A DNA stretch of 64,000 nt from Ochrobactrum sp. CGA5 (GTDB lineage: Bacteria; Pseudomonadota; Alphaproteobacteria; Rhizobiales; Rhizobiaceae), in the NCBI RefSeq assembly GCF_006345815.1, contig NZ_VCIG01000043.1, positions 231,043 through 295,042 of the forward strand. Direction: 5' to 3'. This document shows, one piece after another, positions 1 through 64,000 of this stretch. Made by a program: the position numbers and the translations under genes. The stretch's first letter is position 1; every line of letters starts with the position of its first letter. The notes under the pieces were generated by a model. That model was not told the DNA's origin and made no database searches. It was given only the letters and a program-made list of their open reading frames with translations.

Positions 1-1
1 T

Positions 2-622
2 ATCTACTCAACCATGATCACACTGGCGCTGGCACAGATGTTCTTCTTCTTCTGTCTGCAAGCGGCCTTCACCCATGGCGAAGACGGGTTGCAGGGCGTA
101 CCGCGCGGCTATCTCTTTGGTATCATCGATCTCAACCAGCCGATGAACATGTATTATCTGGTGCTTGCACTGTTCATGCTTGGAGTCTTTGCCATTTGGC
201 GCATCATCAATTCGCCCTTCGGCATGATTCTTAAATCTGTGCGTGAGAATGAAAGCCGTGCCGTTTCACTGGGCTATTCCGTCAATCACTACAAACTCGC
301 AGCCTTTGTGATGTCGGCAGCACTTGCTGGACTTGCAGGCGGCATGAAGGCACTCGTCTTCCAGTTTGCAACATTGACGGATGTGGGCTGGCAAATGTCA
401 GGCGAAGTGATCCTGATGGCGTTGCTCGGGGGCATCGGAACGCTCATCGGACCCATCGTCGGCGCAGCCTTCGTCGTCGCACTGCAAAACTATCTCGCAA
501 CGTCAGACTTCCCCGTGACAATCGTCACCGGAATCATCTTCATGGCATGCGTCCTTCTATTCCGAAAAGGGATCGTGGGTGAATTCTACGCATCGCGTAT
601 TGGCAAGAAACTGTTCGGATAA
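2..622 (+). CDS. livM: Branched-chain amino acid ABC transporter permease LivM, C-terminal part
   Basis: The frame is open from the left edge, so the start lies outside the window; 206 residues are visible. The protein is an inner-membrane permease of the LivM type, which with LivH, LivG/F and a periplasmic binding protein imports leucine, isoleucine and valine or related substrates. Hydrophobic spans alternate with the family's cytoplasmic loop containing SVRENESRAVSLGY, followed by the Gly-rich GGMKAL and LGGIGTLIGPIVGA segments typical of LivM ends. A strong terminator follows at 634. Substrate cannot be told from the fragment. Confidence 0.85.
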   Translation: MYSTMITLALAQMFFFFCLQAAFTHGEDGLQGVPRGYLFGIIDLNQPMNMYYLVLALFMLGVFAIWRIINSPFGMILKSVRENESRAVSLGYSVNHYKLAAFVMSAALAGLAGGMKALVFQFATLTDVGWQMSGEVILMALLGGIGTLIGPIVGAAFVVALQNYLATSDFPVTIVTGIIFMACVLLFRKGIVGEFYASRIGKKLFG

Positions 623-633
623 CCGACACCACC

Positions 634-671
634 AGAGCCGCTTGTCGATCCGACAGCGGCTCTGTCTTTTA
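634..671 (+). terminator. Rho-independent terminator after livM
   Basis: The arms AGAGCCGCT and AGCGGCTCT with an inner GTCG/CGAC extension form a long hairpin, followed by a T-rich tail. It lies 12 bases after the permease stop, so the GMC oxidoreductase that follows is probably transcribed separately or by readthrough. Confidence 0.75.
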
Positions 672-685
672 CTGGATATGAGATC

Positions 686-2284
686 ATGACCGACACCTAC
701 GATTACATCGTGGTTGGCGCGGGCACGGCTGGCTGCGCCCTTGCGAACCGCCTTTCTGCTGACCCAAACCGTTCCGTGCTTCTGCTCGAAGCCGGCGGAA
801 AGGACAATTACGCCTGGGTTCACATCCCGGTCGGCTATCTCTATTGTATCGGCAATCCGCGCACCGACTGGTGTTTTAATACGGAAGCCGAACCGGGCCT
901 GAACGGGCGTTCGCTGGGCTATCCGCGTGGCAAGGTGCTTGGCGGCTGTTCATCCATCAATGGCATGATCTATATGCGCGGTCAGGCCCGCGATTATGAT
1001 CTATGGCGTCAAGCCGGTTGCGATGGCTGGGGGTGGGACGACGTGCTGCCCTTCTTCAAAAAATCCGAAGACAATTATGCAGGCGCAGACGATCTGCATG
1101 GCGCAGGCGGCGAATGGCGTGTGGAGACCGCTCGACTGCACTGGGATATTCTCGATGCCTTTCGCGATGCGGCAGTTGCTGCAGGAATCCCGGCAACCGA
1201 CGATTTCAATCGTGGCGACAATGAAGGCGTGTCCTATTTCAAGGTCAACCAGAAGCGGGGCATTCGCTGGAATACCGCCAAAGCCTTTCTGCGCCCGGCA
1301 CTTAATCGCAAGAACTTGCGTGTCGAAACAGACGCGCATGTCCGACGCATCGAGATCAAGGATTTACGCGCAACCGGCGTCACATTTGACCAGAACGGCA
1401 CCACCCGCACGGTGAAGGCAAAGCGTGAAGTCATTCTTGCTGCCGGTGCTGTCGGCTCGCCACACATATTGGAGCTTTCGGGCATTGGGCGTGGCGATAT
1501 TCTGCAACAGGCTGAAATTCCCGTTATTCTGGAGCGCAACCACGTTGGCGAGAACCTGCAGGACCATCTGCAACTGCGCTGCGCCTATAAGGTAAGCGGT
1601 ATTTCCACACTCAACGAAAAAGCCAGCAAGCTTGTCGGCAAGGCGATGATCGGGCTGGAATATCTGCTGCGCAGGTCGGGGCCAATGTCGATGGCGCCAA
1701 GCCAGCTCGGCGTATTCACCCGTTCCGACCCGTCCTACGAAACCGCCAATCTGCAATATCACGTGCAGCCGCTCAGCCTTGAAAAATTCGGCGAGGGTGT
1801 TCACCCCTTCCCGGCCTTTACAGCAAGCGTGTGCAATCTGCGGCCCGATAGTCGCGGTTCGATCCATATCAAATCGTCCGATCACCGTATACAACCGGCC
1901 ATCAGGCCGAACTATCTCACGACCGAAAGTGATCGCCGTGTCGCCGCCGATGCCATTCGCCTCACCCGCCAAATTGTGGCACAGGCACCCTTGCAGAAGT
2001 TCCGTCCGGAAGAGTTCAAGCCCGGACCGAGCTATGAAACACAGGAACAGCTTGAAAAGGCCGCGGGCGATATCGGAACGACTATTTTTCATCCTGTCGG
2101 CACCTGCCGCATGGGTGCTGATGCGGAAGCGATTGTCGATCCGCGTCTGCGCTTCAACGGCATTGCGGGCTTGCGCGTCGCCGACGCCTCGGTCATGCCC
2201 ACCATCACTTCCGGTAACACCAACTCACCGACTCTCATGATCGCCGAGAAGGCCGCACAGATGATTATTGCAGACAACAGATAA
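686..2284 (+). CDS. GMC-family FAD-dependent oxidoreductase (choline dehydrogenase-like)
   Basis: This 532-residue protein is a cytoplasmic flavoprotein alcohol dehydrogenase or oxidase. The ADP-binding motif GAGTAG is at residues 11-16, the first GMC signature PRGKVLGGCSSIN at about 80-92, and the second, GAVGSPHILELSGIG, at about 254-268. The catalytic His lies in FHPVGTCRMG near 467 and the partner Asn in SGNTNSPT near 510. It resembles BetA and related polyol or alcohol dehydrogenases, but there are no bet genes nearby, so choline is not a safe substrate assignment. The neighbouring Liv-type permease may be linked by function, which is inference only. Confidence 0.88.
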   Translation: MTDTYDYIVVGAGTAGCALANRLSADPNRSVLLLEAGGKDNYAWVHIPVGYLYCIGNPRTDWCFNTEAEPGLNGRSLGYPRGKVLGGCSSINGMIYMRGQARDYDLWRQAGCDGWGWDDVLPFFKKSEDNYAGADDLHGAGGEWRVETARLHWDILDAFRDAAVAAGIPATDDFNRGDNEGVSYFKVNQKRGIRWNTAKAFLRPALNRKNLRVETDAHVRRIEIKDLRATGVTFDQNGTTRTVKAKREVILAAGAVGSPHILELSGIGRGDILQQAEIPVILERNHVGENLQDHLQLRCAYKVSGISTLNEKASKLVGKAMIGLEYLLRRSGPMSMAPSQLGVFTRSDPSYETANLQYHVQPLSLEKFGEGVHPFPAFTASVCNLRPDSRGSIHIKSSDHRIQPAIRPNYLTTESDRRVAADAIRLTRQIVAQAPLQKFRPEEFKPGPSYETQEQLEKAAGDIGTTIFHPVGTCRMGADAEAIVDPRLRFNGIAGLRVADASVMPTITSGNTNSPTLMIAEKAAQMIIADNR

Positions 2285-2609
2285 AACCAGATTTTCCGAG
2301 CATCCAGCCGACGGAAATTGCAATCCGCTCACGTGTCTGTGAACGCAATTTCGGCATCATCGCTGCGATAAATTCTGAAATAATTTTCCTTGTTTCTTGT
2401 CCGACAAAAGGGAATTATCGGCAAACAGGTGGACAGGAGGAGAAAGATCATCTCAAAAGATCGCTTTCCGGGACCAGCTCGCCAAAGTGTTTAGATCGCG
2501 TTTCGATCTGATTGCATCAGATCGGCGCTCTAAGTTCTTCATTTCAAGCATAATCTTATGGATCCTCGTTTCATTCCGGTCGGATTATGCTCTAAACAAG
2601 GAAAACAAA
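2285..2609. other. Intergenic leader before metQ with palindromes
   Basis: This gap holds two inverted repeats but no gene I can support. GATCTGAT/ATCAGATC arms sit at 2505-2523, and AGCATAATC/GATTATGCT arms at 2547-2591. The second pair matches the outer arms of the dispersed palindromic element seen elsewhere in the window. I looked for SAM-I and SAM-II riboswitch cores and did not find them. An open frame runs through from 2397, but the ribosome site and signal peptide place the metQ start at 2610. Confidence 0.5.
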
Positions 2610-3446
2610 ATGTCGTCAGTTCTTTCCCGATATACGCTGACCCGTCGCGCCGGTCTGAAAGCCCTTCTCTTCACCGCTGCCGCACTGACCGTTGGCTTCG
2701 CGTCGGCGCCGAGCCACGCAGAAGACAAGACCATCAAGGTCGGCATCATGGGCGGTGAAGACGAAGACGTCTGGAAAGTCGTTGCCGAGGAAGGCAAAAA
2801 GCACGGCCTCAACATCGAGCGCGTGACTTTCAACGATTACAACCAGCCGAACGAAGCTCTGGAACGCAAGGAAATCGACGCCAACGCGTTCCAGCACAAG
2901 CCTTATCTCGACGAGCAGATCAAGCAACACGGCTACAAGATCAGCATTGCTGGCTACACCGCCGTCTGGCCGATCGGTATCTATTCGCGCAAGCACAAAA
3001 GCCTTGACGAGTTGAAGGAAGGTGCGGTCGTCGGCGTGCCGAATGATCCGTCGAACGAAGGCCGTGCGCTCCGTGTTCTGGAAGAAAAGGGCCTCATCAA
3101 GTTGAAGCCGGATGCAGGCATTCTGGCGACCCCCATCGACATCGTCGAAAACCCGAAGAAGCTTGAAATCAAGGAACTCGACGCCGGTGTTGTCGGCCGT
3201 TCTATCGATGACCTTGATGCAGCTATCGTGAACAACGACTGGGCAGCGAAGGCAGGTCTCAACAAGGAAGAAGCGATCGGCTGGGAATCGAAGGAAAACA
3301 ATCCGTACAACAACTTCATCGCGGTCCGCACCGAAGATGAAAACGCCGAATGGGTGAAGAACCTTGTGGCTTCGTTCCAGAACGACGCCGTGAAGGCCGA
3401 AATCGACCGCGCCTACAAGGGCACCGGCATCCCCGCCTGGAAGTAA
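2610..3446 (+). CDS. metQ: Methionine ABC transporter substrate-binding protein MetQ
   Basis: This 278-residue periplasmic binding protein of the NlpA/MetQ family delivers D/L-methionine to MetNI. The start at 2610 is chosen because AAGGA lies just upstream and the frame then opens with a signal peptide (RRAGLKALLFTAAALTVGF, cleavage near SHAED). The mature part begins IKVGIMGGEDEDVWK and contains family segments FQHKPYLDEQIK and NDPSNEGRALRVLEEKGLI. Unlike E. coli MetQ there is no lipobox Cys in the signal region, so it is probably a soluble, non-lipidated form. A terminator separates it from metN. Confidence 0.92.
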   Translation: MSSVLSRYTLTRRAGLKALLFTAAALTVGFASAPSHAEDKTIKVGIMGGEDEDVWKVVAEEGKKHGLNIERVTFNDYNQPNEALERKEIDANAFQHKPYLDEQIKQHGYKISIAGYTAVWPIGIYSRKHKSLDELKEGAVVGVPNDPSNEGRALRVLEEKGLIKLKPDAGILATPIDIVENPKKLEIKELDAGVVGRSIDDLDAAIVNNDWAAKAGLNKEEAIGWESKENNPYNNFIAVRTEDENAEWVKNLVASFQNDAVKAEIDRAYKGTGIPAWK

Positions 3447-3465
3447 TTGCTCTTGAAGCTTGAAA

Positions 3466-3501
3466 GACCGTGCCGGAACCGTTTCCGGCACGGCTTTTAT
3501 T
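3466..3501 (+). terminator. Rho-independent terminator after metQ
   Basis: Ten-base perfect arms CCGTGCCGGA and TCCGGCACGG with a six-base loop are followed by CTTTTATT. The hairpin starts about 20 bases after the metQ stop and suggests that metQ is transcribed apart from metNI, or in excess of it. Confidence 0.85.
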
Positions 3502-3642
3502 GACGTACCGATAAAAATTGCCCTAAAGCATCGCCACAGCAAGAGCTGACGGCTTGAGCTAGGCATCATCCTTCCTTGAAGCCTTATCGAGTACAGCAAG
3601 CCGCTGCCCTCAGCGGCCTATCCAGACATAGAAGAAACGACC

Positions 3643-4701
3643 GTGACCATTGAAAAGCCACCCGCCGCATCAGCGCCCATCGTCGAGATGAAAGACGTGC
3701 GCCGAATGTTCGGTGATACGGCAGCGATCAATGGCGTTTCGCTTGCCGTCGCACGCGGCGAAATCCTTGGCATCATCGGTCGCAGCGGCGCGGGCAAATC
3801 CACGCTGATCCGTTGCGTCAATGGCCTTGAAAAGCCGGATACCGGTTCGATCCTGATCGAAGGGCACGAAATCACTGGCCTTGGCGAAGATGCGCTCCGG
3901 CCCGTGCGCCGCCGCATCGGCATGGTGTTCCAGCATTTCAACCTGCTTTCGGCCAAGACCGTTGCGGAAAACATCGCTTTGCCGCTGAAAATCGCGGGCA
4001 AGCCGAAGGCCGAACGCGTCAAGCGCGTAGCGGAACTTCTGGAACTGGTCGGCCTTTCCGACAAGGCAAAGCACTATCCGGCCCAGCTTTCCGGCGGCCA
4101 GAAACAGCGCGTCGGCATTGCACGCGCCCTTGCCGCCGAACCGGCTGTGCTGCTTTCGGACGAAGCGACATCCGCACTCGACCCGGAAACCACCCAGTCC
4201 ATTCTGGCGCTGCTGAAAGACATCAACACCAAGCTCGGCCTTACCATCCTGCTTATCACACACGAGATGGAAGTAATCCGCCGGATTGCCGACCGCGTGA
4301 TCGTGCTGGACCACGGCTCAATTGCCGAAGAAGGTCCGGTCTGGAAAGTTTTTGCCAATCCGCAATCTCCCGTAACCCAAAGCATGTTGCAGGTGCTGAC
4401 GCCCGAACTGCCAGCCATATGGCGCGACCGGCTTGAAAAAGCCGGCAACCTCGCCGTGCTGAAAGTCAAACTGTCGGGGGCCGCGGCAAAAGGCGCTTTC
4501 TTCAACGAAGTTTCTGCTGCCACTGGTGTGGCACCGCAGCTCATCCATGGCGGCATGGATACGATCCAGGGCGAGCCGGTCGGTACGCTCTTCATTGGCT
4601 TACCCGCACAGGACAAAGCGAAACTCGACGTCGCAATCAGCTATCTCAACACCCATGCAGACGCCACGGAGGTACTCGGCTATGTCTCAGGCAATGCTTG
4701 A
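3643..4701 (+). CDS. metN: Methionine ABC transporter ATP-binding protein MetN
   Basis: This 352-residue ATPase powers methionine import with MetI and MetQ. Walker A GRSGAGKS is near residues 46-53, the ABC signature LSGGQKQRVGIARAL near 149, and Walker B VLLSDEATSAL near 168-178. The C-terminal 90 residues form the NIL domain, which in E. coli MetN binds methionine and inhibits transport when the cell is full. Translation starts at GTG. The 3' end overlaps metI by 20 bases, implying coupled translation. Confidence 0.93.
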   Translation: MTIEKPPAASAPIVEMKDVRRMFGDTAAINGVSLAVARGEILGIIGRSGAGKSTLIRCVNGLEKPDTGSILIEGHEITGLGEDALRPVRRRIGMVFQHFNLLSAKTVAENIALPLKIAGKPKAERVKRVAELLELVGLSDKAKHYPAQLSGGQKQRVGIARALAAEPAVLLSDEATSALDPETTQSILALLKDINTKLGLTILLITHEMEVIRRIADRVIVLDHGSIAEEGPVWKVFANPQSPVTQSMLQVLTPELPAIWRDRLEKAGNLAVLKVKLSGAAAKGAFFNEVSAATGVAPQLIHGGMDTIQGEPVGTLFIGLPAQDKAKLDVAISYLNTHADATEVLGYVSGNA

Positions 4702-5347
4702 TCTTCTCTGGCGCTCCTTCTGGGAGACCATCATCATGACCGGCTTTTCGAGCCTGATCTCGCTCGTCGTCGGTCTGCCGCTTGCGCTCATCATGATCCT
4801 GACGGAACGGGGTGGCCTTGCACAAAACCTGACACTGAACACCGTCCTCGGCGCTATCATAAATGGCTTCCGCTCGGTTCCGTTCATCATTCTGCTGGTA
4901 GCGCTCATTCCCGTCACGCGCTTCATCGTCGGCACGTCCATCGGCACATGGGCATCCATCGTGCCATTGTCGATCGCCGCGATTCCCTATTATGCTCGTA
5001 TTGCGGAAGTGTCGCTGCGTGAAGTGGATCATGGCCTCATCGAAGCTGCCCGCTCCATGGGCGCAAGCCGATGGGCCATCGTGCGCGAAGTGCTTGTCCC
5101 CGAAGCCCTACCGGGCATCGTAGCAGGCTTCACGGTCACGATCATCACATTGGTGGGCGCATCGGCAATGGCTGGTGCCATCGGCGCAGGCGGTCTCGGC
5201 GACCTTGCCATTCGCTACGGCTATCAGCGCTTCGAGACGCAGATCATGATCGCGGTCGTGATCATCCTCATCATCATGGTTTGCGGCGTCCAGTGGATCG
5301 GCGACCGGCTCGTGAGCCGTCTCGACAAGCGCAATCTGCGCGCCTGA
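4682..5347 (+). CDS. metI: Methionine ABC transporter permease MetI
   Basis: This 221-residue inner-membrane permease is the usual MetI length and has about five membrane segments. The EAA-type coupling loop reads EAARSMGASRWAIVREVLVPEALPG split across the usual site, contacting MetN. The start at 4682 (MSQAMLDLLWRSF) lies inside the metN end; an upstream extension of the open frame is not MetI-like. The gene ends 14 bases from the convergent VOC gene. Confidence 0.92.
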   Translation: MSQAMLDLLWRSFWETIIMTGFSSLISLVVGLPLALIMILTERGGLAQNLTLNTVLGAIINGFRSVPFIILLVALIPVTRFIVGTSIGTWASIVPLSIAAIPYYARIAEVSLREVDHGLIEAARSMGASRWAIVREVLVPEALPGIVAGFTVTIITLVGASAMAGAIGAGGLGDLAIRYGYQRFETQIMIAVVIILIIMVCGVQWIGDRLVSRLDKRNLRA

Positions 5348-5361
5348 TCCTTCCCGTCCGC

Positions 5362-5769
5362 TTATCTTTTCCTCTCGCGGAAACCCGCTTCCAGCGTGTT
5401 TCCGTCAGGATCGAAGACCAGTGCCGCGTAATAGCCCATCTCTTCCGGCCCCTGATAGGCGGGAGCGCCGCTATCCTTGCCGCCTGCTTTCAGCGCGGCC
5501 TCGTGAAACGCCTCCACAGCCTCGCGGCTTCCGGCTGTAAACATGAGATGCAGGCGGTCACCGGGCTTGCCCTCGCCGTCCGCCACCCCATCGCGACTGC
5601 CATGAATCCAGAGAAATGGAACCAGTGCCCGCTCTCCCCCGCTGACGAAGAAACCGCTGCCTGACCGGGCAATGACCTCCAGGCCAAGTTCAGGCATGCA
5701 GCTTTCGTAGAAAGAAAGGCTGCGACTGACGTTACGGGCTTTGAATCCGATGTGATCGAAGAGCGACAT
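5362..5769 (-). CDS. VOC-family (glyoxalase/bleomycin resistance-like) protein
   Basis: The 135-residue protein starts MSLFDHIGFKARNVSRSLSF, the standard opening of a vicinal-oxygen-chelate half-domain, and ends with FDPDGNTLEAGFR, the metal-side strand of the second half. The His in FDHIGF and the Glu in NTLEAGF match typical metal ligands. Members include glyoxalases, dioxygenases and resistance proteins; nothing here fixes the substrate. The start at 5769 is preferred to an upstream ATG because the conserved fold begins there. It faces metI with 14 bases between. Confidence 0.85.
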   Translation of the reverse strand: MSLFDHIGFKARNVSRSLSFYESCMPELGLEVIARSGSGFFVSGGERALVPFLWIHGSRDGVADGEGKPGDRLHLMFTAGSREAVEAFHEAALKAGGKDSGAPAYQGPEEMGYYAALVFDPDGNTLEAGFRERKR

Positions 5770-5937
5770 GAGCTTCAATATATCGCGGCCAATCACAAAG
5801 AAAAGCGGCACTCGCCAATTTGGAAAGCGCCGCTATCAATCATCAATACTTGGCAATATGAGAGCCTGAATCAAAAAGGCGGTATGTGTGCGCGAAAATG
5901 GTGATTTTCGAGTACCGGAGCGGAGCGTACATCTAAC

Positions 5938-5981
5938 CATAGTCCCGAAAAGTTGCAGACTTTTCGGATAAGACTATGCGT
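5938..5981. repeat. RIME-like palindromic element
   Basis: The core CCCGAAAAGT and its partner ACTTTTCGG, flanked by CATAGT/ACTATG arms, form an imperfect palindrome of the dispersed family described in the findings. It lies between the VOC gene and the TPR gene, which are both on the minus strand. A second repeat-like stretch (GATTTTCGAGTACCGGAGCG) precedes it, giving a mosaic appearance. Confidence 0.7.
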
Positions 5982-6066
5982 CTTTGAGACCTACATCAGC
6001 ACCGGAACGCAGATAAATTGCCACTTGCAGTCACACAGGGCGACTTTTGGAACAGGCTCTAAAAGG

Positions 6067-6981
6067 TTATCCGCGCGTCCGTGCCAGACCATCTTTCGCA
6101 GGCTGGTATTTCGGATCAAGCTGCACAGCCCGGGCATAGGAATTGGCAGCCTTGGCCTTGTCGCCATTATGCTCATAGACAAGCGCCTGATTGGCCCAGC
6201 TTTCCGCAATATTCTGATCAAGCGTGATGGCGGTGTTGAAATCGTCGAAAGCGTTGTCGTAATCGCCCAGCGCCACATAGGAAATGCCACGACCGTTATA
6301 AGGCTCCGGCGCCGTAGAATTAAGCGAAATTGCCTTGGAGAAGTCCTCAATGGCCTGCTTGTGCTGGCCCTTGGCCTGATAGATTAGACCACGATTGTGG
6401 TAGGCGCGACCATCGGTCGTCTGCAGGGCTATAGCCTGATTGAAGTCGCTGAGCGCCTGATCGAGACGTCCGGCTTGCCGATAGACATTGCCGCGGCCAA
6501 TATAGGCGGCATCATATTGCGGATTGAGCTGGATGGCCTTGCTGTAATCCTGCACGGCCTTGGTGCTGTCGCCCATATAGCGATAGACTAGCGCGCGGTT
6601 GGCATAGGCCTGATAGAAATTCGGATTGAGCGCAATTGCCTGATCGAAATCACGTAGCGCTTCCTTATAGCGCCCGGACTTGCCATAGGCGGAACCACGC
6701 ACATTGTAGCCTTCCGGATCGCGCGGGTTGCTCTGGATCACGCTCGTCAGCGAACTGATATTCTCGCTCGATCCCTGGGCCTTGTCGACAGAGCTGAGTG
6801 CCGTGGTCGTAGAGCTTTGGCAGCCGGCAACGGTCAAACCCAGAAGTGCGACGGCAATGAGAAGGCCGTTTCGACCTGCCCCATCCAATGCTTCAGTTCC
6901 CGAAATTTTCGTTCCTGACAATTGCATCATCTTCAAGCGCTTGAGCAACGGCTGCATTCCTTTCGCTCGCATAGGGTGCAA
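6067..6981 (-). CDS. Tetratricopeptide-repeat lipoprotein
   Basis: The 304-residue protein has a lipoprotein signal: a hydrophobic run LLIAVALLGLTVAGC ending in a lipobox Cys near residue 54. The rest is six to seven TPR units with the regular Y..RG..Y...G pattern, such as GYNVRGSAYGKSGRYKEALRDF. It is probably anchored to a membrane facing the periplasm and acts as a protein-protein scaffold, as NlpI-type proteins do. Several in-frame ATGs precede the signal core; GAGGGG upstream supports 6981, but 6957 and 6930 are possible. No specific function is inferred. Confidence 0.85.
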   Translation of the reverse strand: MHPMRAKGMQPLLKRLKMMQLSGTKISGTEALDGAGRNGLLIAVALLGLTVAGCQSSTTTALSSVDKAQGSSENISSLTSVIQSNPRDPEGYNVRGSAYGKSGRYKEALRDFDQAIALNPNFYQAYANRALVYRYMGDSTKAVQDYSKAIQLNPQYDAAYIGRGNVYRQAGRLDQALSDFNQAIALQTTDGRAYHNRGLIYQAKGQHKQAIEDFSKAISLNSTAPEPYNGRGISYVALGDYDNAFDDFNTAITLDQNIAESWANQALVYEHNGDKAKAANSYARAVQLDPKYQPAKDGLARTRG

Positions 6982-7352
6982 GACCCCTCTACTTCTTCTC
7001 CATCCCGTGCCAGCCCGGTTTTCAGGGCTTGCTCGTACCGGACTATTATGCCTGTCACGGTATTATAGTGGTCGCAATCCGCAGATAAAAACAGCAAAAA
7101 GGCGGCATACGCTTAAGCTTGGCTTATCTTTGGATGGTCCACCTGATGGTTGGACATCCCAATCATTTGTTTTTACACATAATGGTGCGTGAGAAGTCCA
7201 GAAACTTTCTGTAACGCTGCATTAAATATGGAAGCGGAATTAGTGAAAATATATCTCGCCGACACAAAATCGCTTCACATTGAGCTGGAAACGACCTTAA
7301 AAACTTAAACTGAAAACACGCAAAATCCGGCGCAAGCGAAGGCTGGCACCGG
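6982..7352. other. Intergenic region without a recognised gene
   Basis: This stretch between the TPR lipoprotein start and the rpsU terminator is moderately AT-rich. I see no convincing coding frame, tRNA or repeat. It should hold the promoter of the TPR gene on the minus strand. Confidence 0.4.
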
Positions 7353-7382
7353 AAGAAAAAAAGGCGCTGCTCAACAGCGCCT
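7353..7382 (-). terminator. Rho-independent terminator of rpsU
   Basis: On the minus strand the arms AGGCGCTG and CAGCGCCT enclose a five-base loop and are followed by a run of T (seen as A's at 7355-7361). It lies 15 bases beyond the rpsU stop. Confidence 0.85.
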
Positions 7383-7396
7383 GTTTTCAGGGTCGA

Positions 7397-7624
7397 TCAG
7401 CGAGCGCCCGGGCGGCCGCCGATGAGGCCTTCACGCTGGGCGCGCTTACGGGCCAGCTTGCGTGCACGACGAACGGCTTCTGCCTTTTCGCGAGCGCGCT
7501 TTTCGGACGGCTTTTCATAGTGGCCGCGCATCTTCATTTCGCGGAAGATACCTTCGCGCTGCATCTTTTTCTTGAGAGCGCGGAGAGCCTGATCAACATT
7601 ATTATCGCGGACGAGTACCTGCAC
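7397..7624 (-). CDS. rpsU: 30S ribosomal protein S21
   Basis: This 75-residue basic protein begins [20 protein letters not shown] and continues with the S21 motif [11 protein letters not shown] and a long Arg/Lys-rich tail ([20 protein letters not shown]). S21 binds the small subunit near the Shine-Dalgarno helix and helps initiation. The start is a GTG at 7624 with GGGA six bases upstream; an upstream ATG in frame would add 30 non-homologous residues. It is monocistronic, with its own terminator. Confidence 0.95.
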
Positions 7625-7948
7625 GTGTATTCCCGTATCGGTTAGAATTTCGGTTAAGCCTGAGGCCGTTAGGGGGTCTTTTAACGATTTCAGCCGGTCT
7701 GACCGGCCGATCAACGCCTAAAGGCTCCCAAGCTTCGCAACGGATACGCTGCAAATTGGTCGTGGCTATTACCAGAAAGAGCCCAGCCTGTCCACCTCAA
7801 GATGCAATTTTGCCCACCGGCTTGCGTGATTCACCGGCTTGCACACGATTTACTATGGTCGCAATCGCGTGAATAGGCTAAATGGCGCACGTTTCCCGCA
7901 TAATTCGGCCTCAATGGCTACGCATAGCATTTTGCCAGCAAACCGATA
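7625..7948. other. Divergent intergenic region rpsU / hydrolase
   Basis: The region between two divergent genes must carry both promoters. I see no repeat, RNA gene or operator that I can support. The frame upstream of the rpsU GTG stays open to 7714 but is not S21-like. Confidence 0.35.
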
Positions 7949-9178
7949 ATGCCCCTCTCATTTTATCCGATTCTCCTGATGCCCCTCCGCAAACGACTCG
8001 TTATCCAGTTCACAGGCTATGAAGGCCTGCACCCGAAAGCCGTCCGCGTGCGCCACGCCCAGGCCCTGAAGGATTTCGACCGCCTGTGGAAGGCAAAGAC
8101 CAAGCTGCCGCCCATGACGGAAGAGCCTGATGATTGCGGCACGACCACTGCCGTCACCATGGGCAATGGCTGGCAGACGGAAACAGAGTTCTGCCAGTTC
8201 GGCACAGCGGATATTTTCGACGATTACGCCGCGCGCTCGACACCAAAGCGGATGCTGACCGGCTTTCACGCATTCCTGAACATCCTCTTCACCGGAACGC
8301 TGTGGCGCTATCTGACGACAAGCTGGCGCTTTGTCCTGTTTTTCCTGTGGCCGTTTCTGCTGTCGCTGGCGATTCTCGCTATCGCTGCCCTGCTCGCCTA
8401 TGCACCGATCGCCGCAAACCTTTCAGTGCTGCATATCTTGTGGTCTGCTCCGCTGTCAGCCATCGTCGCGACCCTGCTTGTACGCAAACCTGGCGACCGG
8501 TTCTTCATGTCCTATCTGCTGGATGACTGGTCGGCAGCCTATGACCGTATTCACGGACGCAACGAGAAGCTCAACCAGCGGCGCAAGGCTTTTGCCGAAG
8601 CCCTGAAGCGGAAGATCGAAAAAAGCCAAGCCGATGAGGTCATCATCGTTGCGCATAGTCTGGGCACAGTTCCCGCAGTGGAAGCACTTGCCGATCTCCA
8701 GCGCGAACGTCCGGACCTTCTGACAAGGCAGCCAGTTTCACTGCTTGCCATCGGTTCATGCCTGATGATGATCGCGCTTCACCCCAGAGCAAAGTCTCTG
8801 CGTGAGGATGTGCGCGTGGTGATAGAGGAAAGCCCGGCTTTCTGGTCGGAATTTCAGGTGCTGACAGACATCATTCACTTCTACGGCTCGGACCCGGCCA
8901 AGACCCTCAAGCTGAAGGCCGCAACCCCGCCACTCATCAACCGCATCCGCTTCAAGAACGTGCACAGCGAAAACCGCTATAAGCGCTCAAAAGGCAATTT
9001 CTTCCTGATGCATCTGCTTTACATGCGTGGGGCTGAGAAGAAGAATTTCTACGACTTCGGCATGTTCCTGCATGGCCCATTCTTCTTCCGCGAGCTGATG
9101 ACTGAGCACAAAGGAAAAGCCGCCCCTCTCGATGAAGAAGGACGACTTCCAGTCCAGTGCTGTGAAGCGGCAGCTTAA
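7949..9178 (+). CDS. Membrane-associated alpha/beta-hydrolase-like protein
   Basis: I do not recognise the exact family of this 409-residue protein. Its middle has two closely spaced hydrophobic segments (about residues 128-175). After them comes EVIIVAHSLGTVPAVEAL near 230, a lipase-type nucleophile elbow in which Ser of AHSLG would be catalytic. The N-terminal IQFTGYEGL may be the oxyanion strand. The likely picture is a serine esterase tethered to the inner membrane. The start is uncertain: 7979 (MPLRKRLVIQF) is a good alternative. Its stop overlaps the convergent MaoC gene by four bases. Confidence 0.6.
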   Translation: MPLSFYPILLMPLRKRLVIQFTGYEGLHPKAVRVRHAQALKDFDRLWKAKTKLPPMTEEPDDCGTTTAVTMGNGWQTETEFCQFGTADIFDDYAARSTPKRMLTGFHAFLNILFTGTLWRYLTTSWRFVLFFLWPFLLSLAILAIAALLAYAPIAANLSVLHILWSAPLSAIVATLLVRKPGDRFFMSYLLDDWSAAYDRIHGRNEKLNQRRKAFAEALKRKIEKSQADEVIIVAHSLGTVPAVEALADLQRERPDLLTRQPVSLLAIGSCLMMIALHPRAKSLREDVRVVIEESPAFWSEFQVLTDIIHFYGSDPAKTLKLKAATPPLINRIRFKNVHSENRYKRSKGNFFLMHLLYMRGAEKKNFYDFGMFLHGPFFFRELMTEHKGKAAPLDEEGRLPVQCCEAAA

Positions 9179-9651
9179 CCTTCCGGTGGCGCTACGACGG
9201 CAATCGTTAGCCAGGTCGCAGTCAGCGCAGGCTTCAGCGAGTTTTCGATTTCCAGCGTGACATCATAGTGATTGACCACGCGACCTGACGGACGAATATC
9301 CGCATCGGCAAGCTTGAAGCGGGCGCGCACGCGCGAGCCGGTCTTGACCGGCGACATAAAGCGCAGCTTGTCGAAGCCGTAATTGATGCCCATCGTGGCA
9401 CCTTCCAGCATCGGAAGCGCTTCATAGGCCAGCGTTGAGAGCAGCGACAACGTCAGAAAGCCATGGGCGATGGTTCCGCCGAACGGCGTTTCCTTGGCGG
9501 CGCGCTCCGGGTCCACATGAATGAACTGATGGTCGTCAGTCGCATCCGCGAACTGGTTGATCATTTCCTGCGTGACTTCGCGCCACTCGGAACATCCGAT
9601 TTCCGTGCCGATTGCCTCGCGCAACTGGTCGAGCGTGATTGCATCTTTCAT
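9175..9651 (-). CDS. MaoC-like hot-dog dehydratase
   Basis: The 158-residue protein has the MaoC hydratase pattern: FADATDDHQFIHVDPERA, with the Asp-His pair of the hydratase-2 active site, followed by GGTIAHGFLTLSLL. It probably hydrates enoyl-thioesters in the cytoplasm. The start at 9651 (MKDAITLDQLREAIG) has AGGAAT nine bases upstream, whereas an upstream extension lacks homology. It follows the HAD hydrolase gene by 51 bases on the same strand. The substrate is unknown. Confidence 0.85.
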   Translation of the reverse strand: MKDAITLDQLREAIGTEIGCSEWREVTQEMINQFADATDDHQFIHVDPERAAKETPFGGTIAHGFLTLSLLSTLAYEALPMLEGATMGINYGFDKLRFMSPVKTGSRVRARFKLADADIRPSGRVVNHYDVTLEIENSLKPALTATWLTIAVVAPPEG

Positions 9652-9702
9652 TCGCTGGCTATTCCTGCTGATGTGATTTGCCTTGTGTTTAACCAATAAA
9701 GC

Positions 9703-10374
9703 TCAGGCGGCAACCAGAATTTCCCGGGCAATATCGTCCCAGTGCGAGAAAACCCGATGTGCACCCTTGCCCGTCAAGTTTTCGGCGTGCCCGGCATAGG
9801 TATGCCCGCCGCCCGTATAGCCGAATGCCGTCATACCTGCGGCGATCGCACCTTCGACACCGAAAGGTGAGTCCTCGATCACCACACAGCGCGCGGGATC
9901 GACACCCATCTTGTCGGCTGCGAACAGAAACAGATCCGGTGCCGGCTTGCCGCGCTTGACCATGCTGGACGAATAGACCGCATCGCCGAAATATTGGCTG
10001 ATACCGGTCTTCTCCAGACTGAACGCGATACGCTCCGGCTGCGAGGACGACGCCACGCAGCGCTTCTGCGGCAGCTCGCGCAGGAAATCGGCAATTCCGA
10101 CGGTCGGCTGCAAGGCTTCCGCGAACAGGATTTTCGTTTCGGGCCAGAACTGGCTCGTGGCTTCCTCCGGCAGGCGATGCCCGGTCATGTCCTCGATCAT
10201 CTTCATGATATCGGCCTGCTTCATGCCGATGCCCTTGGCGACCGTACCTTTCGGCAGTTTCATGCCATGATTGGCATAGACCTGCTCGAAGGCAAGACAG
10301 GAAAGCGGCTCGCTGTCGACGAGAACGCCGTCACAGTCGAAAATCACAAGGTCGAAGGAAGATGCATTGATCAT
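9703..10374 (-). CDS. HAD-superfamily phosphatase (phosphoglycolate phosphatase-like)
   Basis: This 223-residue protein begins MINASSFDLVIFDCDGVLVD, with the DxDG nucleophile motif I of HAD subfamily IA. Motif II is CVASSSQPER, motif III is SMVKRGKPAPDLFLFA and motif IV is CVVIEDSPFGVEGA. Proteins of this shape dephosphorylate small sugar phosphates such as 2-phosphoglycolate or hexose 6-phosphates. The start at 10374 has GGAG at ideal spacing. The divergent neighbour shares a promoter region with a 12-bp inverted repeat. Confidence 0.88.
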   Translation of the reverse strand: MINASSFDLVIFDCDGVLVDSEPLSCLAFEQVYANHGMKLPKGTVAKGIGMKQADIMKMIEDMTGHRLPEEATSQFWPETKILFAEALQPTVGIADFLRELPQKRCVASSSQPERIAFSLEKTGISQYFGDAVYSSSMVKRGKPAPDLFLFAADKMGVDPARCVVIEDSPFGVEGAIAAGMTAFGYTGGGHTYAGHAENLTGKGAHRVFSHWDDIAREILVAA

Positions 10375-10444
10375 GGGAACTCCGGTGGCACACCCGTTGG
10401 GATATGCATATTTTGTCGCGCAGTTTGAAGGTGCGCGCATGCCA

Positions 10445-10490
10445 GTGTTGATATAGAGACTGTTCACCTATTACGCACCTATATCAACAC
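10445..10490. promoter_or_regulatory. 12-bp inverted repeat between divergent HAD and COG4091 genes
   Basis: GTGTTGATATAG at 10445-10456 and CTATATCAACAC at 10479-10490 are perfect inverted copies with a 22-base spacer. The centres are 34 bases apart, about three helical turns, so two dimers or one looped tetramer could bind one face. It sits 55 bases before the oxidoreductase ATG and 71 before the HAD start. The regulator is not identified. Confidence 0.5.
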
Positions 10491-10544
10491 AGGCGTGACA
10501 AATTTATCTCGCTTGTGTGGCTTTGACATTTTGCGGAGAGTTTC

Positions 10545-11861
10545 ATGACGACAAATGTGGCACTGGTTGGACTGGCGCGCGATCTCGCGGCGCGGGCAGA
10601 AACCGGCAAGCCGATCCGCATCGGTCTTATCGGCGCTGGCGAAATGGGCACCGACATCGTCACGCAGGTTGCGCGAATGCAGGGTATCGAAGTCGGTGCG
10701 CTTTCAGCTCGCAGACTGCCCAACACCTTCAAGGCCGTCCGCACCGCCTATGGCGACGAAGACATGGCCCAAGAAACCCGCACCCAATCCGCAATGACCA
10801 GTGCAATCGAAAGCGGCAAGATCGCCGTCACCGATGACAATGACCTGATCCTTTCCAATCCGCTGCTTGATGTCATCATCGATGCGACCGGCATTCCTGA
10901 AGTGGGTGCCCAGACCGGCATCAAGGCCATTCACAACGGCAAGCATCTTGTCATGATGAACGTTGAGGCGGACGTGACCATCGGGCCATACCTCAAGGCC
11001 GAGGCTGACAAACAGGGCGTGATCTATTCCCTTGGCGCAGGCGATGAGCCTTCATCCTGCATGGAGCTGATCGAGTTCGTTTCCGCCATGGGCCACAAGG
11101 TCGTGGCCGCTGGCAAGGGCAAGAACAACCCGCTCAATTTCGACGCCACACCAGATGATTATCAGGAAGAGGCCGACCGCCGGAACATGAATGTCCGCCT
11201 GCTGGTCGAGTTCGTCGACGGTTCCAAGACCATGGTAGAGATGGCGGCCATTGCCAATGCAACCGGCCTTGTGCCGGATATTGCAGGGATGCATGGTCCA
11301 AAGGCTGCAATCGACGAGCTGAACCGCACGCTGATTCCGAAAGAAGACGGCGGCGTCCTCAACAAAACCGGTGTGGTTGACTACTCCATCGGGCGCGGTG
11401 TGTCGCCCGGTGTCTTCGTTATCGCCAAGATGGAACATCCGCGCCTTGTTGAGCGTCTGGAAGACCTGAAAATGGGCAAAGGCCCCTATTTCACCTTCCA
11501 CCGCCCTTTTCACCTCACCTCGCTGGAAGTGCCACTGACGGTGGCGCGTGTCGTGCTGCATGGCAAGACCGATATGGTGCCGCTGCCAAAGCCGGTGGCC
11601 GAAGTCTGTGCAGTTGCCAAGAAAGACTTGCAGCCCGGCGACCATCTGGACGCTATCGGGCAATATTGTTACCGCTCGTGGATCATGACGACGCCGGAAG
11701 CGCGCGCGGCCAAGGCCATTCCCTGCGGCCTGCTGCAGAATGGCACCGTCATCGCGCCGATCAAAAAAGGTGAACTCATCACCTATGCCAATGCTGCGCC
11801 GCAGCCCGGCTCGAAGATCGCCGAACTACGCGCTTTGCAGGACAAGATGATCTACGGCTGA
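10545..11861 (+). CDS. COG4091 homoserine-dehydrogenase-like oxidoreductase with SAF domain
   Basis: The 438-residue protein has an N-terminal NAD(P)-binding Rossmann domain (IRIGLIGAGEMGTDIV, residues about 24-39) and the conserved segment DVIIDATGIPEVG. The C-terminal third (KKDLQPGDHLDAIG, then GTVIAPIKKGELITYANA) is an SAF domain as in sialic acid synthases and altronate dehydratases. I know this architecture as COG4091, often misnamed homoserine dehydrogenase or FlgA. Its true homologues act in sugar or polyol catabolism rather than threonine synthesis, but the substrate here is unknown. RBS GGAGAG is present, and a terminator follows 20 bases after the stop. Confidence 0.8.
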   Translation: MTTNVALVGLARDLAARAETGKPIRIGLIGAGEMGTDIVTQVARMQGIEVGALSARRLPNTFKAVRTAYGDEDMAQETRTQSAMTSAIESGKIAVTDDNDLILSNPLLDVIIDATGIPEVGAQTGIKAIHNGKHLVMMNVEADVTIGPYLKAEADKQGVIYSLGAGDEPSSCMELIEFVSAMGHKVVAAGKGKNNPLNFDATPDDYQEEADRRNMNVRLLVEFVDGSKTMVEMAAIANATGLVPDIAGMHGPKAAIDELNRTLIPKEDGGVLNKTGVVDYSIGRGVSPGVFVIAKMEHPRLVERLEDLKMGKGPYFTFHRPFHLTSLEVPLTVARVVLHGKTDMVPLPKPVAEVCAVAKKDLQPGDHLDAIGQYCYRSWIMTTPEARAAKAIPCGLLQNGTVIAPIKKGELITYANAAPQPGSKIAELRALQDKMIYG

Positions 11862-11881
11862 CCCAACCTCAAGACACAAAC

Positions 11882-11909
11882 AAAAAGGCGGCTCGAAGCC
11901 GCCTTTTTC
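11882..11909 (+). terminator. Rho-independent terminator, probably bidirectional
   Basis: AAAGGCGGCT and AGCCGCCTTT arms with a three-base loop are flanked by A's on one side and T's on the other, so it can stop transcripts from both strands. It closes the COG4091 gene and may also stop the pnt operon. Confidence 0.85.
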
Positions 11910-11927
11910 AGTTTGCACCAGCAACCT

Positions 11928-12048
11928 CATCCTGAGGTGCGGCGCGAAGCTTAGCATCATCCGAAGCCCGTCGCAGTTCGAGGGCCCAGAAAGTTCCAAG
12001 CCCGGTCCTTTCGACACGGTGCTTCGCACCGGTTCAGGATAGGGCTTG
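11928..12048. repeat. Dispersed CCTCATCCTGAGG-type palindromic repeat
   Basis: The segment contains CCTCATCCTGAGGTGCG at its left end. At 12004-12043 it has a GGTCCTTTCGACACGGTGC...GCACC...TTCAGGATAGG palindrome. The latter closely resembles a second copy at 50838-50881. This is a different family from the CCCGAAAAGTG elements. It occupies the gap before the convergent end of pntB. Confidence 0.6.
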
Positions 12049-12055
12049 GTCTTGC

Positions 12056-13456
12056 CTAGTGATCGAGGGCCTTCACAATGCTCTCTACCATCTTCTTCGC
12101 ATCGGCGAAGAGCATCATGGTGTTGTCACGGAAGAACAGTTCGTTTTCCACGCCCGCATAGCCAGAGCCCATGCCCCGCTTGATGAACAGAACCGTGCCT
12201 GCCTTGTCGACATCAAGGATCGGCATGCCGAAGATCGGTGACTTCGGATCGGTTTTCGCAGCCGGATTGGTGACGTCATTTGCGCCGATCACGAAAGCAA
12301 CATCGGCTTGTGCGAATTCCGAATTGATGTCTTCCAGCTCAAACACTTCATCATAAGGCACGTTGGCCTCGGCCAGAAGCACGTTCATATGGCCTGGCAT
12401 ACGACCGGCCACCGGATGAATGGCGTATTTGACCTCGACGCCTTCGGCCTTGAGCTTGTCGGCCATTTCACGCAGTGCGTGCTGGGCCTGCGCAACCGCC
12501 ATGCCATAGCCCGGCACGATGATGACCTTGGAAGCGTTCTTCATGATGAAGGCCGCATCGTCGGCGGAACCCTGCTTGACCGGCCGCTGCTCGACCTCTC
12601 CTGCCGGACCGCCGGACGTATCACCGCCGAAACCGCCGAGAATGACCGAAATGAACGAGCGGTTCATGCCCTTGCACATAATATAGGACAGGATCGCACC
12701 GGACGAACCGACAAGCGCGCCGGTGATGATCAGCGCCAGATTTCCAAGCGTGAAGCCAATGCCCGCCGCTGCCCAGCCCGAATAGGAATTGAGCATGGAG
12801 ACGACAACCGGCATGTCCGCACCACCGATAGGCACGATGATAAGCACGCCGAAGACCAGCGACAGAAGCACGATCAGCCAGAACACGAAATGGCTCTCGG
12901 TATTCGTAAGCACGACGATCAGCAGCACGATGGCTGCGGCCAAGGCCGCATTGATGACATGGCGTCCCGGCAGCATGATCGGCTTGCCTGACATGCGGCC
13001 GTCAAGCTTGAGGAAGGCGATGATTGACCCAGTAAAGGTGATGGCGCCGATGGCAACGCCCAGCGACATTTCCACGAGCGCCTGGCCGTGGATCTGGCCC
13101 ACTTCGCCAATCCCGAAGGAATGCGGCGAATAGAGTGCGGCAGCGGCCACAAGCACGGCAGCAAGACCAATCAGCGAATGGAACGCAGCAACAAGCTGCG
13201 GCATGGCCGTCATGGCAATGCGACGGGCAATAACGGCACCAATACCACCACCAATTGCGATACCGATGGCGATCAGAACCAGACCGCCGAAACTTGGACG
13301 CGCCAGCAGAAGCGTGGTTACGATGGAGATCGCCATACCGATCATGCCATACATATTGCCCTGACGGCTGGTTGTCGGATGCGACAGGCCGCGCAGTGCC
13401 AGAATGAACAGAACACCGGAAACGAGATAAAGGAAGGCTGCGAGATTAACGCTCAT
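12056..13456 (-). CDS. pntB: NAD(P) transhydrogenase subunit beta
   Basis: The 466-residue protein carries about nine membrane helices (domain II) followed by the NADP(H)-binding domain III, seen in VIIVPGYGMAVAQAQ and FVIGANDVTNPAA. It works with PntAA and PntAB to couple hydride transfer between NADH and NADP+ to inward proton flow, supplying NADPH. It is last in the pntAA-pntAB-pntB operon, 12 bases after pntAB. Splitting of the alpha subunit into two genes is usual in alphaproteobacteria. Confidence 0.96.
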   Translation of the reverse strand: MSVNLAAFLYLVSGVLFILALRGLSHPTTSRQGNMYGMIGMAISIVTTLLLARPSFGGLVLIAIGIAIGGGIGAVIARRIAMTAMPQLVAAFHSLIGLAAVLVAAAALYSPHSFGIGEVGQIHGQALVEMSLGVAIGAITFTGSIIAFLKLDGRMSGKPIMLPGRHVINAALAAAIVLLIVVLTNTESHFVFWLIVLLSLVFGVLIIVPIGGADMPVVVSMLNSYSGWAAAGIGFTLGNLALIITGALVGSSGAILSYIMCKGMNRSFISVILGGFGGDTSGGPAGEVEQRPVKQGSADDAAFIMKNASKVIIVPGYGMAVAQAQHALREMADKLKAEGVEVKYAIHPVAGRMPGHMNVLLAEANVPYDEVFELEDINSEFAQADVAFVIGANDVTNPAAKTDPKSPIFGMPILDVDKAGTVLFIKRGMGSGYAGVENELFFRDNTMMLFADAKKMVESIVKALDH

Positions 13457-13468
13457 AATGGTTCAGCC

Positions 13469-13888
13469 TCACTTTTCTTTTTTCTTGTACATGGCGAGCA
13501 TGCGCTGGGTGACCAGAAAGCCGCCGAAAATGTTGACGCTCGCCAGAATGAGCGCAATGAAACCGAAGCCGGTTGCCCATCCCGAAAGTGAAAGGCCAAC
13601 AGCCAGAAGTGCACCCACCACGATCACTGATGAAATGGCGTTGGTAACGGCCATCAGCGGGGTGTGCAGCGCAGGTGTAACCGACCACACGACATAATAG
13701 CCGACGAAGATCGACAGAATGAAGATCGCAAAGCGGAACACGAACGGATCGATCGCCCCGCCCGAGGCGGCATGAGCGGCAGCCGCTGCTGCGTCACCGA
13801 GCCCCCCCGCATTTTCAGCAGCCTGACGCACGGCGTCCACGGCTTGATTGAGGCTCTCAAGAGCTTTATCGAGATTTGTATCGACCAT
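13469..13888 (-). CDS. pntAB: NAD(P) transhydrogenase subunit alpha part 2
   Basis: The 139-residue protein has an Ala-rich N-terminus and three or four membrane helices, including [20 protein letters not shown] and [19 protein letters not shown], the conserved start of the transhydrogenase membrane domain. Its ATG shares one base with the pntAA stop (TAATG), so translation is likely coupled. Confidence 0.94.
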
Positions 13889-15213
13889 TATGCCTCTCCT
13901 CCGTCAACGGGAGATTTGGGGGAAGACGTCGTCTTCGGCGCTTTCGCTGCTGCTTTTTTTGCGGGCTTGGCAGCCGCCTTGGGCGTGGCGGTTTTTGTCA
14001 CCGGTTTCTCCGCTTTCGGCTTCGACGCGGCCTTTGGCTTTTCCGTTTTTTCCGCGACGGCAACCGGTGCCGCTGCTGTTTCGACCTTGGCAAAAGCCGG
14101 ATGCAAAATCTTGCCCTGATGGGTCAGGAGCGTTGCCTTTACCAGCTCTTCTTCCGGGTCGATTTTCAAAAGCTTGCTTTCCTTGTCGACCAGTGTCTCG
14201 ACAAAGGCGATCAGGTTGCGCGCATAAAGCTGAGACGCGCTCGCCGCAATGCGTCCCGACACATTGAGATGACCGACAATCCTGACGCCGTTTATGTCAG
14301 CAACCTCGCCTGGGATAGCGCCTTCGACATTGCCGCCACGCTCAACCGCGAGGTCGACCAGCACAGACCCAGGACGCATGGAAGCGACCATTTCCTTGGA
14401 AACCAACCGCGGTGCCGGACGGCCTGGAATAAGCGCCGTCGTGATGACGATATCTTGCTTGGCGATATGGTCGGCAACAAGTGCCGCCTGCTTCGCCTGA
14501 TATTCCTTCGACATTTCCTTGGCATAGCCGCCGGAGGTTTCCGCGGCCTTGAACTCATCGTCCTCGACGGCGATAAACTTCGCGCCAAGCGAGGCGACCT
14601 GCTCTTTGGCGGCCGGGCGCACATCGGTCGCCGTGACGACAGCACCGAGACGGCGCGCGGTTGCGATGGCCTGAAGACCGGCAACACCCGCCCCCATCAC
14701 AAACACCTTTGCGGCGGGCACGGTGCCTGCTGCCGTCATCATCATCGGCATGGCGCGGTCATAGACTTCCGCCGCATCGATCACCGCCTGATAACCGGCG
14801 AGGTTTGCTTGGCTCGACAAGACATCCATCACCTGTGCACGGGTAATGCGCGGCATGAATTCCATCGTGAAAGCCGAAATGCCAGCCTTGGCGAGTGCCG
14901 CGACAGCGTCGTCATGGCCGTAGGGATCAAGCATGGCGAAAAGTGCTGCGCCTGATTTATACCCTTTGAGTTCTGCGTCCGTCGGACGTCGCACCTTGAG
15001 CACGACATCCGCCGTTTTGGCGTCTGTCGCTGTACCGACCCGCGCACCGGCTGCCGTAAACTCGGCATCAGGAATGCGCGATTTCTCACCCGCGCCTTTT
15101 TCCACCACGACATCGAAGCCGAGCGCGATGAATTTCTTCACCGTCTCCGCCGATGCCGCAACGCGCGTCTCGTTGGGGTCACTCTCTTTCGGGATAAATA
15201 ACGTCTGGGCCAA
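13888..15213 (-). CDS. pntAA: NAD(P) transhydrogenase subunit alpha part 1
   Basis: The 441-residue soluble domain I binds NAD(H) in the cytoplasm and resembles alanine dehydrogenase. Key segments are [16 protein letters not shown] near the N-terminus, the Rossmann loop [20 protein letters not shown] in the middle and [16 protein letters not shown]. The last 70 residues are Ala/Lys/Pro-rich low complexity ([20 protein letters not shown]), an unusually long linker toward PntAB. First gene of the operon. Confidence 0.95.
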
Positions 15214-15520
15214 GCTGGTTTCCCTTTCGTGGCGTTCATCCGGAATTGATTCCGGTCATGCAAACATGCAAGCTTCGGAGCATTCTGCAGCCCAATGTTT
15301 CCATATGGCGTCGCATAAATGCGGCTTGAGTATTGGTTGGAGCGCAAGACGGCTCCAGAGGCTTGTTAAAAAAAACTAAGATACAGACACACATAAACCC
15401 TCGGCACGGTACTCCATGCCAAGGCATTCGATCAAATCGTGCGGTTTAATTCCAGTCCGGCGACTTCCGAGCTGCATCGGTGCGCCGCCGGATGACCTCA
15501 TCCGACAGCGGAAAGATGCA
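15214..15520. other. Intergenic region upstream of pntAA
   Basis: This gap separates the aa3 oxidase subunit IV gene from pntAA, both on the minus strand, and should carry the pnt promoter. I see short GC-rich imperfect repeats only and no supported gene, RNA or repeat family member. Confidence 0.4.
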
Positions 15521-15742
15521 CTAAAGGATGAACCAGGCAGCGACACAAACTAGAATGAAAAGAACGGTCGCGGAGAAGAAACCACCAGCAAAAAAGCCGA
15601 ACGCCATGGCAATCATAAGGGCGACGAGCGCCACTGTGCTCCATTTAACCAGGCCCGCAAAACCGGCATAAGTTTTCTCATGCTCAGCATAGTCCATCGG
15701 TGCGCCAAGTTCAGCCGGAGCCGTCGTATGATGTTCTGCCAT
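15521..15742 (-). CDS. aa3-type cytochrome c oxidase subunit IV
   Basis: This 73-residue small protein has a polar N-terminus with MDYAEHEKTYAGFAGLVKW. Two membrane helices follow (TVALVALMIAMAFGFFAGG and ATVLFILVCVAAWFIL). This is the bacterial aa3 oxidase subunit IV family (PF07835), an accessory subunit of the respiratory oxidase in alphaproteobacteria. The start at 15742 follows GGTGGAAC; an in-frame upstream ATG five codons earlier is less likely. It lies alone, away from the ctaCDGE genes. Confidence 0.88.
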   Translation of the reverse strand: MAEHHTTAPAELGAPMDYAEHEKTYAGFAGLVKWSTVALVALMIAMAFGFFAGGFFSATVLFILVCVAAWFIL

Positions 15743-15960
15743 TTTAGTTCCACCCACTCAGAATTTCCGCCTATACACCGTCATGTTAAGCGAAAATAAC
15801 TGCAATCTTCAATGTGCGAGCGAATAAACCCATGCCTTGAAAGCACGGCTTTTCGTCGCAGCTACCCTCTCTCCGCTCAAGCGGTTCCGCAATCTTCGTA
15901 AAGCGAAACAACCCTTCTGGCTAGATTTAATTGTTTAATCTGCGGCGATCTTTTAGATTC

Positions 15961-16707
15961 TTATACGCCAAGGCCGGTATATTTAGCTGTCGGCAGGATT
16001 GTCAGCGGCACGGCACCACCGCGCATATCCCCAAACATCGCATGGCGCTCATGCGGCTGTGATTTGAAAAACGGAAAGCGTACCGCCACCGCATCGCGAA
16101 TATTGCGGATGGGAGCAGCACCGAGCCCGACCTTAATTCCATAGCCCTCATGTTCACGCGCATCGGCCATGACGGAGGTTCCGAAAATGCGTTTATAGAA
16201 GGCCATATGCTCCGGCTTGACCGAGGCAAGACATTGATCCGCCGCGAAAAATTCGGACGCCATCGCTGCAATGCGCAATGTGATGTAAGGAATGGCCGGA
16301 TATTCGCTCAGAAGCTCTGGATCGGCGGCAAAGCGGGTCGGATCGACAAAATGCATACCGCTATTGAGCAGCGGATCGAGAATATCGGGGAACAGCGCAT
16401 AGCTCGTGCCGCGACGATGATCTGGCGTGATGTGATGGATACGCAGCGTGCTGACCAGCTGCCCGTCCACATGCACGCCATAGACAAAGGCATGGCTGTC
16501 GCGGTCGATATCATCAACGATGGATGGCACTTCCGCCTCATGCATGACATTGCGCGTTCGATAGGAACGGTAGCGCAGACGACCGATTTCCTCGAGGTCC
16601 TCCGCATGCACGATACGGCGATACTCCACCCGATCGAGAAACTGCAACAGCTGTCGCGCGAAGTTGGACAATGGCGGTTTGTCGCCTGTAACAGCCGTAT
16701 TCGTCAT
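15961..16707 (-). CDS. LuxI/FeeM-like N-acyl transferase (putative N-acyl amino acid or acyl-homoserine lactone synthase)
   Basis: The 248-residue protein has the GNAT-type autoinducer-synthase pattern. It shows RLRYRSYR near residues 45-52, DDIDRDSHAFVYG near 61-73, DGQLVSTLRI near 81-90 and VDPTRFAAD near 120-128. In LuxI proteins the equivalent positions are R..F, D..D.....Y, G...G..RL and E.(S/T)RFAVD, used to bind S-adenosylmethionine and acyl-ACP. The closest named family is probably the FeeM N-acyl amino acid synthases, which share this fold. No lux box or luxR gene is adjacent. Start at 16707 is preferred to a GTG six codons upstream. Confidence 0.68.
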   Translation of the reverse strand: MTNTAVTGDKPPLSNFARQLLQFLDRVEYRRIVHAEDLEEIGRLRYRSYRTRNVMHEAEVPSIVDDIDRDSHAFVYGVHVDGQLVSTLRIHHITPDHRRGTSYALFPDILDPLLNSGMHFVDPTRFAADPELLSEYPAIPYITLRIAAMASEFFAADQCLASVKPEHMAFYKRIFGTSVMADAREHEGYGIKVGLGAAPIRNIRDAVAVRFPFFKSQPHERHAMFGDMRGGAVPLTILPTAKYTGLGV

Positions 16708-16867
16708 GCAATCGGTTTTCCGCACCCCACAAATCAGTGCGCAGAATATGCGGCTTTATCAGTGTGTAAAGATATAACTTTTTGCAGTGCCTTTCTATTA
16801 CCATTCAATCGACACTCCGTCGCCACAATTGAATTGCGCTTTTACGCGCAACAAGCAGGCTGAAAAT

Positions 16868-16895
16868 GCAAAATGGCCCTGTTACAGGCCATTTC
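16868..16895 (-). terminator. Rho-independent terminator of the serine hydrolase gene
   Basis: Arms AAATGGCC and GGCCATTT enclose an eight-base loop; on the minus strand the hairpin is followed by TTTGCATTTT. It lies about 30 bases beyond the hydrolase stop. Confidence 0.65.
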
Positions 16896-16925
16896 GCAAT
16901 TTTGCCTTGATTCAAAAGCAGGGCT

Positions 16926-18143
16926 TCAGAGCGCGTTGGCGATAGCCTGAAATGCATGCATCGACTCGTCTTTCATATCCTGTCCGTCCACATTGAAGCT
17001 GGCCTGAGCAGAGGTCTTGGCAATAACCACGCCTTTGGCAGGATTGACGTAGATGAACTGCCCATAAATGCCCACAGCGCTATAGTCACCTTGCCAATCA
17101 ACGGGCGTCCACCACTGATAGCCATAGCCGAAAGGAATTTTGCCAAGCGCATCCTTGCGACCGGGCATCAGATAGGGCGCATCCGGCGTAATCGAATCGT
17201 GCACCCATTGCGCTGGTACAAGCTGCTCTCCTTTGAAGTTGCGACCCTCATTCAGATAGAGCAATCCGAAGCGTGCGTAGTCACGAAGGACAGCATTCAT
17301 ACCTGCCGAAGCCGCAGCCTCGCCCTGCGGGTCCACCGCCCAATAGACATCCGCCTCCGCCCCAAGCTTCGACCAGAGCTTGTCCTTCAAGTAATCCTGA
17401 AAAGGAACACCGGTCGCGCCTTCCAGAACCAACCCAAGAACCTGGGTATCCGCCGACACGTAATGGCTGAGAGTTCCTTGCGGGCGTGCATTCTTCAGAT
17501 GGGCGGTGAAACTCGTGATCGAACCGGTCAGAAGTTCGACGGCGTATCGAACGATGTCAGAACTGAGATCACCATAGTTTTCATTAAATCCGATACCGGA
17601 TGCCATCTGCAGCACGTTCTTGACGGTCACGCCCTTGTAGCCGCCCTCAGCCAGCACGGGCGCATAATGATCGACCGGCTGGTTAATATCGATCAAGCCA
17701 TCCCGAACGGCATTGCCGACAAGGAAAGAAACAACTGATTTCGAGACTGAAAATGCAATTGCCTGCGTCGCCTCAGTATTGCCGTGGCGATATTCTTCAT
17801 GAACGATCACACCATCCTTCAGGACAATGAAGCCCGTTGTGCCGCCACGCTGCAGCCAGTCGGAAATCTTGCGGGTTTCACCCTTGTAGACAAAAGTTTC
17901 CGGCAGGGGCCGTTCCGCTTTCGGCAGCGGGCTGACTTCACCTTCACGCGGGATGCGCACAGAAGGATAGATCTTATAAAGACTGCGGAAGTTTTCAAAA
18001 ATATGTGCGGGCTTGAATAGTTGCGCATACTGATAAACCGCCCAGGTTTCATGAATCTTCTTCCAGAAGACAGCAGTGCCGACACCGGCAATAGCAACAA
18101 TACCAATCAACCCATACAAAGCATAACGAAGAAATCGTTTCAT
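16926..18143 (-). CDS. Serine hydrolase, class C beta-lactamase / 6-aminohexanoate-dimer hydrolase family
   Basis: The 405-residue protein starts with an uncleaved or signal-anchor helix (ALYGLIGIVAIAGVGTAVFW), so the catalytic domain faces the periplasm. The nucleophile motif SVSK (family SxxK) is near residue 132 in AFSVSKSVVSF, and a YxS-type motif SHYVSAD lies near 228. Family members hydrolyse esters, amides or D-peptides; the NylB-like arrangement fits better than a true AmpC. The start at 18143 has an excellent AGGGAGG site. An AT-rich alternating tract lies just upstream. A role in antibiotic resistance is not supported. Confidence 0.82.
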   Translation of the reverse strand: MKRFLRYALYGLIGIVAIAGVGTAVFWKKIHETWAVYQYAQLFKPAHIFENFRSLYKIYPSVRIPREGEVSPLPKAERPLPETFVYKGETRKISDWLQRGGTTGFIVLKDGVIVHEEYRHGNTEATQAIAFSVSKSVVSFLVGNAVRDGLIDINQPVDHYAPVLAEGGYKGVTVKNVLQMASGIGFNENYGDLSSDIVRYAVELLTGSITSFTAHLKNARPQGTLSHYVSADTQVLGLVLEGATGVPFQDYLKDKLWSKLGAEADVYWAVDPQGEAAASAGMNAVLRDYARFGLLYLNEGRNFKGEQLVPAQWVHDSITPDAPYLMPGRKDALGKIPFGYGYQWWTPVDWQGDYSAVGIYGQFIYVNPAKGVVIAKTSAQASFNVDGQDMKDESMHAFQAIANAL

Positions 18144-18175
18144 CGCCCCTCCCTTAAATAAATCCATTTGCCATA

Positions 18176-18212
18176 GTTTATATAAGTATATATAAATATA
18201 CATATATAAACC
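18176..18212. repeat. AT-rich alternating tract upstream of serine hydrolase
   Basis: A stretch of about 35 bases consists almost only of TA/AT steps with interspersed ATA units and is followed by AACCCTCC. It is an extreme composition for this genome and lies 35-70 bases before the hydrolase ATG, where promoter elements would sit. Confidence 0.5.
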
Positions 18213-18432
18213 CTCCTAGGACAATAGGATCATGATAGAGTAACCGAAAAATATCCCTATTAATTCAATGATATTCAAATTTTCGTGTTCTACAAAAGAA
18301 CCAATACTCGCAAGATGTTCCAAAAAACCTTGCTATGCGTCCCATCCGCTGGAAGGAGAGCAGCAGTTAACCTTCAGAGCATGTCAGGAGGAATGCGAAA
18401 CGGTTTTCGCGACGCTAAATGTCCTGGAGCGA

Positions 18433-20739
18433 TCAGGCGACGGTACGTCCGCCATCACGGCGCGCTGCGGCTTTTGCGGTCATGGTGCTGATCGCTTCGA
18501 CAGGCACAGGCATACCGAGAAGATAGCCTTGCACGAGATCGGCACCTGCGGCCACACGGATCAGCGCAAGCTGTTCCTCGGTTTCTACCCCTTCAACCGT
18601 CACCCCCAATCCGAGCTCATGCGAAAGCTGGGTGACGCCGCGAAGCAGCATCAGCGATCGCCGGTCGGTGGTGATGTCGCGCACAAAAGAGCGGTCGACC
18701 TTCACCTTGGTTAGTGGCAGGGTGTTGAGATAGCTGAGACTGGAATAACCGGTACCGAAATCGTCCAGCGCGATATTGATCCCGGCATTCTTGAGCCGCT
18801 GCAGCACCATAGAGGTTTTGTTTCGATCTGAAATGATAGCACTTTCCGTCACTTCCACTTCAAGGCGATGTGCTGGAAGCCCCGATTTCTGCAAGACATT
18901 GGCGATGTCGCGCGCGATGTCACTGCTTTTCAGATCGATGGCGGAGAGATTGACGGACACGCCGATCCGGTCGCCCCAGGAGAGGCAGTCGGCACAAGCC
19001 TGAGCAAGCACGAAACGGGTGATGTCGGTGATGATCCCCATTTCTTCTGCAAGCGGGATGAACTCCGCTGGCGGGACAAACCCCAGCTCCGGGTGTTCCC
19101 ACCTGGCCAGCGCTTCACACGCTACAACACGCAGGGATTGAGCGCTGACAATGGGCTGATAGACGACCTTGATCTCGCCATGCTTGATGGCGAGCCGCAA
19201 GTCGGCTTTGAGCTTCTGGCGTCCGCGATATTTGGTATCCATCGCATCGATGAAGATAGACCAAGGTTTGTCTTCCCTGCTCTTGGCTTCATAGAGGGCG
19301 AGATCGGCCCTGATATGCATGCTGCCGACATCGCATCTATCAACCTCCTCAAGCGCAATGCCCGCACTGATATCGATGTCCACCTGATCGCCGTCGAGAT
19401 CGTAAACGCCCGTCACAACGGTCATGATGCGATCCATCACACCCGTTACATCGGCCTCACTGCGGAGATTAAAGACGAACACCACGAACTCGTCGCCGCC
19501 AAAGCGTGAGGTGACGAAACGTTGCGGATCGAGCGAGTTCAGACGTTCCGCAAACAGGCGCAACAACACGTCGCCGTTATGATGCCCGAGCGTGTCGTTG
19601 ACATGCTTGAAATGATTGATGTCGATAACGATGAGCGCGGCCCGCGTGCCCTTTTCCTGGCTTGCCCGCAACGATCGTACCAGAGTCTCGAAATAGTTCC
19701 GGTTGGGCAGGCCGGTCAGGCCGTCATAGCGTGCCATATGCTGGATACGCGCTTCAGCTTCCACGCGCTGGGTCACATCCTCGAACATCAGAACCGCCCC
19801 TTCGTTGAGGGTCTGGTTGCCGATACATTCAACGTAACGTCGGTTTGAAAGCTCGAAAATGTCACGCGTACGCTTGCCGAGCAGAAGGTCTTGCATGCGC
19901 ACGTGCACGTTTTTCAGGTCGTTCTGCGGAAACAGTCCCTTCTTGGCGCAATAGCGCAGCAGAACGTCTAGCTTGCGACCATGCAGCTTGGTGTGCTCGG
20001 CGATCTGCAACATCGCCTTGGCCTTGTTGTTGATAACTGCAATGCGCTGCTGGCTGTCGAACATCAGCAGGCCCTGCGGCATGTTGTTGAGCGCCGCATC
20101 GAAACGCCCTGCCACGATGGAGAGGCGCCGCTTGCCCATAACTGCGGCGAAGAGAAACTCGCGCAGGCCGTTCGCCATTTGGATATTGGACAGGAAATAG
20201 GGGATCAGCAGCAGACCGATGATGACGTGAAACGGCGTCCCTGCCAGAATAAGCCCCGCCAGAACCGGAATGAGCGTGCAGGCCGACATCAGGACAACGG
20301 CTTTGGCCGAAGCATAGTTGCGGCCCACAATGGACACGACCGAAGCAAGCAGAACGGTCAGACTGGCAAGCTCGGCGAAGGAATCGCGCAGCACATAGCT
20401 TGAGAAGAAGCACAGCATGCCAAGCGTCAGGCAGACGGCCGATGCGCCGACCAGATAGCGCGTTTCCCACCGGTCGAGATCCGCATGGGACAGTGATTGC
20501 TGTTTCGCCTGATCGAACTTGTGCATATCGAAGATGCGGCCCACTGCGATGACCGCGAAGACACCGGCGAAGACGAGGTAGCGCCAGTCGTCGGTTTTCA
20601 CATAGATAACGACGCAGGCCACAACGTGAGCAAGCAAACCAAACCAAAGCGTCGTACGATTGCCGTACAGCGCTCTGAGAAAAGATAGCCGCACATCTGC
20701 AGGTATCTCAGGTTTACGGCTTTGCCACATTCGACGCAT
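18433..20739 (-). CDS. Membrane diguanylate cyclase/phosphodiesterase with PAS domain (GGDEF-EAL)
   Basis: The 768-residue protein has about six N-terminal membrane helices (residues 25-200), a PAS-like sensor (LNNMPQGLLMFDSQQRIAV), a GGDEF domain and an EAL domain. The cyclase motif SRFGGDEF near 412 is intact. The EAL motif is CEALARWEH near 540, and the metal-site loop DDFGTGYSS near 660 is also intact, so both c-di-GMP synthesis and hydrolysis are possible. The allosteric RxxD I-site expected before GGDEF is absent, so product inhibition is unlikely. It may control surface attachment or motility; no targets are adjacent. Confidence 0.93.
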   Translation of the reverse strand: MRRMWQSRKPEIPADVRLSFLRALYGNRTTLWFGLLAHVVACVVIYVKTDDWRYLVFAGVFAVIAVGRIFDMHKFDQAKQQSLSHADLDRWETRYLVGASAVCLTLGMLCFFSSYVLRDSFAELASLTVLLASVVSIVGRNYASAKAVVLMSACTLIPVLAGLILAGTPFHVIIGLLLIPYFLSNIQMANGLREFLFAAVMGKRRLSIVAGRFDAALNNMPQGLLMFDSQQRIAVINNKAKAMLQIAEHTKLHGRKLDVLLRYCAKKGLFPQNDLKNVHVRMQDLLLGKRTRDIFELSNRRYVECIGNQTLNEGAVLMFEDVTQRVEAEARIQHMARYDGLTGLPNRNYFETLVRSLRASQEKGTRAALIVIDINHFKHVNDTLGHHNGDVLLRLFAERLNSLDPQRFVTSRFGGDEFVVFVFNLRSEADVTGVMDRIMTVVTGVYDLDGDQVDIDISAGIALEEVDRCDVGSMHIRADLALYEAKSREDKPWSIFIDAMDTKYRGRQKLKADLRLAIKHGEIKVVYQPIVSAQSLRVVACEALARWEHPELGFVPPAEFIPLAEEMGIITDITRFVLAQACADCLSWGDRIGVSVNLSAIDLKSSDIARDIANVLQKSGLPAHRLEVEVTESAIISDRNKTSMVLQRLKNAGINIALDDFGTGYSSLSYLNTLPLTKVKVDRSFVRDITTDRRSLMLLRGVTQLSHELGLGVTVEGVETEEQLALIRVAAGADLVQGYLLGMPVPVEAISTMTAKAAARRDGGRTVA

Positions 20740-21099
20740 TAATCCCTTACATGGGGAGGCAATATCGCACTAATGACTTAAAAATATCTTTCGGGATATT
20801 AAACCACAAGCTGTTACGACAACCACCATAAGATGTATTCAGATATTTTTAAGGAAAACCACCGCCGCACGACCGGTGACCGGCAATTACAGTTGCAGGC
20901 ATCAATGTTTTAGTGACCCCAATATTACTGAGATGGACACAATAGGAGAAGAGAATCTGGTTAGTTTCAGCATGCGCGAGAATTAATCCAGATTAATCGA
21001 AGTGGATATTCTACCAAGAGACAGCCTCCTGCTAGAGAAAAACCCGGTCTTACGAGACTCAGCGCGGGAAATAGCCAGAAAACAAACATTCCAACCCTG
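20740..21099. other. Intergenic region without a recognised gene
   Basis: This 360-base gap lies between the start of the GGDEF-EAL gene and the end of the SDR gene, both on the minus strand. It is lower in GC than its surroundings. I see no coding frame, hairpin with T-tract, tRNA or repeat family member. It should contain the promoter of the GGDEF-EAL gene. Confidence 0.4.
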
Positions 21100-21849
21100 T
21101 CAGAGTTGGTGTCCCCCGTCCACAGTGATGATCGAGCCGGTCATGTAGCGGCTGGCATCAGAAGCCAGCATCAGTACAACCCCGTCCAGATCCTCCGGCT
21201 CGCCGAGGCGCCGCATCGGGTTCCGCCCTTTGAAGTAGCCCCCCGCAGGACCTCGCAGTTGATCTTCATTGATTCGCGTCGGAAACCATCCCGGCGAAAT
21301 CGCGTTGACGCGAATATCGTGAGCAGCCCATTCGAGCGCCAGCGCCCGCGTCATCTGCGTCACGCAAGCCTTGGACATGGAATAGGCGGCGGCACCTTTC
21401 TGCGGACGCTCGCCCAGAATGCTGGTTGTGTTTACGATGGAGCCACCCATTCCGTGCTCGATCATACGGCGCGCTGCTTCCTGCGCCACGAAAAAGGCAC
21501 CGGCGACATTGACCTCGAATATATGCTCAAGCATGTCGCGGGTCGTATCGAGCGCGCGCGCCATATGAGCCACACCGGCATTGTTGAAAAGCGTCGTTAT
21601 CGGTCCGAAACGCCGTTCCGCCTCGTCGAAAGCGCGAATGACTTCATCTGGATGGGTCACATCCGCCATGATTTCCAGCACTTCGCCGCCCGACGGGCAA
21701 ATGCCTTCGCCTGCATGGGTGCGCGAGATCGAAATCACGCGCGCACCGTGCCCTGCCAGCACATGCACCATTCTGAGGCCCAACCCCGAAGACCCACCCG
21801 TCACGGCAATGACCTTGCCCTTGACGGAGAAAAGCTGATCGTCAGTCAT
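21100..21849 (-). CDS. Short-chain dehydrogenase/reductase
   Basis: This 249-residue classical SDR has the cofactor motif TGGSSGLG (residues about 18-25), NNAG at about 88-91, the catalytic YSMSK (YxxxK) near 155 and the C-terminal GSIITVDGGHQL. It is a soluble NAD(P)H-dependent oxidoreductase; similarity in style is to 3-oxoacyl or gluconate reductases, but the substrate cannot be read. It is divergent from the gamma-glutamyl-GABA hydrolase gene. Confidence 0.88.
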   Translation of the reverse strand: MTDDQLFSVKGKVIAVTGGSSGLGLRMVHVLAGHGARVISISRTHAGEGICPSGGEVLEIMADVTHPDEVIRAFDEAERRFGPITTLFNNAGVAHMARALDTTRDMLEHIFEVNVAGAFFVAQEAARRMIEHGMGGSIVNTTSILGERPQKGAAAYSMSKACVTQMTRALALEWAAHDIRVNAISPGWFPTRINEDQLRGPAGGYFKGRNPMRRLGEPEDLDGVVLMLASDASRYMTGSIITVDGGHQL

Positions 21850-22081
21850 TCATCCCCTCAACCGCCAATCCCTCTTTATCGCTTTCTAGAATATAGAGAT
21901 CGGCATTTGAACCATGTTGGAGCGTAAAAATCGGTTCAAATCAACACAATACACAGAAGGCACGAGGAAAGACCCATGGCGCAGCCGCAAGACGACACCT
22001 GTTCGTGATTGCGCGGCCCATTGCGGAGCAGTAAGGAACAGAGCAAATAAGAGCATAATCCGACTGGTGGATACGAACATT

Positions 22082-22840
22082 ATGCCCAAGACTTCTCGCC
22101 CTCTCGTCGCCGTGCCGACCGATGTGAAGCCGTTTGAAAACTACACCTGGCACGCAGCACCCCAGCAATATCTGGCAGCGGCCATCGACGTTGCGGAAGT
22201 AACCCCGCTGCTGGTGCCAAGTTTTGGTGACAAGATGGATCTCGACGCCATTCTGGATGCAGTCGACGGTGTTCTCATCACGGGCTCCAAATCGAATGTT
22301 CATCCCGCGCTTTACGGCGTCGAGCCGGGTCCGGCTTTCGAGCCCTATGACAATGCACGCGATGCGACATCACTGCCACTCATCCGCGCAGCCATCGAAA
22401 AGGGCGTGCCGGTGCTGGCCATCTGCCGCGGCATACAGGAACTGAACGTCGCATTGGGCGGCACGCTCGCCACCGAAATCCAGGACCTAGAAGGCCGGAT
22501 GGATCACCGCGCGCCGGAATCGGAAAGCCAGGCCGAGCGTTTCGCCATCCAGCACCCGATCAAGCTGAACCCGAACTCATGCCTTGCAGAAATCCTGAAA
22601 GAAGAAAGCGTGCGTGTGAATTCCGTTCACCGCCAGGCCATCGACAAGCTCGCCCCGCAGCTTGAAGTCGAAGCCGTGGCCGAAGATGGAACGGTAGAAG
22701 CCGTTTCGGTGAAGAACGCCAAGGGATTTGTTGTCGGTGTCCAGTGGCACCCGGAATATTGGGCGCATTCCGATGCCCCTTCCCGCAAGATCTTCGAGGC
22801 TTTTGGAGAGGCGGTGCGACAGCATAGTTTGGCGGAATAA
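22082..22840 (+). CDS. Gamma-glutamyl-gamma-aminobutyrate hydrolase family protein (PuuD-like)
   Basis: The 252-residue class I glutamine amidotransferase-like hydrolase has the nucleophile elbow LAICRGIQELNVALGG with catalytic Cys near residue 116. The His-Glu pair is in VQWHPEYW near 223. PuuD releases GABA from gamma-glutamyl-GABA in the putrescine pathway; other members cleave other gamma-glutamyl amides. The start at 22082 (MPKTSRPLVAV) follows a longer open frame lacking homology. No other puu genes are nearby, so the substrate is an inference. Confidence 0.86.
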   Translation: MPKTSRPLVAVPTDVKPFENYTWHAAPQQYLAAAIDVAEVTPLLVPSFGDKMDLDAILDAVDGVLITGSKSNVHPALYGVEPGPAFEPYDNARDATSLPLIRAAIEKGVPVLAICRGIQELNVALGGTLATEIQDLEGRMDHRAPESESQAERFAIQHPIKLNPNSCLAEILKEESVRVNSVHRQAIDKLAPQLEVEAVAEDGTVEAVSVKNAKGFVVGVQWHPEYWAHSDAPSRKIFEAFGEAVRQHSLAE

Positions 22841-22884
22841 CGAAAAGAAGCGGATGGGCTAAAGACGAGTGTTAGCCTATCCTT

Positions 22885-23850
22885 TCACTTCTTCACATGC
22901 GCAGTTTCCGGCACCGGCGTGATCGGCTTGCCCGTGTCGAACCACGCGATAAGGTTGTCGATCACCAGATCGGCCATGCCACGACGGGTCTGGACCGAGG
23001 CAGAGCCGATATGCGGCAGCAGGACCGTGTTCGGCGCATCGAGCAAAGCCTGCGGCACGTGCGGCTCGTTTGCAAACACATCAAGGCCGGCTGCGGCAAT
23101 CGTTCCGTTTTGCAGCGCTTCGGCAAGCGCATCTTCATCCACCACCGAACCGCGTCCGATATTGATCAGCACACCTTCGGGCCCAAGCGCCTTCAGCACT
23201 TCCGCATTCACGGCCTTGGCCGTTTCCGTGCCGCCCGGCGCGACCAGAATGAGCGTGTCGACAGCCTCGGCGAGCGCCTTGAGGCTCGCATGATATTCGT
23301 AGGCGACATCGGGCGACTTGCGGCGATTGTGATAGGCAATCGGCAGGCCGAATGCTTCAATCCTGTGGGCCACCGCCTTGCCGATACGGCCAAGGCCGAA
23401 AATGCCGACCTTGCGGCCGCGCAGCGAAAGCCTGGACAGCGGATAGCGGCCTTCCTTGCCCCAGTTGCCCGCGCGTAGGAATTCCTGCGACTTCGACAAT
23501 TCGCGCACCGTGTCGATCAGGAGGCCGATGGTGGTATCAGCCACCTCCTCGGTCAGCACATCCGGTGTGTTGGTCACCATGACATTTTTCGCACCGGCAT
23601 GTTTCGCGTCCACCGCATCGTAACCGACGCCGAAATTACCGACGATTTCAAGGTTGGGCAAAGCGTCGATCAGCGCCGCATCGACGGTCGACATGCTGGC
23701 GATACCCTTCACGTCCTTTGCCCATGCAGCATCCAGAAGTGCCGTGTCGCCGCGCGCAATACGCTGGACTTTGAACTCGCCCGAAAGCCTCTGCACGGCA
23801 TAATCGTCGAAATTGCCGAGCACCAGAATTGTCGCGTCGCGTTTTGTCAT
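22885..23850 (-). CDS. D-isomer-specific 2-hydroxyacid dehydrogenase
   Basis: The 321-residue protein has the NAD(P) loop GIFGLGRIGKAVAHRIEAFG, the catalytic Arg in INIGRGSVVDEDAL, a Glu in VFANEPHVP and a His in LLPHIGSASVQTRRGM. This matches glyoxylate/hydroxypyruvate reductases (GhrB/GyaR-like). The start at 23850 has GAGGA six bases upstream. A LacI-type regulator lies 59 bases upstream on the same strand and may control it. Confidence 0.9.
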   Translation of the reverse strand: MTKRDATILVLGNFDDYAVQRLSGEFKVQRIARGDTALLDAAWAKDVKGIASMSTVDAALIDALPNLEIVGNFGVGYDAVDAKHAGAKNVMVTNTPDVLTEEVADTTIGLLIDTVRELSKSQEFLRAGNWGKEGRYPLSRLSLRGRKVGIFGLGRIGKAVAHRIEAFGLPIAYHNRRKSPDVAYEYHASLKALAEAVDTLILVAPGGTETAKAVNAEVLKALGPEGVLINIGRGSVVDEDALAEALQNGTIAAAGLDVFANEPHVPQALLDAPNTVLLPHIGSASVQTRRGMADLVIDNLIAWFDTGKPITPVPETAHVKK

Positions 23851-23908
23851 GGCATTCCTCATGCAGGAAGAGAAACCGACCTGTAAGAGGATGGCCGGTG
23901 TGGGGGAA

Positions 23909-24928
23909 TCAGCCGTTTTTCGGCTTGGACGTCGATTGTCGGATATGCAGTTCCGGCTTGATGAGTTCCTGCATTGAAGAAACCTCGACGCCGTTCAATT
24001 GGTCGAGCAGCGCGCGTGCGGCACGGCGTCCCACTTCACGCTGCCCATTCCAGACGGTCGTGAGCGCTGGCGTCGCGATCGCCGCTTCCTCAAGATCGTC
24101 ATAGCCGGTCACGGAAATGTCCTCGCCCGGCACCAGCCCGGCGCGGGCAATGCCGTTCATCAAGCCGATGGCCGTCAGGTCGTTCCAGCAGACTGCGGCG
24201 GTCGGCTTGTCTTTCAATGCCAGAAATTGCGGCGCGACTTCAAAACCGCCCTGCTTCGTGCGTGGTCCGGCAATACGCCAGTCGGGACGAACTTCGAGGC
24301 CGGCCTTTTCCATTGCCTGCACATAGCCGCGGTAACGGTCACGGCCCGTCGAGGTCTGATCTGTACCGCCGATCATGGCAATGCGCGTATGACCGAGCGA
24401 AATCAGGTGATTGGTGGCAAGGCCGATGCCATAGGCGTCGTCACCGCGAAAAACCGGCGCATGAACGCCCTCGACGCTACGCGCGATGAGCACAACCGGC
24501 AGGCCGTTATCTTCAGCAAGCTGAATGTCTTCCGGCGGCGTGCCAATGGCGGGCGACATGATGACCCCGTCCGCGCCGAGCTGCAGAAGCGTATCCATGA
24601 AGGTGCGTTGCTTTTCGAGCTGGTCGTAATGGTTGGACAGGATGAAAGTCTGTCGCGACCGGTCGAGTTCCGTTTCGATGGATTTGAGAATTTCCGCGAA
24701 GAACGGATTCATGATGTCATGCACCACGACGCCGACAATCCCCGAACGTGATGTACGCAGGCTCGCAGCGCGACGGTTATAGATATAACCGATGGCGCGG
24801 GCATGTTCCTTGATCTTCTCGCGGGTCTGGTCTGCAACAAGGGGACTGTCTCGCAAAGCGAGCGAAACTGTGGCTGTCGAAACACCAAGCGCATCAGCGA
24901 TGGTCGATAGCTTTATTTTCTGGGCCAA
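23909..24928 (-). CDS. LacI-family transcriptional regulator
   Basis: The protein has an N-terminal helix-turn-helix IKLSTIADALGVSTATVSLA, a hinge helix, and a periplasmic-binding-like sugar sensor domain (GIVGVVVHDIMNPFFAEIL). The HTH sits at the very N-terminus if translation starts at TTG 24928, which has GGAGG just upstream (339 residues). An in-frame start at 24994 would add 22 unrelated residues. It probably represses or activates the downstream 2-hydroxyacid dehydrogenase and sugar-acid genes; the effector is unknown. Confidence 0.88.
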   Translation of the reverse strand: MAQKIKLSTIADALGVSTATVSLALRDSPLVADQTREKIKEHARAIGYIYNRRAASLRTSRSGIVGVVVHDIMNPFFAEILKSIETELDRSRQTFILSNHYDQLEKQRTFMDTLLQLGADGVIMSPAIGTPPEDIQLAEDNGLPVVLIARSVEGVHAPVFRGDDAYGIGLATNHLISLGHTRIAMIGGTDQTSTGRDRYRGYVQAMEKAGLEVRPDWRIAGPRTKQGGFEVAPQFLALKDKPTAAVCWNDLTAIGLMNGIARAGLVPGEDISVTGYDDLEEAAIATPALTTVWNGQREVGRRAARALLDQLNGVEVSSMQELIKPELHIRQSTSKPKNG

Positions 24929-25137
24929 GTCGCCTCCCCAAAATGGTCCGTGCCGCAGTCGGAGACGCGGCCGCAACCTGACAAGGTGAGACACGACCGT
25001 TCGTCCTGCGAATGGTTATGCCATTGCAATCCTTGAATTGGAAGCATTTTCGATAGCGCACATCATGAAAAGTGTTTCAGGCTTTCGCGCCAAGATGCGC
25101 GTCAAAACAAATAGTTAGAGCTTGATAAATGACAGGC

Positions 25138-25629
25138 TTATTCCGCTTCGTCCTCTTCGAGCACTTCCGTTTCGGGCTCTTCTGGAAGGCGCGCGACGCC
25201 GCGAAGCGCAAGATTGCTCTCCATCCGGCCTAACATCTTGAGGAAGGTCTTGCGATCCTTTTTGTCGAGGCCCTTCAGCATGTCCTTTTCGGTCTTGCGA
25301 ATGGACTTCTCGATTGCCTTGATTGTCTCAAGACCGGCCTGCGTGAGATAAACATGCGACTGGCGCTGATCGGTTTCGGAAGCGCGCTTGGCGACGAACC
25401 CCTGACTTTGCAGGCGCGCAATGGTTTTGGTGATGGTCGGTGGACGGACACCCAGCCGCTGCGCGAGAACGCCCGGCGTCAGCCCATCTTCGGCAGCCAG
25501 TTGCAGCATGACCGCATCCTGCCCCGCATAGAGCCCCTGCTCCAGAAGCCGCGTGGCCAGCACCGTCCGCGACAGTCTCGCCACGGATTGCAGCCGGTAT
25601 AGTACAACCGCCTTATTGTCCTTGCTCAT
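25138..25629 (-). CDS. MarR-family transcriptional regulator
   Basis: The 163-residue winged-helix protein contains the recognition region GLTPGVLAQRLGVRPPTITKTIARL, which runs across about residues 48-72, and the wing KRASETDQRQSHVYLTQAG. An acidic tail (EEPETEVLEEDEAE) ends it. MarR dimers usually respond to small phenolic or oxidising ligands. Start at 25629 has GAGG five bases upstream; a GTG two codons earlier is possible. It is divergent from the creatininase-family gene, the natural candidate target. Confidence 0.9.
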   Translation of the reverse strand: MSKDNKAVVLYRLQSVARLSRTVLATRLLEQGLYAGQDAVMLQLAAEDGLTPGVLAQRLGVRPPTITKTIARLQSQGFVAKRASETDQRQSHVYLTQAGLETIKAIEKSIRKTEKDMLKGLDKKDRKTFLKMLGRMESNLALRGVARLPEEPETEVLEEDEAE

Positions 25630-25655
25630 CGCCACCTCGCCCTATTTGCCACTTT

Positions 25656-25707
25656 GATACGCATCCCGAAAAACATCCAATGGTTTTCGGACAAGATACG
25701 CTGTTCA
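25656..25707. repeat. RIME-like palindromic element
   Basis: GATACGCATCCCGAAAAACATC and GGTTTTCGGACAAGATACGC segments form the same imperfect palindrome as the other dispersed elements. It lies just upstream of the MarR start and could separate its promoter from the neighbour's. Confidence 0.7.
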
Positions 25708-25753
25708 AAATAAACCAGTTCCTGTCGCCTGATCGATAGTCCCATCCATTCAT

Positions 25754-25767
25754 ATATCTTAAAATAT
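25754..25767. promoter_or_regulatory. Candidate operator between marR and creatininase genes
   Basis: The 14-base sequence ATATCTTAAAATAT reads as ATATnTTAAnATAT on both strands, a symmetric site of the size MarR dimers bind. A second short palindrome GGGTC-AG-GACCC is at 25822-25833, 27 bases before the creatininase ATG. Both assignments rest on symmetry and position only. Confidence 0.35.
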
Positions 25768-25859
25768 TGTCCGACTTATGAAACAACAAGGCCCGGTTGC
25801 TGTCATGGCTAACGGACGTTAGGGTCAGGACCCAATAAAGCAAATAAAGCGAGGAAAAC

Positions 25860-26642
25860 ATGACCGACCTGCGCGATCAAAACAGCGACATGATTGTCGT
25901 TCTGCCCCTTGGCGCTCACGAACAGCATGGGCCTCACCTGCCGTTTGAAACGGATACGATTATCGCTGAAGGTATTGTCGCGCGCGTCAGCGATGCGCTG
26001 CCTGCCGAACTCAACGTTAATTTTCTGCCCGCCCAGCCAGTTGGCTATTCCATCGAACACATGGACACGGAAGGAACCCAGAGCCTCGCCTTTGCCGAGG
26101 CCGTGAACCAGTGGATCGGCATTGGTGAAAACCTTCATGCGGGCGGCATTCGCAAACTGGTCATGCTGAACGCGCATGGCGGGAATTCACCGTTGATGAC
26201 AATTGTCGCGACGGAATTGCGTACGCGGCTCGACATGCTGGCGGTCGCCACAAGCTGGACCCGCTTCGGCCTGCCGGAAGGACTGATTACACCGGAGGAA
26301 AAAGCGCTCGATATTCATGGCGGCTTCATTGAGACATCGGTGATGCTGGCGCTGCGCCCTGATCTGGTGGACATGTCAAAGGCAAGCAATTTCTCCAACG
26401 CCCAGTCACGCTACGCCGAGGAATTCAAGTTCCTGCGCGCCTATGGCCCTCATGCCTTCGGCTGGAAGATGCACGATCTCAACCCCGAGGGGGTGGCGGG
26501 CAATGCCTCTGCGGCAACAGCCGAAGCCGGGGAAAAGCTCATCGCCAACGCGGTGTCCGGCTTTATTGAATTGCTGCGCGATGTCGACAGGTTCGATCTT
26601 GACCGGTTCAAATCGAAACGTCTCACCAGGCAGGCAGGATAG
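25860..26642 (+). CDS. Creatininase-family amidohydrolase
   Basis: The 260-residue metalloenzyme shows the family's metal-binding motifs: LGAHEQHGPHLPFETD near residues 16-31 (Glu, His and Asp ligands), NAHGGN near 104-109 and a downstream HGGFIETS. Creatininases hydrolyse cyclic amides; relatives act on formamides or on mycofactocin precursor peptide. There are no creatine or mycofactocin genes here. GAGGAAAAC provides the ribosome site. Confidence 0.85.
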   Translation: MTDLRDQNSDMIVVLPLGAHEQHGPHLPFETDTIIAEGIVARVSDALPAELNVNFLPAQPVGYSIEHMDTEGTQSLAFAEAVNQWIGIGENLHAGGIRKLVMLNAHGGNSPLMTIVATELRTRLDMLAVATSWTRFGLPEGLITPEEKALDIHGGFIETSVMLALRPDLVDMSKASNFSNAQSRYAEEFKFLRAYGPHAFGWKMHDLNPEGVAGNASAATAEAGEKLIANAVSGFIELLRDVDRFDLDRFKSKRLTRQAG

Positions 26643-26686
26643 GTCAACAATACTCGCAGGACCAGTGGCGGGAATGTGATTAGATC

Positions 26687-26705
26687 AATGTAATATTATA
26701 GCATT
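26687..26705. promoter_or_regulatory. Probable Zur (zinc uptake regulator) box
   Basis: The 19-base sequence AATGTAATATTATAGCATT is an inverted repeat of form AATGnnATAnTATnnCATT, matching the AT-rich Zur operators I know from alphaproteobacteria. It is 139 bases before a COG0523 zinc-chaperone gene, a common Zur target. When zinc is scarce, Zur would leave the site and the chaperone operon would be expressed. Confidence 0.6.
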
Positions 26706-26843
26706 GCATATGGCATTCACGCCGCCCTTCCCTTATATGAAATGTCCTGTCCGAGGTTTCGGTGCTGTGCCGCTTTGCGCTGGCTGCGCACTGGCCACCT
26801 CGGGCCACGATTTCAAAAGGCCACAACTTCAAGAGGCATAATC

Positions 26844-28025
26844 ATGAGCCAGGCTGAAGCCCAAACCGAAGCTCCGTCTGCAACCGAGACGACCACTGAA
26901 GCTGGCCGCATTCCTGTGACCGTTCTGACCGGTTATCTGGGTTCGGGCAAGACCACCCTTCTCAACCGTATCCTGACCGAAAATCACGGCAAGCGTTATG
27001 CTGTCATCGTCAATGAATTCGGCGAGATCGGCATCGACAACGACCTGATCGTCGAGTCGGACGAAGAAATCTACGAAATGAACAATGGCTGCATCTGCTG
27101 CACCGTGCGCGGTGACCTGATCCGCGTTGTGGAAGGACTGATGCGCCGTCCAGGCCGTTTCGACGCCATTGTCGTGGAAACCACCGGCCTTGCCGATCCT
27201 GTCCCGGTCGCACAGACCTTCTTCATGGATGACGACGTGCGCGCCAAGACTGGGCTCGACGCCGTCGTCGCTCTTGTCGATGCCAAGCACCTGCCGCTGC
27301 GCCTGAAGGACAGCCGCGAGGCGGAAGACCAGATCGCCTTTGCCGATGTGGTGCTCATCAATAAGACCGACCTCGTGACGCCGGATGAACTCGCCGCTAT
27401 TGAAGCGACCGTGCGCGCCATCAATCCGCACGCCATTATCCATCGCACCGAGCGCGCTTCCATCCCGCTCGACCGTGTGCTGGACCGCGGTGCATTCGAT
27501 CTGAAGCGTGTTCTGGACAACGACCCGCACTTCCTCGACCACGATCACCCCGATCATGTATGCGGACCGGATTGCGACCACGATCATGGGCACGACCATC
27601 ATAACCATGGCCACCATCATCATGACCACGATCACGATCATCATGACCACCATCACGACCATGACCATGTGTGCGGTCCCGACTGCGATCATGACCATCA
27701 CCACGATCATGCCTCGCCAATCCATGATGTGACGGTGAAGTCTGTATCGCTCAGGGCTGCTGAAATCGACCCGGCGAAATTCTTCCCGTGGATTCAGAAC
27801 ATCACCCAGACGCAGGGACCGAACATTCTGCGCCTCAAGGGCATTATCGCCTTCAAGGACGACCCGGACCGGTATGTGGTGCAGGGCGTGCACATGATTA
27901 TCGAGGGTGACCACCAGCGTGCCTGGAAGGAAGATGAAAAGCGCGAAAGCCGCCTCGTCTTCATCGGACGTGAACTCGATCCAGCCGCCCTCAAAGCTGG
28001 CTTTGAAAACTGCCAAGCCCAGTAA
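26844..28025 (+). CDS. COG0523 (CobW/ZNG1-like) GTPase, probable zinc metallochaperone
   Basis: The 393-residue GTPase has Walker [16 protein letters not shown] near 31-45, the metal-binding CxCC motif in [12 protein letters not shown] near 82-86 and NKTD for guanine. Between the GTPase and the C-terminal CobW_C domain lies a roughly 60-residue His/Asp-rich stretch (about 230-292) with two copies of [11 protein letters not shown], a strong zinc-binding tract. Proteins of this type pass zinc to enzymes during starvation. A probable Zur box upstream and no cobalamin genes nearby favour zinc over cobalt. The start at 26844 matches [11 protein letters not shown]. Confidence 0.88.
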
Positions 28026-28060
28026 TAAAAGCAAAATAAAACAAGAAATATCGGAAGCCG

Positions 28061-29035
28061 ATGCCTACAGTTGCACCGCTAGACCTTGAGGGTCATTGTT
28101 TTTATGCGCGCTTTGTCGGCGGCATTCCCTTCTTTGCCATGGCAGATGGCTCGATCCATCAGTTCAACAACGGCAACAAGACCTCAACAGCCCATGATGG
28201 GCTGTTGAGTGCGGCTGTTTCCGTTGATGGAAAGTCGCTTGTAACCGGCGGCGAAGATGGCCGCGTCTGTCGCACGGATGCCGACGGAACCGTGACCGAA
28301 CTTGCAAGGATACCGCGCAAATGGATAACGGCGGTGGCAACCGGCCCCGGCGGAACTGTCGGCTTTGCTTCGGGGCGCACTGCCTGGGTGCGCACGTCTG
28401 ATGGCAAGGTGCAGGAATTTGCGCAAGAGCGCAGCGTCGAAGGCATAGCCTTTGCGCCAAAGGGGCAGCGGCTGGCAATTGCCCGCTATAACGGCGCAAC
28501 CCTGATCTGGACCGGAACGGCGGCAAAACCCGTTGAACTGGAATGGAAAGGCGCACATATCGGCGTGATCTTCTCGCCCGATGGCCGCTTTCTCATCACC
28601 TCGATGCAGGAAAATGCGCTGCATGGCTGGCGCCTTGAAGACATCAAGCACATGCGCATGACCGGTTATCCCGCAAAGGTGAAGGATTGGTCGTGGAGCG
28701 CCAAAGCCAAGTGGCTAGCCACTTCCGGCGCTCCTGCAGCGATCGTCTGGCCTTTTGCAGGCAAGGACGGCCCTATGGGCAAGGCTCCCTTGGAACTTGG
28801 TCTTCGCGGCGATAGCATGGTGACATCCGTTGCCTGCCATCCGGTCGAGGATATCGTCGCCATCGGCTACAATGACGGCATGATCCTGATCGCACGTTTC
28901 GCCGACGGTAAGGAAGTTCTGCTGCGCCGCCCCGGCAAAGGCGCTGTCACCAGCATGGGCTGGGATGAACAGGGCCACCGCCTTGTTTTCGGCTCGGAAG
29001 CTGGGGATTGCGGTGTGGTTGCGATAGCCGATTAG
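28061..29035 (+). CDS. WD40-repeat protein
   Basis: This 324-residue protein consists of repeated beta-propeller blades such as DGLLSAAVSVDGKSLVTGGED and GVIFSPDGRFLITSMQE, with no signal peptide. WD40 proteins are scaffolds; a catalytic role is unlikely. It begins 35 bases after the COG0523 gene and is probably in the same Zur-controlled operon, suggesting it works with the metallochaperone, a pairing I recall from other alphaproteobacteria. Confidence 0.82.
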   Translation: MPTVAPLDLEGHCFYARFVGGIPFFAMADGSIHQFNNGNKTSTAHDGLLSAAVSVDGKSLVTGGEDGRVCRTDADGTVTELARIPRKWITAVATGPGGTVGFASGRTAWVRTSDGKVQEFAQERSVEGIAFAPKGQRLAIARYNGATLIWTGTAAKPVELEWKGAHIGVIFSPDGRFLITSMQENALHGWRLEDIKHMRMTGYPAKVKDWSWSAKAKWLATSGAPAAIVWPFAGKDGPMGKAPLELGLRGDSMVTSVACHPVEDIVAIGYNDGMILIARFADGKEVLLRRPGKGAVTSMGWDEQGHRLVFGSEAGDCGVVAIAD

Positions 29036-29111
29036 GGCGTAGGACAGAGAGACTGATTTGGCTGTCGCGATCAGCCGCAGTCAAATCAAATTCTCCTGCT
29101 GCCCTGTTGCA

Positions 29112-29990
29112 CTACTGCCTTTTCATGGAAACAGCAGGCGCCCCATCGGGTCCAAGCGACGCCACCCACTGGGTAATGGCGGCAACATCCTTTTCACCCA
29201 GCATATGATCCGCATCTATGGTGCGAGCATCGACGCGCGCGCCCCCGGAGCGCAGTAGCGATGAAAGCGCTGGCGCAAACGGTGAGTAGAGCTTGTCCTC
29301 TTCGCCCGTGATCGTGAGAACACGCGTCTTGCTCAGATTGGCGACGGGCGCATTGTCCAAAACCGGCATCGAGCGCATCAGGACAGCGCGCTTCACCAGA
29401 TCGGGATGGAGCATCATCGTTGCCGCCAGAAGATTGGCACCGTTGGAATAGCCTACGAAGGTTGCATGGGTGAGGTCGAGGTCCTTATCGTCAGCCAGTC
29501 GGGTGAGGAAGGTCACGAAGGCATTGGCTTCAAGCTTGATGTCCTTCTGGTCGAACTTCACCGGTGTGATGCGCTTGTACCAGCGCGTACCGCCATCCTG
29601 CATCACGCGACCGCGAATGCCGAGCAATGTGGCGCGCGGCCAGATCCTGGAAGCCAGCGGCACAAGGCTGGTTTCGTTGCCGCCCGAACCGTGCAGCAAA
29701 ATCACCAGTTCATTTGATGCGTTTTCCGGCTTGTAGAAGCGGTGGATGAACTGCCTGCTGCGCGAAAAATTCTGCTCCGGGGTTGCTTCCGTATCCATCT
29801 TCTTCTCGCGCATTGTCACACCTTCACCGAGCTTGGGAGCGCCCTGCTCTTCTTTCATCGATGCGGCAATAGCGCTCAGAGCCTTGCCCTGACCGCTCGT
29901 CGAAATCGGCTGTCCTTCGGCTAGAGCCGAGCCAGCCGTTACCGTCACTGCCACAGCCGCAAAAGCGGCAATAAACATCTTCTTTACCAT
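29112..29990 (-). CDS. Exported alpha/beta hydrolase (esterase)
   Basis: The 292-residue protein has a signal peptide (MFIAAFAAVAVTVTAGSALA). Its hydrolase domain has the oxyanion loop LLHGSGGNE near 98-106, the nucleophile GYSNGAN near 179-185, an acid in GEEDKLYS near 231 and His in DADHMLG near 260. It resembles the phospholipase/carboxylesterase group (YpfH/EstB-like). It acts in the periplasm; the substrate is unknown. It converges on the WD40 gene with a 76-base gap. Confidence 0.85.
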   Translation of the reverse strand: MVKKMFIAAFAAVAVTVTAGSALAEGQPISTSGQGKALSAIAASMKEEQGAPKLGEGVTMREKKMDTEATPEQNFSRSRQFIHRFYKPENASNELVILLHGSGGNETSLVPLASRIWPRATLLGIRGRVMQDGGTRWYKRITPVKFDQKDIKLEANAFVTFLTRLADDKDLDLTHATFVGYSNGANLLAATMMLHPDLVKRAVLMRSMPVLDNAPVANLSKTRVLTITGEEDKLYSPFAPALSSLLRSGGARVDARTIDADHMLGEKDVAAITQWVASLGPDGAPAVSMKRQ

Positions 29991-30333
29991 GATCTCAACA
30001 TAGCCAATGAGACGTTAACGAAGGTTTGAAGGCAGCTCCTCCCAGGTGCGTCTCCACCCCTGCCGGCGACAATCCCATAACCCAACACATCTGTCCGAAA
30101 TTGCTTCAGGCCCTTTCGGGATGCGCTACTGTAATGCCGTTAACAGGAGAGTTTTAGCGAGAATATGGCAGGATGCACGAAAAGTTACATCGTGTTACAA
30201 TTCCGTTACATCCTCGCATGACTTCAACAAAGCGTGAACAGCAGCATGTTCGTAAATTATCCATGCTTTTGACGCCTTTGCGTGGGAACCTGTCTACAAG
30301 TTAAGGGTCAATTGTTTGGGAGTGGGAGTGACC
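29991..30333. promoter_or_regulatory. Divergent intergenic region with three GTTACA direct repeats before msrP
   Basis: GTTACA occurs at 30184-30189, 30194-30199 and 30205-30210, that is at 10- and 11-base spacing on one helical face. Such direct repeats are typical of OmpR-type response-regulator sites. They lie about 125-150 bases before the msrP ATG. E. coli msrPQ is controlled by the HprSR two-component system, so a similar control is plausible. The rest of the gap shows no gene. Confidence 0.45.
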
Positions 30334-31293
30334 ATGAGCAGCTTTAAACCGGGACGTTTTTCATCTGCCCGCCTCACTTACGACGCGGTAACGCCCAGAA
30401 GCCTTTATGTGAACCGTCGTTCTTTCATGATCGGCGCGGGTGCTCTGGCTGCTACCGGTGTCGCATCATCGGCCTTTGCCGAACCACTCAAGGCAAAGGA
30501 TTCCGCCTATAAGGTGGACGAGAAGCTGACGCCGCAGGATGCGGTCACGACCTACAATAATTTTTACGAGTTCGGCACGGACAAGAGCGACCCTTCCGCC
30601 AATTCCGGTAATTATAAGCCACTGCCGTGGAAGCTTACGGTCGATGGTCTCGTGAAACAGCCGAAGGAATTCGACATTCAGGACCTGATTGCCAAAATGC
30701 CGCTTGAAGAGCGTATCTATCGGATGCGCTGCGTCGAGGCATGGTCCATGGTCATTCCGTGGATCGGATTTCCGCTTTCAAGCCTTCTGTCGCAGGTGGA
30801 GCCGCTCGGATCGGCAAAGTACATCGCCTTTACCGGCGTCGTGCGACCGGAGGAAATGCCGGGCCAGACCGGTCTCTTCCAGGTTCTTGACTGGCCCTAT
30901 ATCGAGGGGCTGCGTCTCGACGAGGCCATGCATCCTCTCACTATCCTTTCGGTCGGCCTTTACGGCGAGACATTGCCCAATGCGAACGGTGCTCCGATCC
31001 GGCTCGTGGTGCCCTGGAAATATGGTTTCAAGGGGATCAAGGCGATTACAAAGATCAGCTTCGTTGAAAAGCAGCCGCCAACCTCATGGCAACAACAGGC
31101 GGCCAATGAATATGGCTTCTACGCCAATGTGAATCCAGAGGTCGATCATCCGCGCTGGAGCCAGGCGACCGAACGGCGTATCGGAGAAGGCGGTTTTCTG
31201 GGTTCGGGCCGCCGTCCGACATTACCATTCAACGGTTATGGCGAGGAAGTCGCATCGCTTTATGCAGGCATGGACCTGAAGGTGAATTACTGA
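30334..31293 (+). CDS. msrP: Protein-methionine-sulfoxide reductase catalytic subunit MsrP
   Basis: The 319-residue molybdoenzyme repairs oxidised methionines in periplasmic proteins. A twin-arginine signal ([16 protein letters not shown]) near residues 27-42 shows export folded with its cofactor. The Cys in RMRCVEAW near 133 ligates molybdenum. Electrons come from MsrQ, encoded one base after its stop. The start at 30334 (MSSFKPGRF) has GGGAG six bases upstream. Confidence 0.94.
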
Positions 31294-31294
31294 C

Positions 31295-31957
31295 ATGGCA
31301 GCAACGCCCGAGACAGCCAGGAAGAAAAAAACCCGCCCCGGCGAATGGAAAATCTGGTTGCTCTACGCGATCGGTTTCGTCCCGGCGGTCTGGACATTCT
31401 ATCTGGGCGCAAGCGGCAATCTTGGCGCTGATCCGGTCAAGGCTTTTGAACACACACTGGGCCTGTGGGCTCTGCGCTTTCTGATTCTGACCCTTATGGT
31501 CACCCCGATACGCGACCTGACCGGCATGGCTTTTCTGCGCTACCGCCGGGCGCTCGGCCTGCTTGCCTTCTATTATGCACTGATGCACTTCGCCACCTAT
31601 GTGGTGCTGGATCAGGGCCTGAACATTTCCGCCATCATCACCGATATTGTGCGCCGCCCCTTCATCACCATCGGCATGATCAGCCTGGTGCTTCTGGTGC
31701 CGCTGGCGCTCACCTCCAACAACTGGTCGATCCGCAAGCTCGGTCGCCGCTGGAACAGCCTGCACAAGCTGGTCTACGTCGCAATCGCTGGCGGCGCGAT
31801 CCATTTCATCATGTCGGTTAAAAGCTGGCCTGCCGAACCAGTCATCTATGCCGGCATCGTCAGCGCGCTGCTTTTATGGCGACTGGTGCGTCCTCACGGC
31901 CGCAACCGCAAACCTGTGTCCCGTCCTCGCGGTGAAGCAATGGCGGTAAAGAAATAG
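31295..31957 (+). CDS. msrQ: Heme-binding membrane subunit MsrQ
   Basis: The 220-residue inner-membrane protein has six helices of the ferric-reductase-like domain, with His residues in ALMHFATYVVLDQG and in SLHKLVYVAIAGGAIHF that would ligate b-type heme. It passes electrons from the quinone pool or a flavin reductase to MsrP. Immediate linkage to msrP indicates one transcript. Confidence 0.94.
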   Translation: MAATPETARKKKTRPGEWKIWLLYAIGFVPAVWTFYLGASGNLGADPVKAFEHTLGLWALRFLILTLMVTPIRDLTGMAFLRYRRALGLLAFYYALMHFATYVVLDQGLNISAIITDIVRRPFITIGMISLVLLVPLALTSNNWSIRKLGRRWNSLHKLVYVAIAGGAIHFIMSVKSWPAEPVIYAGIVSALLLWRLVRPHGRNRKPVSRPRGEAMAVKK

Positions 31958-32115
31958 GCCATGATAAGCTGATAAGTTTCCACACTCCCTAATATAGAAA
32001 CTTAAATCTACTATTGTGATGGTTACCCGATGACATGACGATGCAAATCATGTCAGTATCGCCGCGATTTCCGCACGCAGAATAATTCCCGGCAGCGGCA
32101 ACCGACGAATACGGA

Positions 32116-33117
32116 ATGCATATGTCATCTCTCCTGAAATCGGCTCCCGTCCGCATCGCAGGCAAATTCGTCTTCATTTTATTCGTCCTTGTCTTTGCGA
32201 CTTGGGCCAGCTTCGCCATGTGGTTCCAGTTACCCTTCGGCGATGCCGTGCGCGGATCGATCATTGCCGTCTGGCTTCTGCTCTGTCTTGGGGCAATTGC
32301 AGGCGAAAGACATTACAGGTGCTGGCGCAGACGCCTGTTCTTCTGCCTTCTCGCGCTGGTAATGTTGGGGGCATGGTCCACGGTCCGCCCCTCCCTCAAT
32401 CGCATCTGGGCGCCAGATGTCGCCCGCACGGTGACCGGACAGATCAATGGCGACATCGTTACTCTCTCCAATGTCCGTGATTTCATCTGGCGGACCGCGG
32501 AAGATTTTACGCCGAACTGGAAAGAAGAAACCTACGATCTCAGCAAGATAACGTCCGTGGACGTTTTTCTTTCCTACTGGTCAAGCCCGGCAATCGCTCA
32601 TACGCTTTTGTCGTTCGGTTTCGAGGATGGTCGTCACGTGGTCTTCTCCGGCGAAATCCGCCGCGAACATCATGAGGTCTATTCGCCGATCGCCGGCTTT
32701 TTCCGCAAGTACGAGCTGGCGATGATTGCCGCCGAAGAGCAGGACATCATTTATCTGCGCACCAATGTCCGCAAGGAAAACGTCTATCGCTATCGCGTGA
32801 AATTGCCGTCTGTGGGCGCGCGCGAACTTTTCCTGTCTTATGTCGAGCTCGGCAACAAGCTGGCAGAGCAACCTAAATTTTACAATACGCTGACCGCGAA
32901 TTGCACCACGATCATCTTCCACATGGCCCGTGTGCTGGACCCGACCTTCCCGTTTGATTATCGCGTTCTTCTATCGGGCTATCTGCCCGGCTACCTGCAC
33001 GACCACGGCTGGATCGAAAACGGTGGCACGCTGGAGGAGGCACGGGAACGCGCGTCGATTGACGCAAGAGCGCTTTCAGCCGGACGCGACGGTTTTTCGC
33101 AACGTATCCGCGAATAG
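32116..33117 (+). CDS. DUF4105 membrane protein
   Basis: The 333-residue protein has three N-terminal membrane helices (about 12-95). A periplasmic domain follows that I recognise as DUF4105, with FVLSYW-like FLSYWSSPAIAHTLLSFGF, an acidic HHEVYSPIAGFFRKYE segment and NCTTIIFHMARV. DUF4105 contains a Cys-His arrangement (here NCTT) suggestive of an NlpC-type fold, but no activity is proven. The start is ATG 32116 or 32122. Confidence 0.78.
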   Translation: MHMSSLLKSAPVRIAGKFVFILFVLVFATWASFAMWFQLPFGDAVRGSIIAVWLLLCLGAIAGERHYRCWRRRLFFCLLALVMLGAWSTVRPSLNRIWAPDVARTVTGQINGDIVTLSNVRDFIWRTAEDFTPNWKEETYDLSKITSVDVFLSYWSSPAIAHTLLSFGFEDGRHVVFSGEIRREHHEVYSPIAGFFRKYELAMIAAEEQDIIYLRTNVRKENVYRYRVKLPSVGARELFLSYVELGNKLAEQPKFYNTLTANCTTIIFHMARVLDPTFPFDYRVLLSGYLPGYLHDHGWIENGGTLEEARERASIDARALSAGRDGFSQRIRE

Positions 33118-33252
33118 GGCATTTCCAGCGAAAGTACGAAGCATTTACGCAGGGAATCAGTGCATCGAACTGATTTTCATCCCACCTTGATGCGTAAAAA
33201 CAAAAATATAGACCGGATCTACTGGTTCCGTTTTGGACTGGAACAGCTCTAG

Positions 33253-33287
33253 AAAAACCCCGCCGAAACCGAAATCTCGACGGGGTT
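33253..33287 (-). terminator. Rho-independent terminator of ridA
   Basis: Arms AACCCCG and CGGGGTT with an 18-base partly paired loop are followed on the minus strand by TTTTTCT. It lies 18 bases beyond the RidA stop. Confidence 0.7.
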
Positions 33288-33304
33288 GAATCTGCAAGAA
33301 GAAA

Positions 33305-33649
33305 TTACACCGCAGCGGTGATGATGATTTCAACCTTGTAGTCAGGCGTTGCCAGCGCGGCTTCACCGGTGGCACGGGCGGGCGTATGAGCCGGATCGAC
33401 CCATGCGTCCCAGACAGCGTTCATTTCGGCAAAGTCCTTCATGTCGGCAAGCCAGATGATGGCCTGGAGAATCTTGGTCTTGTCGGAACCAACTTCCTTG
33501 AGAAGGCGGTCCACCTCAGCCAAAACGGCCTTGGTCTGTTCGGTGACGCTGGCGCCCGGGTTTCCCACCTGACCGGCGAGATAAACGGTATTGCCGTGAA
33601 TTACGGCCTGGCTCATGCGCGGACCGACTCCGATGCGACGGATGCTCAT
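33305..33649 (-). CDS. RidA-family protein (YjgF/YER057c/UK114)
   Basis: This 114-residue trimeric protein of the RidA superfamily has VYLAGQVGNPGASVTEQTKA near the N-terminus and the Arg of PARATGEAAL near 96. RidA proper hydrolyses reactive enamine/imine intermediates; this member lacks the exact RidA signature and may belong to the Rid4-7 group of unknown substrates. Start 33649 has GGAG at seven bases. It has its own terminator. Confidence 0.87.
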   Translation of the reverse strand: MSIRRIGVGPRMSQAVIHGNTVYLAGQVGNPGASVTEQTKAVLAEVDRLLKEVGSDKTKILQAIIWLADMKDFAEMNAVWDAWVDPAHTPARATGEAALATPDYKVEIIITAAV

Positions 33650-33793
33650 GGTGAACTCCTCTCCATAATGCTCTTCTGCGGAACCAGTTCCGCATGTGAA
33701 AATGTTGCGCATCCTTATTAAAGCCCTAGTCTGCTTTGGCAATGCCATTGCCCGCCTGAATGATGCAATTTCAGTAAAAAGAGGAGGACAGTC

Positions 33794-34177
33794 ATGTCGG
33801 AACCACTCGCCGAGATTTATCGCGATTATATTGCATGCCTGAACCGGCAGGACTGGGACGACCTCGGGCTTTATGTACACGAGGAGGCAATCCATAACGG
33901 CAGGCCTTTGGGACTTTCCGGCTATCGCGCGATACTGGAACAGGATTTCGAAGCTATCCCCGACCTGCGCTTCAACATTGAGCTGCTTGTCAGTGAACCG
34001 CCCTATATTGCGAGCCGACTCCAGTTCGATTGCACGCCGAAGGCGCTACTGTTCGGTCTTCCGGTTAACGGCAAACGGGTCCGGTTTGCAGAAAATGTTT
34101 TTTACGAATTCGAGAATACGCTGATAAGGAAAGTCTGGTCAGTCATCGACAAGGCAGCGATTGAAGCGCAACTGTGA
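33794..34177 (+). CDS. SnoaL-like/ester cyclase NTF2-fold protein
   Basis: The 127-residue protein opens with IYRDYIACLNRQDWDDLGLYVHEEAIHNG, read across residues 8-36. It has the EDF-type EQDFEAIPDLRF and ends in KVWSVIDKAAIEAQL, which fit a cone-shaped NTF2 fold of the SnoaL/ester-cyclase type. Members bind or isomerise small hydrophobic molecules; no substrate is inferred. A strong GAGGAGGA site precedes the ATG. Confidence 0.78.
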   Translation: MSEPLAEIYRDYIACLNRQDWDDLGLYVHEEAIHNGRPLGLSGYRAILEQDFEAIPDLRFNIELLVSEPPYIASRLQFDCTPKALLFGLPVNGKRVRFAENVFYEFENTLIRKVWSVIDKAAIEAQL

Positions 34178-34194
34178 TATAGCGCCCGTCACCA

Positions 34195-34223
34195 TTGACT
34201 CTTTCCCGCCCTCCCCCTATAAG
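34195..34223 (+). promoter_or_regulatory. Probable sigma-70 promoter of rpmH-rnpA-yidC
   Basis: TTGACT at 34195-34200 and TATAAG at 34218-34223 are separated by 17 bases, a near-consensus housekeeping promoter. It would start a leader of about 170 bases before rpmH, which includes a RIME-like palindrome. Confidence 0.65.
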
Positions 34224-34303
34224 CCGCGACACGTTCGCCCGCGCGGTTTACGGATGGTTTTGTGCTGTCCACTGCCGGGAAAAGAACCAGCTCCTGTTCA
34301 ATA

Positions 34304-34352
34304 GAACATGATCCCGAAAAGTGAAAAACGGTTTTCGGACAAGATCGTGTTC
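34304..34352. repeat. RIME-like palindromic element in the rpmH leader
   Basis: GAACATGATCCCGAAAAGTG and the partner GGTTTTCGGACAAGATCGTGTTC make a nearly complete palindrome. It lies between the predicted promoter and rpmH, so it should be transcribed and fold as an RNA hairpin in the messenger leader. Confidence 0.8.
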
Positions 34353-34400
34353 AAAAGAAAAACAGAATTAAGAAGGGCCGCACACCGCGGTATTAAATAA

Positions 34401-34535
34401 ATGAAGCGCACTTACCAGCCATCCAAAATCGTCCGCAAGCGTCGTCACGGTTTCCGTGCACGCATGGCAACCACCGGCGGCCGCAAGGTTCTCGCCGCTC
34501 GCCGCTCGCGCGGCCGTAAGCGGCTTTCCGCTTAA
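34401..34535 (+). CDS. rpmH: 50S ribosomal protein L34
   Basis: The 44-residue basic protein [20 protein letters not shown]... is the complete canonical L34, ending GRKRLSA. It is a late-assembling large-subunit protein. It begins the conserved rpmH-rnpA-yidC cluster. dnaA is not next to it, as is normal in alphaproteobacteria. Confidence 0.98.
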
Positions 34536-34584
34536 TTTGTTCCCGCGCAATTTGGGTCTAAGGCCAAGCGCGGTGAATAAAGAC

Positions 34585-35010
34585 ATGAACAAGCCGAAAC
34601 AAATACTCCGCCTTCGCAAGAGAGCGGAGTTTTTGGCTTTGAGGAATGGTGAAAGACGACGTGGTCCCCTGTTTCTTCTCGAAGTCCGAGAGCGGACCGA
34701 AGAAGAATCGCAAGCCGCTAAAATCGGCGAAAAACCCCGTGCAGGTTTCACCGTAACGAAGAAAAACGGCAATGCCGTGATACGAAATCGCATCCGCCGC
34801 AGGCTGCGAGAAGCGGTTCGTTGTCACGCAGGGCGTGACATGGCGCCTTCGACGGACTATGTGATCGTAGCGCGCGAGCAAGCCCTCACTGCGCCCTTTT
34901 CGCGACTGACCGAAGAACTCTCCCGCCGCATCAAGGCGAAGGGTGAACGGCGGGGCGATGGGAAACGCCGAACGGAAAGACCGGAATCAGGACCCGTCAA
35001 TGGAAAATAA
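34585..35010 (+). CDS. rnpA: Ribonuclease P protein component
   Basis: The 141-residue protein binds the RNase P RNA to mature tRNA 5' ends. It has [14 protein letters not shown] at the start, the central [20 protein letters not shown] with the RNxxRR RNA-binding motif, and a longer-than-average polar C-terminal tail. The ATG at 34585 is taken; GTG at 34573 is a close alternative. Its 3' end overlaps yidC by 11 bases. Confidence 0.93.
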
Positions 35011-36826
35011 TCGCAATTTCTTCATCACCATTGCCCTGTCCATCCTCGTGCTAACGCTGTGGCAAGTTTTTTATCTGGGTCCGAAAACGGAAGCCCAGCG
35101 GGAGCAGGCACGCATCGAGGAGCAGCAGAAACAACAGGTAACGCAACAGCAGGCGCAAGGTAGCCAGAGTGGCGACACGCCGCAGATGCCCGCCGCCTCA
35201 GGAAACATTCCTGGTCACAGCGATGTTGCAGCCGCAGGCGGCACGCTGAGCCGCGAGGCAGCCATTGCCCAGACGCAGCGCGTCGAGATCGACACGCCTT
35301 CGCTGCGCGGTTCGATCAACCTGACTGGCGCGCGCCTCGATGATCTCTTCTTGAAGAAGTATCATGAGACCGTCGACGACAATTCACCTCAGATCGAACT
35401 GCTCGCGCCCTCGGCGCTGAAGCAGGGCTATTTCGTCGAACTCGGCTTCACCGGCAATGAGACGACTGGCTCGGTGCCGGGTCCAAACACAGTCTGGACC
35501 GTGGAAGGCAACAACAAGCTGACGCCTTCAACGCCGGTCACACTGACCTATACCAACGAGAAGAACATCACCTTCAAGCGCGTCATCTCTGTTGACGACG
35601 CCTATATGTTTGCTGTTGACGACACGATCACCAACAATACCGGCGCAGCCATTTCGCTGGCTTCCTATGGCCGCGTGACCCGCTTCAACCAGCCGGAACA
35701 TGCAAGCGCGACCTATGTGCTGCATGAGGGCCTGATCGGCGTCATGGGTCAGGATGGCCTGCAGGAAATCAAATATTCCAAGGTCGAGGACGACAAGGAC
35801 ATTTCGTTCAAGGACGTCAACGGCGGCTGGCTTGGCATAACCGACAAGTACTGGGCGGCAACACTTGTTCCGCCGCAGGATGAAAAATTCACTGGCCGTT
35901 TCTCGCACTTCACCAATGATCGTCCGCGCTATCAGACCGACTTCCTCAGCGCACCGATGACCATTGCGCCAGGCCAGGCTCAGACGCTGAAAAACCATGT
36001 CTTCGCCGGCGCGAAAGTGGTTTCCAACATCAAGACTTATGAAGAAAAGCTTGGCATCAAGCAGTTCGAACTTTTGATCGACTGGGGCTGGTTCTACTTC
36101 ATCACCAAGCCGATGTTCTATCTCATCGACTGGATCTACAAGTTCTCGGGCAATTTCGGCGTCGCCATTCTGGTCGTCACCGTTCTCCTGAAAGGCCTGT
36201 TCTTCCCGCTTGCCAACAAGTCGTACAAGTCGATGGCACGTATGAAGCTGGTGCAGCCGAAGCTGACTGAAATCCGCGAGAAATATGCGGATGACAAGAT
36301 GAAGCAGCAGCAGGAAATGATGCGGCTCTACAAGGAAGAGAAGATCAATCCTCTTGCCGGTTGCTGGCCGGTGCTGGTGCAGATTCCGGTGTTCTTCGCA
36401 CTTTACAAGGTACTTTATGTCACCATCGAAATGCGTCATGCGCCGTTCTTTGGCTGGATTCAGGACCTTGCTGCGCCCGATCCGACCTCGCTCTTCAACC
36501 TGTTCGGCCTCCTGCCTTTCGGTGTGCCACACTTCCTGATGATCGGCGTCTGGCCGCTCCTGATGGGCATCACCATGTTCCTGCAGATGCGCATGAACCC
36601 GACGCCACCGGACCCGACGCAGGCTGCGATCTTCACCTGGATGCCGGTGATCTTCACCTTCATGCTGGCTTCGTTCCCGGCTGGTCTGGTGATCTACTGG
36701 GCATGGAACAACCTACTCTCCATCACCCAGCAGGGCATTATCATGAAGCGTCAGGGCGTGAAGATCGAGCTCTTCGACAATCTCAAGAGCCTCTTCAAGC
36801 GAAAGCCGAAAGAAGCGAAGAAATAG
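35000..36826 (+). CDS. yidC: Membrane protein insertase YidC
   Basis: The 608-residue inner-membrane insertase starts [19 protein letters not shown] with its first helix, has a large periplasmic beta domain (about 60-360), and the conserved five-helix core from about 375 on ([39 protein letters not shown]). It inserts proteins with or without SecYEG. The start at 35000 has AGGA upstream and overlaps rnpA. A basic C-terminal tail (KRKPKEAKK) could contact ribosomes. Confidence 0.97.
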
Positions 36827-36836
36827 ACTTGAAAAG

Positions 36837-36860
36837 AACCCCGCTTCGGCGGGGTTTTTT
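36837..36860 (+). terminator. Rho-independent terminator after yidC
   Basis: CCCCGC and GCGGGG arms with the stable TTCG loop are followed by six T's, 12 bases past the yidC stop. Confidence 0.9.
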
Positions 36861-36935
36861 GTGCCCTCATGTTGACAATGCGGCTCATAACCTTGATGCG
36901 TGTACTCAATAGAATACACCATTGGGACAGAACCA

Positions 36936-37661
36936 TTGAGCGAGCAGGATAAGAAGCAAGCGGCGATCAGGGCCGCTCAGGCAGCGGCGGATGCAGTCCG
37001 GGAAGCCCAGGCGGCACTCGTCGAGGAAGGACGCCTGCTCTTCAAAAAGTCATGGATCTTCATCCGTGGCGTGCCGTCCATGAAATTTCTGCCGCCGGAA
37101 GGCCCGGTGGAAATCGCCTTTGCGGGCCGCTCCAATGTCGGCAAGTCGTCGCTCATCAATGCGCTCGTCAACAAGAAGGGTCTTGCGCGCACCTCCAACA
37201 CGCCGGGCCGCACACAGGAACTGAACTATTTCGTGCCGGACGGCTATTCCGGTGAGAACGGCGATCTTCCGCCGCTGGCACTGGTTGACATGCCGGGCTA
37301 TGGCTTTGCCGAGGCGCCGAAAGCACAGGTCGATGCCTGGACACGCCTTGTGTTCGATTATCTGCGTGGACGCACCACGCTGAAGCGCGTCTATGTGCTG
37401 ATCGACGCCCGCCACGGCATCAAGAAGAACGATGCGGAAGTGCTGGACCTTCTCGACAAAGCCGCAGTTTCCTATCAGATCGTGCTCACCAAGATCGACA
37501 AGATCAAGCCTGCGGGCGTGCCGCGCCTATTGGAAGAAACCCACAAGCTTACCTACAAGCGCGCTGCCTGCTTTCCCGGCATCATCGCAACATCGTCAGA
37601 AAAAGGCGTGGGCCTCGACGAGCTGCGTGCAGCAATCGCATTGCTTATCAAGGAAGCCTGA
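36936..37661 (+). CDS. engB: Ribosome biogenesis GTPase YsxC/EngB
   Basis: The protein of about 241 residues has G1 [19 protein letters not shown]3 [11 protein letters not shown] and G4 LTKIDKIKP, the order of EngB, which helps assemble the large ribosomal subunit. An extra Ala-rich N-terminal helix ([19 protein letters not shown]) precedes the domain. No ATG fits; TTG at 36936 with GGGAC upstream is the best start, with GTG 36900 the alternative. Confidence 0.92.
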
Positions 37662-37664
37662 TTA

Positions 37665-38273
37665 TCAGTCCGAGCAGCTTTCCGGCTGCCCGTCCAGTCC
37701 TTCGTTGAGACGCTCAAAACGGGTGCTCACATGCCCCTCGCCGCGCTTGATATGCAGCACATAGATGCTGTCGAAGTCGTCGCCGCGCCATCTCGGCACC
37801 GCAGCCTTGTCGCCGCCATTGTCCTTGAGCAGATTTCTGGCCAGTTTGTAGAGCTGCTTGTGTTCCCAGCCGACCAGTATCGTCGCATTGCTGTATTGCG
37901 GTTGCTGAAGTGCTGCCTGCAGCTTATCGATCTCATTATAGCCGAAGCGGGTATCGACCGGCATCTGAAAACGGATGGCGGTCGGCTCCACAGTCGCAAG
38001 CGGACGATTGTAGGCATAGGAAGCACCGCCATCCATCTTTTCTTTCGCGGGATCTGGCGCAAAAATGGCGTCGGGCTTGCCAAAATCCCTTGCTATGACG
38101 GCAGGCAGCTTCAAGGAACGATTAAGCCCCCGGCAACTGAGCTGTCCCAATCCGCCCTCCGGCTTTTCGCCGTGACGAACGAGAATGATTGTCTCGGTCG
38201 TTGGTGCAGGCGCAGCATGGGATGCAGATGTGCCAAGCAGGGAGACAAGAGCGGCGAGAAATATTTTGTCCAT
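37665..38273 (-). CDS. Exported histidine-phosphatase family protein
   Basis: The 202-residue protein has a signal peptide (KIFLAALVSLLGTSASHA) and the catalytic motif LVRHGEKPEGG, whose His is phosphorylated in the phosphoglycerate-mutase superfamily. A second His-type region is ILVGWEHKQLYKLARNLL. Periplasmic location suggests a phosphomonoesterase or phytase-like role rather than a SixA function. It converges on engB with three bases between the stops. Confidence 0.85.
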   Translation of the reverse strand: MDKIFLAALVSLLGTSASHAAPAPTTETIILVRHGEKPEGGLGQLSCRGLNRSLKLPAVIARDFGKPDAIFAPDPAKEKMDGGASYAYNRPLATVEPTAIRFQMPVDTRFGYNEIDKLQAALQQPQYSNATILVGWEHKQLYKLARNLLKDNGGDKAAVPRWRGDDFDSIYVLHIKRGEGHVSTRFERLNEGLDGQPESCSD

Positions 38274-38476
38274 GGAAACAGCTTCTGTGAAAATCGTTCG
38301 GCTTCAAGATCCGCATAGATCCCGCATTGGCCTTTTACTGGGCAAGTTTCAGGCAGCAAATTCAAATAATCGCGAACGAACAGCCGGAAAATAAACATCT
38401 GCGGATTCCAATTGCTACAAAACCAGTCTAGAAAAACCTGTTTCTTCCTGCCCTGTCGCCAGCCATGGAGCCCGCG

Positions 38477-39367
38477 ATGACGACACTTGAAAATCCCGAA
38501 ATGCAAGCGCAACTCCTGTCCGCTGCCTTGCCCTATATGCAGCGTTACGAGAACAAGCATGTCGTCGTAAAATATGGTGGCCACGCCATGGGCAACCCGG
38601 AGCTTGGCAAGGCTTTTGCCCGCGATATCGCACTTTTGAAACAGTCGGGCATCAATCCAATTGTCGTTCATGGCGGCGGACCGCAGATTCAGGCCATGCT
38701 GACCAAGCTCGGCATCGAATCGCGTTTTGAAGGCGGCCTGCGCGTCACCGACGAAAAGACTGTAGAAGTGGTGGAGATGGTTCTGGCCGGTTCCATCAAC
38801 AAGGAAATCGTCGCCCTCATCAATGCCGAAGGCGAATGGGCGATCGGTCTTTGCGGCAAAGACGGCAATATGGTCTTCGCGCAGAAGGCGCACAAGACCG
38901 TCATCGATCCTGATTCCAATATCGAGAAAGTGCTGGACCTCGGCTTCGTCGGTGAACCGGCAGAAGTGGATCGCACCCTGCTCGATCTCCTGGCGCGCTC
39001 CGAAATGATCCCGGTCATTGCACCGGTCGCACCGGGTCGCGATGGCCACACCTACAACATCAATGCCGACACTTTCGCAGGCGCGATTGCCGGCGCACTG
39101 GCCGCAACGCGCCTCCTTTTCCTGACCGATGTTCCAGGCGTTCTCGACAAGGACAAGAACCTCATCAAGGAACTCTCGGTTGCCGATGCGCAGGCGCTGA
39201 TCAAGGACGGTACGATTTCCGGCGGCATGATCCCGAAAGTGGAAACCTGTATCGATGCGATCCGTCGCGGCGTCGAAGGCGTCGTCATCCTCAACGGCAA
39301 AACCCCCCATGCCGTGCTGCTGGAGCTTTTCACCGAGCATGGTGCCGGCACGCTTATCGTGCCGTAA
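38477..39367 (+). CDS. argB: Acetylglutamate kinase
   Basis: The 296-residue kinase performs the second step of arginine synthesis. It shows [15 protein letters not shown], the phosphate-binding [12 protein letters not shown] and the ATP-site [13 protein letters not shown]. It is very close to the Brucella protein as I remember it. The start at 38477 (MTTLENPEM) is used. The last codons TTATCGTGCCGTA are repeated twice downstream. Confidence 0.97.
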
Positions 39368-39376
39368 TAGGAAGAA

Positions 39377-39455
39377 GCGCGTTTATCGTGCCGTAGAGCG
39401 CAACCCGAAAAGTGTGAAACGGTTTTCGGATAAGATGCGCGTTTATCGTGCCGTA
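39377..39455 (+). repeat. RIME-like element flanked by 19-bp direct repeats derived from the argB end
   Basis: GCGCGTTTATCGTGCCGTA occurs at 39377-39395 and again at 39437-39455. Its last 13 bases also match the argB end at 39354-39366. Between the two copies lies a CCCGAAAAGTG...CGGTTTTCGG palindrome. The arrangement resembles an inserted or duplicated palindromic element with a repeated flank. Confidence 0.8.
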
Positions 39456-39465
39456 AGGATCAACC

Positions 39466-40170
39466 ATGACGGATATTCCGGACAGAGCTGCCTTCGCCCA
39501 CGTCACTGACTGGGTGTTCGACCTCGACAACACGCTTTACCCGCACGCTGCCAATCTGTTCTCGCAGATCGACGTGAAGATGACGACCTATGTCGAGACC
39601 TTGCTGAAGCTGCCGCGTGACGAAGCGCGCAAGATTCAGAAGCAGTTCTATCTGGAATATGGCACCACGCTGAAAGGCCTGATGGAATGCCATCAGATCG
39701 ATCCGGACGATTTTCTCAGGCAAGTCCATGATATCGACTATACATGGCTGACTCCCGATCCTGCGCTCGGACGGGCAATCAAAGCCCTGCCGGGTCGTCG
39801 TTTCATCTTTACCAATGGCGACCGCGGCCATGCCGAACGCGCTGCCAGCCAGCTCGGGATTCTTGATGATTTCGACGACATTTTCGACATTGTCGCAGCA
39901 GGCCTGACACCGAAGCCCGAACAGGCCACCTATGACCGCTTTCTTGGCACCTTCGGCATCGATGCGGGCAAAGCTGTCATGTTCGAGGATTTGGCTCGAA
40001 ACCTGGTTGTTCCCAAAGCTCTCGGCATGAAAACGGTATTGGTCGTACCGAACAATTTTGAGCCCACATTTTCCGAAATATGGGAAAGCGACCCCGAATT
40101 CACCGATCAGGTGGATTATGTGACCGACAATCTGACCCGGTTTCTGGAAGAAATCGTTGCACACAGATAG
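39466..40170 (+). CDS. Pyrimidine 5'-nucleotidase (HAD family)
   Basis: The 234-residue HAD phosphatase begins near FDLDNTLYPHAANLF, the DxD motif and context of the SDT1/pyrimidine-nucleotidase group. Later motifs are FTNGDRGHAERAA, GLTPKPEQATYDRFL and AVMFEDLARNLVVPK. It probably dephosphorylates UMP/CMP. It follows the argB-derived repeats and its end overlaps the DUF817 gene by 14 bases. Confidence 0.88.
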   Translation: MTDIPDRAAFAHVTDWVFDLDNTLYPHAANLFSQIDVKMTTYVETLLKLPRDEARKIQKQFYLEYGTTLKGLMECHQIDPDDFLRQVHDIDYTWLTPDPALGRAIKALPGRRFIFTNGDRGHAERAASQLGILDDFDDIFDIVAAGLTPKPEQATYDRFLGTFGIDAGKAVMFEDLARNLVVPKALGMKTVLVVPNNFEPTFSEIWESDPEFTDQVDYVTDNLTRFLEEIVAHR

Positions 40171-41083
40171 GCATTTCACCGGTCTTGAAAAACGCATCGA
40201 CAAGACCGCCCACCGCCTCCTCGACAATCTACCCCGTCACAGGATCAGCGATGCGCTGATCGAGTTTCTGGTTTTCGGGCTGAAACAGGCATGGGCCTGC
40301 CTCTTCGGCGGCGCCATGCTGGCGCTCATCATTATGACCCGCTGGTTTTGGCCAGATGGCGGCGCGGGCTTTATCACGCGCTACGATTTCCTGTTCCTGT
40401 CCGCGCTTGCGATCCAGCTCGCGATGCTGCTCTTCAAACTGGAGGCGTGGGAGGAAGCCAAGGTCATCCTGATCTTTCATGTCGTCGGCACGGCGATGGA
40501 AGTGTTCAAGACGCATGCGGGTTCATGGATATACCCGGAGGAGAATTTCTTCCGCATCGGCGGTGTGCCGCTGTTTTCCGGCTTCATGTATGCCGCTGTC
40601 GGCTCCTATATGGCGCGCATCAACCGCATATTCGATATAAGGCTGAACCACTATCCACCGCTCTGGATGACCATCGTTCTGGCGACCGCGATCTACATCA
40701 ATTTCTTCGCGCACCACTTCATCTGGGACATGCGATGGCTGCTGTTTGCCGCGACCTTCGCCCTTTTCTGGCGCACCAGCATGCACTACCGCGTCTTCCG
40801 TTTTCGGCACAAGATGCCGCTGCTGGTCGCCTTCCTGCTGACTTCGCTCTTCATCTGGGTTGCCGAGAACATTGGCACATGGTCGAAGGCCTGGCTTTAT
40901 CCAAACCAGCGCAATGGCTGGGAACTGGTTTCGATGAGCAAGCTCGGCTCATGGTATTTGCTGATGATTATCTCCGTCGTGCTGGTGACACTTGTTCACC
41001 GGCCTCGTCCCTATCAAGCGGAAGAAGAGACGCCAAATAAAACGCCCGACCAGTTGGCCGGGCGCATCGAACAGAATAGCTGA
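40157..41083 (+). CDS. DUF817 integral membrane protein
   Basis: This 308-residue protein has about eight hydrophobic segments, with conserved-looking polar motifs KTHAGSWIYPEENFFRIGG and FAHHFIWDMRWLL. I recognise DUF817, a family of unknown function. Translation probably starts at TTG 40157, inside the preceding gene, with GGAAG upstream, so the two are coupled. The His and Glu in the membrane could bind metal, which is speculative. Confidence 0.8.
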   Translation: MHTDRHFTGLEKRIDKTAHRLLDNLPRHRISDALIEFLVFGLKQAWACLFGGAMLALIIMTRWFWPDGGAGFITRYDFLFLSALAIQLAMLLFKLEAWEEAKVILIFHVVGTAMEVFKTHAGSWIYPEENFFRIGGVPLFSGFMYAAVGSYMARINRIFDIRLNHYPPLWMTIVLATAIYINFFAHHFIWDMRWLLFAATFALFWRTSMHYRVFRFRHKMPLLVAFLLTSLFIWVAENIGTWSKAWLYPNQRNGWELVSMSKLGSWYLLMIISVVLVTLVHRPRPYQAEEETPNKTPDQLAGRIEQNS

Positions 41084-41088
41084 AGCAA

Positions 41089-41928
41089 TCAGAACTTATA
41101 GAAATTCTTGATCTGCTCCCAGGCTTCGTCGGCGGTTTCGACAAAATTAAGCAACTCAATGTCGGCAGGCGAAATCGTGCCCTGCTCGGCCAGAAACTCG
41201 ATATTGATCGCCTTTGTCCAGAACTCCTTACCGAACAGGATCAGCGGCACGCGCTCCATACGGTTGGTCTGGATCAGCGTCATCGCCTCGAAAAGCTCGT
41301 CCATCGTCCCAAAACCACCCGGGAACACGCAGATCGCTTTGGCGCGCATCAGAAAGTGCATCTTGCGGATCGCAAAGTAGTGGAAGTTGAAGCACAAGTC
41401 CGGCGTGACATAGGCGTTGGGCGCCTGCTCGTGCGGCAGGACAATATTGAGCCCGATCGTCGGGGCGCCGACATCGGCAGCTCCGCGATTGCCGGCTTCC
41501 ATAACGCCGGGACCGCCGCCGGTCACCACGATGAATTCGCGATAATAGGTCGTCGCGGAATATTCGGAGCAAAGACGCGCAAACCTGCGCGCTTCCTCGT
41601 AGTAATGTGCATTGGCTTCGAGGTTCTTTTTCTGGACCTCGTTCTTGGCCGCCCATGCCTCACCGCCTGGCTCGGGAATCCGCGCGCCGCCGAACATGAC
41701 GACGGTGGACTTGATGCCCCGGTCGGCCAGAATCATTTCGGGCTTGAGCAGTTCAAGCTGCAACCGGACCGGACGCAGATCGCGCCGGGTCATGAAATCA
41801 TCGTCTGTGAAAGCAAGGCGATAAGCAGGAGCTTCGGTCTGGGGCGTCTGCGGTACGGTTCGCGCTTGTTTGACCGCTTCCTCTGAATTGGGGAACGGCG
41901 TCCAGCCGGACTTTTCCATGGGATTCAT
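41089..41928 (-). CDS. LOG-family protein (TIGR00730, nucleotide 5'-monophosphate phosphoribohydrolase)
   Basis: The 279-residue protein contains the LOG signature CVFPGGFGTMDELFEAMTL near residues 205-223 and VVTGGGPGVMEAGNRGA. LOG enzymes release the base from nucleoside monophosphates, including cytokinin ribotides. The roughly 85-residue N-terminal extension before VVMFGGARI is longer than in the plant-type enzymes. Start 41928 follows AGGTGAG; 41949 lacks a ribosome site. Converges on the DUF817 gene. Confidence 0.88.
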   Translation of the reverse strand: MNPMEKSGWTPFPNSEEAVKQARTVPQTPQTEAPAYRLAFTDDDFMTRRDLRPVRLQLELLKPEMILADRGIKSTVVMFGGARIPEPGGEAWAAKNEVQKKNLEANAHYYEEARRFARLCSEYSATTYYREFIVVTGGGPGVMEAGNRGAADVGAPTIGLNIVLPHEQAPNAYVTPDLCFNFHYFAIRKMHFLMRAKAICVFPGGFGTMDELFEAMTLIQTNRMERVPLILFGKEFWTKAINIEFLAEQGTISPADIELLNFVETADEAWEQIKNFYKF

Positions 41929-42135
41929 TCGTCTCACCTGCTCTTTCATATCGCCATTCGACGCATAACAGCATCCATTCTGGCGCTAATTGCTTAATCT
42001 GTCTCAAACATGGCGTTGCAATCGGATCATGAACGACATTGACCCCCATGACGCCTTCGCTTAATCAATTCCCCAGCAACTGGCCGGAACTGTCCGTGCC
42101 TGCCTTCCGCCGCCCTTTCATGGAGATCGCACCCT

Positions 42136-42990
42136 ATGACCAAGCCAGACCTCGCCTCCCTTGAGAAGACAATCGACAAGGCTTTTGACGAGCGCGACGG
42201 TATCAACACGGCAACGCGCGGCGAAGTGCGCGAAGCCGTCGAACAATCGCTCATTCTGCTCGACCGCGGTGAAGCTCGTGTCGCAGAAAAACAGGCGGAC
42301 GGCAACTGGCATGTCAACCAATGGCTGAAGAAAGCGGTTCTGCTCTCCTTCCGCCTCAACCCCATGGAAGTTATCAAAGGCGGTCCGGGCCAGTCATCCT
42401 GGTGGGACAAGGTTCCTTCAAAGTTTGACGGATGGACGGCCAACGAGTTTGAGAAAGCCGGCTTCCGCGCTGTGCCGAACTGCGTCGTACGCCATTCGGC
42501 CTATATCGCGCCAAACGCAATCCTGATGCCATCCTTCGTCAATCTCGGCGCCTATGTCGACGAAGGCACCATGGTGGACACCTGGGCGACAGTCGGCTCC
42601 TGCGCACAGATCGGCAAGAATGTTCATCTTTCCGGCGGCGTCGGCATCGGCGGCGTTCTGGAGCCGATGCAGGCAGGCCCAACCATTATCGAAGACAATT
42701 GTTTCATCGGCGCCCGCTCGGAAGTGGTTGAAGGCTGCATCGTGCGCGAAGGCTCGGTCCTCGGCATGGGCGTTTTCATCGGCAAGTCGACCAAGATCGT
42801 GGATCGCGCAACCGGCGAAGTCTTCTACGGTGAAGTGCCGCCCTATTCTGTCGTCGTCGCTGGCACCATGCCGGGCAAGAACGTTCCCGGAGAAAACTGG
42901 GGGCCGAGCCTCTATTGTGCCGTCATCGTCAAGCGCGTCGATGAAAAGACCCGCTCAAAGACCTCTATCAACGAATTGCTGCGTGATTGA
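42136..42990 (+). CDS. dapD: 2,3,4,5-tetrahydropyridine-2,6-dicarboxylate N-succinyltransferase
   Basis: The 284-residue trimeric enzyme uses succinyl-CoA in lysine and diaminopimelate synthesis. It has a helical N-terminal domain, then left-handed beta-helix hexapeptides ([21 protein letters not shown], residues about 142-162 and on, and [12 protein letters not shown]). dapE of the same pathway lies 2.4 kb downstream. A terminator follows. Confidence 0.97.
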
Positions 42991-43017
42991 GCGCACCGCA
43001 AACGTTCTTGAAAGCAA

Positions 43018-43046
43018 AAGGCGACGCTGTTGGCGTCGCCTTTTTT
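43018..43046 (+). terminator. Rho-independent terminator after dapD
   Basis: GGCGACGC and GCGTCGCC arms with a five-base loop are followed by TTTTTT, 28 bases after the dapD stop. Confidence 0.9.
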
Positions 43047-43138
43047 ATGACTGGTCGCCCCTTCGGATGGCGCAATGCCTCTGATCCGGGCAGTCCGGGG
43101 AGACATTGACGCCATCCTCCGGGGAGATTTTTTGGAAG

Positions 43139-43209
43139 CCCTTCGGTTGTCCTGCGTGTCTTATGCGTGAGGGGAGGAACGCACTTGACGATGCAGGGCA
43201 ACCGAAGGA
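43139..43209. repeat. Long fold-back sequence between dapD and a small exported protein gene
   Basis: CCCTTCGGTTGTCCTGC at 43139-43155 and GCAGGGCAACCGAAGGA at 43193-43209 pair at 15 of 17 positions around a 37-base loop that can form an inner TGCGT/ACGCA stem. The ten bases TCCGGGGAGA occur twice just before it. It could be a cruciform, a small RNA or a 3' structure for the minus-strand gene. Confidence 0.5.
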
Positions 43210-43227
43210 CTCTGCCATCAAAACAAA

Positions 43228-43488
43228 CTAGTTCTGGTAGCTGGATGGGGAAGCGTCGCCGAAGCGATGAGCCGAACCGTCCTGATTAACCGGCGTAGAC
43301 CGATGGATGGCTGCCGGAGCCGTATAGTCGATATTGCTCCGGGTCGAAGCGACCGGAGTTACGCCAGGAAGGACGAAGGCCTTGTCCTGAGCGGCCATTG
43401 CAGGCGGCTGACCAACAAACGGGTTTTCGGCATAGGCAGCGCCAGCACTCAGGGCGACAGCCAGAGCGGCGAGAGCAAACTTCTTCAT
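43228..43488 (-). CDS. Small exported protein, paralogue A
   Basis: This 86-residue protein has a clear signal peptide (MKKFALAALAVALSAGAAYA) and a short mature chain with DYTAPAAI. It ends QDGSAHRFGDASPSSYQN, a tail identical over 18 residues to the next gene upstream on the same strand. I cannot name the family with confidence; it resembles small secreted rhizobial proteins such as DUF680. It is a duplicate of the neighbouring gene. Confidence 0.75.
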   Translation of the reverse strand: MKKFALAALAVALSAGAAYAENPFVGQPPAMAAQDKAFVLPGVTPVASTRSNIDYTAPAAIHRSTPVNQDGSAHRFGDASPSSYQN

Positions 43489-43736
43489 TTTTCTATTCCT
43501 TTTCTCCATAGCGTCCCCCGATTTCAGTTTTCAGATCGGTGTTCGATCAACCGAACCTTGAGACTACGTCTCGGGCTTGCAGGGGACATTCTGTTAGCTG
43601 GGCCTTCGTGGCCCGCCCCAAGGTGTCAGGCACATCTGGGAGGAAATGCCCCGACACCATCGGGAATACATGCGATGTAGTTATTTCATTCATGCCCGGT
43701 CCGTAGGAACCGGAAAGACCAAATCCGTGCGGACTT

Positions 43737-43973
43737 TTAGTTCTGGTAAGAGGAAGGAGACGCATCACCGAAACGGTGAGCCGAACCATCCTGATGGACC
43801 GTTGACTTGTTGATCGAAGCCGGGGCCGTGTAGTCGAGCTTCTGGCCCTGCACTGCAACAGGGGTGCGGTCATGTGCATAAAGATCGGCAGGTTCACCGA
43901 CATGCGGGTTTTCAGCGAAGGCAGCACCGGCGCTAAGAGCGAGGGCAGCGGCAGCAAGAACAATCTTTTTCAT
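43737..43973 (-). CDS. Small exported protein, paralogue B
   Basis: The 78-residue protein has a signal peptide (MKKIVLAAAALALSAGAAFA), then ENPHVGEP, LDYTAPASI and the same C-terminal QDGSAHRFGDASPSSYQN as its neighbour. The AAGGAGATAGGAAA ribosome site supports the start at 43973. The mature part is about 58 residues, polar and probably flexible. The function is unknown; a role in the periplasm or at the cell surface is inferred from the signal only. Confidence 0.78.
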   Translation of the reverse strand: MKKIVLAAAALALSAGAAFAENPHVGEPADLYAHDRTPVAVQGQKLDYTAPASINKSTVHQDGSAHRFGDASPSSYQN

Positions 43974-44360
43974 TTTCCTATCTCCTTGGAAAGTGGAGCG
44001 GCGTTTGTTCGTCGTTCCGATGCACCTCAAATGGGTGACAGTGGGGAAAAGTTCCAGTCACAAAAATGTTTAGTTAATCACACATTCGTGCGAGAATTTT
44101 CTCGAAATAATATGTACCTTCTTCTAAAAAACAAATAATAACAATATGATACTTGATATACCAGTAATCACACAGCTGTTACAGCAGTGCTTTTGTTCAA
44201 AAAGAACGAACAATCTGTCCCAATATATTGTCCAATGTGAGTGAACAATGAGGCCGTTTTCTCAAGATCGACATCGAAAGAAGCGAAGCGGACTTCGTCC
44301 AGATGGCATATTGATTTGTCTCTGGCATTGATCGGCAATCACATAAGCCCCTGCTCAACA
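43974..44360. other. AT-rich intergenic region upstream of paralogue B
   Basis: Roughly 44040-44240 is much richer in A and T than the surrounding DNA, with runs such as ACAAATAATAACAATATGAT. I find no supported gene in it. It should hold the promoter of the small exported protein genes and possibly an unrecognised RNA. Confidence 0.4.
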
Positions 44361-44386
44361 GAAAAAGCCGCATCGAAATGCGGCTT
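44361..44386 (-). terminator. Rho-independent terminator of the transglutaminase-like gene
   Basis: AAGCCGCAT and ATGCGGCTT arms form a nine-base stem with a four-base loop, followed on the minus strand by TTTCTG. It lies about 50 bases beyond the gene's stop. Confidence 0.8.
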
Positions 44387-44437
44387 GATAAGATTTGATG
44401 GATAAAATGAACCGGCATTCACATGAACGCCACCCGA

Positions 44438-45022
44438 TCAGTTGTTTGCGACAGCGACCGAACGCCCGGCGATGGAAACCCACTGACCGGAATTGCCGGG
44501 CGATTGCATCTTGATATAGCGATATGACGTCTTCTCAACCGGCAACACGTCGTCTCGCAGATTGTCGAGGATGTAATCACCGTGGTCGGTACGGACGGCG
44601 AGAACGACATGCGGCTCGCTGCCCTGCACCATGGTGATGAGGAGCTGCGAAGCGCTGATGCCACGAGCCATAAGCTGGGCGCGTTTCATCAGCACATAGT
44701 CTTCGCAATCGCCCTTGCCATTGACAGGCAAGGTCCAGTAATCACGCTTGCCATAATTGTCCTGATCCGAAACCGGCTTGATGCGGCGATTGACGGAGCT
44801 GCTGACCGATTGCAGCAGCTTCAAGCGTTGCGGGGTCATTTTCATCGGCGGCAACACCCGATGCGTACCGCAATCGCGCTTATTGCGATCGCAGTAGTTC
44901 TTGTGTCCGTAAGGAATGCTTGTCAGCCCGCCAGCTTCACTCCATTGCGCGGCCTTGGCCGGTATTGTCGTCGCCCCGAAGAGCGCCATCATGCCTGCTA
45001 TCGCAGAAGTGACAAAACGCAT
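44438..45022 (-). CDS. Transglutaminase-like cysteine peptidase (BTLCP family)
   Basis: The 194-residue protein has a signal peptide ending near AKAAQ and a BTLCP domain. The catalytic Cys is in GKGDCEDYVLMKRAQL near 108, the His in EPHVVLAV near 138 and the Asp in DYILDNL near 153. In proteobacteria BTLCPs such as LapG cleave surface adhesins when c-di-GMP is low. No LapA/LapD genes are adjacent, so this role is only possible. Start ATG 45022 has GGGA upstream. Confidence 0.88.
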   Translation of the reverse strand: MRFVTSAIAGMMALFGATTIPAKAAQWSEAGGLTSIPYGHKNYCDRNKRDCGTHRVLPPMKMTPQRLKLLQSVSSSVNRRIKPVSDQDNYGKRDYWTLPVNGKGDCEDYVLMKRAQLMARGISASQLLITMVQGSEPHVVLAVRTDHGDYILDNLRDDVLPVEKTSYRYIKMQSPGNSGQWVSIAGRSVAVANN

Positions 45023-45390
45023 GCGCAATTTCCCATTTTAAAAGAGTCCCCGTTGAGCGGCCCTTTGCGGGTCTCGTTATCAACTTATTTCTAACTAACG
45101 ATGACAGAGGCCCTTCGGTCAAGGAAATTTCGTTCCCAAATTGAAACCAGGTGAGAAAAACAAGTGAAGGGCGAAATTGTAGATGCTGCGCGCAACCGCC
45201 GGATTGCTGTTCTGCTCGCCGACTTCTATCTATTTGTTTCAAGGCGCATCTTGATCCGAAAACCGCTTCGCACTTTTCGGGATGCAGTTTGTCTTTCACG
45301 CGCATCTTGATCCGAAAACCGCTTCGCACTTTTCGGGATGCGCGATAATCTCGCCCTCAGACGATTCCCTTTTCAAGAAGTCCCGATCTC
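45023..45390. other. Divergent intergenic region before dapE with duplicated palindrome
   Basis: Two perfect 42-base direct copies of a RIME-like palindrome lie at 45244-45285 and 45300-45341, only 14 bases apart. The second ends 50 bases before the dapE ATG. No gene is apparent in the remaining sequence. Confidence 0.6.
45244..45341 (+). repeat. Tandem pair of identical 42-bp RIME-like palindromes
   Basis: Each copy begins GCGCATCTTGATCCGAAAAC and ends GCACTTTTCGGGATGC, and each is itself an imperfect inverted repeat. Perfect identity between copies suggests a recent duplication. Confidence 0.9.
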
Positions 45391-46578
45391 ATGAGCTTAG
45401 CCGTCAATCCCGCCGATAACCTTGCCGCCCTCATCCGTTGTGCATCCGTAACACCTGCCGAAGGCGGTGCGCTAACGGCACTTGAAGCGATGTTGAAGCC
45501 AATGGGGTTTTCGGTGGAGCGGCCAGTCTTCCGCGAGGAAGGCACGCCCGATATCGAAAATCTCTATGCCCGCAAGTCGGGCAATGGCCCGCATCTGATG
45601 TTTGCAGGGCATACCGATGTCGTGCCGCCCGGCAATGAAGGCGATTGGAAACATCCGCCCTTCTCAGCCGCCATCGAAGACGGCGTGATGTACGGTCGCG
45701 GTGCGGTGGACATGAAAGGCGGTGTTGCCTGTTTCGTGGCCGCGATTGCCCGTCACATCGAAAAGCATGGCAGCATCAAGGGCAGCGTCTCGTTCCTCAT
45801 CACCGGCGATGAGGAAGGTCCGGCCATCAACGGCACGGTCAAGCTTCTCAACTGGGCGAAACAGCGCGGCGAAAGCTGGGATGCGTCCATTGTCGGAGAG
45901 CCGAGCAACCCGAACGCGCTCGGCGACGCGATCAAGATCGGGCGACGCGGTTCGCTGTCCGGGATGATCACCGTCCATGGTGTGCAGGGTCATGCGGCCT
46001 ATCCGCATCTGGCCGAAAACCCGGTTCGCGGCATAACCACGCTTGTCGACAGCCTGCTTTACCCGGCTTTCGACGAAGGCACGGCCAATTTTCAAGCCAG
46101 CAATCTGGAAGTGACGAGCATCGACGTCGGCAACAAGGCTACCAATGTGATTGCGAACAAGGCAACGGCCTCGTTCAACATCCGCTTTAACGACACCTGG
46201 ACTGCAGAGACCTTGCAGGCCGAGATCATCGCGCGTCTTGAAAAGGCTGCCCGCGACAATCGCCTGCGGCCAGGTCGCGAAACGCCGATCAATTATGAAC
46301 TCACCTGGCGCGAGCACCCAAGCCATGTATTCCTGACCCGCGACGAGAAACTGATCGACACGCTGACGGATTCGGTCGAGGCGGTAACCGGCAGGCGCCC
46401 GGAACTGTCGACATCAGGCGGCACGTCCGATGCCCGTTTCATCAAGGATTATTGTCCTGTAGTCGAGTTCGGCCTTGTCGGGCAGACCATGCATATGGTT
46501 GACGAGCGCGTGGCCCTTGCCGACCTCGAAGGACTGACACAGATTTATGAACGCTTCATCGCCGATTTCTTTGGGTAG
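45391..46578 (+). CDS. dapE: Succinyl-diaminopimelate desuccinylase
   Basis: The 395-residue M20 zinc hydrolase removes succinate in diaminopimelate/lysine synthesis. Metal ligands are in [29 protein letters not shown] and [10 protein letters not shown]. The dimerisation domain lies in the middle. The tandem palindromes immediately upstream may influence its expression. Confidence 0.97.
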
Positions 46579-46623
46579 AGCATAATCCCGGAAAGTTGGA
46601 TGACTTTTCACACGGATTACGCG
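46577..46623. repeat. RIME-like palindromic element
   Basis: AGAGCATAATCCCGGAAAGT and ACTTTTCACACGGATTACGC form a degenerate member of the family. It begins at the dapE stop codon and ends 17 bases before the next start. Confidence 0.6.
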
Positions 46624-46639
46624 AAAAATTGGGACATTC

Positions 46640-47245
46640 ATGCCAAGCCTGGACGATATTTTCAGATATTTCTGGGGCGTCTGGAAAATGATGCTCGGGC
46701 GTAAAGAGGGACTGGGTTATCTCGACATTTCCGCCGAGGGCTTCTGGTCATCCTTCTTTGCGGTTGCGATCGCGCTGCCTCCCATGTTCGCGAACTGGGC
46801 GTCCTTTGCGGCGGATCTGACGGCTGGTCGTGACGAAGCAGGCTTGCGCTTCACCATTGTCACTCGCGCGGCGGTCGTAGAGATCGCAGCCTGGATTATA
46901 CCGCTTGTCATCATAGGTCTTCTCGCCAAGCGGATCGGCATTGCCAAACGTTATGCGGCCTTCGTGATTGCCACCAACTGGGGCAGCGCCCTGATTTCGT
47001 GGATATTCGCACCGATCACGTTGCTGCAACTGTTCTTTCCCGGACAGGCGGACGTATCGACATTGTTTGCCTTTATTCTGTTCGGCATATCCATCGTGTT
47101 TGGTTATCGGCTGACTTTTGTCGCGTTGCAGCGCCCGCATACCTATACGGCACCCTTCTTTGCCTGCACCGTCTTTGGTTCGCTGTTCCTGACCGTCCTG
47201 CTGCAGCAACTCTTCGGGATCGGCTTCGACCCGCACGCTTATTAA
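46640..47245 (+). CDS. Integral membrane protein of unknown function
   Basis: I do not recognise this 201-residue protein by name. It has five or six hydrophobic helices (for example IAAWIIPLVIIGLLAKRIG and FILFGISIVFGYRLTFVAL) and a short cytoplasmic N-terminus DDIFRYFWGVWKMMLGRKEG. It follows dapE by 61 bases, possibly in the same transcript, and converges on truA. Conservation of its place beside dapE would suggest a cell-envelope role, but nothing in it shows that. Confidence 0.7.
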   Translation: MPSLDDIFRYFWGVWKMMLGRKEGLGYLDISAEGFWSSFFAVAIALPPMFANWASFAADLTAGRDEAGLRFTIVTRAAVVEIAAWIIPLVIIGLLAKRIGIAKRYAAFVIATNWGSALISWIFAPITLLQLFFPGQADVSTLFAFILFGISIVFGYRLTFVALQRPHTYTAPFFACTVFGSLFLTVLLQQLFGIGFDPHAY

Positions 47246-47284
47246 GGCGCGTGCTTCAGGCGCTTCATGCTCCTGCACCGCGTT

Positions 47285-48040
47285 TTAAAACGGAAAGGCG
47301 TAGTCCACACCAACCAGATAAAGCCCATAGGGCGGGGCAACCTGCCCGCAGGCCTTGCGATCTCTGGCTTCCAGCGCGGCTTGTAGATCATCAGCCGTCC
47401 AGCGCCCGACGCCCACTTCCATCAGACTGCCTGCGAAGGACCGGACCTGATTATGCAGGAAGGACCGCGCTGAAACGCGCATTTCAACATAATCGCCATC
47501 GCGGGTGACATCGAGCCGGTCGAGCGTCTTGATCGGACTCTTGGCCTGGCATTGGGTGGCGCGAAAAGTCGTGAAATCGTGCTCACCCAAGAGCCGTTTC
47601 GCGGCTTCATGCATCGCTTCGGCATCAAGCCGCTTCTGCACCCACCAGGCGCGCTGATAATCGATAGCCAGAGGCGCACGGCGATTATGGATACGGTAGA
47701 GATAATGCCGCGCACGTGCGGAAAAACGCGCGTCGAACGTGTTTGTCGTCTTCTCCACATTCAGGATACTGACGCGCTCATCCGCCATGACCAGATGCGC
47801 ATTGACCGCATCACGCACCTTGCCCGCATCCCAATCCTTGGTGAGATCGACATGAGCAACCTGCGCGGTTGCATGCACGCCTGCATCGGTGCGGCCCGCA
47901 GCGCTTAATGTCAGCTCTTCGCCGCAGAATTTCTTGAATGCCAGTTCAATGGCATTCTGTACCGCATGGCCATTTTCCTGCCGCTGCCAGCCGACATAGG
48001 GCGTGCCGTCATATTCGACAGTGAGCTTGTAGCGCGGCAC
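47285..48040 (-). CDS. truA: tRNA pseudouridine(38-40) synthase
   Basis: The 251-residue enzyme modifies uridines 38-40 in the anticodon arm. The catalytic Asp is in [18 protein letters not shown]. It starts [20 protein letters not shown], the family's usual opening. It is the last gene of def-fmt-truA, three bases after the fmt stop. Confidence 0.97.
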
Positions 48041-48043
48041 CGC

Positions 48044-48964
48044 CTACAGAACCTTCATGACCTGTGCACCACGCAGAAATTCTTGCGCTGGCAATGGCTT
48101 GCCGCCGGAACGTTGCAGCGTGACGAGCCGTACAGCACCCTCGCCGCAGGCAACCGTCAGGCGATCATCCAGTACGGTGCCCGGCGCGCCCTTGCCCTCG
48201 CCCAGCGTCGAGCGCTGAAGCTTCACCCGCTCGACAGCGCCGTTGATTTCCATTTCGCACCATGCGCCCGGAAAAGGCGACAGGCCGCGAATGGTGTTGT
48301 GCACGTCCTTGGCAGGCTTAGACCAGTCGATACGTGCCTCGGCCTTGTCGATCTTGGCGGCATAGGTCACGCCTTCCTCCGCCTGCGGCTGCAAGGCAAG
48401 GCTTTCACGCTCAAGCGCGCCCAACGCACGGATCATCAGGTCGGCGCCAATCATGCTCAAGCGATCATGCAACTCGCCTGCCGTCATGTCAGGCGTGATG
48501 GCAACCTTTTCAGCCATTGCAACAGGACCGGTATCAAGCCCCGCATCCATTTTCATGATCATCATGCCGGTTTCCGCATCGCCCGCCATGATGGCGCGCT
48601 GGATAGGAGCGGCACCGCGCCAGCGTGGCAGCAAGGATGCATGGCCATTATAGCAACCAAGACGCGGCGCATCCAGAATGGCTTGTGGCAGCAGCAGGCC
48701 ATAGGCCACAACAATCGCGACATCGGCTTCGAGGCTTGCGAAAATCTCCTGCTCTTCCGCGTTTCTGAGGCTCTTCGGCGTAAACACCGGAATGCCGAAC
48801 TGTTCTGCTTTTTCGTGCACTGGCGACTTGGTCAGCTCAAGCCCGCGGCGGCCTGCCGGGCGCGGCGGCTGCGTATAAACCGCAACAACCTCATAACCGT
48901 GACCGATGATGGCGGTGAGGATCGGCACGGAAAATTCCGGCGTCCCCATGAAAACGACACGCAT
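48044..48964 (-). CDS. fmt: Methionyl-tRNA formyltransferase
   Basis: The 306-residue enzyme formylates initiator Met-tRNA. It has [15 protein letters not shown] at the start, [18 protein letters not shown] with the catalytic Asn-His context, and a C-terminal OB-like domain. Its start codon shares a base with the def stop, and def removes the same formyl group, so the two are co-produced. Confidence 0.97.
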
Positions 48965-49491
48965 TAAAGAACTTTCTTCGATGCTCGCTGGCTGGCGAGT
49001 TTCCTGAACTTCTTGATGACCATATCGCGTTTCAGCTTGGAAATATGATCGATGAAGAGCACACCGTTCAGATGGTCGATCTCATGCTGCAGACAGGTGG
49101 CCATCAGCCCATCGGCCTCCACGGAATGCGGCTTGCCGTCAGCATCGAAGTAATTGACCTTGATACCGGCCGGCCGTTCCACCTCGGCATAATAATCCGG
49201 GATTGAAAGGCAGCCTTCCTCATAGGTGCTGGCTTCATCCGTCACACCGACGATCTCGGGATTGATGAAGACATGCGGCGCTTTCGGCTCACCTTCCTTG
49301 GCAAGGTCGATGACAAGCATGCGGATCGGCTCACCGACCTGAATGGCGGCAAGACCGATGCCCGGCGCATCATACATGGTGTCGAACATGTCGCCGGCAA
49401 ATTTGCGCAACTGGTCGTCAAAGCGTTCCACAGGCGCGGAAACCTGACGCAGGACGGGATCGGGAAGGATGACAAGCGGTTTTACAGACAT
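48964..49491 (-). CDS. def: Peptide deformylase
   Basis: The 175-residue iron/zinc enzyme carries the three deformylase motifs [21 protein letters not shown] and [10 protein letters not shown]. It removes the N-formyl group from nascent proteins. First gene of the def-fmt-truA operon and divergent from rmuC. Confidence 0.97.
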
Positions 49492-49593
49492 GGCGTTTCA
49501 CGTAATGGCTCACGCGAGAATCGTCAATTACACTTTGTAAAATGTTCTTGTTTTGATCTCATCAAGACAACACGAATCAGTTAAGCTCACTTC

Positions 49594-50823
49594 ATGGAAA
49601 ACCAGAATCTCTTGAATGAGCCGCTTCTTCAGCTCGGCGCCACCTCCTTCACGCTCGGGAACATCCTGCTCGCGGGCATCGTCGTGCTGGTATTGTGCTT
49701 GTGCCTTTTTCTGATTGCGGCAGCGCGCTCCGCCCGGCTTCGCGCAGTTGCGGAAGCGCAGGCCGAGGACCGCGCCCGCGATGCGGAATATCGCATGGCC
49801 GAAATCCTGAAGGCACAAGCAGAAATGCAAGGCCGGATGCAGACTATGGCGGAGGTGTTCGGCTCGCGGCAGGCGGAACTCAACCAGTCGATCCGCGAAC
49901 GGCTCGACGGCATGACGCATCGCATCGGGCAGACCATGACCGAACAGACCCGCTCGACGCATGAGAACCTCGCCAAATTACAGGAACGCCTCGCCGTCAT
50001 CGACACGGCGCAGAACAATATCCAGTCTCTTGCCGGACAGGTGGTGCAGTTGCAGGCGATCCTCGCCAACAAGCAGACGCGCGGCGCTTTCGGCCAGTCG
50101 CGCATGGAAGCGATCATTGCCGATGGCCTGCCGCAGGGGGCCTATGAGTTTCAGGCAACGCTTTCCAACAGCACCCGTCCCGATTGCCTTGTGCGGATGC
50201 CGAACAATGCGCCCTCATTGGTGATCGACGCGAAATTTCCGCTCGAAGCCTGGAATTCAATGCGCGAAACGGAACAGCCGGAGGCGCGCAAGGCAGCAGT
50301 CGCCCAGTTCCGCCGCGACATGGAAATCCATATCAAGGACGTGTCCGACAAATATCTCATCCCCGGAGAAACACAGGATACGGCTTTCCTGTTCGTGCCC
50401 TCGGAATCGATCTTTGCGGATATTCACGAGCATTTCGAGGCACTGATCCAGCGTGCGCACCGGGCGCGGGTGGTCATTGTCTCACCTTCGCTGCTGATGC
50501 TCTCCATTCAGGTCATTCAGGCGATCCTGAAGGATGCCCGCATGCGCGAGCAGGCGCATGTCATTCAGGGCGAAGTGATCCGGCTGATGGAAGATGTCGG
50601 CCGCCTGGATGAGCGCGTGCGCAAGCTGCAGACGCATTTCGTGCAGGCCAACAAGGATATTGACGATATTCTGGTCTCGTCCAGCAAAGTCACCAAACGC
50701 GGCGCGAAGATCGAGGCGTTGGAATTCGGCCCTGCGCCTGCTGAGGAGGCATCCCGCCCACAGGCAAGACAGGCGGAAAGCGCTCCCACCCAAATGCGCC
50801 TGCGCGTAGTGGATGAAGATTGA
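49594..50823 (+). CDS. rmuC: DNA recombination protein RmuC
   Basis: The 409-residue protein has one N-terminal membrane helix (ILLAGIVVLVLCLCLFLIAA), a coiled coil (about 55-150), and the RmuC nuclease-like domain with SLVIDAKFPLEAWNSM and AFLFVPSESIFADIHEHF. RmuC limits inversions and DNA rearrangements in E. coli. A low-complexity tail follows. It is close to def across a divergent promoter. Confidence 0.94.
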   Translation: MENQNLLNEPLLQLGATSFTLGNILLAGIVVLVLCLCLFLIAAARSARLRAVAEAQAEDRARDAEYRMAEILKAQAEMQGRMQTMAEVFGSRQAELNQSIRERLDGMTHRIGQTMTEQTRSTHENLAKLQERLAVIDTAQNNIQSLAGQVVQLQAILANKQTRGAFGQSRMEAIIADGLPQGAYEFQATLSNSTRPDCLVRMPNNAPSLVIDAKFPLEAWNSMRETEQPEARKAAVAQFRRDMEIHIKDVSDKYLIPGETQDTAFLFVPSESIFADIHEHFEALIQRAHRARVVIVSPSLLMLSIQVIQAILKDARMREQAHVIQGEVIRLMEDVGRLDERVRKLQTHFVQANKDIDDILVSSSKVTKRGAKIEALEFGPAPAEEASRPQARQAESAPTQMRLRVVDED

Positions 50824-50837
50824 CCATGCTTCTGTTG

Positions 50838-50881
50838 CCCTCGTCCTTTGAGACGGTGCTATGCACCTCTTCAGGATGAGG
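50838..50881. repeat. Dispersed TCCTTTGAGACGGTGC-type palindrome
   Basis: CGTCCTTTGAGACGGTGC, then GCACC and TTCAGGATGAGG, match the 12004-12043 segment with few changes. The GGTGC/GCACC arms make a hairpin. It lies after the rmuC stop. Confidence 0.65.
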
Positions 50882-50941
50882 GTAACCGTTCACCGCCAGC
50901 GCTCACCCTAAGCTTGCCGGGAGTTGAGGGCGACCTCGCCC

Positions 50942-51241
50942 TCAAAGATTGGCTGGTCGGTCCGAATGACCGAGATCGCGTTCCGGCCAGACCAGATCGC
51001 GCACGCGCTGCTTCAACACCTTGGCTTCCGGGAAACCGCCGTCGCGCTTGCGCTCCCAGATCAGCTCTTCGCTGCCGTCCGGCATTTGAACGCGGATTTC
51101 AAAAACACCCCCGGTTCCCGGACGAAGCGCCACTTCGCCTAAGTCCTGCCCGAAAGTCTGCAACAATTCCTGCGCCATCCACGCCGCCCGCAGCAGCCAA
51201 TTGCATTGGGTGCAATAGGTGATGGAGATCGATGGAGGCAT
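50942..51241 (-). CDS. SelT/SelW/SelH-family (Rdx) redox protein
   Basis: The 99-residue thioredoxin-like protein starts with a beta strand and CTQC at residues 10-13, the CxxC counterpart of the CxxU selenoprotein motif. GTGGVFEIRV and EAKVLKQRVRDLVWPERDLGH fit the Rdx family. Bacterial forms are cysteine proteins of unknown target. It lies on the minus strand between rmuC and an orphan ORF. Confidence 0.87.
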   Translation of the reverse strand: MPPSISITYCTQCNWLLRAAWMAQELLQTFGQDLGEVALRPGTGGVFEIRVQMPDGSEELIWERKRDGGFPEAKVLKQRVRDLVWPERDLGHSDRPANL

Positions 51242-51257
51242 GTTCAGCTCGTCCAGA

Positions 51258-51722
51258 TTACTTGGTTTCTGTCACTGTTTTGAAAACACGATAAGCCTTA
51301 TTGAAACTCTCAATTTCATATGGAAAATCCGGCAGATCACCAGGAAACTGGCTCATGCACTTTGCCCATAGGTCAACATAGGATTTGCACTTCGCCCAAG
51401 CTCTCTTAGAATCCCGTCCACGAAGCTGTTGAAAATTGGCCTTAATGGCATTCCGGTCGTCTAATGGGAAAGTGTTCAACTTTTCAACAAATGGATAAGT
51501 CGCTTCTGAATATTCTCCCGGAACCTGTTCAGATGATTTTTGCAGAATGAAGGAATAAGCATCTCGCGCCGCATTTTCCAATGCTGGCAAATGATGTTCT
51601 AACCATTGCCAAGCTTTCTGCTCTTCTGCCTGTCGGCTTTTTTCTGTCTTTTCCGATCGCGCTATAAAAAAATTAAAACCCAAATTGCAAAGTTCAATAA
51701 ATGCTTTCACCAGCCCAAACAT
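51258..51722 (-). CDS. Hypothetical protein with unusually low GC
   Basis: I do not recognise this 154-residue protein. It has a short hydrophobic start (MFGLVKAFIELCNLGFNFFI), possibly a membrane or hairpin segment, then a charged helical body rich in Lys, Glu and Trp (EKTEKSRQAEEQKAWQWLEH). GGAG six bases before ATG 51722 supports the start. Its base composition and codon use look more AT-rich than neighbouring genes, and it sits between a terminator and a compact gene, which fits an acquired orphan. Confidence 0.6.
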   Translation of the reverse strand: MFGLVKAFIELCNLGFNFFIARSEKTEKSRQAEEQKAWQWLEHHLPALENAARDAYSFILQKSSEQVPGEYSEATYPFVEKLNTFPLDDRNAIKANFQQLRGRDSKRAWAKCKSYVDLWAKCMSQFPGDLPDFPYEIESFNKAYRVFKTVTETK

Positions 51723-51761
51723 GCTCAACTCCTTATAAAATATTCAAGAAAAAGCAGAAAT

Positions 51762-51786
51762 AAAAAGGGGCACCGAAGTGCCCCTG
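51762..51786 (-). terminator. Rho-independent terminator of lepA
   Basis: AGGGGCAC and GTGCCCCT arms with a four-base loop are followed on the minus strand by TTTTTAT. It lies 15 bases past the lepA stop and insulates the orphan ORF. Confidence 0.9.
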
Positions 51787-51800
51787 AAACAACCTTGGAA

Positions 51801-53609
51801 TCAATCATCGCCCATCTTGAGCGCCTGAATAAAGGCCTCCTGCGGGATTTCAACCTTGCCGAACTGGCGCATGCGCTTCTTGCCTTCCTTCTGCTTTTCC
51901 AGAAGCTTGCGCTTGCGCGTCACGTCGCCGCCGTAGCACTTGGCCGTCACGTCCTTGCGCAGCGCCGAAATCGTCTCGCGCGCCACGATGCGACCACCGA
52001 TAGCCGCCTGGATCGGAATCTTGAACATGTGCTGCGGGATCAGCTCTTTCAGCTTTTCGCAGAGCGCGCGGCCACGCTTTTCAGCCGCCGAGCGGTGCAC
52101 CAGCATCGAAAGCGCATCCACCGGCTCTTCATTCACGAGGATCGACATCTTGACCAGATCGCCTTCACGGTAATCCGAAAGATTGTAGTCGAATGAAGCA
52201 TAGCCCTTCGAGATCGACTTCAGACGGTCGTAGAAATCGAACACCACTTCGTTGAGCGGCAGATCATAGGTGATCATGGCGCGCGGGCCGACATAGGTCA
52301 GATCAATCTGGATGCCACGGCGTTCCTGGCAAAGCTTCATGATCGCGCCAAGGTAGTCATCCGGCGTCATGATGGTTGCCTTGATCCAGGGCTCTTCAAT
52401 CGCGTTGATCTTCACGATATCCGGCATATCGGCCGGGTTGTGAAGCTCTTTCTGCGATCCGTCCTGCATGTTCAGGCGATAGACAACCGAAGGCGCTGTC
52501 GTGATGAGGTCAAGATTGAACTCGCGCTCAAGACGTTCCTGAATGATTTCCAGATGCAGAAGACCGAGGAAACCGCAGCGGAAGCCGAAACCGAGCGCCG
52601 CGGACGTTTCCATTTCGAACGAGAACGAAGCATCGTTGAGACGCAGCTTGCCCATGGCAGCGCGGAGATCTTCAAAATCAGCCGCATCGACCGGGAAAAG
52701 GCCGCAGAACACGACCGGTTGCGCAGGCTTGAAGCCGGGCAGCATCTTGCTCGTCGGGCGACGATCCTCGGTGATCGTATCACCGACGCGGGTATCAGCC
52801 ACTTCCTTGATCGAAGCGGTTATGAAGCCAAGCTCACCGGGGCCAAGTTCGTCGACCTGAACCATCTTCGGCGTAAAGACACCGGTACGTTCCACCGGAT
52901 ATTTCGCACCCGTGCCCATCATGCGAATGGTCTGGCCCTTTTTCAGGACACCATCGATAATGCGCACAAGAACGATCACGCCCAGATAGGAGTCATACCA
53001 ACTATCGACCAGCATGGCCTTGAGCGGCGCATTGCGATCGCCTTCCTTCGGCGCGGGCAACTGCGTGACAATGGCTTCCAGCACATCCTCGATGCCGAGG
53101 CCGGTCTTGGCGGAAATATGCACGGCCTGCGATGCATCAATGCCGATCACTTCCTCGATCTGCTGCTTGACGCGCTCCGGCTCGGCGGCGGGCAAGTCGA
53201 TCTTGTTCAGCACAACCACGATTTCATGATTGTTGTCGATGGCCTGATAGACATTGGCCAGGGTCTGCGCTTCCACGCCCTGGGACGCATCCACCACCAG
53301 AAGCGACCCCTCGCACGCGGCCAGCGAGCGCGAGACTTCATATGCGAAGTCGACGTGTCCGGGCGTGTCGATCAGGTTCAGCACATAATCTTCGCCGTTC
53401 TTCGCCTTATAGCTGAGGCGGACGGTCTGCGCCTTGATGGTGATGCCGCGCTCGCGCTCGATATCCATCGAGTCGAGGACCTGATCCTTCATCTCACGCG
53501 TATCCAGCCCGCCGGTCAACTGAATGAGGCGGTCGGCCAGCGTCGATTTGCCGTGGTCGATATGGGCGACGATCGAAAAATTGCGAATATGGTCAAGTGG
53601 TGTGCTCAT
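51801..53609 (-). CDS. lepA: Elongation factor 4 (LepA)
   Basis: The 602-residue translational GTPase carries G1 [15 protein letters not shown]3 DTPGHVDF and G4 NKIDLP, then EF-G-like domains and the LepA-specific C-terminal domain ([14 protein letters not shown] near the end). It acts in translation initiation or recovery of stalled ribosomes. Starts [18 protein letters not shown], the family norm. Confidence 0.98.
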
Positions 53610-53655
53610 GCGCGCGATTTAACAGCAAGAAGCAGAATCTCAAAGCGGTATTCGA

Positions 53656-53701
53656 GCGTGATCCCGAAAAGTGTGACGCAGTTTTCCGATTAGATCATGC
53701 T
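53656..53701. repeat. RIME-like palindromic element
   Basis: GAGCGTGATCCCGAAAAGTGTG and CAGTTTTCCGATTAGATCATGC form a family member in the divergent gap between lepA and the NDUFA9-like gene. Confidence 0.75.
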
Positions 53702-53860
53702 GAAACAAAAAAACGAACATGGGAAAAAGCCTCGCTATCGTGATCGTGACAACAAGTCCCCTTTGCCTTGTGGCCAAAAGGCGATAAATCACCGGCAATA
53801 TAGACGCATCGCGACCGCTCATTGTAAGCGGCGCATCTGGCTTTCATGCAGGAGTTTAGG

Positions 53861-54847
53861 ATGAAGACCGAACCGAACGAAGTCCACAACAGGCCGAAAC
53901 TTGTCACCGTTTTCGGCGGCTCCGGCTTTGTAGGGCGCGCGGTCGTCGCCGCACTCACCAAGTGCGGCTATCGTGTGCGTGTCGCCGTGCGCAAACCGGA
54001 AGTTGCCTATTACATGGCTCCGCTCGGCAACGTCGGCCAGATCCAGATGGTGCAGGCCAATATCCGCAATCGCGCTTCGGTCGAACACGTCGTCAAGGGT
54101 TCAGACCATGTCGTGAACCTCGTTGGCATTCTCGCCGAAAGCGGTCGCCAGCGATTCAACACCGTTCAGGTGCTGGGCGCGAAGCACATTGCCGAAGCCG
54201 CCAAGACCGCTGGCATCCGTATGACGCATGTGTCCTCGCTTGCTGCCGACGTCAATTCGCCTTCTGATTACGCACGCACCAAGGCTGAAGGGGAAAATGC
54301 CGTTCTTTCCGTTCTGCCGGAAACTGTTATCCTCCGCCCGTCGATCATTTTCGGGCCGGAAGATCACTTCTTCAATCGCTTTGCCAACATGGCCCGCTTT
54401 TCGCCATTCCTGCCAGCGATCGGCGGTGGCGAAACCCGGCTCCAGCCGGTCTATGTCGGTGACGTGGCGGAAGCCGTCGCCCGTGCAGTCGACGGCAAGC
54501 TGATGCCGGGTGGCGTCTATGAGCTCGGTGGCCCGGATGTGCAGCCATTCAAGAACTGGATGAAAGACATGCTCGGCGTGATCGCCCGCAAACGCCTCAT
54601 CATTTCCGTGCCTTGGTGGGTTGCCCGTTTGCAGGCTTCAATCCTCGGCCTGCTACCGAACCCGATGCTCACAAATGATCAGGTGACACTGTTGAAATTC
54701 GACAATGTCGTTTCTGAAAAAGCAATCAAGGAAGGCCGCACACTGGAAGGCATCGGCATCACGCCTGAAAGCGTCGACGCCATCCTGCCATCCTATCTGT
54801 GGCGATACCGCGTCGCCGGTCAGTACACCAAGACCGGTTTTGCGTGA
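53861..54847 (+). CDS. Complex I NDUFA9-like NAD(P)-binding protein
   Basis: The 328-residue atypical short-chain dehydrogenase has VTVFGGSGFVGRAVVAAL as cofactor loop and resembles the NDUFA9 accessory subunit, widespread in alphaproteobacteria. It contains HVSSLAADVNSPSDYARTKA in place of the classical YxxxK. It may bind NADPH structurally in complex I or act in lipid-related reduction. Start 53861 has AGGAG; an earlier ATG at 53846 is possible. A terminator follows. Confidence 0.9.
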   Translation: MKTEPNEVHNRPKLVTVFGGSGFVGRAVVAALTKCGYRVRVAVRKPEVAYYMAPLGNVGQIQMVQANIRNRASVEHVVKGSDHVVNLVGILAESGRQRFNTVQVLGAKHIAEAAKTAGIRMTHVSSLAADVNSPSDYARTKAEGENAVLSVLPETVILRPSIIFGPEDHFFNRFANMARFSPFLPAIGGGETRLQPVYVGDVAEAVARAVDGKLMPGGVYELGGPDVQPFKNWMKDMLGVIARKRLIISVPWWVARLQASILGLLPNPMLTNDQVTLLKFDNVVSEKAIKEGRTLEGIGITPESVDAILPSYLWRYRVAGQYTKTGFA

Positions 54848-54872
54848 GCAGCAACATAAAGCAGAAATGAAT

Positions 54873-54897
54873 AGGGGGCCGAAAGGCCCCTTTTCTT
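54873..54897 (+). terminator. Rho-independent terminator between NDUFA9-like gene and uppP
   Basis: GGGGCC and GGCCCC arms with a GAAA loop are followed by TTTTCTTT; it lies 25 bases after the stop and can also serve the convergent uppP on the other strand only weakly. Confidence 0.85.
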
Positions 54898-54900
54898 TGG

Positions 54901-56064
<1,164 letters not shown>

Positions 56065-56757
56065 ATGCTTACGCTTTTTCATCATCCCATGTCTTCGGGT
56101 TCGCGTTATGTGCGGCTCATCCTCGGTGAGTATGGCGTTGAAGCGGAGCTTATCGAGGAACGACCGTGGTCGCGACGCAAGGAATTTCTTGCACTGAACC
56201 CGGCAGGGACCCTGCCTGTACTTCTGGCGGAGAACGACCTTCCAGTCGTCGGCGCAACGGTCATCGCCGAATATCTCGATGAAACACGCGGGGCGCTGAA
56301 GCGTAGTCGCCGCCTTCTGCCGGAAAGCCCGATGGAACGCGCCGAAGTGCGCCGTCTTGTCGATTGGTTTCTGCTGAAACTCGAAAATGAAGTGACCCGT
56401 CACATAGCCCGCGAACGCGTGTTCAAGCTGCAGATGGCTGCCGAAATGGGTGGCAGCGCGCCGGATTCGACCGCCATCCGTGCCGCCCGCACCAACATCC
56501 GCCAGCATATGAAATATATCGACTGGCTGGCCGCGACCCGTGACTGGCTTGGCGGCGCGCATCCGAGCTACGCGGACATGGCTGCGGCTGCCTCTATTTC
56601 CGTGCTAGACTATCTCGGTGAAATTGAATGGGGCGAAACCAAAGCAGCGCGCGACTGGTATGCGCGGATGAAATCGCGTCCGGCTTTCCGCCCGTTGCTT
56701 TCTGACCGCGTGCGCGGGCTTGCCCCGGTGGCCCATTATGGCGACCTCGACTTCTGA
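56065..56757 (+). CDS. Glutathione S-transferase family protein
   Basis: The 230-residue protein has a thioredoxin-like N-terminal domain ([20 protein letters not shown], then [14 protein letters not shown] with the cis-Pro) and an all-helical C-terminal domain. A Ser in PMSSGSR is the likely glutathione contact. Function is probably detoxification or thiol exchange. Its 3' end overlaps queG by 20 bases, so they are coupled. Confidence 0.9.
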
Positions 56758-57883
56758 TAGCCGCGAGCAGAAACTCAAGCGCTTCCTGACCGAAGAAGCG
56801 AAGGCGGTCGGTTTCGATGCCGTCGCCTTCACGACGCCGGATGCAATTCCGCAAGCGCCGGAACGGTTGCGCCAGTACATTGCCGAGGGCCACCACGCCG
56901 ACATGGAATGGATGGAGGAGACCGAGGCCCGCCGCAGCGATCCAAGCGTGCTATGGCCGGAAGTCCGTTCGATCATGATGCTCGCGATGAATTACGGACC
57001 GGACGTCAATCCGCTGGCCATTCTGGAAAGACAAGATCGCGCGGCAATCTCGGTCTATGCGCAGAACCGCGACTATCATGACATCATCAAGGGCAAGCTC
57101 AAGCATGTGGCGAGCCGTTTTGCCGCGCGCGCCGGACAGGACGTGAAGGTTTTCGTCGACACTGCACCCGTCATGGAAAAGCCGCTGGCTGAGGCCGCAG
57201 GGCTCGGGTGGCAAGGCAAGCACACCAACCTGGTAAGCCGCGAACTTGGCTCATGGCTATTCCTTGGCTCCATCTTCACAACGGCGGAAATCCCGCCCGA
57301 CCAGCCTGAACGCGATCACTGCGGCTCCTGTCGCGCCTGTCTGGACGCTTGTCCCACCAAGGCTTTCCCTGCGCCCTATCGCATTGATGCACGGCGTTGC
57401 ATCTCCTATCTCACAATCGAGAATAAGGGGCCGATACCGCAGGAATTCCGCAAGGCGATGGGCAACCGCATCTATGGCTGCGATGACTGCCTTTCCGTGT
57501 GTCCGTGGAACAAGTTCGCGCAGACGACCAGGGAAATGAAGCTGAAAGCCCGTGTTGACCTTAAGGAACCACGTCTGGCCGATTTGCTGGCACTGGATGA
57601 TCCGGCTTTCCGCACCCTGTTTTCCGGCTCGCCGGTGAAAAGGATCGGGCGTGACCGCTTCATACGCAACGTGCTGATCGCCGCTGGCAATTCCGGCGAC
57701 GTCACTCTTCTGCCAGATGTCGAACGATTACTGGAAGACAAAGCGCCGGTTGTGCGCGGTGCTGCAGTATGGGCCATGCAACAACTGGCCAGCCCCGACC
57801 GCGTGGCCGAAATGCAGAAACGTCTGGCCTCCTCAGAAGAGGATGCTACGGTAAGGGCAGAGTGGATAAAGGAGGAAGCTTGA
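56738..57883 (+). CDS. queG: Epoxyqueuosine reductase
   Basis: The 381-residue cobalamin and iron-sulfur enzyme performs the last step of queuosine synthesis in tRNA. Two [4Fe-4S] motifs are visible: [12 protein letters not shown] near 197-208 and [11 protein letters not shown] near 248. A HEAT-like region ends it. The start at 56738 is inside the GST gene. It shares one base with the next gene (TGATG). Confidence 0.96.
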
Positions 57884-58752
57884 TGCGCGTTTTTCTGTTC
57901 GGAGCCGGTTATTCTGCCCAGGCCTTTGCTCAAAGGATCATCGGCGAAGCGGAACGCATCGACGGAACCACACGGCACGAGCAGAAATTCCCTTTTCTTG
58001 AACAGGCAGGCATAAAGCCCCTGCTTTTCGATGGTGAGACGCCCTCGCCCGAACTTCTCGACCGGCTTGCCCAATCCACCCACGTAGTGGTTTCGATTTC
58101 TCCCGGCGAAGGCGGAGACCCGGCGGTCGCTGTTGTTGAGGAAGCGCTTCGCCGCGCGGACAACACCATTCGCTGGATCGGCTATCTGTCTACAGTCGGC
58201 GTCTATGGCGATCATCAAGGCGACTGGGTGGATGAAACCGCGATCTGCAAGCCAGTGTCCCGTCGCAGTCTAGAGCGCGTCGAGGCCGAAGAAGCATGGG
58301 GACAATTGAGTGAACGGCATGGAACACCGCTTGCGATCCTGCGCCTTTCCGGCATCTACGGGCCGGGCCGCAACGCCTTCGTCAATCTGAAGCGGGGCAC
58401 GGCACGGCGCATCGTTAAAGACGATCAGGTCTTCAACCGCATCCATGTCGAGGACATCGCCGGTAGCCTGCGTTTTCTGGCGGGAACCAATACGGGCGGC
58501 ATCTTCAATGTCACTGACAATGAACCAAGCCCCCCGCAGGATGTCGTCACCTATGCAGCCGAACTGATGGGCGTGACGCCGCCGCCAGCGATCGCCTTCG
58601 CGGAAGCCGACATGACACCGATGGCGCGCTCCTTCTATGGCGAGAACAAGCGCGTCTCCAACCAGCGCATCAGGGATCTGGGCTACGAATTTGTCTATCC
58701 TGACTATAAGACGGCATTTTCGGCCATGTGGCGCGACGATAGCTGGCGCTGA
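57883..58752 (+). CDS. NAD(P)-binding epimerase/SDR-type protein
   Basis: The 289-residue extended SDR begins [19 protein letters not shown] with the cofactor loop. It continues with IRWIGYLSTVGVYGDHQGDW and a likely catalytic Tyr, and ILRLSGIYGPGRNAF. It is shorter than sugar epimerases and resembles the YeeZ-like group. A strong GGAGG site and the TGATG junction show it is the third gene of the GST-queG-SDR operon. Substrate unknown. Confidence 0.86.
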   Translation: MRVFLFGAGYSAQAFAQRIIGEAERIDGTTRHEQKFPFLEQAGIKPLLFDGETPSPELLDRLAQSTHVVVSISPGEGGDPAVAVVEEALRRADNTIRWIGYLSTVGVYGDHQGDWVDETAICKPVSRRSLERVEAEEAWGQLSERHGTPLAILRLSGIYGPGRNAFVNLKRGTARRIVKDDQVFNRIHVEDIAGSLRFLAGTNTGGIFNVTDNEPSPPQDVVTYAAELMGVTPPPAIAFAEADMTPMARSFYGENKRVSNQRIRDLGYEFVYPDYKTAFSAMWRDDSWR

Positions 58753-58753
58753 T

Positions 58754-58782
58754 TTGCGTTACTCTTGTGCGGCTGCTAAAAA
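58754..58782 (+). promoter_or_regulatory. Candidate promoter of the attenuator-controlled exporter
   Basis: TTGCGT at 58754-58759 and TAAAAA at 58777-58782 are separated by 17 bases. A transcript starting near 58789 would begin just ahead of the leader ORF. Confidence 0.4.
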
Positions 58783-58810
58783 TGCAACGGTGTCAAACCG
58801 GGATAAAACG

Positions 58811-58840
58811 ATGCGTAACGAAAAATCAGCAGAGAAATAA
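58811..58840 (+). CDS. Nine-residue leader peptide (MRNEKSAEK) of the FloR/CmlA-like exporter
   Basis: The mini-ORF runs ATG to TAA with GGGA seven bases upstream of its ATG, and its stop touches the first arm of the downstream hairpin. The peptide MRNEKSAEK has the same length as the cmlA leader as I remember it (MSTSKNADK) and shares M1, K5, A7 and K9, with E for D at 8. In cmlA, drug-stalled ribosomes on this leader open the messenger for translation of the exporter. Confidence 0.6.
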   Translation: MRNEKSAEK

Positions 58841-58983
58841 GCCGCAACAGCTTTTCCGACCTGTTGCGGCATCTGCCCCGGATAAATCTCCATTAAAGCG
58901 CACCCCGAAAATGTGTAACGGCTTTGGGATAAGGTGCGCCTTATAAATAAGGCAGATCGCCGCCCGATTACTTTCTCGAGCGG
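58841..58983 (+). promoter_or_regulatory. Candidate translational attenuator of the FloR/CmlA-like gene
   Basis: Four segments can pair alternatively. Segment 1 GCCGCAACAG (58841-58850) pairs perfectly with CTGTTGCGGC (58861-58870). The following GCGGCATCTGCC (58866-58877) pairs with GGCAGATCGCCGC (58951-58963). That segment's CCGCCCG (58960-58966) can instead pair with CGAGCGG (58977-58983), which covers the ribosome-site region before ATG 58994. A ribosome stalled on the leader would block segment 1, favour the middle pairing and free the start. This is a paper fold, not a computed one. Confidence 0.5.
58897..58942. repeat. RIME-like palindromic element within the exporter leader
   Basis: GCGCACCCCGAAAATGTG and the partner CTTTGGGATAAGGTGCGC form a palindrome between segments 2 and 3 of the attenuator; as an RNA hairpin it would bring those segments close together. 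Confidence 0.7.
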
Positions 58984-58993
58984 ATGTTCCGTC

Positions 58994-60187
58994 ATGCCTT
59001 TTAATAACAAGCAAACTCCGGACTGGAGCTATTCCCTGCCATTCGCGCTCGCGTTGATGGCCCCCTTCGACATTCTCGCCTCACTGGCCATGGACATCTA
59101 CCTGCCGGTCGTGCCGTCCATGCCCGCCATCCTGCAAACGACGCCCGCGATGGTGCAGTTGACGCTTAGCCTCTACATGGTGATGCTGGGTGTCGGGCAA
59201 CTACTGTTCGGCCCATTATCGGACCGCTTCGGACGCAGGCCCATCCTGCTTGGCGGCGGATTGGTATTCGCTCTTTCGTCCTTTGGCCTGGCGATTACCG
59301 ACAATGCACCACTCTTCGTAGCACTTCGGCTCGTCCAGGCAACGGGAGCTTCGGCGGCGCTTGTCGCCACTTTCGCGACGGTCCGCGATGTCTACGCGGC
59401 GCGTCCCGAAGGTGCGACAATCTACAGCCTTTTCAGCGCTATGCTTTCCTTCGTCCCGGCCCTCGGGCCGATTGCCGGTGCGCTGATTGCAAAGGGTTTC
59501 GGATGGCGGACAATCTTTGCGTTGCTGGGTGTGCTCGGTCTCGTTGCGACATGGCGGGCCTTGCACCATTGGCACGAGACGCGCCCAAACAACAGCCCTC
59601 CACGCGCGGGCAGTATAGTCCGGATCATAAGTGATTTCCGCTTCTGGACCTATACGCTTGGCTTTGCGACGGCGATGGGCACTTTCTTCGTGTTCTTTTC
59701 CACGGCGCCACGCATTCTGATCGAACGCGGCGGCTTCGGCGAAACTACCTTTAGTTTTGCCTTCGCAAGTGTCGCCATCGTCATGATCGCCGCCACGCGC
59801 ATCCTGCCACGTCACACACTGAAATGGGGCGCTCGTACAAGCGTGTCCCTTGGCATGGCCGTGCTCCTCGCCAGTGGGCTCCTGCTTGTGGCGGGTGAGA
59901 AATTGCTGCAGCCATCATTTACAAGCCTCATCGTTCCGATGTGGCTTGCCGCTGTTGGGATCGTCCTCACCGGTTCGATGACAGCAAATGGTGCGCTTGC
60001 TGCCTTTGACGACAGTGCAGGCATGGCGGTCGCGGTCTATTTCTGCATCCAGAGCCTGATCGTCAGTCTCGCGGGAACCGCACTGGTCATCTTCTTGCCC
60101 GGCGATACCGCATGGCCGTTGATCATCTTCTGCACATTCATGCCATTGCTGGTTATGGCCATGCTTGCGAGGCTACAACAGAGCTGA
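58994..60187 (+). CDS. FloR/CmlA-type MFS exporter (chloramphenicol/florfenicol efflux family)
   Basis: The 397-residue transporter has 12 helices and the DHA1 motif A in FGPLSDRFGRRPILLGGG. The segment LMAPFDILASLAMDIYLPVV and later TLSLYMVMLGVGQLLFGPLS are nearly the same as in FloR as I remember it. ATFATVRDVYAARPEG, FVPALGPIAGALIAKG and FFVFFSTAPRILI also match. It is therefore a chromosomal relative of the mobile FloR and CmlA exporters, although drug export here is not shown. The start at 58994 follows a leader with a probable attenuator. Confidence 0.85.
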   Translation: MPFNNKQTPDWSYSLPFALALMAPFDILASLAMDIYLPVVPSMPAILQTTPAMVQLTLSLYMVMLGVGQLLFGPLSDRFGRRPILLGGGLVFALSSFGLAITDNAPLFVALRLVQATGASAALVATFATVRDVYAARPEGATIYSLFSAMLSFVPALGPIAGALIAKGFGWRTIFALLGVLGLVATWRALHHWHETRPNNSPPRAGSIVRIISDFRFWTYTLGFATAMGTFFVFFSTAPRILIERGGFGETTFSFAFASVAIVMIAATRILPRHTLKWGARTSVSLGMAVLLASGLLLVAGEKLLQPSFTSLIVPMWLAAVGIVLTGSMTANGALAAFDDSAGMAVAVYFCIQSLIVSLAGTALVIFLPGDTAWPLIIFCTFMPLLVMAMLARLQQS

Positions 60188-60191
60188 GTGA

Positions 60192-60227
60192 AATGGCAGT
60201 CGGCAGCGTGAACTGTCGACTGCCATT
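60192..60227 (+). repeat. Perfect 11-bp inverted repeat after the exporter
   Basis: AATGGCAGTCG at 60192-60202 and CGACTGCCATT at 60217-60227 form a hairpin five bases after the exporter's stop. There is no T-tract, so it is a processing or pausing structure rather than a standard terminator. Confidence 0.6.
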
Positions 60228-60274
60228 GAAGCCCCGCCATTCACACAGCATAATGCCCGCAATCCGACTGCCTT

Positions 60275-60304
60275 GATTCGCAGCCCGGCGCTCTAACCAA
60301 TTGA
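60275..60304 (-). pseudogene. Possible tRNA 5'-half remnant
   Basis: The minus strand reads TCAATTGGTTAGAGCGCCGG followed by GCTGCGAATC, which matches the D-arm and 5' anticodon stem of a typical bacterial tRNA. The acceptor 5' strand and the T-arm are missing and the anticodon stem cannot close, so this is not a functional gene. Confidence 0.35.
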
Positions 60305-60310
60305 AGCCGC

Positions 60311-60353
60311 GCATCGTGCTTTCCGAAAACCGTAACCGATTTTCGAGCCGATG
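60311..60353. repeat. RIME-like palindromic element
   Basis: GCATCGTGCTTTCCGAAAAC and its partner CGATTTTCGAGCCGATG make a degenerate copy, 26 bases before the mepA ATG. Confidence 0.6.
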
Positions 60354-60378
60354 TTGTAGGAAAACATGGAATTGCCCC

Positions 60379-61311
60379 ATGATCGCAAAAAAATTGAAGA
60401 AGATCATTCTTGCAGCATCGCTGACCGCAATGATTGCGCCCGACTTTGTGCCGGTGAGCATGGCGGAAGACATGCCAGCCAAACAGGCCTTCGGCAGCGA
60501 AAAGCTTCCCGTATTGGCGCAGCAGCCGCAGTCTATCGGCTTTTATGCCAAGGGATGTCTCGCCGGCGCTGTCGCGTTGCCGACGGATGGACCAAACTGG
60601 CAGGTTATGCGCCTTTCGCGCAACCGACGCTGGGGCCATCCGCGTATGATCGCTCTTCTGGAAAAATTATCCCGAGACGCAGCAAAAGACGGTTGGCCCG
60701 GCCTGCTCGTCGGCGACATCTCGCAGCCGCGCGGCGGCCCGATGCTCACCGGCCACGCCTCGCATCAGGTTGGTCTCGATGCCGACATCTGGCTGACGCC
60801 GATGCCGAAAAAGCGGTTTACCGATGCCGAGCGCGAGAATGTTTCCGCCGTTTCGATGCTGAAGCCGGATTCTCTTTATGTGGACCCGAAGAAGTGGACC
60901 CCTGCCCGCACAGCCCTTATCAAACATGCCGCAAGCTATCCGGAAGTTGAGCGCATATTCGTGCATCCCGGCATCAAGAAGCAGCTTTGCGACACAGTGA
61001 CAGGTGATCGAAGCTGGCTCGGCAAGGTTCGCCCCTATTGGGGTCACTTCTACCATTTCCACGTGCGCCTGACATGCCAGCCCGGCTCGCCCCAGTGCAA
61101 GCCGCAGCCGAAAGTTGCTGCAGGCGACGGTTGTGACAAGTCGCTTGCCTGGTGGTTCACCGACGAACCATGGAAGCCTGCGAAGCCGTCGAAGGAACCA
61201 CCGAAAAAGCCGCGTCCGGTTATGGTCTCCGATCTACCGAAGGCGTGTGCTGCCGTCCTCAACGGCCCTGCGCCGAATTCGGTCGCGGAAGTCACCTACG
61301 GCGTGCAGTAA
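60379..61311 (+). CDS. mepA: Penicillin-insensitive murein endopeptidase
   Basis: The 310-residue exported zinc peptidase cleaves D-Ala-mesoDAP crosslinks in peptidoglycan. It has a signal peptide (IILAASLTAMIAPDFVPVSMA). The metal motif TGHASHQVGLDADIWL has H, H and D ligands, and GHFYHFHVRL supplies the last His. A Lys/Pro-rich linker (WKPAKPSKEPPKKPRP) precedes the end. The start at 60379 excludes a palindrome-derived upstream extension. Confidence 0.93.
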   Translation: MIAKKLKKIILAASLTAMIAPDFVPVSMAEDMPAKQAFGSEKLPVLAQQPQSIGFYAKGCLAGAVALPTDGPNWQVMRLSRNRRWGHPRMIALLEKLSRDAAKDGWPGLLVGDISQPRGGPMLTGHASHQVGLDADIWLTPMPKKRFTDAERENVSAVSMLKPDSLYVDPKKWTPARTALIKHAASYPEVERIFVHPGIKKQLCDTVTGDRSWLGKVRPYWGHFYHFHVRLTCQPGSPQCKPQPKVAAGDGCDKSLAWWFTDEPWKPAKPSKEPPKKPRPVMVSDLPKACAAVLNGPAPNSVAEVTYGVQ

Positions 61312-61419
61312 AAGGGCTTTATCGCAAATCCTCTTTTCAGGCCCATTGTGCTTCGCTATAGATTTAAAACGATTTAGGATGTTAATGACAAGGTTATCAA
61401 CTTGTAAGGTTGCTCATTC

Positions 61420-61797
61420 ATGACAGAACGCCTGCGCATAGCTCTGATTGCCCACGACCAGAAGAAGGATGACATGGTCGCCTTCGCCAAAGCGCATGAG
61501 CTGGCCTTGGCCCGTTATGACATCGTCGCGACGGGAACGACTGGCGGTCTCATTCTGGATGCTTGCCCTTCACTCAGCGTTCAGCGTGTGAAAAGCGGGC
61601 CACTCGGAGGAGACCAGCAGATCGGCGCAATGATCGCGGAAGGCACGGTGGAAGTGCTTATCTTCTTCATCGACCCGCTGTCCCCGCTCCCACACGATGT
61701 TGATGTGAAGGCGCTGACACGCCTTGGCAGCGTCTACGATATTCCAATGGCGCTCAATCGCGCCACTGCCGAGAAGCTCATCAAGGCGCTTGATTAA
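61420..61797 (+). CDS. mgsA: Methylglyoxal synthase
   Basis: This 125-residue enzyme converts dihydroxyacetone phosphate to methylglyoxal and phosphate. Key motifs are [16 protein letters not shown] at the start, [21 protein letters not shown] and [15 protein letters not shown], with the catalytic Asp and His. It is shorter than the E. coli enzyme (152 residues), lacking its C-terminal tail. It precedes glk, both in triose/hexose metabolism. Confidence 0.95.
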
Positions 61798-61871
61798 ATC
61801 CGACACAAGACAGCCTCGCCGGCCTAGGATCATTGCAGGCGAAAGACATGACCAGGGAGAAGGACATGCCA

Positions 61872-61926
61872 GAGACGACGGCATGTCTCCCAAAAGTGGG
61901 AACCGGTTTTGGGAAAAAGACATGCG
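61872..61926. repeat. RIME-like palindrome covering the glk start codon
   Basis: GCATGTCTCCCAAAAGTGGG and the partner GGTTTTGGGAAAAAGACATGC pair as in other family members. The final CATGC contains the ATG at 61922 used by glk. Confidence 0.75.
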
Positions 61927-62959
61927 TGAAAGCAAAGAAATAGAGCGGACCGAACAGGGTTTCCGGTTTCCAGTACTTGTCGGCGATATCGGCGGCACCA
62001 ATGCCCGTTTTGCTATCTTGGTGGATTCCAATGCCGAGCCAAAGGAGTTTCCCGTTCTCCAGACGGCGGATTATGCGACCATCGACGAGGCAATACAGAG
62101 CGCCATTCTCGATCACACCTCGATCCGGCCACGCTCCGCGATTCTCGCAGTGGCCGGTCCCGTCGACGGTGACGAGATCGACCTCACCAATTGCGATTGG
62201 GTCGTGCGCCCGAAAAAGATGATCGCCAATCTCGGTTTCGAGGACGTGACGGTGCTCAACGATTTCGAGGCACAGGCGCTCGCCGTTGTGTCTCTCGGCA
62301 GCGGTCATCTGGAACAGATCGGCGGCAAGCCGGAAGAAGTGATTGCCACCCGCGTTGTGCTCGGGCCGGGCACGGGGCTGGGGGTGGCCGGTCTTGTCCG
62401 CACACGTCATGCGTGGGTGCCGGTGCCAGGTGAAGGCGGCCATATCGATATTGGTCCGCGCACAACACGCGATTATCAGGTGTTCCCGCATATCGAACGC
62501 ATCGAAGGCCGCGTCGCTGGCGAACAGATCCTTTGCGGTCGCGGCTTGCGTAATCTTTATCTTGCCATATGCGCCGCCGACAAGGTGACGCCGACGCTGG
62601 AAACCCCCGCCGACATTACCTCAGCCGGGCTTGACGGAAGCGATGCGCAGGCGGAAGAAACCTTGCATCTGTTCGTCACCTATCTAGGGCGGGTCGCAGG
62701 CGACCTGGCGTTGATTTTCATGGCGCATGGCGGCGTCTATCTTTCAGGCGGCATTCCGCAGCGTATCCTTTCCGCACTCAAGACAGGCGCGTTCCGCGAA
62801 GCTTTCGAGGACAAGGCTCCTCACAAGGTCATCATGCGCGATATTCCTGTCCGTGTGATCACGCATCAGCTTGCAGCCCTTGCGGGGCTTTCCGCCTTCG
62901 CACAGGCACCTGCCCGCTTTGAGGTCTCGACCGAAGGACGCCGCTGGCAGACCGGTTGA
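61922..62959 (+). CDS. glk: Glucokinase
   Basis: The 345-residue ROK-independent glucokinase phosphorylates glucose. The ATP loop is [17 protein letters not shown]; the sugar site has [23 protein letters not shown] and [12 protein letters not shown]. It matches the Brucella enzyme as I remember it from [10 protein letters not shown] onward, but the first 12 residues ([12 protein letters not shown]) differ. Its ATG lies inside a palindromic repeat and it has only a weak ribosome site, so element insertion may have reshaped the start. Confidence 0.93.
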
Positions 62960-63003
62960 CCCGCAAAGCTTGAGGATGGTCAAGCCGCACGGATAACGTT
63001 ATA

Positions 63004-63050
63004 GAAACGCTGCACTGAAATTGCCGACGGCTTTTTCAATGCAGCGTTTC
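63004..63050. repeat. Imperfect 18-bp inverted repeat after glk
   Basis: GAAACGCTGCA at 63004-63014 and TGCAGCGTTTC at 63040-63050 are perfect partners, extended inward by CTGAAA/TTTTCA with a mismatch. No T-tract follows, so a terminator is uncertain; an RNA hairpin or operator is equally possible. Confidence 0.5.
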
Positions 63051-63125
63051 CGTATGGGAAGTCGTATTTTTCAACGAGAGCCGCCGGCATGCCGGAAGGC
63101 TAAGAGATAAAAAGCGCTTTTGCAC

Positions 63126-64000
63126 GTGAGTCTATTCAAGAAGAAAAACAAGAAGATCGATACGGGCGAAGCCACCCGCGTAATCCGGCGGATGATGTCA
63201 GAAAACATCCGCGAATATAAGAATAATTACATTATCGCCATCCTCGCATCGCTCATCGTCGGCGGATCAAACGGTGCGCTGGCCTATCTGATGAAGCCGA
63301 TGATCGACAAGATATTCTACGAGCAGAATCTCGGTCTGGTCTGGGTTATTTGCGGCACATTGCTGGTCATCTTCATACTGCGCGGCTTTTCCGGCTACAT
63401 ACAGGCCGTGGAGCTTGCCAAGATCGGTAATAATCTGGTCGCGCGCTATCAAAAGCGCATTTTTGACCATCTAATGAAGCTCGGTCTCGATTTCTACAAT
63501 GATACACGTTCGGGTCATCTGGCTGCACAGATCAACCAGAATGTTTCCGGCATTCGTGACCTTCTCAACATGACGATTTCGTCGATCGCGCGCGACCTCA
63601 TCTCGCTTATCGGCCTCATCGGCACGATGTTCTATATGGACCCGATACTGTCCGTTGCGATTTTCCTCATCGGACCGCCACTCATTCTGGCCGTTGCCTA
63701 TATTTCGCGTCGTATTCGCTCCGTCACCCGCGATCTTGTCCATCTCAACTCCCATCTGCTGGGCGCGATGCAGGAATCGATTCAGGGCATCGCCATCGTC
63801 AAGGCCTTCACGATGGAAGATCAGCTACGCGCCAAGATCGGCAAGCTCATCGACCAGTCCGAAGGCCGCAGCAACAAGATCGCCAAGGTCTCCGAACGTA
63901 CGACGCCCATTTCCGAAATGCTGGCCGGTTTCGCCGTAGCGGGCGTGCTGGCCTATAGCGGCTATCGCGCCATTCTTGAACAACAGCCCCCCGGCGCAAC
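63126..64000 (+). CDS. MsbA-like ABC exporter (permease-ATPase), N-terminal part
   Basis: The frame runs off the right edge; 291 residues are seen. It starts MSLFKKKNKKIDTGEATRVI and has the transmembrane domain of half-size ABC exporters with at least four helices. The coupling segment IFDHLMKLGLDFYNDTRSGHLAAQI and the QESIQGIAIVKAFTMEDQ loop fit MsbA-type lipid A flippases. The nucleotide-binding domain lies outside. GTG 63126 is taken as start; TTG 63120 is possible. Confidence 0.88.
   Translation, partial: MSLFKKKNKKIDTGEATRVIRRMMSENIREYKNNYIIAILASLIVGGSNGALAYLMKPMIDKIFYEQNLGLVWVICGTLLVIFILRGFSGYIQAVELAKIGNNLVARYQKRIFDHLMKLGLDFYNDTRSGHLAAQINQNVSGIRDLLNMTISSIARDLISLIGLIGTMFYMDPILSVAIFLIGPPLILAVAYISRRIRSVTRDLVHLNSHLLGAMQESIQGIAIVKAFTMEDQLRAKIGKLIDQSEGRSNKIAKVSERTTPISEMLAGFAVAGVLAYSGYRAILEQQPPGA

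What the first reader, a model, noticed from the sequence alone, without database searches (positions are those of the whole stretch)
58754..60187. Chromosomal FloR/CmlA-type exporter with a cmlA-like drug-inducible attenuator
Seen: a promoter-like pair, a nine-codon ORF (MRNEKSAEK) ending exactly at the first arm of a perfect 10-bp hairpin, and two further pairings. 58866-58877 pairs with 58951-58963, and 58960-58966 pairs with 58977-58983. Each excludes another, and the last covers the region before the exporter ATG. Known: cmlA is induced by chloramphenicol through ribosome stalling on a nine-residue leader (MSTSKNADK as I remember it), and FloR/CmlA are exporters of the same MFS branch. 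Inference: this is a native, chromosomal version of the attenuated exporter and could be related to the ancestor of mobile forms.
Basis: partly seen in the sequence, partly recalled or inferred. Interest (0 to 1): 0.8.

Follow-up and report, generated by a model that had tools for sequence, protein, structure and literature searches.

The report
Drug-sensing switch before phenicol pump
A genome of the Brucella/Ochrobactrum group carries a chloramphenicol-type export pump behind an RNA switch, apparently thrown when the drug stalls a ribosome on a nine-residue peptide, and the same switch precedes the mobile resistance genes cmlA and floR as well as related genes in many rhizobial genomes.

Summary
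The leader is real and conserved. A nine-codon ORF (MRNEKSAEK, 58811-58840) ends exactly at a perfect 10-bp hairpin, followed by two competing pairings; the last hides the region before the exporter ATG (58994). The exporter passes the curated CmlA/FloR cut-off. Of 80 related loci, 76 keep a short ORF whose stop abuts the same hairpin; cmlA1, floR and floR2 leaders are homologous. The third-last leader codon is Ala or Ser in 93 of 93 loci (59 distinct; Thr in a few later ones), residues reported to let chloramphenicol stall ribosomes; the published cmlA stall makes that codon penultimate. The arms covary. Folding predicts the switch in 38 of 44 sequences, but only weakly for the window itself. 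An RNA model finds the leader strongly in 44 of 297 family genomes; 44 of 45 places precede an exporter match (one partial), one a truncated exporter. Published papers describe the cmlA and floR attenuators, but for floR call the hairpin distant from the ribosome site and its role unclear; arms 3 and 4 offer the missing link. The window gene is a cousin, not the source, of floR (AU p=0.0004). The loop holds a dispersed palindrome. Induction was not tested.

The parts
58811..58840 (+). Leader ORF, nine codons MRNEKSAEK plus TAA; predicted stall with Glu8 in the P site, Lys9 in the A site and Ala7 penultimate
   Evidence: third-last codon Ala/Ser in 93 of 93 loci; stall position of the cmlA leader from passages of PMC11190716
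58841..58850 (+). Arm 1 (GCCGCAACAG), starts at the base after the leader stop; pairs with arm 2
   Evidence: on A2 the helix has 99.2% of cells paired and 3 pairs with both-side changes
58861..58870 (+). Arm 2 (CTGTTGCGGC); its GCGGC pairs with arm 1 (off state) or arm 3 (on state)
58871..58877 (+). Tail of arm 2 (ATCTGCC), bridging helix with 58951-58957
58898..58939 (.). Diverged copy of a dispersed palindrome in the loop between arms 2 and 3; probably an insertion, not present in relatives L019, L022 and L039
   Evidence: 47 places in the own genome with up to 2 mismatches, this one included, 0 in the reversed-pattern control
58951..58966 (+). Arm 3 (GGCAGAT C GCCGC CCG); pairs with arm 2 or, by CCGCCCG, with arm 4
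58977..58984 (+). Arm 4 (CGAGCGGA), holds the weak Shine-Dalgarno-like stretch before the exporter ATG; paired with arm 3 in the off state
58994..60187 (+). CmlA/FloR-family MFS phenicol exporter, 397 aa
   Evidence: NF033134 607 bits against cut-off 450; Pfam MFS_1

Best explanation
The exporter is controlled by phenicol-responsive translational attenuation through a four-arm RNA switch. Without drug the leader is translated and released, arms 1:2 and 3:4 form, and 3:4 hides the exporter's ribosome-binding region. With a phenicol, a ribosome stalls with codon 8 in the P site and Ala7 penultimate; its footprint covers the start of arm 1, freeing arm 2 to displace arm 4 from arm 3 (2:3), which opens the exporter start. 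Shown here: anatomy, conservation, covariation, predicted refolding in relatives, and the same leader before cmlA1, floR and floR2. Inferred: stalling on this particular leader, the inducing drugs, the exporter's substrate and the start of transcription.
For: Leader stop abutting the hairpin in 76 of 80 loci found by protein alone, in 18 of 18 genus places and 10 of 10 order places, each set including the window (which demanded Ala/Ser/Thr). Third-last codon Ala 78 / Ser 15 of 93 loci, 44/15 of 59 distinct sequences (loci anchored by the hairpin alone). Chloramphenicol stalls with Ala, less strongly Ser/Thr, penultimate and no Gly in the A site (passages of PMC8066774); the cmlA leader stalls with Asp8 in P and Lys9 in A (passages of PMC11190716). 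Covariation on 33 sequences: 26 pairs, 92.9% of cells paired, 9 pairs with both-side changes against 3.9 shuffled (0 of 500), and pairing of 30-52% when partners are slid; inner part of 3:4 has mean run 4.24 against 3.16 shuffled, 0 of 2000. Folding: 2:3 probability over 0.5 in 38 of 44 when the codon-8 footprint is masked, 0 of 44 free; the cost of opening arm 4 to ATG falls by at least 2 kcal/mol in 41 of 44, against 8 of 44 for a stall at codon 4 and 16.8% of 1100 shuffles. RNA-model search: 45 strong places in 44 of 297 family genomes; 44 precede an exporter match: 30 of 30, 10 of 11, and four already read as L097, L103, L122 and the window.
Against: No induction data. The window's own predicted switch is weak: opening cost 8.0 to 6.3 kcal/mol, and 5 of 25 shuffles do as well. 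L024 and L048 go the wrong way in cost, and six of 44 rows (L027, L048, L115, L118, L119, L120) stay under 0.5 for 2:3. A simpler measure, mean unpaired fraction of arm 4, hardly changes over 43 sequences (0.26 free, 0.29 stalled), because freed arm 4 finds other weak partners. The 2:3 core shows little covariation (1 of 6 pairs with a both-side change), as expected if shared by two states but weak proof of it. In one search one slid control (+1) has more cells with both-side changes (22 against 12), though fewer pairs (7 against 9) and 34.1% paired; shuffles do not remove relatedness. The exporter's Shine-Dalgarno is weak, no consensus promoter was found, and L040 and L047 lack the leader stop.
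Confidence: 0.83

Rival explanations
1. The hairpin at the leader stop is only a transcription terminator or processing site of the upstream SDR gene, and the nine-codon ORF is accidental.
For: The hairpin starts 88 bases after the SDR stop; two weak R1 matches elsewhere (L216, L218) look like ordinary terminator-like hairpins without an exporter.
Against: No T run follows the hairpin on the + strand. Relatives without the SDR gene beside them keep ORF, hairpin and arms, and at this place the block is missing together with the exporter in 15 of 15 loci read.
Confidence: 0.04
2. Transcription attenuation: drug-stalled ribosomes prevent an intrinsic terminator upstream of the exporter.
For: Leader ORFs with competing hairpins are also used in transcription attenuators (passages of PMC5418344); floR mRNA rises on induction in published work (passages of PMC5890775 and PMC8256890).
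Against: The 3:4 hairpin ends ten bases before the ATG and has no U tract. The one + strand terminator-like site found (58980-58992) has a 5-bp stem, and it lies at the start codon. An mRNA rise can follow from translation protecting the mRNA (recalled).
Confidence: 0.06
3. The leader is conserved as RNA only: the region is a structural or regulatory RNA and the peptide is not read.
For: All alanine codons at the third-last position are GCA (42 of 42 distinct leaders), and leader GCAGAT pairs with the arm-2 tail in the free fold of L019.
Against: At that codon Ser (TCA, TCG, TCC) and Thr (ACA) replace Ala, and nothing else was seen in the sets; 46 of 51 distinct peptides have nine codons from ATG although several other positions vary; the cmlA leader is known to stall.
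Confidence: 0.04
4. The switch is real but answers mainly to another signal, such as another antibiotic or slow decoding.
For: The natural inducer in soil bacteria is unknown; the last codon is Lys or Arg in 58 of 63 distinct leaders.
Against: No run of one amino acid's codons; the Ala/Ser/Thr rule matches chloramphenicol and the gene belongs to a phenicol-exporter family.
Confidence: 0.08

Closest known systems
cmlA attenuator (cmlA1 L111, cmlA4 L114, cmlA5 L117)
   Same: Nine-codon leader ending at a GCCGC hairpin, competing stem-loops, CmlA/FloR-family exporter; stall at codon 8/9 (passages); alternative stem-loops reviewed in PMC8876359 (passages)
   Different: Protein only about 45% identical; arm 4 differs and holds AAGGAG; GTG start; beside other resistance cassettes on plasmids
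floR and floR2 attenuator (L112, L113)
   Same: Leader MGNSKSADK, same hairpin, arms 3 and 4 recognisable; exporter 61-62% identical
   Different: Mobile. Two papers describe leader and hairpin but say it does not overlap the floR ribosome site (passages of PMC5890775, and PMC8256890). In the fold the floR2-type row L048 keeps 3:4 when stalled (2:3 probability 0.00), unlike the floR-type row L061 (0.90)
CmlA/FloR-like genes in genomes of Mesorhizobium, Microvirga, Rhizobium, Chelativorans and relatives
   Same: Same four arms and leader rule
   Different: Other genomic places: in 33 such loci printed none of queG, SDR, mepA, mgsA or glk was found in the flanks held; most lack an insert in the loop
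ermC and cat translational attenuators
   Same: Drug-stalled ribosome on a short leader frees a hidden ribosome site (passages of PMC5418344)
   Different: Unrelated genes; sequences not compared here

Membership tests
CmlA/FloR phenicol exporters (NCBIfam NF033134) | Score over the curated cut-off | tested here: met
   607 bits against 450
CmlA/FloR phenicol exporters (NCBIfam NF033134) | Is FloR or CmlA proper (exception models) | tested here: not met
   505.8 against 700 for FloR, 368.7 against 875 for CmlA: same family, not those genes
CmlA/FloR phenicol exporters (NCBIfam NF033134) | Exports phenicols | not testable with these tools
   Lead only: Ochrobactrum sp. POC9 with a cmlA/floR gene of equal length is chloramphenicol resistant (passages of PMC6069005); orthology not tested
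cmlA/floR-type translational attenuator | Short leader ORF with the stall motif (Ala/Ser/Thr third from the end) | tested here: met
cmlA/floR-type translational attenuator | Hairpin beginning at the leader stop | tested here: met
cmlA/floR-type translational attenuator | Alternative structure that hides or frees the exporter ribosome site | tested here: met
   over relatives; for the window sequence itself 2:3 goes from 0.00 to 1.00 but the opening cost falls by only 1.7 kcal/mol
cmlA/floR-type translational attenuator | Induction by phenicol and stalling on this leader | not testable with these tools
   No expression or toeprint data
Any Rfam family | Score over gathering threshold | tested here: not met
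   0 matches in the window; best permissive match in the region 26.6 bits against 398 needed (RF02599)

The most novel reading that the evidence does not exclude
The mobile phenicol exporters (floR by this tree, cmlA possibly) were taken, leader and all, from rhizobial genomes where exporter plus four-arm ribosome-stalling switch is an old unit, and the switch has begun to decay in mobile copies: the floR2-type row keeps its ribosome site closed in the stalled fold, the floR-type row lacks a base in arm 4 and pairs 3:4 less, and two Bacteroidota copies lack the leader altogether.
Probability: 0.4. Interest if true: 0.75.

Novelty: new member of a known kind. Interest (0 to 1): 0.58.

Why it matters
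Relatives of this gene, mainly floR and cmlA, are spread on plasmids: 2981 of 72,556 plasmid records hold one at E of 1e-40 or better. Papers on floR report induction and a leader hairpin but state that it lies away from the ribosome site and that its part in induction is unclear (passages). The comparative set gives a concrete, testable four-arm mechanism, ties leader conservation to the known chloramphenicol stalling rule, and points to rhizobial genomes as the place to look for the source of floR. A new RNA family could be built from it; no Rfam family matched at its threshold.

Tried and rejected
Mean unpaired fraction of arm 4 as a measure of switching gave no clear change; helix probabilities and opening cost were then computed, and both results are reported. 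A first script over RNA-model loci crashed part-way and was rewritten. RNAalifold on A1 returned only the first hairpin; the register of the arm-2 tail and the inserted palindrome blur the rest. Arms 3 and 4 were then counted on A2: two Brucellaceae rows (L019, L022) were shifted by one column for the bridging helix, they were not. Terminator, transcription-attenuation, peptide-free and other-signal explanations are listed as rivals. Direct descent of floR from the Brucella-group gene was tested and rejected. The outgroup sat on branches of 8 to 9 changes per column, so that root is not trusted; one search was built without it and has no inferred root.

Rows left out: L014 was kept out of all structure alignments because of its long insert. 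A1 used 39 of 59 distinct sequences; A2 33 (30 of the 59 plus L118, L120, L121, none with the palindrome, so not the window); the fold set 44 (43 scored); the second tree 59 of 92 rows (duplicates, near-copies, fragments and long branches dropped). In one search, 52 genomes matched at E of 0.01 or better; the eight with only weak matches were not read.

Bias to note: one search chose among anchors with a score that favoured Ala/Ser/Thr at the third-last codon, required it, and mixes such loci with places read by hand; the count free of this is on the set. The R1 model contains the leader columns, so its hits lean towards such leaders.

Full report
WHAT IS THERE. The leader ORF runs 58811-58840 and its stop is followed at once by arm 1 (58841-58850), which pairs perfectly with arm 2 (58861-58870). 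58866-58877 pairs with 58951-58963, and 58960-58966 with 58977-58983, which ends ten bases before the exporter ATG at 58994. In 5000 dinucleotide shuffles 12 had any perfect 10-bp hairpin and none had one abutting an ATG ORF stop. The promoter was not confirmed. Neighbours are queG and an SDR-type epimerase upstream and the murein endopeptidase mepA downstream. That the genome is of the Brucella/Ochrobactrum group is inferred from named relatives at 88-90% protein identity.

THE EXPORTER. It scores 607 bits against the 450-bit cut-off of NF033134 (CmlA/FloR family chloramphenicol efflux), and below the cut-offs of FloR and CmlA proper. The nearest solved structures by sequence are distant: Multidrug resistance protein D (2gfp, E=1.2e-14), a quinidine resistance protein and MdfA.

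CONSERVATION OF THE LEADER. A protein-only search of a genome collection kept 80 loci (162 were confirmed, the best 80 kept). A hairpin of the same kind lies upstream in 78; in 76 it directly follows the stop of a short ORF; L040 and L047 have lost the stop codon, and L077 and L085 (Bacteroidota floR copies) lack the region. The L090 leader starts with GTG. Many of the 80 are near-identical floR copies: with 13 further loci the set holds 59 distinct sequences of 93. The genus search gave 17 of 35 genomes with 18 places, all 18 with leader; an order sample gave 10 of 297 genomes with the exporter, all 10 with leader; both include the window. Named plasmid genes show the same leader: MSTSKNADK for cmlA1, cmlA4 and cmlA5, MGNSKSADK for floR and floR2.

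THE STALL CODON. In the 93 loci anchored only by the hairpin the third-last leader codon is Ala in 78 and Ser in 15; in the 59 distinct sequences 44 and 15. Later loci add Thr (L213-L215, L217, L225). The second-last codon is Asp, Thr or Glu in 63 of 63 distinct leaders, with Val or Arg in four later loci; earlier positions vary more. Passages of PMC8066774 say chloramphenicol arrests only with Ala, less Ser or Thr, penultimate and no Gly incoming; passages of PMC11190716 say the cmlA leader stalls with Asp8 in P and Lys9 in A. The conserved codon is therefore exactly the penultimate one at the stall.

THE ARMS. On A2 (33 distinct sequences) the named structure has 92.9% of cells paired and 9 of 26 pairs with both-side changes, against a shuffled mean of 3.9 (0 of 500); sliding partners lowers pairing to 30-52%, although the +1 slide has more both-side cells (22 against 12). 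Helix 1:2 has three pairs with both-side changes, the bridging helix one, helix 3:4 five. Read with its one-base register difference the inner 3:4 run is 4.24 pairs on average against 3.16 shuffled, 0 of 2000; L115 has CTTT:AAAG where others have CAAA:TTTG. The 2:3 core is nearly invariant (191 of 198 cells paired, one of six pairs with a both-side change), as arms serving two partners must be, so covariation says little about 2:3 itself. These shuffles do not remove relatedness.

REFOLDING. With the leader masked as for a ribosome stalled at codon 8 (footprint length recalled), 2:3 exceeds probability 0.5 in 38 of 44 sequences and in 0 of 44 free; the cost of opening arm 4 to ATG falls from a mean 10.3 to 5.6 kcal/mol, by at least 2 in 41 of 44. 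Controls: stall at codon 4, 8 of 44; shuffles, 16.8% of 1100; in 31 of 44 sequences at most one of 25 shuffles reaches the real drop. Against: the window drops only 8.0 to 6.3 and 5 of its 25 shuffles do as well; L024 and L048 rise; L027, L048, L115, L118, L119 and L120 stay under 0.5 for 2:3 (though the cost falls in all of these but L048); the mean unpaired fraction of arm 4 hardly moves.

HOW WIDE. A covariance model from A2 was searched in whole genomes: 45 places at E of 1e-14 or better in 44 of 297 family genomes. Thirty became loci, all with an exporter match on the same strand, though in L140 over 194 residues only; three of them (L131-L133) are floR2-type copies by the tree. Eleven more were fetched, ten with an exporter match and one (L229) with only a truncated start of one; four were already in hand. 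In a sample of 385 class genomes only the own genome was strong; two others matched weakly (E 0.007). In 398 phylum genomes 15 matched at E of 0.001 or better: six of the family (own included), three floR-like copies, three of a diverged group in one family outside the class with an 11-codon leader ending TVR (exporters 55-57% identical), a cmlA-like gene with leader ending TDR (L217), and two terminator-like false matches without an exporter (L216, L218), so weak E-values of this model cannot be trusted.

HISTORY. In carriers of the Brucella/Ochrobactrum group whose flanks were read, the unit sits between the SDR gene and mepA. All 35 genus genomes have the SDR gene; in 15 of the 19 without the unit at this place the next stretch was read, and the mepA match begins 125-255 bases on with neither leader nor exporter between. 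In 33 loci beyond the group printed none of the five neighbour genes was found. The careful tree (59 rows, midpoint root, so nesting depends on the root) puts plasmid floR and floR2 in a supported set of ten rows (99/92) with L130, Nitratireductor L064, the rhizobial UBA3584 L086 and floR-like copies from other taxa, next to Rhizobium genes (16 rows, 99/95); the window is in a Brucellaceae set (7 rows, 100/100). Holding Brucella and floR rows together is rejected (p=0.000388; groups named after seeing the tree); cmlA1 is unresolved. The insert in the window's loop is one of 47 dispersed palindrome copies (22 and 25 by strand, up to two mismatches; control 0).

PRIOR WORK. Passages of PMC8876359 review the cmlA attenuator with two alternate stem-loop pairs. 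Passages of PMC5890775 and PMC8256890 describe the floR leader and hairpin and induction of floR mRNA; both say the hairpin does not overlap the floR ribosome site, and the second that it is unclear whether it takes part in induction (elsewhere the same paper says the hairpin blocks the site). The rows listed by ten library searches (several lists capped, only open-licence papers held) named nothing that by title or abstract describes the Brucella/Ochrobactrum or rhizobial leader or a 3:4 arm; this is not proof of absence. POC9 (passages of PMC6069005) is a chloramphenicol-resistant Ochrobactrum with a cmlA/floR gene whose stated coordinates span 1194 bases, the length of the window gene with its stop.

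VERDICT. A phenicol-type exporter with a real, conserved translational attenuator: a new member of a known kind, whose comparative anatomy offers an explanation of how a hairpin away from the ribosome site can control it. Induction, stalling on this leader and substrate remain to be shown.

Noticed in passing
window 58905-58932 and 39406-39433; 47 places in the own genome: A dispersed palindrome (CCCGAAAAnnGTGnAACGGnTTT) occurs genome-wide; one diverged copy sits in the attenuator loop. The name RPE-like for such rhizobial palindromes is recalled only.
   Followed up: partly
   Followed up: partly
L040:2349-2380 and L047:2365-2396: Leaders whose stop codon reads TAT or TAC while the arms remain; the reading frame runs on into the hairpin.
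   Followed up: no
L229:1482-1700: An attenuator followed by only the start of an exporter, in a genome (G433) with another attenuator and exporter match on a different contig.
   Followed up: partly
L014:2230-2500 and L122:1307-1483: Longer inserts in the same loop between arms 2 and 3, which seems to tolerate insertions.
   Followed up: no
L213, L214, L215 (one genus code, g575, outside the class): A diverged version: 11-codon leader ending TVR with TGA stop, arms kept, exporter 55-57% identical.
   Followed up: partly
window 58811-58840 versus L013 and L024: Within the same genus group the leader peptide switches between a KSADK/KSAEK class and a TELATR class while the hairpin stays almost identical.
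   Followed up: no
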